NCBI GenBank assembly: GCA_007121015.1 | Contig: SKMN01000030.1 | Span: 1 to 37,486, forward strand | DNA from: Coriobacteriia bacterium | GTDB lineage: Bacteria > Actinomycetota > Coriobacteriia > Anaerosomatales > SLCP01 | Direction of reading: 5' to 3' | DNA: 37,486 nt | Shown: positions 1-37,486 of the stretch, piece by piece | Position numbering within the stretch: position 1 is the first letter of the stretch | How the letters are laid out: each line of letters begins with the position of its first letter | Program-made: the position numbers and the translations under genes | The notes under the pieces: model-generated | What the model was told of the DNA's origin: nothing | The model's input: only the letters and a program-made list of their open reading frames with translations | The model's database searches: none

Positions 1-1094
1 CACCTCGTCGCATCGCATACGTGAGTGCTCAGGCCATCGTGCAAGGCCAGGACACCTGGGCCGCCGTGCTCGAGATCACCGGGCCCATCGAACGCACCGG
101 CTGGAGGGTCGACCTCTTCTATCCGGAGTATCCCCCCGGAGCCTTTCCCGGCATCCTTGAGCGCGTACGCCGCATCCTGGCGGTCCAGTGGCGCCTCGCC
201 CGGCAGGTACGCGCCTACGACGCGCTGTACGTGCGCGTCCACCCGCTCCTGTGGCCGGTCGCTGCGTATGCACGGCGCCGCAGCGTGCCGGTCGTCCAGG
301 AGTCGAACGGTTCGTGGGAGGACGCCTTCGCGGCGTGGCCCGGGATGCGGCGTCTGCGAGGTCTCATCGTGTGGATGCAGCGCACCCAGTACCGGCACGC
401 CGACGCGATCGTCGCGGTCTCCGAGACGCTCGCCGCGTGGCTTCGTGCCGAGACCGGCCGAGACGACATCGTCGTCAGCCCCAACGGCGCCAACGACGAG
501 CTCTTCCATCCCGGCGCGCCACGTCTGCCCGGCGTGCCCGCGCGCTACGTGGCGTTCTTCGGCCAGTTCGCGCCGTGGCAGCGCATCGAGACGCTTCTCT
601 CGGCGGCCGAGCTTCCCGAGTGGCCCCAAGGCGTCGACCTCGTACTGGCCGGCGACGGGGTGTTGCGCCCGATCGTGGAGGAGGTCGCGGCTCGCAATCC
701 GCACGTACACTACCTCGGCGTGCTGCCTTACGAGGAGGTGCCGCGGCTCGTGGCCAACGCTCTCGCCGCCACCGTGCTCACGTACGCCCCGGACCGCGCG
801 GGCTACTCGCCGCTCAAGCTCTACGAGTCCATGTCGTGCGGCGTGCCGGTGATCTGCTCGGACACCCCGGGGCAAGCCGAGTACGTCCGGGCCGAGGGTG
901 CGGGGATCGTGGTGCCGCCGGAGGACCCGCGGGCGGTGGCTCTTGCGGCCGCGCAGCTGGCCGAGGAACCCGAGGTGGCTGCCGCGATGGGGGCACGTGG
1001 ACGCACGGCGGTGGAGGAGCGGTACTCGTGGCGCGCCCGGGCGCGACAGCGCCAGGAAGTCATCGAGCGGGCGGTCCGGGAGCGGACCAGGTAG
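1..1094 (+). CDS. Glycosyltransferase family 4 (GT-B fold), 5' end cut by window edge
   Basis: Probably transfers a sugar from a nucleotide-sugar donor to a cell-envelope glycan, acting at the inner face of the membrane. The C-terminal half shows the GT-B donor-binding pattern: NGANDELFHPG, then FFGQFAPWQ, then KLYESMSCGVPVI (the E-x7-E-like region), and a closing SWRARARQ helix. A GTG at position 21 could start a 357-residue protein, but it has no ribosome-binding site. The open frame continues to the left edge and reads RRIAYVSAQA, the typical first beta-strand of GT4 enzymes. The true start is therefore most likely upstream of the window and the gene is partial here. Acceptor and donor cannot be told from the sequence. 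The next gene is convergent. Confidence 0.85.
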   Translation, partial: PRRIAYVSAQAIVQGQDTWAAVLEITGPIERTGWRVDLFYPEYPPGAFPGILERVRRILAVQWRLARQVRAYDALYVRVHPLLWPVAAYARRRSVPVVQESNGSWEDAFAAWPGMRRLRGLIVWMQRTQYRHADAIVAVSETLAAWLRAETGRDDIVVSPNGANDELFHPGAPRLPGVPARYVAFFGQFAPWQRIETLLSAAELPEWPQGVDLVLAGDGVLRPIVEEVAARNPHVHYLGVLPYEEVPRLVANALAATVLTYAPDRAGYSPLKLYESMSCGVPVICSDTPGQAEYVRAEGAGIVVPPEDPRAVALAAAQLAEEPEVAAAMGARGRTAVEERYSWRARARQRQEVIERAVRERTR

Positions 1095-1156
1095 TCACAC
1101 GATCCCGACCACAGGCGGCCGGTGGGTGCCCATCGCAGATCCCGTGACCGAGAAGT

Positions 1157-1912
1157 CTATGCCTCGTCTGCCGGGACGCCGCCTGCGCGCTTGCGGTTGA
1201 CAGCGAGCGCCGCCGCAGAGCCGACGATCACCAGTCCCACGATGACGACCATCCACACGACGGGCTCGTTGTATCGCCCGGGCGGGTCTATCTCCTGTAC
1301 CTGGATGGAGAGGGCGACAGAGTCTCCGGGCTCACCGGACGGTTGTTCGATGTGGTAATAGGTGAGGCCGTCTGCCTCGGTCGACATACGGACTACATCG
1401 GATCCCGCGAGACCCTGGTAGTGCGGAGGCAGCGCGATGGCGGCGTAGACGGGGCCCGTTTCCACGGGCAACGTCAGGTCGAACCCGACCTCGTAGACCT
1501 CGAGCGCCGCCTGGACGAGGACCTCCGAGCCGGGGTAGGTCATCTCGGCGTGGCCGAGGCGTGACTCGGTGAGGGTGAACACGAGCGCCGGCACGCCGTC
1601 GCGTACTTCGAGCTGGTGTTGGGCGGGGAGGTTCTCGCGTCCTTCCTCGAGGAAGAATTCTCCGGTCCAGATGATGTTCGGGTTCTCGGGGACGGGGAGA
1701 ACGATCTCCGCAGGCAGTTCCGCCTCATCGGCGAGGCGCGCGGTGATCCCCAAGAGCGGGGTTTCCGAGCGGTTGGACTCCCGCATGAGGACGATATTGA
1801 TCCCTGCGAGCGGAGTCGCCAGGGCGGTCAAGGGAGTTGCGAGAGCAAGCGCACAGCACAGGAGCGCAAGCAAGGGCACTCGGCGGATGGCGGGAGCGAT
1901 GAGGAGATGCAT
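1157..1912 (-). CDS. Exported protein of unknown function with C-terminal membrane anchor
   Basis: I do not recognise the family. The 251-residue product starts with a cleavable-looking signal peptide (hydrophobic LLALLCCALALA, residues about 14-25) and ends with one transmembrane helix (VVWMVVIVGLVIVGSAAAL, about 218-237) followed by a basic NRKR stop-transfer tail. The roughly 180 residues between are rich in beta-strand-forming sequence and contain no cysteine or heme motif. The predicted form is an extracellular beta-sandwich held to the membrane, with a short cytoplasmic tail. The ATG start is preceded by GAGAGAGG. It is transcribed away from the lipoprotein/NHL/cytochrome run that begins at 2199. 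A role in the same surface system is only suggested by position. Confidence 0.75.
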   Translation of the reverse strand: MHLLIAPAIRRVPLLALLCCALALATPLTALATPLAGINIVLMRESNRSETPLLGITARLADEAELPAEIVLPVPENPNIIWTGEFFLEEGRENLPAQHQLEVRDGVPALVFTLTESRLGHAEMTYPGSEVLVQAALEVYEVGFDLTLPVETGPVYAAIALPPHYQGLAGSDVVRMSTEADGLTYYHIEQPSGEPGDSVALSIQVQEIDPPGRYNEPVVWMVVIVGLVIVGSAAALAVNRKRAGGVPADEA

Positions 1913-2198
1913 CGTGGAGCCTCTCTCGGGTTACCGGAAGCGTGCTTAAGGGAGGGTAACACTACTGTCGCACAACACGAACGCAAAAGTCGTGCCCTCG
2001 CGACCCCGGTCGTGAGGGCCGAGCCGTTGGGTCCGGGACCCGTCCAGATGCGCGGGATTCGTGGACGTTCTATGGAGATGCTAGTGCATGAAATCTGTGG
2101 TGCTAGTATGGGTTCGTGATAATCTTCATGAAGTTGTTGTCCGGGCTGCGTGCAGCATGCCCGCGTCGATATCCAGGTGACTGTTGGGTGGTGTTGGC
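1913..2198. promoter_or_regulatory. Divergent intergenic region, presumed promoters both ways
   Basis: This 286-bp gap separates two divergent genes and must hold promoters for both. It has more A+T from about 2070 to 2150 than its surroundings. A heptamer TGCTAGT occurs at 2079-2085 and again at 2101-2107, 22 bp apart, about two helical turns. The second copy overlaps a possible -10 (TAGTAT, 2104-2109), but no good -35 lies at the right distance. No RNA gene or conserved ORF was seen. Confidence 0.3.
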
Positions 2199-2618
2199 GT
2201 GCGCGCGATCATAGTGGTGCTAGCGCTTGTGCTTGCAGCCGGGGCGGTCTACGTCCTTTACTTCGACACCGGCGAGATCCCGGGACTGCGGAACGAAGTC
2301 TCAGCCGAGGAGCCGGTCGGCGAGGTGACCACCGACCCGGCGGCCATTGAAGGGGCCCAGGTCAGGGTGTTGAACGTTTACCGGGACGGTTACGGCATCG
2401 CCCGCGTCGCCGGTGAGGTCTTCAACGGCACGGGGAGAGACTGCACGGCGATCGTGGTCAGGCTCGAGATCCGGGACAAGCGCGGGGGTCTCGACAAGGT
2501 CATGGAGGCCACCGTGCGCGACGTATCCGCCGGGCAGACCCGCTCCTTCGACATCGAGGTCGGCCGATTCTCGGGCGGCTTCACGGCCGAACCAGAGATA
2601 GCAGGTGTCGTCTACTAA
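2199..2618 (+). CDS. Small membrane-anchored protein with FxLYD-like extracellular domain
   Basis: The 139-residue product has one N-terminal transmembrane helix (AIIVVLALVLAAGAVYVLY, residues about 3-21), a short linker, and a domain of about 90 residues with the pattern VLNVYRDGYGIARVAGEVFN, conserved alternating strands and SAGQTRSFDIEV. That pattern resembles FxLYD-type beta-sandwich domains that compare free and bound states of surface proteins. I chose GTG 2199 because GGGTGGTG precedes it at a usable distance. A TTG at 2184 in the same frame is possible but its AGGTGA is only 3 nt away. The stop is immediately followed by the ATG of the next gene, so the two are probably cotranslated. 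Function unknown. Confidence 0.65.
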   Translation: MRAIIVVLALVLAAGAVYVLYFDTGEIPGLRNEVSAEEPVGEVTTDPAAIEGAQVRVLNVYRDGYGIARVAGEVFNGTGRDCTAIVVRLEIRDKRGGLDKVMEATVRDVSAGQTRSFDIEVGRFSGGFTAEPEIAGVVY

Positions 2619-3158
2619 ATGGCCACACAGCGACCCACACGATTGGCCCGTATCGCAACGGCTGTCGCACTCGCGACGGCGGTCGGTGCGCTCCTACTCG
2701 TCTCGGGCTGCCGGCAGGCACCCTCCGTCGAAGTGGTACGGGTCGAGGCGCCGGAGACTACGACCGGCCGCAACGTCACACCGATCAAAGACGAGCTGCT
2801 CGACACGATCGAGCGAGGCATCGAGGCGTGGACCGCGGGGGATGCCGAGGCGCTCGCCGAGGTCTTCAGCGACCGGATGATGACCGAGTGGCACGAGGCG
2901 CGCGAGCTCGACCGTGAAGAGGGAGTGGAACGGGTCCGGGTGCATTCGGACGCCACATACATCCCCACCTCCCTCGATCAGCTCGAGCCACGGCTCCGCT
3001 ACGAGTTCCTCGACGAGTCTTACTTCGTCGACGAGGTGACCGGCGAGCCTGTGACCGAGCCCTACAACGTCGAGCGAGAGGTCGTGTTCACCCTCATCAG
3101 GGAGGACGGCACGCTCAAGATCAACCAGATGATCGGAAACCCCGAGGCCCTGCGTTAG
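2619..3158 (+). CDS. Lipoprotein with NTF2-like (SnoaL/IMS-type) domain
   Basis: The 179-residue product has a lipoprotein signal peptide: basic N-terminus, hydrophobic ATAVALATAVGALLL and lipobox LVSGC (cysteine near residue 31). After a linker, residues about 50-179 look like an NTF2-like alpha/beta cone. A helical part (LLDTIERGIEAWTAGDAEAL) is followed by long strands ending in EVVFTLIREDGTLKINQM. Such domains often bind small ligands or pack against protein partners; no catalytic residues can be assigned. The ATG directly follows the previous stop with no gap, and the next gene starts 23 nt downstream with its own ribosome-binding site. This fits a single operon of anchored extracellular proteins ahead of the cytochrome genes. 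Confidence 0.7.
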   Translation: MATQRPTRLARIATAVALATAVGALLLVSGCRQAPSVEVVRVEAPETTTGRNVTPIKDELLDTIERGIEAWTAGDAEALAEVFSDRMMTEWHEARELDREEGVERVRVHSDATYIPTSLDQLEPRLRYEFLDESYFVDEVTGEPVTEPYNVEREVVFTLIREDGTLKINQMIGNPEALR

Positions 3159-3181
3159 ACCACACGTCCGGAGGTGCACAG

Positions 3182-3880
3182 TTGAACTCCCGCAACATGC
3201 TTACGGTCCTAAGAGTGTCCACGTACGTGCTCGCTGCCGCGGTGTTCATCGCCGCAGGTTTCGTGGTCAACACGATGCTCTCGCCGCAGGCGACCGACAC
3301 CCCCCGGACCGAGGGCGAGCGCGCCGTCATGTCCGCAGAGCGGGCGGTCCAGGCAGACCCGGACGATCCCGAGGGCCGCTCCACGCTAGCCGCGGCATAC
3401 CTATCCGTGGGCCGCTTCTCCGACGCCTTGAGGGAGGCGGAGTTCGCACAGCGTCTCGATCCGGAGGACGGAAGCGGCTTCCTCGTGGCCGGCATGGCGC
3501 AGCGTCAGCTCGGCCGTCACGACAACGCCATCGCGAGTCTGAACGAGGCGCTCGAGCGCTCGAGCGACAAGACCGCTGACTGGTTCTACCTCCTCTACGT
3601 GGAGTTCGCCCGCGCGTACGAGGCGAATGAGGACTACGAGAACGCGATCGGCGCCCTGAGCGGCGCGCTCACCTACTTCCCCGAGGCCGCCGACTTGTAC
3701 TACGACCGGGCCGTCATCCTCGAGAAGATGGGTGATGTCGAAAACGCCCTTCTCGACTATGAAGCGGTCCTCACCTTTCTGCCCGACGACCTGAGGGCGA
3801 TAGAGGCCATCGCTCGCCTGCAGGGCGATGCCGGCGGGTCGGACGAGGCGACCGGGTCGACCGACGGCGCGCAAGAGTAA
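3182..3880 (+). CDS. Membrane-anchored TPR protein
   Basis: The 232-residue product has an N-terminal transmembrane helix (VSTYVLAAAVFIAAGFVVNTM, residues about 10-30). Four to five tetratricopeptide repeats follow, between about 50 and 215, recognisable from pairs such as AAAYLSVGRFSDALREAE, AQRQLGRHDNAIASLNEAL and RAVILEKMGDVENALLDYE. The tail is acidic and low-complexity. TPR arrays are protein-binding scaffolds, here predicted outside the membrane. The start is TTG, supported by GGAGGT seven bases upstream; no ATG gives a better fit. It lies between the NTF2-like lipoprotein and the NHL protein with short gaps, so it is likely an assembly or docking factor for the same surface complex. 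That role is inferred. Confidence 0.8.
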   Translation: MNSRNMLTVLRVSTYVLAAAVFIAAGFVVNTMLSPQATDTPRTEGERAVMSAERAVQADPDDPEGRSTLAAAYLSVGRFSDALREAEFAQRLDPEDGSGFLVAGMAQRQLGRHDNAIASLNEALERSSDKTADWFYLLYVEFARAYEANEDYENAIGALSGALTYFPEAADLYYDRAVILEKMGDVENALLDYEAVLTFLPDDLRAIEAIARLQGDAGGSDEATGSTDGAQE

Positions 3881-3901
3881 CGCTGACAACTGGAGGTATC
3901 C

Positions 3902-5404
3902 GTGGCTACTGGCAACGTCGTGTTCCGGGACAGCAGGGTGAAGAAGTACCTGTTGGCGCTTCTACTCCTGCTACTCGTGCTGCTGCTGCTGCTGTTCTCT
4001 TACTACCTGCTGACGAGACCGGCACAGCTCGCAGGCGAGGAGGGTGTGCCGGACAACGAGAACTTCCGGTTCCTACACTCCATCTACGGCTTCGAGGGAG
4101 ACCTTCTCAACCGGCCTTCCGACGCGACCATCGGTCCTGACGGCAGGATCTACGTCGCCGACACCATGAAACACCGCGTGGTGATCTTCGAGATGGATGG
4201 CAGGTACGTCGGCAACATCAACGGACTCACCGGCGAGAACTACGGCTTCGTCTACCCAGTCTCCGTCGCGGTGGCAGAAGATGGCCGCATCTTCGTGCTC
4301 TCCAAGCAGGAGCGGGCGATCATCGTCTTCGACCAGAACTTCGAGCCGCTCGACATCGTCGTGTTCCCCGACCTCATCCCCACCGACGTGAGCGTGTACG
4401 GAGACCGTCTCTACGTCGCCACCGACAAAGCGATCATGGTCGGGACGCTCGAGGGCGCGCCGGTACAGCAGATCGGCATGTTCGGCAAGGCCGAGGGCCG
4501 GTTCGACCTTCCGGGCGGACTCGTGATCGATCAAGAGAGCGGGATCATGTACGTGGCGGACAGCCTGAACTACCGCGTCCAGGCGATCGATCCGGAGACC
4601 GGCGCTCCCGAGTGGGTCTACGGTGAGCCGATACCGCCCGGAGAGGCGATCAAGTTCAGAGGTCCCTCACGCGTGTTCGGGCTTCCGGCCAGCATCGCGC
4701 TCGACGAGATGGGCAAGTTGTACGTGGTCGACGGCACCAACAGCGAGATCGTGATCCTCGATACACGAGAGGGTCGTTACGTCGACACCGTCGGCGAAGT
4801 GGGGCATGAGGACGGACGGTTCTACTATCCGGACGGCATCAGCTATGGTGCGGGCGGCTACATCGCAGTCGCCGACAAGTTCAACGACCGCGTGATGGTG
4901 TTCCGCGTTCCCACGCCCGACGTCGCACCGGTCGCGACGCGCTGGCTGCCGCTGCTCCTCCTGCCGCTGCTCGCGCTCCTCCTGTGGCTGCTCGCCAAGC
5001 GCAGGACGAGGTACGTGGCCACGCCTGACTTCATCACCACCGTCATCGAGCGCGAGTTCCTCGACGACGTAGCTGATTACGCGAAGAAGCTCCACGTCAC
5101 GCCGGCCACGTACGCGCTGTTCCAAGATGCGTTCGAGAAACCGGAGTTGGTGGAGACCGAGCCCGACGAGGGCAAGCTGGACGAGATCCACGAGAAGACG
5201 GACCTGGCGGCCGCCCTCGAAGGCGCACTCGCGGACACGCTCACGGTCGTCTACCAACTCAAGGGCAAGAAGGTGCTCCTGGCAGAGGTCGAACCGATAC
5301 GGCAGGCGGCCGATGAGCTCGAGATCGCCAACGCGAGCCTCGAGGACCTGCTCGAGCAGGGAGACGTCGCCGAGCGCCCGATGGCAGAGAGCGAGGGTGA
5401 GTAG
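3902..5404 (+). CDS. NHL-repeat beta-propeller protein, two membrane spans, cytoplasmic C-terminal domain
   Basis: The 500-residue product has three parts. A transmembrane helix (residues about 15-37, almost all leucine) leads into an NHL-type propeller of about six blades (residues about 50-335), shown by repeats such as GPDGRIYVADTMKHRVVIFE, MYVADSLNYRVQAID and KLYVVDGTNSEIVILD. A second leucine-rich helix (about 345-365) and a basic KRRTR stop put the last 130 residues in the cytoplasm. That tail (ATPDFITTVIEREFL to NASLEDLLEQ) has the order of elements of a PIN-like fold but not a full set of catalytic acids. The start is GTG with GGAGGT upstream. NHL propellers are frequent beside multiheme cytochromes in metal-reducing bacteria. 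The propeller is predicted to bind proteins or glycans. Confidence 0.85.
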   Translation: MATGNVVFRDSRVKKYLLALLLLLLVLLLLLFSYYLLTRPAQLAGEEGVPDNENFRFLHSIYGFEGDLLNRPSDATIGPDGRIYVADTMKHRVVIFEMDGRYVGNINGLTGENYGFVYPVSVAVAEDGRIFVLSKQERAIIVFDQNFEPLDIVVFPDLIPTDVSVYGDRLYVATDKAIMVGTLEGAPVQQIGMFGKAEGRFDLPGGLVIDQESGIMYVADSLNYRVQAIDPETGAPEWVYGEPIPPGEAIKFRGPSRVFGLPASIALDEMGKLYVVDGTNSEIVILDTREGRYVDTVGEVGHEDGRFYYPDGISYGAGGYIAVADKFNDRVMVFRVPTPDVAPVATRWLPLLLLPLLALLLWLLAKRRTRYVATPDFITTVIEREFLDDVADYAKKLHVTPATYALFQDAFEKPELVETEPDEGKLDEIHEKTDLAAALEGALADTLTVVYQLKGKKVLLAEVEPIRQAADELEIANASLEDLLEQGDVAERPMAESEGE

Positions 5405-5406
5405 TG

Positions 5407-5976
5407 ATGGATATGTTCGCACCGCGCCTGTGGACACGGGCCCTCGTGATCGCCTTCGCCGCGATGTCGGTAGCGGCGGTGGCGGGGTGCTCCGCCAACG
5501 TCCCGGAGCCCACGGAATCCAAGATCGCCGAGGAGATGGCGGTCGTATCGGTCTACTACCCCGACGGAGAGACCTTGACCGAGGAGCGCCACATCGTGCC
5601 GGACGACGGCAATCTCCCGCAGGTCGCGCTGAGCAGGCTGTTCGAGGCGAGCCCGCAGGAGTTCGAGATAGCGGTCCTTCTCCCGGAGGCCACCGTGAAC
5701 TCGGTGGAGGTCGACGAGACGGGCGTGTGCACCGTCGACTTCTCGAGAGAGATCCTCGACTTTCCGCGCGACGAACGCAAGGCGAAGGTACTTGCGTTCG
5801 CGTCGATCATCGAGACGCTCAGGCAGTTCCCTGAGATCCAGAGCCTCATGATCACCGTCGAGGGTCAGGATTCCGGCTCGATCGACGGTAAGTCCGTGGA
5901 CGAGTTCTGGGGGGACGTACGACTCCCGCCCACGCCGCTCGATATCTCCGTGGAGGAGGACGAGCAGAACGGGTAG
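5407..5976 (+). CDS. GerMN-domain lipoprotein
   Basis: The 189-residue product has a lipoprotein signal peptide with lipobox VAGCS (cysteine near residue 28). A GerMN domain covers residues about 40-165, recognisable from VVSVYYPDGETL, PQVALSRLFEASP, VNSVEVDETGVCTVDFS and an ITVEGQ strand near the end. GerMN domains occur in spore-germination GerM and in LpqB-like lipoproteins of actinomycetes; their ligand is unclear. The start may be GTG 5404, which overlaps the preceding TAG by one base, or ATG 5407; I give the ATG. It is the last gene of the 2199-5976 run and is followed by a strong hairpin. A link to cytochrome assembly or envelope signalling is inferred from position only. Confidence 0.75.
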   Translation: MDMFAPRLWTRALVIAFAAMSVAAVAGCSANVPEPTESKIAEEMAVVSVYYPDGETLTEERHIVPDDGNLPQVALSRLFEASPQEFEIAVLLPEATVNSVEVDETGVCTVDFSREILDFPRDERKAKVLAFASIIETLRQFPEIQSLMITVEGQDSGSIDGKSVDEFWGDVRLPPTPLDISVEEDEQNG

Positions 5977-6055
5977 ACGGCTGCAGCTGAACGAGCCCGC
6001 TCAGTGTGCTGGAGGTACACATGCCCTGCGCAGCAGAAACCCCAGTATCGGCACT

Positions 6056-6096
6056 CGCACGAACGGCACTCGGACAACGCGGGTGCCGTTCGTGCG
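6056..6096 (+). terminator. Long perfect hairpin, likely transcription terminator after the GerMN gene
   Basis: Positions 6056-6069 and 6083-6096 are perfectly complementary over 14 bp (CGCACGAACGGCAC on the left arm). Pairing can extend inward by three more pairs including one G-T, leaving a 7-nt loop. The right arm is followed by TTTC, a short T-run. It sits 80 bp after the GerMN stop and before the A+T-rich promoter region of the cytochrome gene, so it probably separates two transcription units. Confidence 0.65.
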
Positions 6097-6170
6097 TTTC
6101 CTACCTGGGCAAAGGCATAAGGCGTGTCACATGCGCAGCATAAGTAAATCCGATACCTTTTGCACGATAG

Positions 6171-6198
6171 TTGTGAAATTCTTAGCAATATCTATTGT
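6171..6198 (+). promoter_or_regulatory. Candidate promoter of the seven-heme cytochrome gene
   Basis: TTGTGA at 6171-6176 and TATTGT at 6193-6198 are spaced 16 bp apart, inside a stretch (about 6140-6200) clearly richer in A+T than its surroundings. The start of transcription would be near 6205, giving a leader of about 47 nt to ATG 6252. A second -35-like TTGCAC at 6160 lacks an equally good partner. Confidence 0.4.
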
Positions 6199-6251
6199 TT
6201 CAAGCGCACCCGGGTGGTAACGTCAGAGGTCGGAAGGAGGTGACTACACAT

Positions 6252-7763
6252 ATGAACACACACACAGGTTCGCAAACATCGAAGGGAGGTTCCATGCATG
6301 TGAGAACGCTTCTGATCGCGACGATGATGTGCGCGCTCTTGATCTCCGGCGCATCGGTCGCATTCGCCTCGCCTGACTCCACGGCGTGGGTGGAGCCCGG
6401 TCCTGACACGGTCTCCAACGCCGACGGCGTAAGCAGCTGGTTCTACCAGGACCTGCAGGACGACGTGGCCAAGCGCGAAGGCGGCTACGCTGCGTTCGAG
6501 GACACCATCACGGTGAGCCTCTACAGCGACGGCGACACCACGCCGTACGAGACGTCCGAGCAGCTGGGCTACGTCACCAACCCGCACGGCGGGTACGACT
6601 CGACGTCCAACAAGTGTAAGGTCTGCCACGCAGTGCACCGCGCAGAGGGTGCCTACTACCTGCTCCGTGCCAACAGCCAAGACGACGCGTGCGACTACTG
6701 CCACATCGGCGGTTCCGCTCGCTCGAGGCTGGTCGTCTATGATAACTCGCTCGATGGTAAGTACACGACCAACGGACACACCATCGGCGCGAGCGCCATC
6801 ATCCCCGACAGCTCGGTCAGGCAAGAGCTCGTCGACGTGGAGATCTCGACGGTCGACGAGAACATGGACACGCTCGAAGAGGTCGTAGAGGTCCGCAGGT
6901 ACATGGAGCGTCGTAACGCGATGTTCCGCTTCACCACCCAGCACGGCCACCTGTTCGACCACGGCACGTCCAGCTACTCCCGTGTCGGCCCGACCGCGCT
7001 CAGCTGCATGAGCTGCCACCAGGTGCACAACGCCGAGGCGCTCGTGTGGAAGCCTGTCGAGGCCCCGGCCGGCTACAAGCTGCTCCGTGGCTCGCCCTCC
7101 GGTTCGGTCGTCGGACCCAACCAGCAGGTCGACAGGGTCGCTATGGACTCCGTCCCGACCGGCATGATCGCCCGGGTACCTGAGGTCGAGTTCATCACCG
7201 CTGGCAACACCGGTCCCGTGCCGCACAACGACTATCCCACGATCTGGACCGAGTGGACCGGCCCCGCAGAGGGTGCGTTCGACAATGACGAAGCGCAGAA
7301 CCCATCCTACGTCGGCAGCCCCGGAGCCCTTTCGGTCTGGTGTGCGGACTGCCACAACCTCAACATCGGCTACTTCCGTGACGTCGCAGCCGAGCTCGGC
7401 GGCAAGTCGCACGCAGACAGGACCCACCCGGCCCCGTTCGTGGGCGCCAACGACGGTCCTGGCCAGTGCTACACCTGCCACCGCAACGACATGCCCACGT
7501 ACGGCGAGGCCGGCTACAACTGCAACATCTGTCACCTCGGTTCGGAGGAGTACATCGACATGCGCGCCGCTGCTGAGGCAGCGGACCAGTACGCGCTGTG
7601 GGACTTCCCGCACTCCGGTACGGACAACAGCATCAAGCTGCTCGGCGGTTTCACATCCGAGCTGACGTCGATCGCGGTTGAAGTTGTCGAGACGACGGTC
7701 ACGGCCGACAACCTCGACTCTGTCTGCCTGCGGTGCCACACCGGCATCGGCACGAGGCACTAG
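6252..7763 (+). CDS. Secreted seven-heme c-type cytochrome
   Basis: The product is 503 residues with a Sec signal peptide (LLIATMMCALLISGASVAFA) and no later membrane span, so it is predicted to be exported and released or bound at the surface. Seven CXXCH heme-attachment motifs are visible in order: CKVCH, CDYCH, CMSCH, CADCH, CYTCH, CNICH and CLRCH. The first two form a doubled-CXXCH unit with an extra histidine (CHAVH) and an LLR before the second, and CMSCHQVH repeats that layout. The extra histidines suit bis-histidine ligation. ATG 6252 has AGGAGGTGA upstream; ATG 6294 also has a good GGGAGG and would give a shorter signal peptide. Probable role: electron carriage across the cell wall. 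Donor and acceptor are unknown. Confidence 0.9.
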   Translation: MNTHTGSQTSKGGSMHVRTLLIATMMCALLISGASVAFASPDSTAWVEPGPDTVSNADGVSSWFYQDLQDDVAKREGGYAAFEDTITVSLYSDGDTTPYETSEQLGYVTNPHGGYDSTSNKCKVCHAVHRAEGAYYLLRANSQDDACDYCHIGGSARSRLVVYDNSLDGKYTTNGHTIGASAIIPDSSVRQELVDVEISTVDENMDTLEEVVEVRRYMERRNAMFRFTTQHGHLFDHGTSSYSRVGPTALSCMSCHQVHNAEALVWKPVEAPAGYKLLRGSPSGSVVGPNQQVDRVAMDSVPTGMIARVPEVEFITAGNTGPVPHNDYPTIWTEWTGPAEGAFDNDEAQNPSYVGSPGALSVWCADCHNLNIGYFRDVAAELGGKSHADRTHPAPFVGANDGPGQCYTCHRNDMPTYGEAGYNCNICHLGSEEYIDMRAAAEAADQYALWDFPHSGTDNSIKLLGGFTSELTSIAVEVVETTVTADNLDSVCLRCHTGIGTRH

Positions 7764-7792
7764 TACACGACTCTCGGAAGGAGGGTTTCTCA

Positions 7793-8806
7793 GTGGATAA
7801 CGATCACATCATCACACCGGAGGGATCCGGTATCTCCAGAAGGCAGATGCTGGCGGGCGCCGGTATCATAGCTGCTGGGTACGGTGTTGGTCAGTTGATG
7901 ACCGCTCCCCAGGCCTTTGGTCAGACCCCACTCGACATCGCAGCTGTGGACACGAGCGAGGGTCTTCCCTGGCCGACCGCGTTCAGCGTTCAGGCAAACA
8001 TCGACGAGGCCTGCGAGAAGGCTGCTATTCGCGGGTTCAACCAGTTCAACATTGGAGGCGGTTGAGGCAACGCATCCTACTTTGGACTGGTTTCAGTCCT
8101 TATCGAGTTCGGACTCGCGGACGCCGGGGCCGACCGCTATGCGTGGGAGTACATGGCTCCGGGAGTCGCTGCAACGATTCGCAGCTTCCTCCCCGACCCG
8201 GTCCCCGTCGATATCGGTAGCCACGTAGGAACGATGGGTAGCTACGGTCTGCGCGGTATGAACTCCGGTTCGACGTGCGGTATCAACACCTCCATCTCCA
8301 TGGTCGGCGACCAGGCGCTTCCCAACAGCGTCGTAACTCCTGCTCGCAACACGCCGATCACCGAGGTCCTGCGCCACTTCTCGCTCGATCCGCACCCGAA
8401 CAACGACGTAGGCAACGCGTCGTGGTTCCTGGACCACGAAGACAAGCTCGCGAAGGGCGGCGGTCTCGACGATCCGGTCGCAGGCATGGTGTACGGTTCG
8501 CTCGAGTGTCACTCCGTTGTCGCGAAGCATCGCTCGCGCGGCCAGTTCCTCGGAGGAATCACGGATCCAGATCTCGATCAGTGTCGCTCAGAGTTCTGCG
8601 GTCGCCTTGTCGCCGACATGTGCTACCGGATGCTGAGCAACCTGAACGCCCATTACGGTGGTCCGAGGGGTACGTACGATGATGGTACGACTCCCGCCAT
8701 CGTGGACGTCCCGAGTTCGTGTAGGACCGAGGGCTGCCACGACACAAGCATTCTTCCTGGCGGCTTCACGCCCCAGACTGACTGCTTCGCGTGTCACCAG
8801 GGTTAG
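7793..8806 (+). CDS. Tat-exported C-GCAxxG-C-C / split-Soret-like diheme selenoprotein (UGA read as selenocysteine)
   Basis: One reading frame of 337 residues is interrupted only by TGA at 8063-8065 (residue 91). The start is GTG 7793 with GGAAGGAGGG upstream. Residues 15-43 are a twin-arginine signal (SRRQMLAGAG), which implies folding with a cofactor before export. The frame after the TGA continues the same family: GNASYFGLVSVL, then STCGINTSISMVG (C162), LECH (C239) and QCRSEFCGRLVADM (C264/C269). These line up with the four conserved cysteines of C-GCAxxG-C-C redox proteins, the UGA taking the first position. The C-terminus has CRTEGCH (CX4CH) and CFACH (CXXCH), giving two probable c-hemes as in split-Soret cytochromes. 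It lies 29 bp after the seven-heme cytochrome, so they are probably cotranscribed. Substrate unknown. A truncated 90-residue product is the alternative. Confidence 0.85.
8063..8065 (+). other. In-frame UGA, predicted selenocysteine codon (Sec91)
   Basis: The codon follows NIGGG and precedes GNAS. Both flanks belong to the same protein family and frame, with no other stop between 7793 and 8804. The position corresponds to the first conserved cysteine of the C-GCAxxG-C-C family, a redox position where cysteine-to-selenocysteine exchange is expected. Confidence 0.8.
8084..8099 (+). promoter_or_regulatory. Bacterial SECIS-like hairpin in the coding region
   Basis: GGACT (8084-8088) pairs perfectly with AGTCC (8095-8099) around a six-base loop GGTTTC. 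The stem begins 18 nt after the UGA. The distance, the short stem and a loop opening with G and containing GU fit the bacterial SECIS pattern recognised by SelB, as in formate dehydrogenase mRNA. The stem is short (5 bp), so the hairpin alone would be weak evidence; its placement makes it convincing. Confidence 0.7.
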
Positions 8807-8868
8807 ACGCTCTGTGACGAAGTCCGATCGCATCGGTCTTCGCACCAAGAGCGGTGTTACGCAAGTCG

Positions 8869-8904
8869 GTGGGGGTGCCGTTCCTTCGGGGGCGGCACCC
8901 CCGC
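8869..8904 (+). terminator. GC-rich hairpin after the selenoprotein gene
   Basis: GGGGGTGCCG (8871-8880) is the exact complement of 8893-8902, with two further outer pairs (one G-T) and a 12-nt loop. No T-run follows. It may be a weak terminator or a 3'-end stabiliser that sets the selenoprotein mRNA apart from the next gene, which starts 28 bp further on. Confidence 0.5.
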
Positions 8905-8931
8905 ACTCGTCGGTCGCGGGAGTGAGGAAGC

Positions 8932-9441
8932 ATGATGTCGGTGTCCAAGAGCCAGTCGAGCAGGTACGTCAGAATGGTGCTCGCCGTAGCTGTACTATTC
9001 GGCCTCGGGTTGTCGTTCGCCCACCTCCAGGGCGTGTCGACGGCCGAGAAGCGGGTCGGAATCGGTGTCCTCGGCTCCGGCATACAGCCCGAGGACGCCG
9101 ACTCGTCCACCGTGGGTGGTTGCTACTCGGACTCCTCCGATCCTGAAGCACTCATGGCTGAGATGCTCGGCAGGACCATGGAAGACACTGAAGGCTTTGC
9201 TTCCCCCGGTTCTGACTTCCCGTCGGATCATGCAGACGGACAGGGTGGAGCCGCAGGGTCCGGGACCGGTTCTCAGCCGCCGGGAGCGGCAGCGCCGTCC
9301 GAGGGCGATTCTTCGGGTGACGGAACTGCGGATCAGCCAGCGTCCGGTGACGAAGACGGTTCCGAGGACGACGCAGTCGATTGTCCTCGCCCGAAGGGCT
9401 CCACGTCCCACCCGGTTCCCCGCACGCCGGAGGGGCAGTAA
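8932..9441 (+). CDS. Small acidic exported protein of unknown function
   Basis: The 169-residue product has an N-terminal signal or anchor helix (MVLAVAVLFGLGLSFAHL, residues about 14-31). A short region with VGIGVLGSG and GGCYSDSSDPEALMAEML follows. The last 80 residues are low-complexity, rich in Gly, Ser, Asp and Pro, with DCPRPK near the end. Two cysteines remain in the exported part. No family is recognised. The start is ATG 8932 (a second ATG follows at once) with GTGAGGAAG upstream. It lies between the selenoprotein and the CWB2 surface protein. A linker or partner role in the wall is possible but unsupported by any motif. Confidence 0.6.
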   Translation: MMSVSKSQSSRYVRMVLAVAVLFGLGLSFAHLQGVSTAEKRVGIGVLGSGIQPEDADSSTVGGCYSDSSDPEALMAEMLGRTMEDTEGFASPGSDFPSDHADGQGGAAGSGTGSQPPGAAAPSEGDSSGDGTADQPASGDEDGSEDDAVDCPRPKGSTSHPVPRTPEGQ

Positions 9442-9531
9442 GATGGGTTTGCTCGCGGCCTGCCGTACGTATAGGTCTCGGCATACTCTTTGTGGGCAAG
9501 TATCGGATCTCGAACCGTTGAAAGAAGAGCG

Positions 9532-11685
9532 ATGATGATGACTCTGCGCAACAAGGTACTCGCCGTACTGCTCGCATCGGCTCTGTTCGTGTCTGCGACC
9601 GGGGCCGGCCTCTACCCGTCGTCCGCCCATGCGGTGACGCTCGACCAGGCTCTTGCGGCCCAGGGGAGGATCGCCGGGGGAGGAGAGCACTCGATCTCGG
9701 TACGCTCTGACGGTACGGTCGCAACGTGGGGCGCTACGAGCTGGAGCCGGCGAAGCGTACCACCAGGGCTGAACAGCGTCGTCTCCGTCGCCGCGGGGTG
9801 GGGTCATTCGCTCGCACTGAAGTCGGACGGCACCGTCGTCGGATGGGGCGAGATGCTTGGCGACATACCCGCAGGGTTGACCGATGCGGTGGACATTGCA
9901 GCCAGTGCAGGCAATTCGATCGCTGCCCGTGCGGATGGCACCGTGGTCGCGTGGGGCCCGGTCTTCCCCGAAGTTATGACCGTACCCGACGGGCTCACGG
10001 GTGTCGTGGCGGTCTCAGCTGGCGAGGACCATTTCCTCGCACTGAGAGCAAACGGGACGGTGGTCGCGTGGGGTTACGACACCTACGGGCAGACCCAGGT
10101 CCCATCGGGTCTCAGCAACGTCGTAGCCATAGCGGCAGGCGGGTACCACTCCCTCGCGCTCAGATCCAACGGAACAGTGGTCGCGTGGGGGAACAACGGG
10201 CAACAACAGTGCGCCGTGCCCTCGGGCCTCTCCGGCGTCGTCGCGGTCGCAGCGGGGGTGCGGCACTCCCTCGCGCTGAAGTCCGACGGCACGGTCGTGG
10301 CGTGGGGAGGTCGAACGGCCCTCGGCACTGACCCCTCGGTCAGCGTGCCCACCGGGCTGAGCGGGATCATCGCCATCGCTGCCGGTGAATACTACTCGCT
10401 CGCCCTCAGGAGCGATGGTTCGAGCATCGGGTGGGGCGCGAACGGGTCGGGTCAAAGCTTCGGCGTCGCGTCCTACACACCGGCGGCGGGCTCCGTCATC
10501 TCTGTGCCGATCCCCTTCACGAGGATCGCCGGTAACGACAGGGTCGCCACCGCCGTGGAGGTCTCGAAGACGACCTTTGCAAGCGCCTCGACCGTCATCG
10601 TGGCAACCGCGATGAACTTCCCCGACGCGCTCGCGGCAGCCCCGCTCGCGCATGCCCACAGTGCTCCGATCCTCCTCGTGCCACCGACATCGGTCCCCTC
10701 GGCCGTGACCAACGAGATCACCCGCCTCGGCGCGACGAAGGCGATCATCGTGGGCGGGACGGGAGCTGTCTCTGGCACCGTGGAGACCACGCTCAAGGGC
10801 AGAGGCCTGGCGGTCGAGCGCATCGCGGGCACCAACCGCTACGACACCGCAGCTAAGATCGCCGCTGCGCTCAGGACGGCGCTCGGCGTGCCCGGCTTCG
10901 ACAAGGCCTATGTCGCCACGGGCGAGAACTTCCCCGACGCACTCGCGGCAGGAGGCATCGCCGCGTTCGAAGGCGCACCGATCCTCCTCACCCAGAAGGA
11001 CGCGCTTCCCTCCGAGACGAGGACGGCCGTCACGTCACTTGCGGTGAAACAGACCGTGCTGCTTGGCGGGACGGGTGCGGTCTCGGCCGCGGTTGCAGGT
11101 CAGCTGCCGAGCCCGACGAGGATATCGGGACCTGATCGCTATTCGACCGGCATCGAGGTCGCGAAGTATGGGCTCGACACCGTCGGACTGTCGGATGCGG
11201 CCATCTACCTGGCCACCGGACAGAACTACCCCGATGCGCTTGCTGCCGGGGCCGCGTCGGCGGCGAACGGCATCCCGGTCATCCTCGTGCAGGGCACTCC
11301 ACCTGTCCCTGTGGCGGTTACGAGGTTCATGCAGTCACGCAGTCCTGCTATCAAGCAGATCAAAGTCCTCGGAGGCACCTCCGCGGTGTCAAACGCGGTC
11401 GTCAACAGTGTCAGGGGTGAGAATCCGAGCTTCGTGGTCACGTTCAACTCGCCCGTGCGCGAGGGTCTGAGCAGGTACTACGACACTATCACGTTGACGA
11501 ACAGCGCTGGTGACGGCATCGCCTTCACCAAGTCTTTGAGCGGCAACAACCTCATCGTGACACCATCGACACACCTTCAGGCCGATGAGGCGTACACGTT
11601 GTTCGTTCCTGGACGCGCACTGAGGAACCCTCACAACCTGAGCAATCGAGGGAGCGGCGCGACTTTCTACACGCCTGCTCCGTAA
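9532..11685 (+). CDS. Surface protein: RCC1-type repeats, three cell-wall-binding repeats (CWB2), C-terminal Ig-like domain
   Basis: The product is 717 residues with a Sec signal peptide (VLAVLLASALFVSATGAG). Residues about 40-310 carry seven RCC1-like propeller repeats of the form HSLALKSDGTVVAWG followed by VPSGLSGVVAVAAG. Residues about 325-630 hold three CWB2 repeats, each with RIAGxxRYxTA, NFPDALAA, PILLV and a VLGGTGAVS strand; CWB2 triplets bind anionic cell-wall polymers in Gram-positive bacteria. Residues about 634-717 resemble an SbsA-type Ig-like domain (VTFNSPV to YTLFVPGRALRN). The protein is thus predicted to be held non-covalently on the wall with the propeller exposed. I chose ATG 9532 (three ATGs in a row, GAAAGAAGAG upstream); a TTG at 9490 lacks support. 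It could scaffold the neighbouring cytochromes. Confidence 0.9.
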   Translation: MMMTLRNKVLAVLLASALFVSATGAGLYPSSAHAVTLDQALAAQGRIAGGGEHSISVRSDGTVATWGATSWSRRSVPPGLNSVVSVAAGWGHSLALKSDGTVVGWGEMLGDIPAGLTDAVDIAASAGNSIAARADGTVVAWGPVFPEVMTVPDGLTGVVAVSAGEDHFLALRANGTVVAWGYDTYGQTQVPSGLSNVVAIAAGGYHSLALRSNGTVVAWGNNGQQQCAVPSGLSGVVAVAAGVRHSLALKSDGTVVAWGGRTALGTDPSVSVPTGLSGIIAIAAGEYYSLALRSDGSSIGWGANGSGQSFGVASYTPAAGSVISVPIPFTRIAGNDRVATAVEVSKTTFASASTVIVATAMNFPDALAAAPLAHAHSAPILLVPPTSVPSAVTNEITRLGATKAIIVGGTGAVSGTVETTLKGRGLAVERIAGTNRYDTAAKIAAALRTALGVPGFDKAYVATGENFPDALAAGGIAAFEGAPILLTQKDALPSETRTAVTSLAVKQTVLLGGTGAVSAAVAGQLPSPTRISGPDRYSTGIEVAKYGLDTVGLSDAAIYLATGQNYPDALAAGAASAANGIPVILVQGTPPVPVAVTRFMQSRSPAIKQIKVLGGTSAVSNAVVNSVRGENPSFVVTFNSPVREGLSRYYDTITLTNSAGDGIAFTKSLSGNNLIVTPSTHLQADEAYTLFVPGRALRNPHNLSNRGSGATFYTPAP

Positions 11686-11737
11686 ACGCGGTCGTGGCTG
11701 ACACAGCCCGCGTCATGTAGCCAGCCGCCCATCGGGG

Positions 11738-11754
11738 GTGACGCTTGGCGTCAC
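11738..11754. terminator. Small hairpin between convergent genes
   Basis: GTGACGC (11738-11744) pairs with GCGTCAC (11748-11754) around TTG. A smaller hairpin (GGCTG/CAGCC, 11696-11708) lies just upstream. Neither has a T-run, but both sit in the 162-bp gap between the convergent CWB2 and TPR genes, where termination from both sides is expected. Confidence 0.35.
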
Positions 11755-11847
11755 TGGGCTCCGTGTATGACGCTCGCACATCAGCGCCTGTTAGAAGGTG
11801 CTGCCCTCGAAATGGTCTTGCGGGTCATACTCATGCCTCATGGGCTT

Positions 11848-12582
11848 CTACGGTGCGCCGATGATGTCCGGATTGAGTTCCTGTGCCTTGGCGAAATCGA
11901 CAGTCGATTCGTAATCTCGCCCTATCTCCCGCCAGGCAATCCCGCGGTTCATATAGGCGGTCGCATTGGACGGGTCGAGTTCGATGGCCTTCGAGTAGTC
12001 TTCGATGGCGTGGGCTTGCACGGTGCGTGCCTTTGCCCTCCAGGCCACTGCACGGTTGGTGTAGTACGTCGCACCTGAGGGGTCGAGTTCGATGGCCTTC
12101 GAGTAGTCGGCGATCGCCTCGTCGATAGCGCTCAGCGCTATCCGAGCGAACCCACGGTTGCTCAGCGCGGACGCATCTGAGGGGTCGAGGTCTATGGCCT
12201 TCGAGTAGTCGGCGACCGCCTCTTCAAGCGCATCGTTCCGGTGGTGGATGATGCCGCGGTTGTTGTATGCGCGACCATTGGACGGGTCGAGCTCGATCGC
12301 CTTCGTGTAGTCGCCAGCGGCTTCGTCGAGTTGGTTGAGGTTCTGCCGCGCGATGCCGCGACGGTAGTATACGTCTGCATTCGACGGGTCGAGTTCGATG
12401 GCTTGCGTGTAGTCCTCGGCAGCCTTCGCGTACTCGTTCTGCGCGAACCAGGCGAGACCTCGCTTGAAGTGCGCGCTCGCATCGGACGGATCCAGCTCGA
12501 TGGCCTTCGAGTACTCCTCGATTGCCTTGGCGTACTCGCCCTGCTCGTAGTGCGCGTCCCCCATATGTACGTGCTCCTCCAC
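11848..12582 (-). CDS. Soluble TPR-repeat protein
   Basis: The 244-residue product is almost entirely tetratricopeptide repeats: about seven units of 34 residues with the near-invariant core DYSKAIELDPSNA. There is no signal peptide or membrane helix, so it is predicted to be cytoplasmic. TPR solenoids bind other proteins; no partner can be named. The start is GTG 12582 with GGAAGGGAG upstream; ATG 12564 would remove six residues. The repeats are unusually alike at DNA level. It lies 71 bp downstream of the cytochrome genes on the same strand and could be read from their transcript, although TATAGT in the gap could serve as its own -10. Confidence 0.85.
   Translation of the reverse strand: MEEHVHMGDAHYEQGEYAKAIEEYSKAIELDPSDASAHFKRGLAWFAQNEYAKAAEDYTQAIELDPSNADVYYRRGIARQNLNQLDEAAGDYTKAIELDPSNGRAYNNRGIIHHRNDALEEAVADYSKAIDLDPSDASALSNRGFARIALSAIDEAIADYSKAIELDPSGATYYTNRAVAWRAKARTVQAHAIEDYSKAIELDPSNATAYMNRGIAWREIGRDYESTVDFAKAQELNPDIIGAP
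11950..12545 (-). repeat. Tandem 102-bp coding repeats within the TPR gene
   Basis: Segments around 11968, 12082, 12184, 12286, 12388 and 12490 share long nearly identical runs (for example GTCGAGTTCGATGGCCTTCG on the plus strand) at a period of about 102 bp, one 34-residue TPR each; one period is 6 bp longer. DNA-level identity beyond what the protein requires suggests recent duplication or gene conversion among the units. Confidence 0.7.
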
Positions 12583-12653
12583 TTTGCTGCTCCCTTCCTG
12601 GCGTACGCTCTCTTCTCTGGCACGCGTCCACTATAGCGTGGATATCGTGCGGA

Positions 12654-13901
12654 TCAGCGATCTATGCGGCCCCCGATGCTAGGGACGTTGAACGGATAGT
12701 TCCTGCCCGGCGGGAGTGTGACCGGCTCACGATACGTGTGGCAGTTCTCGGTGCAGACCCGTGCCGCATGGCAAAGGCCCGTGCACTCGCGCGCGTCGTA
12801 GCGGCGGTGCGACCAGAACGTCTGTGCGTCCGGACCGTGGACCTGGATCTCATGGCACTGCTCGCAGAACGCGTCTCCCTGCGTGAACGGACCGCGCTCG
12901 GAGTAGTGGCACCTCCAGCACACCTGCTTAGCGGTGAACGCAGCCGGGCGGGCATGACCGGGGACTACGAACTCGTCCCACACGTAGCGGGTACCCTCCC
13001 AGTTGGGCGGGTGCGGCATCGTCACGCCGTGGCACGGGAGGCACTCGCTGCTCTCGTCGTGGCAGTCGTAGCAGAAGTCCCAGGAGACATCGACCTCGAG
13101 CCGCTGGGGGAAGTCCCGCTTGGCGGGCCGAGCGCCCTCGCCCACGTCCTCGAGATGGCACACGTTGCACTCGCTCGATGCCTCGTTGCCCTCGTGGCAC
13201 AGCAGACAGGTCGCCATGTTCGCGACACGCACCGGCGTGGTGACACCGGGGTGGCCGACCTGGTTGTGACAGTCGACGCACCGGGAGGCGGCGTCGTTGA
13301 TCTCTTGGTGGCTGACGCGCAGGTTGTAGATGAGGCTCGGCTCTCTCAGCACCTCCCTGTGGCACTTCAGGCACGCCGCGTCGGCGACGTTGCCCCTCAG
13401 GCGCTCGGTCGGCGGCACCTCGTCTGTTGCAAGGTATACGAGCGCCCATCGGGTGAAGTCGACCTTCTGCTGGACGAACCCGCTCACGCCTGGCTTCATG
13501 TGACAGGAGATACAGCTCTCTTCCGCATGGACCGACTCTTCTAGCGACCTCTTGTGTGCGCCGTCGGAGTGGCAGTTGAGACAGTTGCGTTCGGCCTGTG
13601 TGTAGTGCGTGAAGGGGACGGCTATCGCGGCGAGGAGCACGAGCAGCAGGGCGCGGTTGATCCACATCTCCCGGCGGGTCGTCTTGGGCCGGACCCAGGT
13701 GATCCCCTTGCCCTTGCCGCTGACGAACAGGTAGACCGAAACCACCAGCAGCACGAGGATGGCCAGGAGCACCACCACGATGAATAGGCTCAAGACGGCG
13801 AGCGACGGGTTCGACGCGGGTGCGACGAGCGCCTGCTGCAAGTCGAGCAGGAACATGTCGAGGGCATCGCGCCAGTTGAGGCTGTCGGTACCGTTAGTCA
13901 A
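12654..13901 (-). CDS. Membrane-anchored multiheme cytochrome c, 10 CXXCH plus 2 CX3CH motifs
   Basis: The 415-residue product has two N-terminal hydrophobic helices (about 33-60, VLSLFIVVVLLAILVLLVVSVYLFV; and about 83-97, ALLLVLLAAIAVPF) and a long heme-rich domain. Ten CXXCH motifs are seen: CLNCH, CISCH, CLKCH, CVDCH, CLLCH, CNVCH, CYDCH, CLPCH, CWRCH and CEQCH. Near the C-terminus CTGLCH and CTENCH have three residues between the cysteines and may or may not carry heme. The first helices and spacing recall NapC/NirT-type quinol-oxidising cytochromes. The start is TTG 13901 with GAGGGAGG upstream; it overlaps the end of the preceding cytochrome gene by 8 bp, so the two are cotranslated. 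Probable role: passing electrons from the quinone pool outward. Confidence 0.9.
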   Translation of the reverse strand: MTNGTDSLNWRDALDMFLLDLQQALVAPASNPSLAVLSLFIVVVLLAILVLLVVSVYLFVSGKGKGITWVRPKTTRREMWINRALLLVLLAAIAVPFTHYTQAERNCLNCHSDGAHKRSLEESVHAEESCISCHMKPGVSGFVQQKVDFTRWALVYLATDEVPPTERLRGNVADAACLKCHREVLREPSLIYNLRVSHQEINDAASRCVDCHNQVGHPGVTTPVRVANMATCLLCHEGNEASSECNVCHLEDVGEGARPAKRDFPQRLEVDVSWDFCYDCHDESSECLPCHGVTMPHPPNWEGTRYVWDEFVVPGHARPAAFTAKQVCWRCHYSERGPFTQGDAFCEQCHEIQVHGPDAQTFWSHRRYDARECTGLCHAARVCTENCHTYREPVTLPPGRNYPFNVPSIGGRIDR

Positions 13902-14886
13902 GTCCGAGCCTCCCTCGCAACTGTCGCAGGGTGTCGGTGGGGATGCCGGGGTGCGTGTGCGCGGTGTGACACCTCAAACATGCCGAGGGGTTGTGGCACC
14001 GGTAGCACTTTTCTTCGTCCTCTTCGGGAGTACCCGAGTGCGCCTGGAGGAACCCGTCAGGGTGCGGCATCTCCATCTGATGGCACGCGTAACAGAACCG
14101 CTCGTAGTCGTGACACGTGTAGCAGACACCTTCGGTCTCGACGGCCACCGCTGCTGCGCCGTGACGGTAGTGGAAGCCGGCGGGATGCGGCATCTCGATC
14201 CCATGGCATCTCGTGCAGTACGAGGGGTGGTGGCACACGTTGCATGTCTGCAGTCCGCCCATCCCGTGGAGCGCTTGCCAGTTCTCGCCGTGGGTCAGTC
14301 GCCAGACGCTCTGGTACGGTCTGCGGTCCGTCGTCCTCTCGCCCGCGTGACAGATCTCACACCGCGCGCTCTCGAGCGAGCTGTGACACGAGAAGCAGTC
14401 GAACATGTCGACGCGCCGGATGGTGTCGCCGATGAGCGTGTGGCCGGTGTCGGAGTGGCAGTCCGAGCACAGGTAGCCTCTGGCGAGCTTCTCGCGGTGG
14501 CTCATGCGGATGCCTGTGTCGGCGACAAAGGTGGTCAGCACCTGCTCGGCGTGGCACGAGGTGCAGTTGTCGTTGGTGACAAGCGTCGTCTCCGGCTGCC
14601 TTCCCAGTGCTGTGGCTGGAATCATTCGTGAGTAGCTGACGCGGAAGTTCAGCCGCTCCGTGATGGTCGTGCCACTGTGACACGAGTTGCACGAGACGGC
14701 TGCGTGTAGCTGCTCGGTATGGGACTCGGCCACGGCTGAGTGACATGCCGTACAGGTGGATTCGACCGGTGCAAGGCTCATCGACACGAATGCATAGATG
14801 ACGAATCCCAGCAACGCGACCTTCACGGCGAAGATCGCGCGGTCCTCGAGTTCGCGACGCTTCCGTCTCTGCTCCCGGCTGCTCAC
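13894..14886 (-). CDS. Membrane-anchored dodecaheme cytochrome c
   Basis: The 330-residue product has one N-terminal membrane helix (IFAVKVALLGFVIYAFVSMSL, about 18-38) after a basic cytoplasmic start. Twelve CXXCH motifs follow: CTACH, CNSCH, CTSCH, CSDCH, CFSCH, CEICH, CNVCH, CTRCH, CYTCH, CYACH, CYRCH and CLRCH. Heme density is very high, about one per 24 residues of the outer domain, which suits a wire-like electron carrier. The pattern CHGIEMPHPAGF and CHQMEMPHPDGF also appears once in the downstream cytochrome, so the two proteins share modules. The start is GTG 14886, overlapping the preceding stop by 4 bp (GTGA). Likely forms a membrane-to-surface relay with its two cotranscribed neighbours. 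Confidence 0.92.
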   Translation of the reverse strand: MSSREQRRKRRELEDRAIFAVKVALLGFVIYAFVSMSLAPVESTCTACHSAVAESHTEQLHAAVSCNSCHSGTTITERLNFRVSYSRMIPATALGRQPETTLVTNDNCTSCHAEQVLTTFVADTGIRMSHREKLARGYLCSDCHSDTGHTLIGDTIRRVDMFDCFSCHSSLESARCEICHAGERTTDRRPYQSVWRLTHGENWQALHGMGGLQTCNVCHHPSYCTRCHGIEMPHPAGFHYRHGAAAVAVETEGVCYTCHDYERFCYACHQMEMPHPDGFLQAHSGTPEEDEEKCYRCHNPSACLRCHTAHTHPGIPTDTLRQLRGRLGLD

Positions 14887-15581
14887 TCGGTGGCCAACTC
14901 CTGCAACATGAAGTCGATGGTCTCGGCAGCGGCGATATCGCCGTACACCTTGAGGTCATCGTTCTTCTGCTCAGGGATCTTCATGGTGTACGTCGAGTAG
15001 ACGACGAGCGAGAGGGTCTGAGTGTGGTAGCCGACGAAGTAGCGACCCCGGTCTGCGTCCCAACCGGTGTTGACGACACTCGCCCGCTCGCCGAGAACGG
15101 TCGTCGCGGCCTCAAGGGTGAAATCGGCCGTGAGCCGTTCGATGTCCTGTGCGGCCTGGCCCTCAGACTCCCACGCGGTCAGCAGGCAGTAGACGTTCAT
15201 CGGCGAAGCCAGCTGGATCTCCATGTTGTCCGGATCGTAGAGCGCTTCTGCCTGTATGCCGTGCGCGTAGGGCACGTTGTGGTTCGCCTTCGTAGCGAAC
15301 CCGTGGATGGTGGGCGGCAGGAGCGTGTAGAGCGACTCCACTGGCAGGTCGATCGCCCGAGCCGCCTCCCGCGGGTCGATATCGTATACGGGCCTGCCCG
15401 GATCGCGCGCAAGCCGAGAGTCCTCGTACGAGAAAGACGCGAGGAAGAGAAGGATGGCGAGCACGGCGAGCGCGGTCATGGCGAGGAGGGTGCGCTGGCG
15501 CCTCTGCTCGCACTCGTACTCACGCCGCCGTTCGAGCTCCGCGCGCTCCTCATCTGTGAGGTTGTCCAGGCTGTGTGGCAT
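14883..15581 (-). CDS. Single-pass membrane protein of unknown function, first gene of the cytochrome operon
   Basis: The 232-residue product has a charged cytoplasmic helix (LTDEERAELERRREYECEQRRQ), a membrane span (TLLAMTALAVLAILLFLASF, about 32-51) and an outer domain of 180 residues with ARAIDLPVESLYTLLPPT and a C-terminal helix. There is no heme motif and a single outer cysteine. I do not recognise the family. ATG 15581 has AGAGAAGAAC upstream; ATG 15599 is also plausible and adds six residues. A TTG further up at 15647 has no ribosome site. The stop overlaps the start of the dodecaheme cytochrome gene by 4 bp, so it is probably a subunit or assembly partner of the cytochromes. Confidence 0.75.
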   Translation of the reverse strand: MPHSLDNLTDEERAELERRREYECEQRRQRTLLAMTALAVLAILLFLASFSYEDSRLARDPGRPVYDIDPREAARAIDLPVESLYTLLPPTIHGFATKANHNVPYAHGIQAEALYDPDNMEIQLASPMNVYCLLTAWESEGQAAQDIERLTADFTLEAATTVLGERASVVNTGWDADRGRYFVGYHTQTLSLVVYSTYTMKIPEQKNDDLKVYGDIAAAETIDFMLQELATE

Positions 15582-15687
15582 GCTCTGTTCTTCTCGCATG
15601 GCAACAGTATCTCGCATCTTGGGTCGGGAATCGCGAAACACACACAATTCACAGAAGAAAAAAGCGGCATAACACCAGCTGGGAAGT

Positions 15688-15696
15688 ATTGTATCA
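15688..15696 (-). promoter_or_regulatory. Candidate extended -10 promoter of the minus-strand cytochrome operon
   Basis: On the minus strand this reads TGATACAAT, an extended -10 element (TG-n-TACAAT), about 90-110 bp upstream of the first gene. It lies within the A+T-rich stretch 15640-15705. No good -35 is visible, which extended -10 promoters can tolerate. Confidence 0.35.
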
Positions 15697-15747
15697 TGAT
15701 TTCACTTAGTGCGCGGGCTCGCAACGGGTCCGCATAAGGTGCGTGGC

Positions 15748-16392
15748 TCAGGAGGTGTCCGGTGCGAGGAGCGCGTCGACCGCTCGGGCCACCTCGGCGG
15801 GGGAGAGCTTGAGCTCGCGTGCGCGGCGCCGGAACTCGGCGGCCAGTGCGATCTCGGGGCCCTCGTCGATGCGTGCGGGATCGCCGGCGCGCCAGAGGTG
15901 ACGCAGGTCGGCGAAGAGCCGCACCGGCGGAGCGCCCGCGCCTGCGATGCGGGAGGTGACCGCGGTGCGGCGGAAGTCGCGTTTCTCGTAGAAGGCGACC
16001 GTCTCGGGCTTGGAGTCCACGAGGATACCCCCGCAGCCCACCCGGGCGCGCATCTCAAGAGCGATGTCGGTCACCGTGTGGATGAGCTCTGTGCCAAGCC
16101 TCTGGCCCTGGTAACGGGCGTCGACGCCGAGGCGAGCGAGCCGCAACAGGGGCGCATGATACGAGGGCAGGCGGGTGGCGAGTTCGGGTGGCAGCTCGGA
16201 AGGACGAATGTGACCGGCTGAGACGGTAGCGTAGGCGACGATCACGTCTCCGGCGAGGATGACGTAGGTCACACCGATGTGGTGGCGGAACTGGTTCTGT
16301 CCGGCATAGCGCTGAAAGAACTCGTCGATATCGGGTTGGCCGGAGCGGAACCCGTCCTGCCGGTCTTCGGGACGCAAAGCCCTAGTCTCCAT
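15748..16392 (-). CDS. GNAT acetyltransferase, probable toxin of a type II toxin-antitoxin pair
   Basis: The 214-residue product resembles the TacT/AtaT group, which acetylate aminoacyl-tRNA. It has an N-terminal PEDRQDGFRSGQPDIDEFF region, a central LLRLARLGVDARYQGQRLG (acetyl-CoA loop) and VAFYEKRDFRRT, where the tyrosine matches the conserved catalytic or CoA-contacting residue. The CoA loop has arginine where most members have Gly or Ala (RYQGQR). A C-terminal extension of about 50 residues is longer than usual for this group. Its start overlaps the end of the RHH gene by 11 bp, the classic antitoxin-first arrangement. A non-toxin acetyltransferase remains possible. Confidence 0.75.
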   Translation of the reverse strand: METRALRPEDRQDGFRSGQPDIDEFFQRYAGQNQFRHHIGVTYVILAGDVIVAYATVSAGHIRPSELPPELATRLPSYHAPLLRLARLGVDARYQGQRLGTELIHTVTDIALEMRARVGCGGILVDSKPETVAFYEKRDFRRTAVTSRIAGAGAPPVRLFADLRHLWRAGDPARIDEGPEIALAAEFRRRARELKLSPAEVARAVDALLAPDTS

Positions 16393-16750
16393 CGGCGCCC
16401 TCGTCCTCGGCGGCGAGGTGACTGAGATCGAGCTTGTCCTCGAGCGATCTCCCGTCAGTCCTGATGAACTCGTAGTGGTCTTTCCAGCCTTGGACGAGTG
16501 CCGGACTCGGCTCCCGCTCCGTCTCGATCATGTCCCAGATCATCTGCCAACTCTCGGGCGTGACCACGATGTCCGTCTCGATGATGTACTTGGCGGGGAT
16601 CTCGTCGATCGCGGCGAGGTGGCGCTGGAGCGCCTCTTCGATCACGCGGTTCTTCTTGAGCCCCGTGGCCTCGACGTAGCGGTCGAGGGCGGCCTTGGTC
16701 TCCTCGGCGATGAATGCCGAGATCTGCACCTGCTTGCGCTGGTAGCCCAT
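16382..16750 (-). CDS. Ribbon-helix-helix antitoxin
   Basis: The 122-residue product has an N-terminal RHH DNA-binding unit: the strand KQVQISAFIAEETKAALD and helices around RYVEATGLKKNRVIEEALQRHL, residues about 5-48. An acidic C-terminal half (IIETDIVVTPESW to LAAEDEGADGD) would bind and neutralise the acetyltransferase. Antitoxins of this design usually repress their own promoter together with the toxin. ATG 16750 follows GAGGAGGTG. The gene heads the pair and is divergent from leuB across 125 bp, so its binding site may also touch the leuB promoter. Confidence 0.75.
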   Translation of the reverse strand: MGYQRKQVQISAFIAEETKAALDRYVEATGLKKNRVIEEALQRHLAAIDEIPAKYIIETDIVVTPESWQMIWDMIETEREPSPALVQGWKDHYEFIRTDGRSLEDKLDLSHLAAEDEGADGD

Positions 16751-16875
16751 CGTCTACACCTCCTCGGCCAGAATACTAATAAAATGTAGAGGCGGCGAGT
16801 GCAGTACACTGTCGCACACGCCCGGGTGCACTGCGCGGGCGGTGCATGCACGCGACACGCGAGGGAGGGCTCACG
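16751..16875. promoter_or_regulatory. Divergent promoter region between antitoxin and leuB
   Basis: The 125-bp gap includes an A+T-rich island (about 16770-16792) that stands out from the GC-rich surroundings. On the plus strand TACACT (16805-16810) is a possible -10 for leuB, without a clear -35. On the minus strand TAGTAT is a possible -10 for the toxin-antitoxin pair. I see no clear palindromic RHH operator. Confidence 0.35.
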
Positions 16876-17994
16876 TTGAGCACGACGTACCGCATCTGCC
16901 TGTTGCCCGGAGACGGCATCGGTCCGGAGATCACCGCCGAGGCGGTCAAGGTCTTAGGCGCGATCGGCGCGCGCGAGGGCGTGGGCTTCGAGTTCGCCGA
17001 GGCGCTGCTCGGCGGCATCGCGATCGACGAGACCGGCACCGCGCTGCCCGACGCCACGCTCGAGGCGGCGCACGCGGCCGACGCGGTGTTGCTCGCGGCG
17101 ATCGGCGGGCCTAAGTGGGACACGACCGACCCGGACAAGCCGCGGCCCGAGCAAGGGCTCCTCGGCATACGCAAGGCGCTCGGGCTCTACGCGAACCTGC
17201 GGCCGGTGAAGCTCTTCGCGCCGCTCGCGGGGGCCTCGACCTTGAAGCCCGAGGCGCTCGAGGGCGTGGACATGCTCATCGTGCGGGAGCTGACCGGGGG
17301 GCTGTACTTCGGCGAGCGTGCGCGCGAGTACGACGTGCCCGAGGCCGGCGTGGGCGGCGCGGCAGGCCAGCGTGCCTACGACACGATGGAGTACCGCGAG
17401 TTCGAGGTCGAGCGCATCGCGCGGGTGGCGTTCGAGGCGGCGCGCACGCGGCGCGGCAGGGTGCACTCGGTCGACAAGGCCAACGTGCTCGAGTCGAGCC
17501 GCATGTGGCGCGAGGTCGTCCACGCGCTGCACGCCGCCGAGTTCGGCGATGTCGAGCTGGTGGACCAGCTCGTCGACAACACCGCGATGCAGCTCATCCG
17601 CTGGCCCGCGCAGTTCGACGTCGTGGTGACGGAGAACATGTTCGGCGACATCCTTTCCGACGAGGCCTCGATGCTCACCGGGTCGCTCGGCATGCTTGCG
17701 AGCGCCTCGCTCGGCGACGGGACCGCGCTCTACGAGCCAAGCCACGGCTCCGCGCCCGACATCGCGGGCCAGGGGATCGCGAACCCGCTCGCGATGCTGC
17801 TCTCCGTCGAGCTCATGCTGCGCCACAGCTTCGCGATGCACGACGCGGCCGACGCGCTGTCGAGCGCGATCGAGGGCGTGCTCGCCGAGGGGTGGCGCAC
17901 GCGCGACATCGCCGATGAGGAAACGCCCGCGGAGCGCGTCGTGGACACCGCGGCGATGGGCGACCTCGTTGCGGGGCGGCTCGGGCGAGCGTAG
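16876..17994 (+). CDS. leuB: 3-isopropylmalate dehydrogenase
   Basis: LeuB oxidises and decarboxylates 3-isopropylmalate with NAD+ in leucine synthesis; in the citramalate route the same enzyme type oxidises beta-methylmalate. The 372-residue length is normal. Visible motifs: [10 protein letters not shown] at the N-terminus, the substrate-binding region RPVKLFAPL and [30 protein letters not shown], and the metal/NAD region [20 protein letters not shown] with [16 protein letters not shown] chose TTG 16876 because GAGGGAGGG precedes it and the protein then begins at the usual [10 protein letters not shown]. An in-frame ATG at 16846 would add ten residues and lacks a ribosome site. No leuA, leuC or leuD is present nearby, but cimA and ilvE follow. 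Confidence 0.95.
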
Positions 17995-18109
17995 GGCTCG
18001 CGGGGCAGCGCCGGGCGGCGAGGGTTCCTCGGCAGGTCACCTCTACACCTGGCCACGCGGGTGGCGTACACTGGTACGTCACACCGTAGACGGGGAAGGG
18101 GTGCGGACC

Positions 18110-19024
18110 ATGTCACTGCCCGAGGTCGACTACATCTGGATGGACGGCGAGCTCGTTCCGTGGGCAGAGGCAAAGGTGCACGTGCTCGTCCACGGGCTTC
18201 ACTACGGCTCGGGCGTCTTCGAGGGCATCCGCTGTTACCGTACCGACGCCGGCCCGGCTGTCTTCCGCCTCAGAGACCACATGGCGCGATTCGAGCACTC
18301 CGCGCGGATGCTCTTCATGGAGCTCGACTATACCGTCGACGAGCTCGTCGACGCGGTCAAGCACACCATCCGCGAGAACAAGCTCACCATCTGCTACATC
18401 CGCCCCATCGCGTTCCGTGGCTACGGGGTCATGGGGCTTGACCCGCTGCCTGCGCCGGTCAACGTGAGCATCGCCGCGTGGCCGTGGGAGACGTACCTGG
18501 GCCGGGAGGCACTCGAGCACGGCGTGGACGTGGGCATCTCGTCGTGGCGCCAGCGCGGTATCAACTCGCTGCCGCCGGCGATCAAGGCGACCGGCAACTA
18601 CCTCAACAGCTCGTTCGCGCGCATCGAGGCGAACCGTCACGGGTACGCCGAGGCGATCCTCTTAAACGAGGAGGGGATCGTGACCGAGGGGACCGGCGAG
18701 AACATCTTCGTCGTCAAGGACCGCACCATCTTCACGCCGCCGATATCCGACGGCATCCTCGAGGGCATCACGCGCGCGTCGATCGTCGCCATAGCCGGGG
18801 ACCTCGGCTACACGGTGGTCGAGAAGTCGCTGGTCCGGACGGACCTGTACGGGGCCGATGAGATGTTCATGACCGGCTCGGCCGCCGAGGTAGTGCCGGT
18901 GAGGTCGGTCGACGGTCACGTGCTGGGCGACGCGGGACCGGTGACGCGCGACTTGCAGCAGACGTTCTTCCGCGTGGCGCAGGGCAAGGAGCGCGCCTAC
19001 GACGCGTGGCTGGATCGGGTGTAG
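18110..19024 (+). CDS. ilvE: Branched-chain amino acid aminotransferase
   Basis: IlvE is a PLP enzyme that carries out the last transamination to isoleucine, leucine and valine. The 304-residue product is the usual length for the class. It shows VLVHGLHYGSGVFEGIRCY at the N-terminus, the PLP-binding lysine in PAIKATGNYLNS (about residue 158), LNEEGIVTEGTGENIFVV and EMFMTGSAAEVVPV. The start is ATG 18110 with GGGGAAGGGG upstream; the frame is open much further back but only through leuB shadow sequence. It lies 115 bp after leuB and 30 bp before cimA, an arrangement pointing to isoleucine synthesis. Confidence 0.95.
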   Translation: MSLPEVDYIWMDGELVPWAEAKVHVLVHGLHYGSGVFEGIRCYRTDAGPAVFRLRDHMARFEHSARMLFMELDYTVDELVDAVKHTIRENKLTICYIRPIAFRGYGVMGLDPLPAPVNVSIAAWPWETYLGREALEHGVDVGISSWRQRGINSLPPAIKATGNYLNSSFARIEANRHGYAEAILLNEEGIVTEGTGENIFVVKDRTIFTPPISDGILEGITRASIVAIAGDLGYTVVEKSLVRTDLYGADEMFMTGSAAEVVPVRSVDGHVLGDAGPVTRDLQQTFFRVAQGKERAYDAWLDRV

Positions 19025-19054
19025 GAGCCGGCACGGGGCGAAGGGGCGGCACAG

Positions 19055-20638
19055 ATGATCACCCTCTACGACACGACCCTGAGGGACGGGACCCAGCGCG
19101 AGGGGCTCTCGCTGTCGGTCGAGGACAAGCTACGCGTGGTCCAGAAGCTCGACGCGCTCGGTGTGCACTACGTGGAGGGCGGCTTCCCCGGCTCCAACCC
19201 GAAAGACGCCGAGTTCTTCGAGCGCGTGCACGAGCTCGACCTCGAGACGGCGGTCGTGACCGCGTTCGGCTCGACGTGCCGCAAGGACACCGCCGCGGCC
19301 GACGACGCGGGACTCGCTGCCCTGCTCGAGACGGGATGCGAGGCGCTCTGTATCTTCGGCAAAGCGTGGGACCTCCACGTCACCGAGGCGCTCCACACGA
19401 CACTCGAGGAGAACGTGCGCATGGTGCGCGACTCGGTCGCCTACCTCAAGGCCGCGGGCCGCACGGTGTTCTTCGACGCCGAGCACTTCTTCGACGGCTA
19501 CGCCCACAACGCGGGCTACGCGCTCGAGGTCGTGCGCGCGGCGGCCGAGGCGGGTGCGGACGCGGTCGTGCTCTGCGACACCAACGGGGGCACGATGCCG
19601 CACGAGGTGATGCGCGCTACCGGCGTGGTCGCGCTCGAGGTCGACGTCCCCCTCGGTATCCACGCGCACGACGACGCCGGCTGCGCGGTCGCCAACTCGC
19701 TCGTGGCAGTCGAGGCCGGCTGCACGCACGTGCAGGGGACCGCGAACGGCTACGGGGAGCGCGCGGGCAACGCCGACCTCCTCGTCATCATCCCCTCGCT
19801 CGTGCTCAAGATGGACCGCGAATGCATCTCGCGTGACCGCCTCAAGCTGCTCACCGAGGTGGCGCACTTCATCGCCGAGACCGGCAACATCGCGCCCGAC
19901 CCGCACCAGCCCTACGTGGGAGCGAGCGCGTTCGCTCACAAGGGCGGCGTGCACGCGAGTGCGGCAGCGCGTCTGCCCGAAGCCTACGAGCACATCGACC
20001 CGGCCGCGGTGGGCAACCTCGCCCGCGTGGTCGTGAGCGAGCTCGCCGGACGCGCCTCGCTCACGATGAAGGCCGCGGAGCTCGGCATCGATCTTTCCGG
20101 CGACCAGGAGACGGTGGGCGCCGTGCTCGACAGCATCAAGGAGCTCGAGCACCGCGGTTACTCCTTCGAGACCGCCGACGCAAGCCTCGAGATCATGCTC
20201 AAGCGCCGCCTCGGGTCCTACGAGCCGTCGTTCACCCTCGAGTCGTTCCGCTGCATCATGGAGAAGCGCGAGGATGGGCGCGTGATGACCGAGGCGACCA
20301 TCAAGCTCTACGTCGCCGGTCACCGCTACATCGCCACCGCCGAGGGCAACGGTCCGGTCAACGCCCTCGACAAGGCGCTGCGCATGGCGATAGGGCGCTA
20401 CTATCCGGCACTCGAGGACTTCGATCTCACCGACTTCAAGGTGCGCGTGCTCGACGAGAAGAAGGGCACCGGCGCGGTCACCCGCGTCCTCATCGAGACG
20501 GCCGACGGCGAGAAGAGCTGGGGTACGGTAGGCGTCTCGGAGAACATCATCGAGGCATCGTGGGAGGCACTCGTCGACTCCATCGAGTACGGCCTCGCGC
20601 ATCCTCGGCAGGAAACCGACGTACCACATGGAAGCTAA
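19055..20638 (+). CDS. cimA: (R)-citramalate synthase
   Basis: CimA condenses pyruvate and acetyl-CoA to citramalate, a threonine-independent entry to isoleucine. The 527-residue product has the HMGL-like TIM barrel with LYDTTLRDGTQREG at the N-terminus, GGFPGSNPKD, LCDTNGGTMPHEV, GIHAHDDAGCAVANSL (metal-binding His pair) and the signature VQGTANGYGERAGNADL. A linker (YVGASAFAHKGGVHASA) and a C-terminal regulatory LeuA-dimer domain follow. GGFPGSNPKD and the overall length fit the TIGR00977-type citramalate synthases better than 2-isopropylmalate synthase. Isoleucine feedback on the C-terminal domain is known for the family. ATG 19055 has a modest GGGGCGG upstream. Confidence 0.92.
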   Translation: MITLYDTTLRDGTQREGLSLSVEDKLRVVQKLDALGVHYVEGGFPGSNPKDAEFFERVHELDLETAVVTAFGSTCRKDTAAADDAGLAALLETGCEALCIFGKAWDLHVTEALHTTLEENVRMVRDSVAYLKAAGRTVFFDAEHFFDGYAHNAGYALEVVRAAAEAGADAVVLCDTNGGTMPHEVMRATGVVALEVDVPLGIHAHDDAGCAVANSLVAVEAGCTHVQGTANGYGERAGNADLLVIIPSLVLKMDRECISRDRLKLLTEVAHFIAETGNIAPDPHQPYVGASAFAHKGGVHASAAARLPEAYEHIDPAAVGNLARVVVSELAGRASLTMKAAELGIDLSGDQETVGAVLDSIKELEHRGYSFETADASLEIMLKRRLGSYEPSFTLESFRCIMEKREDGRVMTEATIKLYVAGHRYIATAEGNGPVNALDKALRMAIGRYYPALEDFDLTDFKVRVLDEKKGTGAVTRVLIETADGEKSWGTVGVSENIIEASWEALVDSIEYGLAHPRQETDVPHGS

Positions 20639-20678
20639 TCGGCAAGACGATCCGGTCGAGTGGATCAAGGAGCACGGC

Positions 20679-21428
20679 ATGCGGGTCGTGCGGGTTCTCG
20701 CCGATGAGGACTGCCGATACGGGCTGGCCGACGACGCCACCGTGACGCTCATCTCCGATGAGCCGTTCGCGCAGTGGGAGCCGGAGGGCACCGTCGATCT
20801 CGCCGAGGCGCAACTCCTCGCACCCGTGGCCCCGACCAAGATCGTGTGCGTCGGGCTCAACTACCGCGGTCACGCGCTCGAACTCGGCCGCTCCCTCCCC
20901 GAGGAGCCGGTGCTCTTCTTGAAGCCGCCCACGGCGACCGGCGGTCCCGGGTCCTCGATCCGCCTCCCCGCAGGCATCGGGCGCGTCGATTACGAAGCTG
21001 AACTCGGTGTGGTCATCGGCAGGCGGACCCACCTCGCGACCCCTGAACAGGCGCGCGAGAACATCCTGGGCTACACCTGCGCCAACGACGTGACCGCGCG
21101 CGACCTCCAGCGCAAGGACGGCCAGTGGACGCGCGCGAAGAGCTTCGACGGGTTCTGCCCGCTCGGGCCGTGGGTGGAGACCGACGTCGACCCGGGCGAC
21201 CTGCTCATCGAGTCGTACGTCAACGGCAAGCGGCGCCAGTCCGCGCGGACCTCGGACATGATCTTCGACGTCTACGAGATCGTGAGTTTCGTGAGCGGCG
21301 TGATGACGCTCGTCCCGGGTGACGTGGTGTTGACCGGGACGCCGTCGGGCATCGGACCGCTTTCTCAGGGCGATACCGTCGAGATTCGTATCGAGGGCGT
21401 GGGCTCGCTCGTCAACCGGGTCGCCTGA
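20679..21428 (+). CDS. Fumarylacetoacetate hydrolase family protein
   Basis: The family comprises metal-dependent hydrolases, decarboxylases or isomerases acting on 2-oxo or dicarboxylic acids such as oxaloacetate or acylpyruvates. The sequence shows KIVCVGLNYRGHALELG, the metal-binding VDYEAELGVVIG, GYTCANDVTARDLQ, KSFDGFCPLGPWV and VLTGTPSGIGPL, all in normal order, 249 residues. I chose ATG 20679 because AAGGAG lies seven bases upstream and the family normally begins with a strand like MRVVRVLADEDCRYG. An ATG at 20628, overlapping the cimA end by 11 bp, would add 17 residues. It follows cimA closely, so it is probably cotranscribed. Oxaloacetate decarboxylase or acylpyruvase are the likeliest activities, but the substrate is not decided by sequence. 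Confidence 0.88.
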   Translation: MRVVRVLADEDCRYGLADDATVTLISDEPFAQWEPEGTVDLAEAQLLAPVAPTKIVCVGLNYRGHALELGRSLPEEPVLFLKPPTATGGPGSSIRLPAGIGRVDYEAELGVVIGRRTHLATPEQARENILGYTCANDVTARDLQRKDGQWTRAKSFDGFCPLGPWVETDVDPGDLLIESYVNGKRRQSARTSDMIFDVYEIVSFVSGVMTLVPGDVVLTGTPSGIGPLSQGDTVEIRIEGVGSLVNRVA

Positions 21429-21577
21429 GGGTAGCCGGCGCGGAGCGGTGCGGGAGCTCGCCGCCCGTCGCGCTCGAACAGCCGTTCGGCTATCCGCAAG
21501 CCCCAAATGTCGGCATCGCGTGCTATGCTGACCACATCATCTTGTGTTCGATGCCGATGGGGGAGCAGCCCGACGCC

Positions 21578-21880
21578 ATGCCCGAGGACCGCTTGAGAAC
21601 GCCCGAGGTAGACGAGTTGCTGCGAGCCTTGCTCGCCCTCGAGGACGCCGAGGAGACGTACGCGCTCCTGCAGGACCTCTGCACCATCAAGGAGATCCAG
21701 GACATGGCCCAGCGCCTCCACGTAGCGCGTCTCCTGGCAGCCGGCGAGCACTACGCCCACATCCACGCGGTCACCGGTGCCTCCGCCACGACGATCAGCC
21801 GGGTGAGCAAGGCGCTCAACTACGGCGCGGACGGGTATCGGACCGTCCTCGACCGCCTCGGCGACAGCGAGGCGAGCTAG
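21578..21880 (+). CDS. yerC: YerC/YecD-type TrpR-superfamily regulator (HisR candidate)
   Basis: The 100-residue product matches the YerC/YecD group: DELLRALLALEDAEETY, then DLCTIKEIQDMAQRLHVARLL, then the helix-turn-helix TGASATTISRVSKALNYGADGY. These are small dimeric DNA-binding proteins of the TrpR fold. Comparative genomics has proposed members of this group as histidine-responsive repressors of his operons, which would fit the palindromic site in front of hisZ 3.5 kb downstream. I chose ATG 21578 because it aligns with the start of Bacillus YerC; GGGGGAG lies 12 bases upstream. In-frame ATG 21551 or TTG 21542 are alternatives. dnaE begins 4 bp after the stop. Confidence 0.8.
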   Translation: MPEDRLRTPEVDELLRALLALEDAEETYALLQDLCTIKEIQDMAQRLHVARLLAAGEHYAHIHAVTGASATTISRVSKALNYGADGYRTVLDRLGDSEAS

Positions 21881-21884
21881 CGTC

Positions 21885-24800
21885 GTGTCCTTCGTCCACC
21901 TCCACACCCACTCCGAGTATTCGCTCCTCGATGGGGCCGCCCGTGTCGAGGCGCTCGTGGCGGCCGCCGCCGGCCAGGGGATGCCGGCACTCGCGATCAC
22001 CGACCACGGCGCCATGTACGGGGCCATCGAGTTCTACCGTACCGCCCAGAAGGCGGGCATCCGGCCGATCATCGGCTGCGAGATCTACTTCACGACCGGG
22101 TCCCGTCGTGCGCGTGAGGGTAAACCCGACCTCTACCACCTGCTCTTGCTCGCGAAAGACGCGATCGGCTACCGGAACCTCATGGCGCTCGTGAGCGAGG
22201 CGTCGGTGGGCGGCTTCTACTACAAGCCGCAGGTCGACCTCGAACTCCTCGAGCAGCACGCCGAGGGGCTCATCGGCACGAGCGCGTGCATGAGCGGGCT
22301 CGTGAGCAAGTCGATCGAGCGCGGAGCGCCCGAAGAGGCCCGCGCGTGGGCCGAGACGTACGCGCGCCTATTCGCGGACGGAGACTTCTATCTCGAGATC
22401 CAGGACCAGGGCATCGTCGCGGACAACGGTATGAACCAGGCCACGCTCAACGAGCAGATCACCGCGCTCGCTGCGGAGCTCGGGTTGCCGCTCGTAGCCA
22501 CCAACGACGTCCACTACGTCGCCCGGGAGGACTCGACCGCCCAGGACCTGCTGTTGTGCATCGGCACCGGCTCGACACTCGACACCCCGGGCCGGATGAA
22601 GTTCTCGTGCGAGGAGTTCTACCTCAAGACCGCAGAAGAGATGGCAGACGTGATGGCGTCGTATCCGGAGGCTGTCTCGGCCACGCTGGAGATCGCCGAG
22701 CGCTGCGAGGTCGAGCTCGACTTCGACAAACTGGTCTTCCCCGTGTTCGGCGTGCCGGAGGGTCACTCGGAAGCGACGTTCCTCGAAGCCGAGTGCATCG
22801 AGGGGCTCAAGGCCCGCTACGGTGACCCGGTGCCCGACGAGGCGATGGAACGGCTCCACCACGAGCTCTCCATCATCAACGGGAAGGGTTACGCGGCATA
22901 CTTCCTCATCGTGGCCGACTTCGTGCAGTGGGCAAAGGAGCGCGGGATCGGCGTGGGTCCGGGCCGGGGAAGTGCGGCGGGATCGATCATCGCGTACTCG
23001 CTCGGTATCACGAACCTCGACCCGATCGCCAACGGGTTGCTCTTCGAGCGCTTCCTCAACCCCGAGCGCACCGAGATGCCAGATATCGATATCGACTTCG
23101 ACGACGAGCGGCGCGGCGAGGTCATCGATTACGTGCGCCAGAAGTACGGCGACGACAAGGTCGCGCAGATCATCACGTTCGGCACCATGAAGGCGCGCGC
23201 GGCGGTGCGCGATGCCGGCCGCGTCCTCGGCTATCCGTACGGGGTCCCCGACCGCATCTCGAAGATGATCGTCGACGATCTCAAGGCCACGATCGACTCC
23301 TCGCTCGCGCAGAACCCCGATCTCAAGAAGGACTACTCCACCAACCCGGACACCAAGCGCATCATCGACGCCGCTCGCGCTCTCGAAGGCATCGTGCGCG
23401 GTGAGGGCGTGCACGCAGCCGGTGTCGTCATCTGCCGCGACCCGCTCTACTGCCACACCCCGGTCAAGCGCGACACGAAGGGCGACGCGGTCGTCACGCA
23501 GTACGAGGGCAACACGATCGCCGACCTCGGCCTGCTCAAGATGGACTTCCTCGGCCTGCGCACGCTCACCGTCATAGCCCAGGCGGTCCGCAACGTGCGC
23601 GAGAACCACGGCGTCGAGATCGACCCCGACACCATCCCGCTCGACGACGAGGCGACGTTCGAACTCCTTCGCCGGGGCGACACCGTCGGCGTGTTCCAGG
23701 TCGAGTCGCCCGGTATGCGTCAGCTGCTGCGCGAGCTGAAGCCCACCACCTTCGCAGACATGGTCGCCGTGCTCGCGCTCTACCGGCCCGGCCCGCTCGG
23801 CTCGGGGATGGTAAAGGACTTCGTCAACCGCAAGCACGGCCGGGCCGAGGTCACCTACTACGACGACCGTCTCAAGCAGATCCTCGAAGAGACGTACGGG
23901 ACCGTCGTCTACCAGGAGCAGGTCATGCGCATCTCGATGGAGATGAGCGGTTTCACGGCGGCCAAGGCCGACAAGCTGCGCAAGGCGATGGGCAAGAAGC
24001 AAAAGGACGTCCTCGACGCCCTGAAGGCCGACTGGATCGACGGCGCGCGTGAACGCGGCTACGACGAGAGACTCGCGGCGCGCATGTGGGAGGACATCGA
24101 GAAGTTCGCAGAGTACGCGTTCAACAAGAGCCACTCGGCGGCTTACGGGCTCATCACGATGCAGACCGCCTACCTCAAAGCGCACTATCCGACCGAGTAC
24201 ATGGCCGCCGTGCTCACCTCCTACACCGGCAAGACGGACAAGATCGTCAAGTACGTCGCCGAGTGCAACCGCGCGGGCATGACGGTCCTCCCGCCCGACG
24301 TGAACTCGTCCGGACGGAACTTCACCGCGGTGCCCGAGGGCATCCGGTTCGGGCTCGCCGGGATCCGCGGCGTCGGCGAGGGCATCGTCGACCGGGTGAT
24401 CGCGACGCGCGAGGCAGGCGGCGTTTTTGCGAGCCTGCACGACTTCTGCGCGCGGGTCGACATGACGGCGATGAACAAGAAGACCCTCGAGGCGCTCATC
24501 AAGGCGGGCGCGTTCGACTCGACGGGCTATGCGCGCAAGCATCTCATGACGCTCATGGACGGGTGCGTCGACGCAGCGGTCAAGCGTCAGCGCGACGAAG
24601 CGGCCGGCCAGTTCTCGATGTTCGACATGTTCGCCGCCGAGGAGGGCTCGGGTTTCGCCGATGAGGTCCCGCCGCCCAACGGCGACGAGTGGGACAAGAA
24701 GATGCTGCTCGCCTTCGAGAAGGAGATGCTCGGCATCTACGTCTCGGACCACCCGTTGCGCGAGATCGCCGACGTGGTGCGCTCGTCGCGGACGATGAGC

Positions 24801-25325
24801 TTCGGCGAGCTCGAGGAGGCCGGTGACGGTGCGAGTGGGTGGTTCGCCGGCATCATCACCGCGCTCGACCGCAAGCCGACCAAGCGGGGCTCGATGATGG
24901 CGATTGCCACGATCGAGGACCTCGAAGGGTTCGCGGAGGCCGTGCTCTTCCCGCAGGTCCTCGAAGCCAACCTCACGACCGTGGCCGTCGATGCGGTCGT
25001 GCGACTCAGGGCGAAGGTCGAGAACTCGGACCGGGGCGTCAAGCTCATCGTGCACGAGGTGCAGCCCTTCGACGGCAGCGTTTTCGCGCGTCCGCCGGGT
25101 ACGGTGGTCGTGGAGGCCGACGAGGGCGCGCTGCACAACGGGCGTGCCGATCGGTTGCGCCGCATCGTGGAGACGTATCCGGGTAGGGACGCGCTCCTCC
25201 TCGAGGTGCGCTGCAACGGGGCGGTCAAGACGTTCAAGATGCCCTCCGGCGTCGATGCCGCCTCATCCGGCCTGCACGCCGAGCTCATCGAGCTGTTCGG
25301 AGCATCGGCTATCAACGAGCGGTAA
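21885..25325 (+). CDS. dnaE: DNA polymerase III alpha subunit
   Basis: DnaE is the replicative polymerase. The 1146-residue product is full length. It has an N-terminal PHP domain (HLHTHSEYSLLDG, residues 5-17; ITDHGAMYG), the polymerase core with GVGPGRGSAAGS, the catalytic aspartates in MPDIDIDFDDERR (about residue 400) and KMDFLGLRTLTVI (about 550), and GVFQVESPGMRQLLRELKP. The fingers region has YNKSHS-like AFNKSHSAAYGLI. Helix-hairpin-helix and OB domains follow (GWFAGIITALDRKP). QFSMF near residue 910 resembles an internal sliding-clamp-binding motif. The start is GTG 21885 with GAGGCGAG upstream, 4 bp after yerC. Coupling of a small regulator to dnaE is unusual but without obvious functional meaning. 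Confidence 0.97.
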   Translation: MSFVHLHTHSEYSLLDGAARVEALVAAAAGQGMPALAITDHGAMYGAIEFYRTAQKAGIRPIIGCEIYFTTGSRRAREGKPDLYHLLLLAKDAIGYRNLMALVSEASVGGFYYKPQVDLELLEQHAEGLIGTSACMSGLVSKSIERGAPEEARAWAETYARLFADGDFYLEIQDQGIVADNGMNQATLNEQITALAAELGLPLVATNDVHYVAREDSTAQDLLLCIGTGSTLDTPGRMKFSCEEFYLKTAEEMADVMASYPEAVSATLEIAERCEVELDFDKLVFPVFGVPEGHSEATFLEAECIEGLKARYGDPVPDEAMERLHHELSIINGKGYAAYFLIVADFVQWAKERGIGVGPGRGSAAGSIIAYSLGITNLDPIANGLLFERFLNPERTEMPDIDIDFDDERRGEVIDYVRQKYGDDKVAQIITFGTMKARAAVRDAGRVLGYPYGVPDRISKMIVDDLKATIDSSLAQNPDLKKDYSTNPDTKRIIDAARALEGIVRGEGVHAAGVVICRDPLYCHTPVKRDTKGDAVVTQYEGNTIADLGLLKMDFLGLRTLTVIAQAVRNVRENHGVEIDPDTIPLDDEATFELLRRGDTVGVFQVESPGMRQLLRELKPTTFADMVAVLALYRPGPLGSGMVKDFVNRKHGRAEVTYYDDRLKQILEETYGTVVYQEQVMRISMEMSGFTAAKADKLRKAMGKKQKDVLDALKADWIDGARERGYDERLAARMWEDIEKFAEYAFNKSHSAAYGLITMQTAYLKAHYPTEYMAAVLTSYTGKTDKIVKYVAECNRAGMTVLPPDVNSSGRNFTAVPEGIRFGLAGIRGVGEGIVDRVIATREAGGVFASLHDFCARVDMTAMNKKTLEALIKAGAFDSTGYARKHLMTLMDGCVDAAVKRQRDEAAGQFSMFDMFAAEEGSGFADEVPPPNGDEWDKKMLLAFEKEMLGIYVSDHPLREIADVVRSSRTMSFGELEEAGDGASGWFAGIITALDRKPTKRGSMMAIATIEDLEGFAEAVLFPQVLEANLTTVAVDAVVRLRAKVENSDRGVKLIVHEVQPFDGSVFARPPGTVVVEADEGALHNGRADRLRRIVETYPGRDALLLEVRCNGAVKTFKMPSGVDAASSGLHAELIELFGASAINER

Positions 25326-25372
25326 GAGGGGCGGGGAAGGCGCTAGGGACCATCCTCATCCTGCACCCGCCC

Positions 25373-25400
25373 TTGACCCGGGCGCAGTGCCTGCTATACT
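25373..25400 (+). promoter_or_regulatory. Strong sigma-70-type promoter of the his operon
   Basis: TTGACC (25373-25378), 16-bp spacer, TATACT (25395-25400) preceded by TGC, which makes an extended -10. Transcription should start near 25407. It is the best promoter match in the window and lies 60-90 bp ahead of hisZ. Confidence 0.75.
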
Positions 25401-25405
25401 ACTCC

Positions 25406-25430
25406 AGTGATATATCACTACAGTGTAGTG
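25406..25430 (+). promoter_or_regulatory. Two overlapping palindromes, probable operator of the his operon
   Basis: AGTGATATATCACT (25406-25419) is a perfect 14-bp palindrome. CACTACAGTGTAGTG (25416-25430) is a 15-bp palindrome with a central G. They share CACT and start at the expected transcription start, where a bound repressor would block the promoter. The tract is A+T-rich in a GC-rich genome. The likely binder is a dimeric repressor such as the TrpR-like protein at 21578, which is inference. Confidence 0.6.
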
Positions 25431-25461
25431 TACTACCGATGAGACGCCGATAGGAGGAACA

Positions 25462-26718
25462 GTGCAGCCGGTGACGCCACGTGGGTTCCGCGACGTGTTA
25501 CCCCAGGAGGCCGCCGAACGAGGCGCGCTCGCGCGCTCGCTCGCAGACGTGTTCGAGTCGTGGGACTACGGCCTCGTCGAGACGCCCGTCGTCGAGGTGC
25601 ACAGCGTCCTCGAGGCCGGGGCGGGTCCGGGCTTCAAGGGCACGGCGTTCCGGCTCTTCGACTCCGACGGTCGCCTGCTCGCCCTCAGGCCGGAGATGAC
25701 CGTGCCGATCGCGCGGCTTGCCGCAGCGAGGTTGCGAGACGAGCCGCTGCCACTCCGGTTGAGGTATACGGCGGACGTCTTCCGCGAGCACGCGTCGCTT
25801 CGCGGACAGTCCCGGCAGTTCACGCAGGCCGGCGTCGAGCTCGTGGGAGCCGCCGGTCCCGCGGCCGACGCCGAGGTCATCACCATCCTCGCCGAGGCGA
25901 TCGACGCGACCGGCCTTCCGCGGTACACGATCGCGCTCGGCACGGTCGCGGTGTTGCGCGCGCTTCTCGACGCATCGGGAGCCGACGAGTCATGGCGTGC
26001 GGCGGTGCTCACTGCCGCACACGATCGCAACCTCGTCGAGATAGAGCGACTCGCCGAGCGTGCCGGCATCGACCCGGAGGTGGCTGCGGCGATACGGACG
26101 GTGCCGCGCATCCAGGGCGGACGAGAGGCGATCGACGAGTGTCGCGCGGTCGCGGCGACATGCGGGTGCGCCGGAGTACTCGACGACCTGGCCGAGGTGT
26201 GGACGCTCCTGGAGTCGACCGGCGCCGCCGCCCGTGTGACGGTCGACTTCGGGACGATGCGCGCGTTCGACTACTACACCGGTGTCGTGTTCGAGGTACT
26301 CGCGCCCGGACTCGGCCTGCCCGTGGGCGGCGGTGGCCGCTACGATGCGGTGCTCTCCGCGTTCGGCAGACCGGCGCCCGCCGCAGGCTTCGCGCTCGGT
26401 ATCGAGCGGCTGCACATCGCGTGTGCCGAGCAGGGCGTGCGGACCGCGGTCGGCGGATGCGACGCGGTCGTGGGTGGAGGGGACGCGGTGCGGGTCTTCG
26501 CGGGCGCGCAGCGGATGCGTGCGGCGGGGTGGCGCGTGCGGGTCGCCCCCGGGGCGGATGGCCCGGCGGTCCTGAGTGAGGCGCGCGCCGCCGGGGCGCA
26601 CGAGGCGCTCATCGCAGAAGGAGACGACCTCGTCCGTATCGACCGGAGCGGCGAGCGTGCCGAGCCGCTCGGCGACCCGCTGCCTGCTCCGCCCGCGAGA
26701 GGGGGTGAGGCCCGATGA
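25462..26718 (+). CDS. hisZ: ATP phosphoribosyltransferase regulatory subunit
   Basis: HisZ is a histidyl-tRNA-synthetase-like protein that binds short HisG and gives it activity and histidine feedback control. The 418-residue product keeps the class II synthetase fold: RDVLPQEAAERGALARSL, LRPEMTVPIARLAA, RYTADVFREHASLRGQSRQF and GGGGRYDAVLSAFG, and ends in a short variable tail. The adjacent short-form hisG is the main reason to call HisZ rather than HisS. GTG 25462 has AGGAGG six bases upstream. The end overlaps hisG by 4 bp (ATGA), which would allow coupled translation of the two subunits. It heads a ten-gene his operon. Confidence 0.93.
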   Translation: MQPVTPRGFRDVLPQEAAERGALARSLADVFESWDYGLVETPVVEVHSVLEAGAGPGFKGTAFRLFDSDGRLLALRPEMTVPIARLAAARLRDEPLPLRLRYTADVFREHASLRGQSRQFTQAGVELVGAAGPAADAEVITILAEAIDATGLPRYTIALGTVAVLRALLDASGADESWRAAVLTAAHDRNLVEIERLAERAGIDPEVAAAIRTVPRIQGGREAIDECRAVAATCGCAGVLDDLAEVWTLLESTGAAARVTVDFGTMRAFDYYTGVVFEVLAPGLGLPVGGGGRYDAVLSAFGRPAPAAGFALGIERLHIACAEQGVRTAVGGCDAVVGGGDAVRVFAGAQRMRAAGWRVRVAPGADGPAVLSEARAAGAHEALIAEGDDLVRIDRSGERAEPLGDPLPAPPARGGEAR

Positions 26719-27383
26719 TGTCGCGCCTGACCACGAACCGCACGGGGAAGCTTCGCTTCGCCGTGCCCAAGGGTGCGCTCTTCAGCGACTCCCTCACAGT
26801 GCTGCGCGCCGCAGGCGTCGACGTAGGACAGCTGGCCGAGGCCGGACGACAACTCATCGTCACCGCCGGCGACATCGAGTTCGTCATCGCCAAGCCCACC
26901 GACATCCCCGCGTACGTCGCCTACGGTGGCGTCGACGTAGGGATCGCGGGAAAGGACATGCTCGTCGAGGCGGACCTCCAAGTGGTCGAGATGGTCGACC
27001 TCGGATTCGGGGGGTGCCGGTTCGTCGTGGCCGAGCCCGAGGATGCCGCTGCCGAGGTGGCCGAGCACTACCGCCACCTCGGGGTGATCCGGGTGGCCAC
27101 GAAGTACCCGCGTATCACCGAGCTCCACTTCGCCGCGAAGGGCGTGCAGGTCGAGATCGTGAAATTGCACGGCAACATCGAGATCGCGCCGCTCATCGGG
27201 CTCGCGGACCAGATCGTCGATATCACGGCGACAGGCACGACGTTGCGCGAGAACCGGCTGCGCATCGTCGAAGACGTGCTCCCGTCGACCGCACGGTTCG
27301 TCGCCAATCCGGCGAGTCTGCGCACCGATCCCGAGCGCATAACGCACCTGGCCGAGCAGCTTTCTGCCGTGCCGGTAGAATAG
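26715..27383 (+). CDS. hisG: ATP phosphoribosyltransferase, short form
   Basis: HisG catalyses the first step of histidine synthesis, joining ATP and PRPP. At 222 residues it is the short form, lacking the C-terminal ACT-like regulatory domain, and so needs HisZ. Motifs: LRFAVPKGALFSDSL, DIEFVIAKPTDIPAYVAYGGVDVGIAGKD, VATKYPRITELHFA and the PRPP-binding IVDITATGTTLRENRL. The start overlaps the hisZ stop; ATG 26715 and ATG 26718 are adjacent alternatives. A 96-bp non-coding gap follows before hisD, the only sizeable gap in the operon. Confidence 0.95.
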   Translation: MMSRLTTNRTGKLRFAVPKGALFSDSLTVLRAAGVDVGQLAEAGRQLIVTAGDIEFVIAKPTDIPAYVAYGGVDVGIAGKDMLVEADLQVVEMVDLGFGGCRFVVAEPEDAAAEVAEHYRHLGVIRVATKYPRITELHFAAKGVQVEIVKLHGNIEIAPLIGLADQIVDITATGTTLRENRLRIVEDVLPSTARFVANPASLRTDPERITHLAEQLSAVPVE

Positions 27384-27479
27384 TCCGCGAACCGCAGCAC
27401 GCACGCACGGACGTACACGCGCACCACCGCACCGACCGACACACGCACACCGAAGTACACGAGAGGGGCTGCGCCCGAT
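27384..27479 (+). other. C/A-rich spacer between hisG and hisD
   Basis: This 96-bp gap is built largely of CAC, CGCAC and GACACAC-like units, poor in T and poor in stable hairpins. Such unstructured C-rich RNA could be a Rho-loading (rut-like) site or an unstructured leader for hisD. No ORF, promoter or terminator is seen in it. Confidence 0.4.
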
Positions 27480-28787
27480 ATGTTGCGCACGATCGTACTT
27501 GAGCCTGGGAAGCACCTGGCCGAGTCCGACCTCACGAGGTCGGGAGGCGTCGATGCCGAGGTCCTCGGCGTGGCCGCCCGTATCGTCGACGAGGTTCGCG
27601 CGCGCGGCGACGAGGCGCTCCGCGAGTATACCGAGCGGTTCGACCGGGCATCCATCGACGAGTTCGCGGTGACTGAAGCGGAGATCGACGACGCTGTCGC
27701 GTCGGTGGGTACCGAGTTCCTCGACGCCATCGCGCACGCTGCCGGCGCCATCGCCGACTACCACGTACGCCAGGTGCCGCAGTCGTGGTTCACGACACAG
27801 GAGGGCGGGATCTTCCTCGGCCAGAAGGTGACCCCCATCGCGCGCGCGGGCATCTACGTGCCCGGCGGGCGGGCGTGCTACCCGTCGAGCGTGCTCATGA
27901 CCGCGATCCCGGCGCGCGTGGCGGGCGTGGACGAGGTCGCGATGGTCGTTCCCCCCGTTGCCGACGGCACCGTGAACCCCTACACGCTCGCGGCGGCCGC
28001 AGAGGCCGGCGTGGACGAGATCTACAAGGTCGGGGGTGCGCAGGCGATCGCGGCGCTCGCATACGGCACCGAGTCGGTCCCGCGCGTCGACAAGGTGGTC
28101 GGGCCGGGCAACGCCTACGTCACCGCCGCCAAGAAGCTCGTCATGGGCGACGTGGGCATCGACATGCTCGCCGGCCCGAGCGAGGTCTGCGTGCTCGCCG
28201 ACGACACCGCGCTACCGGCGTTCGTCGCCATCGACCTCATGGCGCAGGCCGAGCACGACCCGCGCGCGGCGACCTACGTGGTGACCACCGACCCCGAGTT
28301 GCCGGGCAAGGTCGAAGAGGCGCTCGCAGTTCTTCTCACCGAGGCGCCCCGCCGCGAGGTCATCGAGCGCTCGCTGCGCGACAACGGACTCGTCGTCGTG
28401 TGCCCCGATATCGTCGCCGCCCTCGACGCCGTCGACCTCATCGCGCCCGAGCACCTCGAGATCCAGATGGCCGATGCGTTCGACATCTTGGGTTCGATCC
28501 GCAACGCGGGCGCCATCTTCCTCGGCCACTTCACGCCCGAGAGCGTGGGCGACTACGTCGCCGGGCCCAACCACGTCCTGCCCACGGGCGGGACGGCGCG
28601 GTTCTCGAGCCCACTTTCCGTCGACGACTTCGTCAAGAAGTCCTCGGTGCTCTCGTACTCCTTCGAGGCGCTCGAACTCGACGGGCCCACCGCCGCGCTC
28701 ATCGCGAACGCCGAGGGTCTCGACGCGCACGCGCGCGCCGTGACGCTCAGGCTCGAGGCGATGACCGAGCTCGACGGGGAGGAGTAG
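27480..28787 (+). CDS. hisD: Histidinol dehydrogenase
   Basis: HisD oxidises L-histidinol to L-histidine in two NAD+ steps with a zinc ion, the last reactions of the pathway. The 435-residue product has normal length. Motifs: VTPIARAGIYVPGGRACYPSS, IYKVGGAQAIAALAYGTES, KVVGPGNAYVTAAKKLV, DLMAQAEHDP (zinc and catalytic region), APEHLEIQM (catalytic Glu-His) and LPTGGTARFSSPLSVDDF. The start is ATG 27480, with GAGAGGGG about 12 bases upstream, slightly far. hisC follows after 2 bp. Confidence 0.96.
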   Translation: MLRTIVLEPGKHLAESDLTRSGGVDAEVLGVAARIVDEVRARGDEALREYTERFDRASIDEFAVTEAEIDDAVASVGTEFLDAIAHAAGAIADYHVRQVPQSWFTTQEGGIFLGQKVTPIARAGIYVPGGRACYPSSVLMTAIPARVAGVDEVAMVVPPVADGTVNPYTLAAAAEAGVDEIYKVGGAQAIAALAYGTESVPRVDKVVGPGNAYVTAAKKLVMGDVGIDMLAGPSEVCVLADDTALPAFVAIDLMAQAEHDPRAATYVVTTDPELPGKVEEALAVLLTEAPRREVIERSLRDNGLVVVCPDIVAALDAVDLIAPEHLEIQMADAFDILGSIRNAGAIFLGHFTPESVGDYVAGPNHVLPTGGTARFSSPLSVDDFVKKSSVLSYSFEALELDGPTAALIANAEGLDAHARAVTLRLEAMTELDGEE

Positions 28788-28789
28788 GC

Positions 28790-29926
28790 ATGGATCGCAT
28801 GCGGGCTCCTCGGCCAGAACTCGAACACCTCGTCCCCTACGACGCGAAAGACCTCAAGGTCGACATCGCGCTCGCCGCCAACGAGCACCCGGCGAACCTG
28901 CCCGGCGAGATCATCGACAAGCTCGCGAGCCGGTTGCGGGAGTTCCGCTTCAACCGCTACCCGGACCCGATGGCGAGCACGCTGCGCGGACTCATCGCCG
29001 AGGCCAACGGCTTAGAGCCGTCGAACGTGCTCGTGGGCAACGGCGGCGACGAGCTCATCTTCGACCTACTGCTCGCGTGGGGCGGGCCGGGGCGAAAGAT
29101 GATCGACGCGCCGCCGACGTTCACGATGTACGGCATCGACGCGCAGGTGAGCGGGACGGAGCTCGTGCGCATCCCGCGCACGGCGGATTTCTCGGTCGAC
29201 GCCGACGCGGTGCTCGAGCGGCTCGGCGAGGGTGACATCGACGTCGTCATGCTCGCGCACCCCAACAACCCCACCGGCAACATCACGCCGGAGACGGTGC
29301 TCATCGACATCTTGAACGCGACCGACGCGATCGTGCTCGTAGACGAGGCGTACTTCGAGTTCAGCCGCCACACGATGCGCCCGCACATGGAGCGCCACCC
29401 CAACCTCGTCATCTTGCGCACGTTCTCCAAGGCGTTCTCCCTTGCGGGCCTTCGCGTGGGATACCTGCTCGCGCACGAGGACGTGGTCCGGGAGCTCACC
29501 AAAGTACGCCAGCCCTACTCGATCGATGCCTTCGCCCAGTGGGTCGCCGCGACCGTCTTCCGCGAACGCGTGGTGTTCCAGCAGGCGATCCGCGACATCA
29601 TGCGGGGGCGCGACACGCTCATGCACGGGCTCTCCGCGTTCGACGGGGTGACCGTCTACCCGTCGGAGGCCAACTTCATCCTGTTCCGCATCGACCACGC
29701 CTCTGCGCTCTGGCGCGACCTGCTCCACAACTACTCGATCCTCATCCGCGACTTCACGCGCACGCCGGGTCTCGAGGACTGCCTGCGCGTGACGGTGGGG
29801 ACCGATGAGGAGAACGAGCGCTTCCTGGCCGCCATGGGAGAGATCCTCTCCTCGCGCAAGGCCTCTCAGATACTCGGCAACGGCGCGCACGCGCGCCACG
29901 GGACGGTGGGGGAGTTGGGCTACTAG
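28790..29926 (+). CDS. hisC: Histidinol-phosphate aminotransferase
   Basis: HisC is a PLP-dependent aminotransferase making histidinol phosphate from imidazole acetol phosphate. The 378-residue product shows FRFNRYPDPMASTLRGLIAE, VLVGNGGDELIFDLLLAW, LAHPNNPTGNITP, VLVDEAYFEF and the PLP lysine in RTFSKAFSLAGLRVGYLLA, then a C-terminal FTRTPGLEDCLRVTVG. The start is ATG 28790 with GGGGAGGAG upstream. The frame is open far upstream into hisD, but that part is hisD shadow. It lies 2 bp from hisD and from hisB. Confidence 0.95.
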   Translation: MDRMRAPRPELEHLVPYDAKDLKVDIALAANEHPANLPGEIIDKLASRLREFRFNRYPDPMASTLRGLIAEANGLEPSNVLVGNGGDELIFDLLLAWGGPGRKMIDAPPTFTMYGIDAQVSGTELVRIPRTADFSVDADAVLERLGEGDIDVVMLAHPNNPTGNITPETVLIDILNATDAIVLVDEAYFEFSRHTMRPHMERHPNLVILRTFSKAFSLAGLRVGYLLAHEDVVRELTKVRQPYSIDAFAQWVAATVFRERVVFQQAIRDIMRGRDTLMHGLSAFDGVTVYPSEANFILFRIDHASALWRDLLHNYSILIRDFTRTPGLEDCLRVTVGTDEENERFLAAMGEILSSRKASQILGNGAHARHGTVGELGY

Positions 29927-29928
29927 CC

Positions 29929-30516
29929 ATGGGACGTACAGGTTCTATCGTGCGGGAGACGAAGGAGACCGCCATCACGGTCACGCTCGACCTCGATGTG
30001 CCCGGTGAGGTCCGCGTGTCGACGGGGATCCCCTTCTTCGACCACATGCTCGACGCGTTCGGGCGTCACGGGCTCGTCTCGCTTGCCGTCGACGCGAAGG
30101 GCGACCTCGAGGTCGACGCGCACCACACCGTCGAAGACGTGGGCATCTGCATCGGCTCCGCGCTCGCCGAGGCGCTTGGCGAGAAGACGGGCATCCGGCG
30201 GTACGGCTCGGCGGCCATCCCGATGGACGAGGCGCTCGTGCTTGCTGCCATCGACATCTCCGGCCGAGGAGGACTCACGTACGACGTCGAGTTGCCGATC
30301 GAGTTCATCGGCACGTTCGAGACGTCGCTCGCCCGCGAGTTCATGGTCGCGTTCGCTCAGAACGCCGGCCTGACGCTGCACGTACACAAACTCGCCGGCG
30401 ACAATGCGCACCATATCGTCGAGGCCGCGTTCAAGGCCTTGGCTCGCGCGCTTGCAGAAGCGGTCGAGATCGACCGGCGGGTCGCGGGCGTGCCGTCGAC
30501 GAAGGGAGCGCTGTGA
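29929..30516 (+). CDS. hisB: Imidazoleglycerol-phosphate dehydratase
   Basis: HisB dehydrates imidazole glycerol phosphate to imidazole acetol phosphate using manganese. The 195-residue product is the monofunctional form without the histidinol-phosphatase domain found in enterobacteria. Motifs: IPFFDHMLDAFGRHGL, DAHHTVEDVGICIGSAL, RYGSAAIPMDEAL and AHHIVEAAFKALARAL; the two His-rich motifs bind the metals. ATG 29929 follows hisC by 2 bp. The end overlaps hisH by 4 bp. Confidence 0.96.
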   Translation: MGRTGSIVRETKETAITVTLDLDVPGEVRVSTGIPFFDHMLDAFGRHGLVSLAVDAKGDLEVDAHHTVEDVGICIGSALAEALGEKTGIRRYGSAAIPMDEALVLAAIDISGRGGLTYDVELPIEFIGTFETSLAREFMVAFAQNAGLTLHVHKLAGDNAHHIVEAAFKALARALAEAVEIDRRVAGVPSTKGAL

Positions 30517-31139
30517 CGCCGCGCATCGCCATCATCGACTACAAGATGGGCAACCTGCGCAGCGTGCAGAAGGGGTTCGAGCACGCCGGCGTCGAGGGTG
30601 TCGTCGTGAGCGACGACCCGGCGGCGGTCCGGGCGGCCGACGGCATCGTGCTGCCGGGCGTTGGCGCGTTCCGCGACGCCGCGCACAACCTGCGTGGATC
30701 CGGTCTCGACAGCGTCATCACCGAGAGGGTCGCGGCCGGCACGCCGTTCCTCGGCATCTGCCTCGGCATGCAACTGCTCGCGTCCGTGGGCCTCGAGGAC
30801 GGTGAGTGGGAGGGGCTCGATATCGTCTCAGGACGCTGCGAACGGATCCCCGGCGGCGTGAAGGTCCCGCACATCGGCTGGAACACCGTCGACTACCCGC
30901 GTCCGAGCCGCCTGTTTGCGGGCATCGAGGAGGGGAGCGCGTTCTACTTCGTTCATTCTTACCGCGTCGTACCTGCGGATTCTTCCTGTATCATCGGGTC
31001 GACCGTATACGGGGTGCCGTTTGCCGCGGCACTCGGAACCGGGAACGTGTATGCCGTGCAGTTCCATCCTGAGAAGTCCTCGGCGACGGGACTTGCGGTA
31101 CTCGCGAACTTCGGCCGGATCGTACAGGAGGGTGCATAG
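30513..31139 (+). CDS. hisH: Imidazole glycerol phosphate synthase, glutaminase subunit
   Basis: HisH is a class I glutamine amidotransferase supplying ammonia to HisF. The 208-residue product has IAIIDYKMGNLRSV, the oxyanion region LPGVGAFRDA, the nucleophile in FLGICLGMQLL (cysteine at about residue 83), KVPHIGWNTV and the partner pair in VQFHPEKSS. The start is GTG 30513, overlapping the hisB stop by 4 bp. The stop is directly followed by hisA with no gap. Confidence 0.96.
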   Translation: MTPRIAIIDYKMGNLRSVQKGFEHAGVEGVVVSDDPAAVRAADGIVLPGVGAFRDAAHNLRGSGLDSVITERVAAGTPFLGICLGMQLLASVGLEDGEWEGLDIVSGRCERIPGGVKVPHIGWNTVDYPRPSRLFAGIEEGSAFYFVHSYRVVPADSSCIIGSTVYGVPFAAALGTGNVYAVQFHPEKSSATGLAVLANFGRIVQEGA

Positions 31140-31871
31140 ATGCAAATCTTTCCCGCGATAGACATCCTTGGCGGCAAGGCGGTGCGCCTCAAGCAGGGCC
31201 GCTACGACCAGGTGACCGTGTACAACGAGGACCCCGTCGCGCAGGCGCGCGTGTGGGCCGAGGGCGGCGCCGAGTGGATCCACGTCGTCGACCTCGACGG
31301 GGCGCGCGACGGCACGCCGGCCAACATCGATTCAGTGCGCGCCATCGCGGCCGCCGTCGACGTGCCCGTCCAGACCGGGGGCGGCATCCGCTCGATGGCC
31401 ACGCTCGAGGCGCTCATCGACTCCGGCGTCAGCCGCTGCGTGCTCGGTACCACGCTCGTGACCGAGCCGGAGTTCGTCGCTGCGGCGTGCGCTGCGTATC
31501 CCGAGGCGGTGGTCGCGGGTATCGACGCCCGTGACGGCAAGGTGGCGATCGAGGGGTGGCGTCAGGGCACCGAGCGCGGCGTCTTCGAGCTCGTGCACGA
31601 ACTCGAACTCCTCGGCGTGCGACGCGTCGTCTACACCGACATCTCGCGCGACGGCATGCAGCAGGGCGCCAACTACGGCGCGTATTGTGCGCTCGCCGGC
31701 CAGATCGAGATCCCAATCATCGCGTCGGGTGGCGTATCGACGCTCGACGACCTCCGCGACCTCGCGTCGATCGGCCCGGGTGTCGAGGGCGCGATCGTGG
31801 GCACCGCTCTCTACGAGGGAGCCTTCACGCTGCCCGAGGCGATCGCGGTGGGCTACGGAGTGGAGCCGTGA
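31140..31871 (+). CDS. hisA: ProFAR isomerase (1-(5-phosphoribosyl)-5-[(5-phosphoribosylamino)methylideneamino]imidazole-4-carboxamide isomerase)
   Basis: HisA is a TIM-barrel enzyme opening the ribose ring of ProFAR. The 243-residue product shows [18 protein letters not shown] with the catalytic Asp, [20 protein letters not shown] with the phosphate-binding loop, [15 protein letters not shown] with the second Asp, and [13 protein letters not shown]. In actinomycetes HisA can be bifunctional with TrpF (PriA). Whether this one is cannot be told from these motifs alone, and no trp genes are in the window. ATG 31140 has GGAGGG upstream. Confidence 0.94.
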
Positions 31872-31878
31872 TGCGCCG

Positions 31879-32694
31879 GTGCTGACGAAACGGGTCATAC
31901 CCTGTCTTGACGTCCATGCCGGACGCGTGGTCAAGGGCGTGAACTTCGTCGACCTGCAAGACGCGGGCGATCCCGTCGAGCTCGCCGCCTTCTACGACAG
32001 CGAGGGCGCCGACGAACTCGTCTTCCTCGACATCACCGCGAGTCACGAGGAGCGGCCGGCGATGCTCGAGGTGGCGGCTCGCACGTCAGAAGAGGTCTTC
32101 ATCCCCTACACCGTGGGCGGGGGCATGCGCTCGGCAGCCGACATCCGCGCGATGCTCGCCGCCGGGTGCGACAAGATCTCGCTGAACTCGGCCGCCGTGC
32201 GCGCGCCGTCGCTCGTCACCGAGACGAGCCGCATCTACGGCGCGCAGTGCATCGTGGTGGCCATCGACGCGAAGCGCATCGCGGGCGACCGCGAGCGCTG
32301 GGAGGTCTTCATCAACGGCGGACGGGTGAACACCGAACTCGACGCGGTCGAGTGGGCGCGTGAGGCAGAGCGGCTCGGCGCCGGCGAGATCCTGCTCACG
32401 AGCATGGACCGCGACGGCACGAACGAGGGCTACGACATCCCGCTCACGCGCGCGATCACCCGCGAGCTCTCGATCCCCGTGATCGCGAGCGGGGGTGCCG
32501 GCACGCTCGAGCACTTCGCCGAGGTCATCGTCGACGCCGACGCCGACGCGGTACTCGCGGCCAGCACGCTGCACTTCGGTACCTTCCGGGTACACGATAT
32601 CAAGACGCATCTCGCGTCCCACGGCATACCCGTGCGGCTCGTCGAGGTGGCCGAAGAAGCCCGATCACCAGTGGCAGGAGAGTGGATTCGATGA
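31879..32694 (+). CDS. hisF: Imidazole glycerol phosphate synthase, cyclase subunit
   Basis: HisF is a TIM barrel that uses ammonia from HisH to form imidazole glycerol phosphate and AICAR. The 271-residue product, somewhat longer than the usual 250-260, begins [19 protein letters not shown] with the catalytic Asp. It shows [54 protein letters not shown] (second Asp) and [13 protein letters not shown]. The start is GTG 31879. The ATG at 31871 belongs to another frame and encodes nothing recognisable. The extra C-terminal residues ([12 protein letters not shown]) overlap the hisI start. Confidence 0.95.
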
Positions 32695-33071
32695 GCGAGC
32701 ACCAGCACGAGGCGACGGAGGGTGTGCGCGTTGAGGACCTGCGTTTCGACGCGAAAGGCCTCATCGCCACGGTCATCCAGCAGCACGACACGCGCGAGGT
32801 ACTCATGGTCGCATGGATGGACGCCGAGGCGGTCCGGCGTACCGTCACGACAGGACGGACGTGGTTCTGGAGCCGTTCGCGCCAGGAGTACTGGTGCAAG
32901 GGCGAGACGTCCGGCAACATCCAGACCGTGCACGATGTCCTCGTCGACTGCGACGCGGACACGCTCCTCGTACTGGTGGACCAGAAGGGCGTTGCGTGTC
33001 ATACCGGTGAGCGCACTTGCTTCTACCGTCCGGTGATCGCCGAGCGCAGCGAGGAGGCGCCCGATGAGTGA
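32691..33071 (+). CDS. hisI: Phosphoribosyl-AMP cyclohydrolase
   Basis: HisI opens the adenine ring of phosphoribosyl-AMP using zinc. The 126-residue product shows [29 protein letters not shown]-type sequence, [23 protein letters not shown] (magnesium-binding Asp triad and zinc Cys) and [10 protein letters not shown] (zinc Cys). It is monofunctional, separate from hisE. ATG 32691 overlaps the hisF stop by 4 bp and has AGGAGA upstream; GTG 32682 is too close to that site. Confidence 0.95.
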
Positions 33072-33402
33072 CGACGTCCGCGCGGTCCTCGGCGACCCCG
33101 CGCCTCCCGAACGGCCGCGTATCGGCCCGGTGCTCGAGGAGGTCTACGCGGTGCTCGAGCAACGTAAGGCCGAGCCGTCAGAGGAATCCTACACCGCGAA
33201 ACTCCTCGTAGGGCCCCAGGACAAGCTCCTCAAGAAGATCGCCGAGGAGGCGAGCGAGGTCATCATCGCAGCGCGGGACCGCGATCCCCAGCAGCTGTGC
33301 TACGAGATCGGCGACCTCGTCTACCACGTGCTCGTGGTGATGCTCCGCGAGGGCCTCACCCTCGACGACCTGGCCGAAGAGCTCGCCAGCCGGCGGCGGT
33401 AG
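33064..33402 (+). CDS. hisE: Phosphoribosyl-ATP pyrophosphatase
   Basis: HisE removes pyrophosphate from phosphoribosyl-ATP, the second pathway step. The 112-residue product has the MazG-like helical motifs EESYTAKLLVGPQDKLLKKIAEEASEV in part and the metal-binding EIGDLVYHVLVVM, followed by LTLDDLAEELASRR. An N-terminal extension of about 20 residues ([16 protein letters not shown]) is longer than usual. ATG 33064 overlaps the hisI end by 8 bp and has GAGGAGG upstream. It is the last his gene of the operon. Confidence 0.93.
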   Translation: MSDDVRAVLGDPAPPERPRIGPVLEEVYAVLEQRKAEPSEESYTAKLLVGPQDKLLKKIAEEASEVIIAARDRDPQQLCYEIGDLVYHVLVVMLREGLTLDDLAEELASRRR

Positions 33403-33409
33403 GGCCACG

Positions 33410-34402
33410 GTGGTGGCGGCGCGACCGGCGGCGGTGCGAACGGAGCGGATCGAGCCGCTGTGGGACCGCGTCGACCGCAACCGCATCGAGCTCGCCGCCT
33501 TCATCGTGCTGCTGCTCGCCGCGAGCGCCGCGTTCGCGGCCATCCTGCTCGGTGTCGTGCTCATCGCCGTTACGCTGGTGACCGAGGAGCCCGGGCGATG
33601 GGCGATCGTATTCGACAACATCGGGGTGACGTTCGCGCTGTGGTCCGGGACGGTCGCGCTCGGCGTGGGCGTCTACGTCGCGCCCGCCCTGTGGGTGCTC
33701 GAGACGTCCAACGTCAACGCGTTTGTGTTCGCCAAGGGGCAGCGCCGGCCGGTGGTGGGCGTGACGCGTGGGCTCGCCGAGCGCCTGACCCCTAACGAGC
33801 AGCGCGCCGTGTTCGCCAACCTCATGGCCCGCCTGCGCGCCGGCGACACCATCTGGGCCACCGGAGTCACCGCGATCATGGCGCCGCTGTGGACGATCCG
33901 CGAGTACGGGCTCACCGCCCGGGAGGACCCGTCAGGAGAGCCCACCCGGCTCGTGCGCATCTACACCGAGGAGGGCGTCAAGGAGGTCAACCCCGCGATG
34001 GACGCGCGGATGCTCCTGTTCGTGGCGTGGCTGTTCCCGGTGATCGTGTTCTTCATCGTCGTCTCCGAGTACATCGCGTTCGGGCACCGGCGCTCGCAGC
34101 TGCGCCACGCCGAGGTGGCCGATGCCGAGGGGATGTTGCTGCTCAAAGATCCCCGCTCGATGCTCGCCGCGCTCGAGAAGTGCGTGCGCTTCAACAACTA
34201 CGTGCCTACCGCCGGCCCCGGCTTCACGCAGCTCTTCTACTGCTGGACAGGAGCCGGCTCGACCGGCGACGAGTACGATCCGGAGTACCGGCGTGTCACG
34301 CGGTTGCGAGAAGTGCTCGGAGCCGAGGGACTCGCCGAGCCGAGGATCGTGCCCAACGAGCCGGTGCTGGCCCCGCCGGCCGCCCCTCGGCTCGAGGGGT
34401 GA
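33410..34402 (+). CDS. Membrane protein resembling an M48 (HtpX-like) peptidase that lacks the zinc motif
   Basis: The 330-residue product has at least three membrane spans (about 27-55, 67-90 and 200-223). Between the second and third lies NAFVFAKGQRRPVVGVTRGLAERLTPNEQRAVFANLMARLRAGDT in outline. This follows the M48/HtpX layout (NAFA, then VxVTxGL, then the HExxH helix ending in D-T), but the HELAH position reads NLMAR. Later, ADAEGMLLLKDPRSMLAALEKC matches the EADxxA/SALEKL region downstream of the third zinc ligand. If homologous, it is a catalytically dead pseudopeptidase. I am moderately sure of the resemblance and unsure of any role. GTG 33410 lies 7 bp after hisE, so it may be read from the his operon. 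Confidence 0.6.
   Translation: MVAARPAAVRTERIEPLWDRVDRNRIELAAFIVLLLAASAAFAAILLGVVLIAVTLVTEEPGRWAIVFDNIGVTFALWSGTVALGVGVYVAPALWVLETSNVNAFVFAKGQRRPVVGVTRGLAERLTPNEQRAVFANLMARLRAGDTIWATGVTAIMAPLWTIREYGLTAREDPSGEPTRLVRIYTEEGVKEVNPAMDARMLLFVAWLFPVIVFFIVVSEYIAFGHRRSQLRHAEVADAEGMLLLKDPRSMLAALEKCVRFNNYVPTAGPGFTQLFYCWTGAGSTGDEYDPEYRRVTRLREVLGAEGLAEPRIVPNEPVLAPPAAPRLEG
34383..34399 (+). terminator. GC-rich hairpin at the end of the his transcript
   Basis: CCCCTCG (34383-34389) and CGAGGGG (34393-34399) form a perfect 7-bp stem with a three-base loop, touching the stop codon at 34400. A second weak stem (GACCC/GGGTC, 34411-34434) follows. No T-run is present, so termination strength is uncertain. Confidence 0.35.
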
Positions 34403-34575
34403 GCGGGCGAGACCCGAACCGCGGCCGAAGGGTCGTGCACCCTCGTTGGCAACGTGTCCGTAACGGGCGCCTGCGTACCTGCCTATCAAGTACGGCATGG
34501 GGGCACCCTGAGTCACGTGTACGCATATCGATTCTCGTATCTTCTGTAAGGCGTAACTAGGGGGATGGTCGCCCA

Positions 34576-35994
34576 ATGGAGATGACGCAGTTCGGCCTGT
34601 CGCGAGGAGCGGTGGGGCTCCGCCTGCTCCTCGCCACATCCCTCCTCACGGCGATCGCTCCTGCAGGGTGCGCAATCGAGTCTGAACCCGGCCTCTATCC
34701 CGTTGCCTCCCGGGTGATCGAGGGGTACCCGGACATCTCACGGGGCCCCTGGGGAGACCCTTCGGTGAGCGGGGTCGTGCTCCCGGAGGGGCCGGCCATC
34801 CTAGCGGGGGGCTCGCTCCTCGCTCTGAACGGCACTCGCCTCGAGGAACTGCTGCGGTTCTCGAGCGAGTACCAGGCGCTCACCGATGCACATGGCAGCT
34901 GGATGCTTCCTCGAGAGCTACAGCCATGGGGCGGCGCGATCGTGATGGTACGCGAGGCGTCTGACGGAATCGGGCTAGACGGGAATACCGACGAATACCA
35001 CGAACTCGTCTTGGCAGACGTCACCGGAGACGGCATGGCGACCGAGATCCTGCTCGAAGCACCACGCATCGATGAGGTGCTCGTCGTTCCCGGGGATGAC
35101 TCCGCGACGGTGATGGCCGTCACCTCGGGAGATGATGAGCTGTCTGGCTGGCAGCGCTGGCTGTCGACGCTGAGCATCAGCCCGGGCGGCCTAACAGAGA
35201 TGACCTCGGAGCAGGTCGACTATCACCCCTACCTGCTGGTCGCCGACTCTCCCGATGGGGTGACGATCGGGGCGCTCGTCTCGCCGACGCAAGACGATGA
35301 TGGGCAGCAGGACCCCGAGTTGCGCATTCTCAGACCGGATGGTTCGCTCGATTGGGTAGCGAGCGTTTCCGGAAGCGGGCTCATCGGCACGTACCGCGAC
35401 AATGGCGATGCCGGGTGGCTGGTCAACACAACTACCATGCCGGGTCCTGATGAGTGGGATCATGAGCTCACGCTACTGACCGAGACTTCGGCTGAGAGAT
35501 TCGAGTTGGACCTCGGTGATCCTTGGATCATCGCGACCGGAGACCTCGATGCCGACTCACCCGGTGACGAGATCCTTATGATGAGGGATTACCTCCCTAT
35601 CGAGCCCGGGCGCTGGGAGCCGTCTCTGGTCGTCGGCACGCTCGCTGACGGCCGGGTCGAGGAGCTCTACACGGTTGCTGAGTGGGACCAGCGGGTCAGG
35701 GGAGTCACCATAGCTGACGTCAACGGCAACGGCTTGAGCGACATCGTCGTGGTGGTGGACACCGAACCACACGTGTACAAGAGTGCGTACCTGGGCCGTG
35801 TGGAGGTGTTCTTGAACAGCGGCGATGGCTTCGGGGCCCCGCTTGTCTCCCCCGTGTACGACACGATCACGTCGCTGGACCTGATCGATCTCGATGACGA
35901 CGGCATGCTCGAGGTGGCGATCGCGTACGTCGAGCATCCCGAGGAGGCCGACGGTGGCCGCACGTCCTACGTCGACGTGCTGAAGGTGAAGTAG
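34576..35994 (+). CDS. Lipoprotein with FG-GAP/VCBS-like repeats
   Basis: The 472-residue product has a lipoprotein signal peptide (LRLLLATSLLTAIAPAGC, cysteine near residue 33). The remainder looks like an integrin-type beta-propeller: three or more calcium-loop-like repeats, including ADVTGDGMATEILLEAP, GDLDADSPGDEILMM, ADVNGNGLSDIVVVVD and IDLDDDGMLEVAIAYV. Such repeats form FG-GAP propellers that bind calcium and ligands outside the cell. The exact function is not recognisable. ATG 34576 has AGGGGGATGG upstream. It stands alone between the his operon and argS, with about 170 bp before it and 159 bp after. Confidence 0.75.
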   Translation: MEMTQFGLSRGAVGLRLLLATSLLTAIAPAGCAIESEPGLYPVASRVIEGYPDISRGPWGDPSVSGVVLPEGPAILAGGSLLALNGTRLEELLRFSSEYQALTDAHGSWMLPRELQPWGGAIVMVREASDGIGLDGNTDEYHELVLADVTGDGMATEILLEAPRIDEVLVVPGDDSATVMAVTSGDDELSGWQRWLSTLSISPGGLTEMTSEQVDYHPYLLVADSPDGVTIGALVSPTQDDDGQQDPELRILRPDGSLDWVASVSGSGLIGTYRDNGDAGWLVNTTTMPGPDEWDHELTLLTETSAERFELDLGDPWIIATGDLDADSPGDEILMMRDYLPIEPGRWEPSLVVGTLADGRVEELYTVAEWDQRVRGVTIADVNGNGLSDIVVVVDTEPHVYKSAYLGRVEVFLNSGDGFGAPLVSPVYDTITSLDLIDLDDDGMLEVAIAYVEHPEEADGGRTSYVDVLKVK

Positions 35995-36080
35995 GGTGTC
36001 GGAACCGCAGCGGCCGTCAATTGTGGCCCAGATGCTGCGCAGGGCTTACGAGTAGGCCTCGCGACATTCCTGGCAGGCGA

Positions 36081-36109
36081 TTGCCGCACACGAGCGCTCG
36101 CGCTATCCT
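36081..36109 (+). promoter_or_regulatory. Candidate promoter of argS
   Basis: TTGCCG (36081-36086) and TATCCT (36104-36109) are 17 bp apart. Transcription would start near 36116, about 38 nt ahead of the chosen argS start. This makes the in-frame ATG at 36112 unlikely as the start. Confidence 0.45.
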
Positions 36110-36153
36110 GAATGGCCCGCCCCGTGCCCGCCGAGTCGAGGAGCCCGCCGCCC

Positions 36154-37486
36154 GTGAGAGAACTCGTCGCACTACTCTTCCGCGATGCGCTCAACGCCGC
36201 CGTCGAAGCGGGCGAGATCCCACTTCCCACCGTCCCCGAGCCCCGCATCGAGCGGCCGCGCGATCCAGCGCACGGCGACTGGGCGACCAACGTTGCGATG
36301 GCCTCGGCCAAGGCGGCCGGGATGAACCCGCGCGCGCTCGCCGAGGCGCTCGCCGCGCGCGTCACCGATCACCCGGACGTCGCCGCCGTCGAGGTCGCGG
36401 GACCCGGCTTCATCAACATCCGCCTCTCGGCCCACGCGCTCCAGCGCGTGCTCGTCGACGTGCGGGCGCAGGGAGCGGACTTTGGCCGTATCGACGAGGG
36501 CGCAGGCCGCCGCGTGCAGGTCGAGTTCGTCTCGGCCAACCCCGTCGGGCCGATGCACGTGGGCCACGGACGCTGGGCGGCGCTCGGCGACAGCATGGCG
36601 CGCGTGCTCGCGCACGCCGGATGGGACGTCGAGCGCGAGTTCTACATCAACGACCAGGGCGTGCAGATGGACGTGTTCGCCCGTTCGGTCGCCGCTCGCT
36701 ACCTCGAGCTGTGCGGCCGCGACGTGGAGTTTCCCGAGGAGGGCTACCGGGGCGCCTACATCGTCGAGATCGCCCGCGAGATCCTCGCCGACGAAGGCGA
36801 GGCGTGGGCGGACGCCGATGCGACCGCGCGCGAGGCGCACTTCCGCGAGAAGGCGTACGCACAGGTGCTCGCGCACCTCAAGCAGGTGCTCTCGGGCATG
36901 GGCGTCGAGTTCGACGTGTGGTTTTCGGAGCGCACGTTGCACGAGCTTGCCGCGGAGAGCGGGGCGAGCACGATAGAGCACACCATCGAGCGGTTGCGCG
37001 AGGCCGGCCACATCTACGAACACGAGGGCGCGACGTGGTTCCGTTCCACGGCGTTTGCCGACGACAAGGACCGCGTGCTCAAGAAGGCGGACGGCTCCTA
37101 CACGTACTTCGCCGCCGACATCGCCTACCACGCCGACAAGTACGATCGCGGCTTCGACCGCGTCATCGACATCTGGGGGGCCGACCACCACGGCTACGTG
37201 AAGCGCATGGAGGCCGCGGTCGCCGCGCTCGGGCATGAGGGCAAACTCGACGTGGTCATCGGCCAGCTCGTGAACCTCTTCAGCGCTGGTGAGGTCGTGC
37301 GGATGAGCAAGCGTACCGGCGAGATGGTCACCTTCGAGGACCTTCTCGACGAGGTGGGCCCGGATGCGGCGCGCTACTTCTTCCTGCGCCGCTCCACCGA
37401 CCAGCCGCTCGACTTCGACATCGCGCTGGCAAAGGAGCAGTCTGCCGAGAACCCCGTCTACTACGTGCAATACGCGCACGCGCGCA
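36154..37486 (+). CDS. argS: Arginyl-tRNA synthetase, 3' end cut by window edge
   Basis: ArgS charges tRNA-Arg. The open frame runs to the last base of the window, 444 codons, so about the last fifth is missing. Visible: the N-terminal Add-1 domain (HGDWATNVAMASAKAAG, GPGFINIRL), the HIGH-type motif in EFVSANPVGPMHVGHGRWAALGD, FYINDQGVQMDVFARS, DIWGADHHGYVKRMEAA, the KMSKS-type motif in VRMSKRTGEMVTFEDLL, and RYFFLRRSTDQPLDFD with NPVYYVQYAHAR at the edge. I chose GTG 36154 (GAGGAG 11 bases upstream). GTG 36124 and ATG 36112 in the same frame are weaker choices. Confidence 0.93.
   Translation, partial: MRELVALLFRDALNAAVEAGEIPLPTVPEPRIERPRDPAHGDWATNVAMASAKAAGMNPRALAEALAARVTDHPDVAAVEVAGPGFINIRLSAHALQRVLVDVRAQGADFGRIDEGAGRRVQVEFVSANPVGPMHVGHGRWAALGDSMARVLAHAGWDVEREFYINDQGVQMDVFARSVAARYLELCGRDVEFPEEGYRGAYIVEIAREILADEGEAWADADATAREAHFREKAYAQVLAHLKQVLSGMGVEFDVWFSERTLHELAAESGASTIEHTIERLREAGHIYEHEGATWFRSTAFADDKDRVLKKADGSYTYFAADIAYHADKYDRGFDRVIDIWGADHHGYVKRMEAAVAALGHEGKLDVVIGQLVNLFSAGEVVRMSKRTGEMVTFEDLLDEVGPDAARYFFLRRSTDQPLDFDIALAKEQSAENPVYYVQYAHAR

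Follow-up and report, generated by a model that had tools for sequence, protein, structure and literature searches.

The region at 7793-8806, which gene finders split in two, is very probably one gene whose internal UGA is read as selenocysteine (Sec). It lies in a 37,486-nucleotide stretch of DNA from a Coriobacteriia bacterium, the whole of which is called the window here. Sequence comparison places its 337-residue product in the split-Soret / C-GCAxxG-C-C superfamily as a divergent, Tat-exported split-Soret cytochrome c, in which four cysteines outside the haem motifs are invariant and the UGA aligns with the first of them. Our high confidence refers to Sec decoding in a split-Soret relative; the proposed role of the selenium in an iron centre is more tentative and is discussed separately. 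Features are on the plus strand unless stated otherwise.

Reading frame of the gene

Translated from GTG 7793, the frame is interrupted by a single stop, TGA 8063-8065 (codon 91), and ends at TAG 8804-8806. The two same-phase open frames parted by one TGA that were described in the original prediction thus form one frame of 337 residues with no other stop. A strong Shine-Dalgarno sequence, AGGAGGG (7779-7785), precedes the GTG and is also found ahead of the homologous gene in genome G001, described below. It had been expected that standard gene calling would report two fragments. The mechanical ORF list indeed splits the gene and gives the downstream ORF as 8153-8806, but it begins the upstream ORF at 7733, with 110 residues, because an earlier in-frame GTG is present. 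The codon use of 7793-8806 is unusual for the window: GTT makes up 18% of its Val codons, compared with 3% across the window genes. In the G001 homologue, GTT makes up 15% of Val.

The downstream half had been described as having no start or ribosome site of its own near its beginning. This holds as far as 8153, where an ATG is preceded by a weak GGGAG 3 nt upstream. Such a start would be compatible with two separate proteins, one a short exported peptide and the other translated from an internal start, for example at codon 121. However, the second protein would have haem motifs without an export signal, and codons 92 to 120 would be lost although this stretch is partly kept in the G001 homologue. 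We consider two separate proteins extremely unlikely.

A homologue with the same TGA

A family-wide search found one homologue, in genome G001, which belongs to a different genus of the same family. The two proteins are 42% identical in a local alignment and 46% identical in a global one. The G001 gene has exactly one in-frame TGA, and in the alignment this is the same codon as the window TGA. The homologue and the window gene are the only two Sec genes known of this kind. The other 67 of the 69 genomes searched in the order, including a genome of the same genus (85% complete), do not have the gene, which is therefore rare. Two scans of genome contigs returned no relative.

The surroundings of the gene are also conserved. 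When 16 window ORFs were compared with G001, the gene and 12 others were matched within the same 19-kb stretch, and the matches keep their order and relative orientation, except for a leuB-like gene beyond the cluster. The hypothetical gene at 8932-9441 has no detectable match in the G001 stretch. Amino-acid conservation between the two proteins continues across the TGA. The changes at codon positions 1, 2 and 3 number 27, 24 and 52 upstream of the TGA and 104, 84 and 122 downstream of it, so that third positions change most on both sides. All cysteines and haem motifs 3' of the TGA are intact.

These comparisons bear on the possibility that the TGA is a real stop, either in a decayed pseudogene or produced by a sequencing or assembly error. 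Standard gene calling yields two fragments, and selC is not in the assembly, as a real stop would have it. However, in another genus TGA stands at the identical codon, both the protein and the synteny are preserved to either side of it, and neither the excess of third-position changes upstream and downstream nor the intact motifs beyond the TGA fit such a stop. A sequencing error, which the original prediction had raised as a possible refutation, is very unlikely because a second genome carries the same TGA, and the synteny of the flanking genes likewise makes both an error and a pseudogene very unlikely. Taken as a whole, a real stop has a very small probability.

Protein family and conserved cysteines

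Eight proteins were aligned: the Sec pair and six Cys relatives, the latter taken from other families within the phylum. Residues invariant in all eight include the twin arginines R16 and R17, W60, the Sec column, C162-G163, C239-H240, C269 and the last haem motif. The upstream half carries a Tat signal, as had been proposed: the twin-arginine (SRR) signal peptide region at 7832-7918 matches TIGR01409 over residues 14-42 with a sub-threshold E-value of 0.069, and its RR is invariant. At the Sec column all six Cys relatives have Cys, while the nearest homologue, that of G001, has TGA. This agrees with the placement of the UGA at the first conserved cysteine of the family. The four conserved positions keep their order, and the second forms a CG: U91, C162 in a TCG motif (8276-8278), C239 followed by H240 (8507-8512) and C269 in a CGRL motif (8597-8599). 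They are followed by two C-terminal haem motifs, a CX4CH (C310-H316, 8720-8740) and a CxxCH, CFACH (C331-H335, 8783-8797). The first of these motifs is CxxCH in the G001 homologue.

In the NCBIfam scan, the window protein matches the split-Soret family NF047622 over residues 222-337 (E 9.6e-8) with 31.8 bits, far below the equivalog cut-off of 400 bits. Because of this score it is best described as a divergent member of the superfamily and not as an NF047622 equivalog. The same scan gave no match to TIGR01909, and a Pfam scan of the window protein alone gave no match up to E 10, hence none to PF09719 (C_GCAxxG_C_C). Six of the eight proteins in the alignment do match PF09719, which ties the C-GCAxxG-C-C name to the split-Soret family. 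The assignment to the C-GCAxxG-C-C family in the original prediction is thus correct at the level of the superfamily; with PF09719 unmatched in the window protein, the split-Soret branch with two haem motifs is the more exact placement.

Circularity was avoided by building one profile from the Sec pair and another, separately, from the six Cys relatives. Compared with each other, the two match with an E-value of 1.9e-15 over 247 columns, and all four Cys columns are matched. The joint family profile, with Sec and Cys members, matches the split-Soret cytochrome c of Desulfovibrio desulfuricans ATCC 27774 (PDB 1h21; NF047622) at 6e-54, a value driven by the Cys members; the profile of the Sec pair alone reaches 6e-4, over the C-terminal part only. 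The window protein, which belongs to the same superfamily, shares with 1h21 the four invariant cysteines outside the haem motifs, a CGRLxAD block and the haem motifs near the C-terminus, of which the last is CxxCH. It differs in having Sec for the first cysteine, insertions in its middle part and CX4CH as its first haem motif. With the C-GCAxxG-C-C family, annotated as '(seleno)protein' in TIGR01909, it has the four-Cys pattern in common, but its two haem motifs set it apart.

The use of Sec in the C-GCAxxG-C-C family, which the original prediction took as established, is borne out by two reviews from 2022 and 2026, both of which include the family; the later one lists C-GCAxxG-C-C selenoprotein forms 1 and 2 (PMC13188914). 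Among the entries of the 2026 review are ExtKL and the octahaem tetrathionate reductase family, which like the window protein are c-type cytochromes with Sec (PMC13188914). They belong to other families (NF040886 and TIGR04315), and the NCBIfam scan of the window protein returned neither. The two reviews include a few multihaem cytochromes among the selenoproteins, and a text search of these open-licence papers found no split-Soret cytochrome.

A candidate SECIS hairpin

A candidate bacterial SECIS upper stem-loop, GGACUG-GUUU-CAGUCC, is located at 8084-8099. The limits for bacterial SECIS elements given in the 2026 review are a loop of 3-9 nt, a stem of 4-16 bp, a G in the first two loop positions, a spacing of 16-37 nt and a minimum free energy of at most -7.5 (PMC13188914). 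The window hairpin lies within all of them, with 6 bp, a GUUU loop that has G first, 24 nt between the UGA and the loop, and -9.2 kcal/mol. G001 shares the position, the loop and the four inner pairs, and at the fifth pair it has C-G where the window has G-C. The isolated G001 hairpin has -5.7 kcal/mol, short of the -7.5 limit, and lies within the other limits. The run ACTGGTTTCAGT is one of the gene pair's two longest identical runs, and two of its codons are rare in the window genes; within the loop region, the codons GTT (3.2% of Val) and TCA (3.1% of Ser in the window genes) are conserved in the pair. An equally good shared hairpin was found at 2.3% of 3,956 aligned codons in 13 neighbouring gene pairs, and the z-score of the hairpin is about 0.1 to -1.2. 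Because of this background the hairpin was rejected as a stand-alone proof. By itself it is modest evidence for Sec decoding, a support rather than a proof.

Selenocysteine machinery

Absence of selA, selB and selC from the genome had been named as a refutation of the original prediction. Three of the four sel genes, selA, selB and selD, are present in the source genome, together on contig C35, with selA and selB above cut-off. The order is selD-selA-selB, and next come genes for a YedE-like transporter and a small SirA/YedF-like protein, whose names were read from the translated sequence and not from a family scan. The selD gene (C35, 22102-23016) is itself a selenoprotein gene, as its GUAAK motif contains a TGA. 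Neither Rfam nor ARAGORN nor two selC patterns detected selC in the assembly contigs. The tRNA-Sec search gave 15 matches at E <= 1e-3, and the eight loci checked by ARAGORN are ordinary tRNAs only. selC was not found either in the searched genome of the same genus (85% complete).

Four other genera of the family have selC (72-76 bits, anticodon TCA). In the relative G003 there are three tRNA-Sec matches over cut-off (75.9, 49.3 and 49.3 bits), and the two lower-scoring matches could be serine tRNAs. selC adjoins selB in G002 and G006, and in G007 it is flanked by selB on one side and, on the other, by a photolyase gene whose stop is 56 nt ahead of selC. Contig C25 of the source genome ends at 70122 inside a photolyase gene, a few codons before the expected stop, and the stretch just before the photolyase start matches the G001 stretch between selC and a nitroreductase gene. 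In G001, selC is near the nitroreductase gene and no photolyase gene was seen at the matching place. A photolyase gene cut by the contig end, together with the synteny with G007 and G001, suggests that selC of the source genome is most likely in the assembly gap at the end of C25.

An assembly in which selC is unseen would also be compatible with the UGA being read as another amino acid, by a Trp or suppressor tRNA. However, TGA is the ordinary stop of 5 of the 20 window genes, the Cys relatives have Cys and not Trp at this column, and selA, selB and selD are complete. The probability of such a reading is negligible.

Neighbouring genes and a proposed iron centre

The upstream neighbour (6195-7763) is a seven-haem c-type cytochrome, syntenic in G001 (54%). 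On the minus strand, 12654-14886 holds two adjacent cytochromes with 10 and 12 CxxCH motifs, syntenic in G001, with weak NrfH/HmcA-like matches. Next to the cytochromes is the gene of a large exported protein (9490-11685, syntenic in G001), in which RCC1 repeats are combined with three CWB2 cell-wall-binding repeats. With neighbours of 7, 10 and 12 haems, the split-Soret relative is likely part of an exported electron chain.

We propose that SelB would bind the GUUU hairpin and that the ribosome would decode the UGA as Sec. The folded protein would be exported through Tat and would gain two c-type haems; Tat export suggests cofactor insertion ahead of export. By homology, Sec91, C162, C239 and C269 are likely to be the iron site. 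In the proposed mechanism, Sec and the three cysteines would most likely hold a non-haem iron centre, as described for the D. desulfuricans split-Soret cytochrome, and this centre would hand electrons to the haems and then to the neighbouring multihaem cytochromes. The AlphaFold model of the window protein is poor (pLDDT 47), and a fold search with it gave no significant match.

The selenium could instead serve as a free redox selenol, with thiol/selenol chemistry and no iron ligation, in a protein that does contain Sec. Thiol-type oxidoreductase is the presumed role of most known bacterial selenoproteins, and the name of PF09719 is that of a putative redox-active protein. However, the Sec column belongs to the set of four invariant cysteines, and these cysteines and the split-Soret match fit a family in which a novel iron centre is reported for the D. 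desulfuricans protein, according to the title of Abreu et al. as cited in PMC5701242. A free selenol is a possibility of some weight, though on the improbable side. That Sec is a ligand of a non-haem iron centre of the Fe-S type in an exported electron-transfer cytochrome is, by analogy with the D. desulfuricans protein, a tentative proposal with slightly less than an even chance. We know of no established case of Sec as an iron-sulphur ligand in nature, and a search of open-licence papers returned nothing on this subject.

Our analysis would add split-Soret cytochromes to the known selenium proteins. With the gene pair, the question of whether an iron centre can be held by selenocysteine can be addressed directly; if it is so held, Sec would tune the potential of the centre or open the cytochrome to catalysis. 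Since gene callers split such cytochromes, more of them may hide in the genomes of anaerobes.

Follow-up and report, generated by a model that had tools for sequence, protein, structure and literature searches.

What does an in-frame UGA codon do in a gene whose product ends in two candidate haem-binding motifs, and what kind of protein would carry the residue that it encodes? This question arises in the window, the whole stretch of 37,486 nucleotides of a Coriobacteriia bacterium that was analysed here, where a reading frame extends from a GTG start codon at 7793 to a stop codon at 8804-8806 when the UGA is translated as selenocysteine (Sec). The aligned GTG start is also used by the closest relative of the window gene. 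The gene and the signals around its start and its UGA codon are the following:

7793 to 8806, forward strand: split-Soret-type selenoprotein gene, 337 residues, assigned from translation with TGA as Sec, homologues with the same UGA and a fold match to 1H21
7780 to 7784, forward strand: ribosome binding site GGAGG, seen in the sequence 8 nt 5' of GTG 7793
7832 to 7918, forward strand: twin-arginine (TAT) signal, residues 14-42 (SRRQML...), with an arginine pair conserved family-wide and a TIGR01409 score of 13.5 bits, just below the cut-off of 16.7
8063 to 8065, forward strand: in-frame UGA, residue 91, Sec replacing an invariant Cys, in a column where all 100 aligned sequences have either C or UGA
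8084 to 8099, forward strand: SECIS-like stem-loop GGACUG-GUUU-CAGUCC, whose loop G lies 24 nt past the UGA

We found that the column of codon 91 comprises 11 UGA rows and 89 Cys rows among the 100 aligned family members, with no exceptions. Nine of the UGA genes belong to Actinomycetota and come from the window genome and eight genomes of its order (G055, G022, G004, G003, G026, G006, G020 and G005), and two lie beyond that phylum, in Thermoflexia bacterium J88 (L049, Chloroflexota) and in G1063, which belongs to the same class as the Thermoflexia genome; the phyla with UGA at this column are therefore Actinomycetota and Chloroflexota. One genome, G006, carries both copies, one with Sec and one with Cys. 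Upon placing the Cys/Sec label on a tree of 96 rows, five changes were observed, of which at least four sit on well-supported branches, indicating that the swap occurred repeatedly. The earlier note had read the UGA as a selenoprotein codon, a reading that is borne out by the 10 other genes with UGA in the identical column.

Downstream of the UGA, hairpins were scored by the general SECIS consensus and not by a model, with 5 or more stem pairs and a loop opening with GU required. Such hairpins were found in 9 of the 11 Sec genes, at 21-24 nt past the UGA, compared with 2 of the 82 Cys homologues, and the hairpin of G055 has an identical loop and one stem pair that is compensatorily changed relative to the window gene. 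When the genes were recoded synonymously, 1.4% of the recodings formed the hairpin for the window gene and 68-70% also yielded it for the Sec clade f2; in that clade the amino acids largely dictate the hairpin, which there is weak and not independent evidence. For whole-region folding, 44-66 nt past the window-gene UGA, the stability was not significant (z -0.4 to -1.0), and since the region as a whole has an ordinary folding energy, the case for the hairpin rests on its position, its loop and the comparison with the Cys homologues. A search of Rfam found no RNA family within the window.

The window genome has selA, selB, selD and a gene for a YedE-like transporter in one cluster. Its selD contains an in-frame UGA at the catalytic position (SSKAG-U-AAK; L019:12133-12135, G000:C35) and represents a second, canonical selenoprotein. 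Searches of the window assembly (98% complete), one of them at the DNA level with the G055 tRNA-Sec as query, found no tRNA-Sec, whereas G055, G022 and G754, the last being the genome of L049, each have selB and a tRNA-Sec with anticodon UCA. Because the contigs that bear the tRNA-Sec genes of G055 and G754 are small (3.2 and 7.8 kb), loss in assembly is a plausible account for the window organism.

Next, we consider what the protein is. The window protein alone matched no Pfam family, and in a PDB search its sole match was 1H21, with an E-value of 0.86. In NCBIfam, the split-Soret cytochrome c model NF047622 matches the C-terminal part of the window protein (E 1e-7) with 31.8 bits, which does not reach the equivalog cut-off of 400 bits. 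Two Sec relatives score 39.8 and 65.8 bits against this model, L049 scores 203.5 and the Desulfovibrio protein L105 scores 432.7, being the only one among the proteins tested that passes the cut-off; weak matches were also observed in G399, G502 and G482. A first scan of genomes, with the two closest Sec proteins as queries, gave no match, and a second scan of named genomes, seeded by Actinomycetota Cys homologues, gave 80 relatives spanning Bacillota, Chloroflexota, Nitrospirota, Thermodesulfobacteriota, Archaeoglobales and others. A profile of ten Sec and Cys forms, among them the window protein and a Desulfovibrio Cys protein, aligned with 1H21 over most of its length with E 1.1e-67, and in the same alignment the Sec column falls on a cysteine of 1H21.

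At the level of the fold, an AlphaFold model built from the window protein and 68 relatives was of moderate confidence (pLDDT 65, pTM 0.65), and its top Foldseek match was again 1H21 (E 2.9e-3). A structural superposition, set beforehand as the check on the suggestion that the protein resembles the split-Soret cytochrome, returned 1H21 as the one clear match (VIA Z 17.2 over 225 residues at 3.9 A, versus Z 3.0 for the next chain), with the reservation that AlphaFold was presumably trained on 1H21, so that the fold match and the sequence evidence are not wholly independent. The proposal of a seleno-version of the split-Soret cytochrome thus stands as regards fold, profile homology and a UGA at the position of a Cys, and fails as regards the equivalog cut-off (31.8 versus 400 bits); because of that shortfall, the window protein is a relative within the split-Soret superfamily and not an equivalog of the Desulfovibrio protein.

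The residues that would hold its cofactors are these:

8276 to 8278, forward strand: C162, invariant (TCG motif), putative iron-centre ligand by alignment
8507 to 8512, forward strand: C239-H240, invariant, with C239 a putative iron-centre ligand and H240 a putative distal haem ligand
8597 to 8599, forward strand: C269, invariant (FCGRL), putative iron-centre ligand by alignment
8720 to 8740, forward strand: haem motif 1, C310-RTEG-C315-H316 (CX4CH), aligning with the first CXXCH of split-Soret cytochromes
8783 to 8797, forward strand: haem motif 2, C331-FA-C334-H335 (CXXCH), seen in the sequence, in aligned relatives and in the profile against 1H21

Upon closer examination of the C-terminus, CRTEGCH and CFACH were confirmed at residues 310-316 and 331-335, within the last 30 residues as previously described; two CX2-4CH motifs within such a stretch occurred at a frequency of 7e-5 in 200,000 protein shuffles. 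Motif 2 is kept in 98-99 of the 100 aligned relatives and motif 1 in about 69. A coupling of the CX4CH spacing to selenium was considered and rejected, since Sec proteins with a CXXCH motif 1 (G055, G026, L049) and Cys homologues with CX4CH (G046, G032) both occur, and on these alignments the spacing is best described as a lineage trait that is not tied to selenium. Further spacings were observed among the Sec relatives, with a second motif of CX3CH type in G022, G004, G003 and G026 and a first motif of CX5CH type in G005 (L134, L135, L136, L139, L143).

The diheme Cys proteins have exactly four conserved His columns, namely the His of the LCH motif (H240), the two motif His and a C-terminal His (96%). 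Monohaem split-Soret-like proteins, which are without the first CXXCH, make up 32 of the 100 aligned rows (L034-L113 and others), and the C-terminal His is also missing in 81% of them; as the monohaem relatives usually are without both, the first haem probably has the C-terminal His as its distal ligand. Of the nine actinobacterial Sec proteins, eight, the window protein among them, end before this His, and seven have an extra His three residues past the LCH histidine. The absence makes the ligation of the first haem uncertain, and one haem of the window protein may be ligated otherwise than in 1H21. Split-Soret cytochromes are marked by bis-His haem ligation, to which the other monomer contributes, and by haem stacking that splits the Soret band; of the candidate ligands, the window protein retains H240.

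We also examined the candidate iron site. C162, C239, H240 and C269 are kept in 99 of 99 readable sequences, and in the window protein the three invariant Cys of the iron-site set are present while the fourth is the UGA. From the alignments, Sec91, C162, C239 and C269 appear to correspond to the core of the C-GCAxxG-C-C proteins. The title of the 1H21 entry, a solved split-Soret relative, describes "a novel iron centre", which is non-haem. In sum of likenesses, the window protein shares with the split-Soret cytochrome c of Desulfovibrio desulfuricans ATCC 27774 (1H21; NF047622) the fold, a pair of haem motifs at the C-terminus, the LCH motif with the invariant Cys set, and profile homology (E 1e-67), and differs from it by Sec in place of the first invariant Cys, a CX4CH first motif, large insertions and the missing C-terminal His. 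The iron centre of 1H21 is reportedly [2Fe-2S]-like, a description said to come from Abreu et al. in 2003.

Directly upstream of the Sec gene lies its probable partner:

6195 to 7763, forward strand: multihaem cytochrome gene with 7 CXXCH (Pfam Cytochrome_C7)

A 55% identical multihaem cytochrome also adjoins the Sec gene in G055, in synteny, and more multihaem cytochromes lie near the window Sec gene; the adjacent and nearby cytochromes suggest extracytoplasmic electron transfer. The stretch 3182-14886 of the window, which encodes TPR and NHL proteins, cytochromes, an RCC1 and cell-wall-binding protein and cytochromes with 10 and 12 CXXCH, occurs in the same gene order in G055 (L120). In G022 (L121:4538-7822 and 10170-12451), the Sec gene is preceded by a 1094-residue multihaem protein (15 CXXCH, 3 CX4CH, DUF5648) and followed downstream by ResB and a cytochrome c assembly protein. 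ResB had no match in the whole assembly of the window genome (G000), though its multihaem cytochromes are many.

Several other explanations were weighed against this evidence. Were the UGA an ordinary stop, the result of a pseudogene or a sequencing error, the locus would yield two short proteins, as the failure to find a tRNA-Sec in the assembly would allow; we consider this extremely improbable, given that the identical invariant Cys column is UGA in 11 genes of two phyla, that the frame and all other motifs are intact downstream, and that the genome encodes SelA, SelB and SelD, the last with a UGA at its own active site. Only slightly less remote is the notion that the C-terminal motifs bind no haem and that their cysteines are structural or form a disulfide. 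CX4CH is atypical and the pLDDT is below 60 across the C-terminal 50 residues of the AlphaFold model, but each motif lines up with a haem motif in 1H21, motif 2 is retained in 98 of 100 relatives, and multihaem cytochrome genes adjoin the window gene.

A more serious competitor, which we nonetheless regard as unlikely, accepts a split-Soret-type selenocytochrome and has Sec91 work on a substrate as a selenolate, either free or paired with a Cys, to which the haems provide electrons. Thiol-based oxidoreductases are, according to a review, the homologues of most selenoproteins predicted in bacteria, and a Sec swap that is partial within the family and repeated is what would be expected if selenium tunes catalysis; set against this, Sec91 is among four strictly co-conserved Cys positions, the solved member of the domain has a non-haem iron centre, and the window protein is without a CxxU or UxxC pair. 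We therefore prefer, with a probability of about 0.7, a TAT-exported split-Soret-type diheme cytochrome c that carries Sec91 at a putative Fe-S centre.

For this preferred cytochrome, the UGA at 8063 would be decoded as Sec by SelA, SelB and SelD via the SECIS-like hairpin just 3' of it, and the protein would act on the external face of the membrane after TAT export. Sec91, C162, C239 and C269 most likely hold the non-haem iron-sulfur centre known from the Desulfovibrio protein, where Sec91, as a presumed Se-Fe ligand, would tune the potential or the reactivity of the iron centre. The two C-terminal c-haems, predicted to attach at C310-C315-H316 and C331-C334-H335, would form the electron exit, and electrons would most likely pass between the neighbouring multihaem cytochrome and the selenolate-ligated iron-sulfur site. 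It is conceivable, albeit doubtful, that the protein is an enzyme and not an electron carrier, with a selenolate-ligated iron-sulfur centre beside two stacked haems, one of which would have an open or rearranged site where the usual sixth His is absent.

Finally, we asked how far such a protein is new. The C-GCAxxG-C-C family (PF09719; TIGR01909) resembles the window protein in its four-Cys core and differs in that no haem is ascribed to its listed members and that the window protein falls below the model. Two forms of C-GCAxxG-C-C selenoprotein and two other seleno-cytochromes appear in reviews from 2022 and 2026, which make no mention of split-Soret proteins. The two seleno-cytochromes, ExtKL (NF040886) and an octaheme cytochrome of the tetrathionate-reductase family (TIGR04315), are multihaem cytochromes with predicted Sec (PMC13188914); like the window protein they are c-type cytochromes with a predicted Sec, and they belong to other cytochrome families, a distinction made by name only. 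A search for literature joining "split-Soret" with selenoprotein or selenocysteine, with most subscription journals outside its reach, found none. On novelty, and compatibly with the preferred cytochrome, the protein could be a member of the listed C-GCAxxG-C-C selenoprotein family with added haem motifs, so that its selenium site would not be new. We find this unlikely: TIGR01909 bears the name "C-GCAxxG-C-C family (seleno)protein", split-Soret relatives match it and also pass the PF09719 cut-off (L049, L034 and L105), and the reviews already list two Sec forms, but the window protein matches neither PF09719 nor TIGR01909 and the reviews are silent on split-Soret. The listed sequences WP_012158890.1 and MGD8741185.1 may overlap with the split-Soret selenoproteins.

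Overall, what appears new is that a putative iron ligand in a split-Soret-type superfamily has switched repeatedly between Cys and Sec, seleno-cytochromes as such being already listed. Sec was gained or lost at least four times at one putative Fe-S ligand position of a single cytochrome family, and as standard gene calling cuts genes of this kind in two at the UGA, databases probably conceal the family. Natural Cys/Sec pairs, such as the two copies in G006, provide a direct test of the effect of selenium on a haem-coupled iron-sulfur centre.
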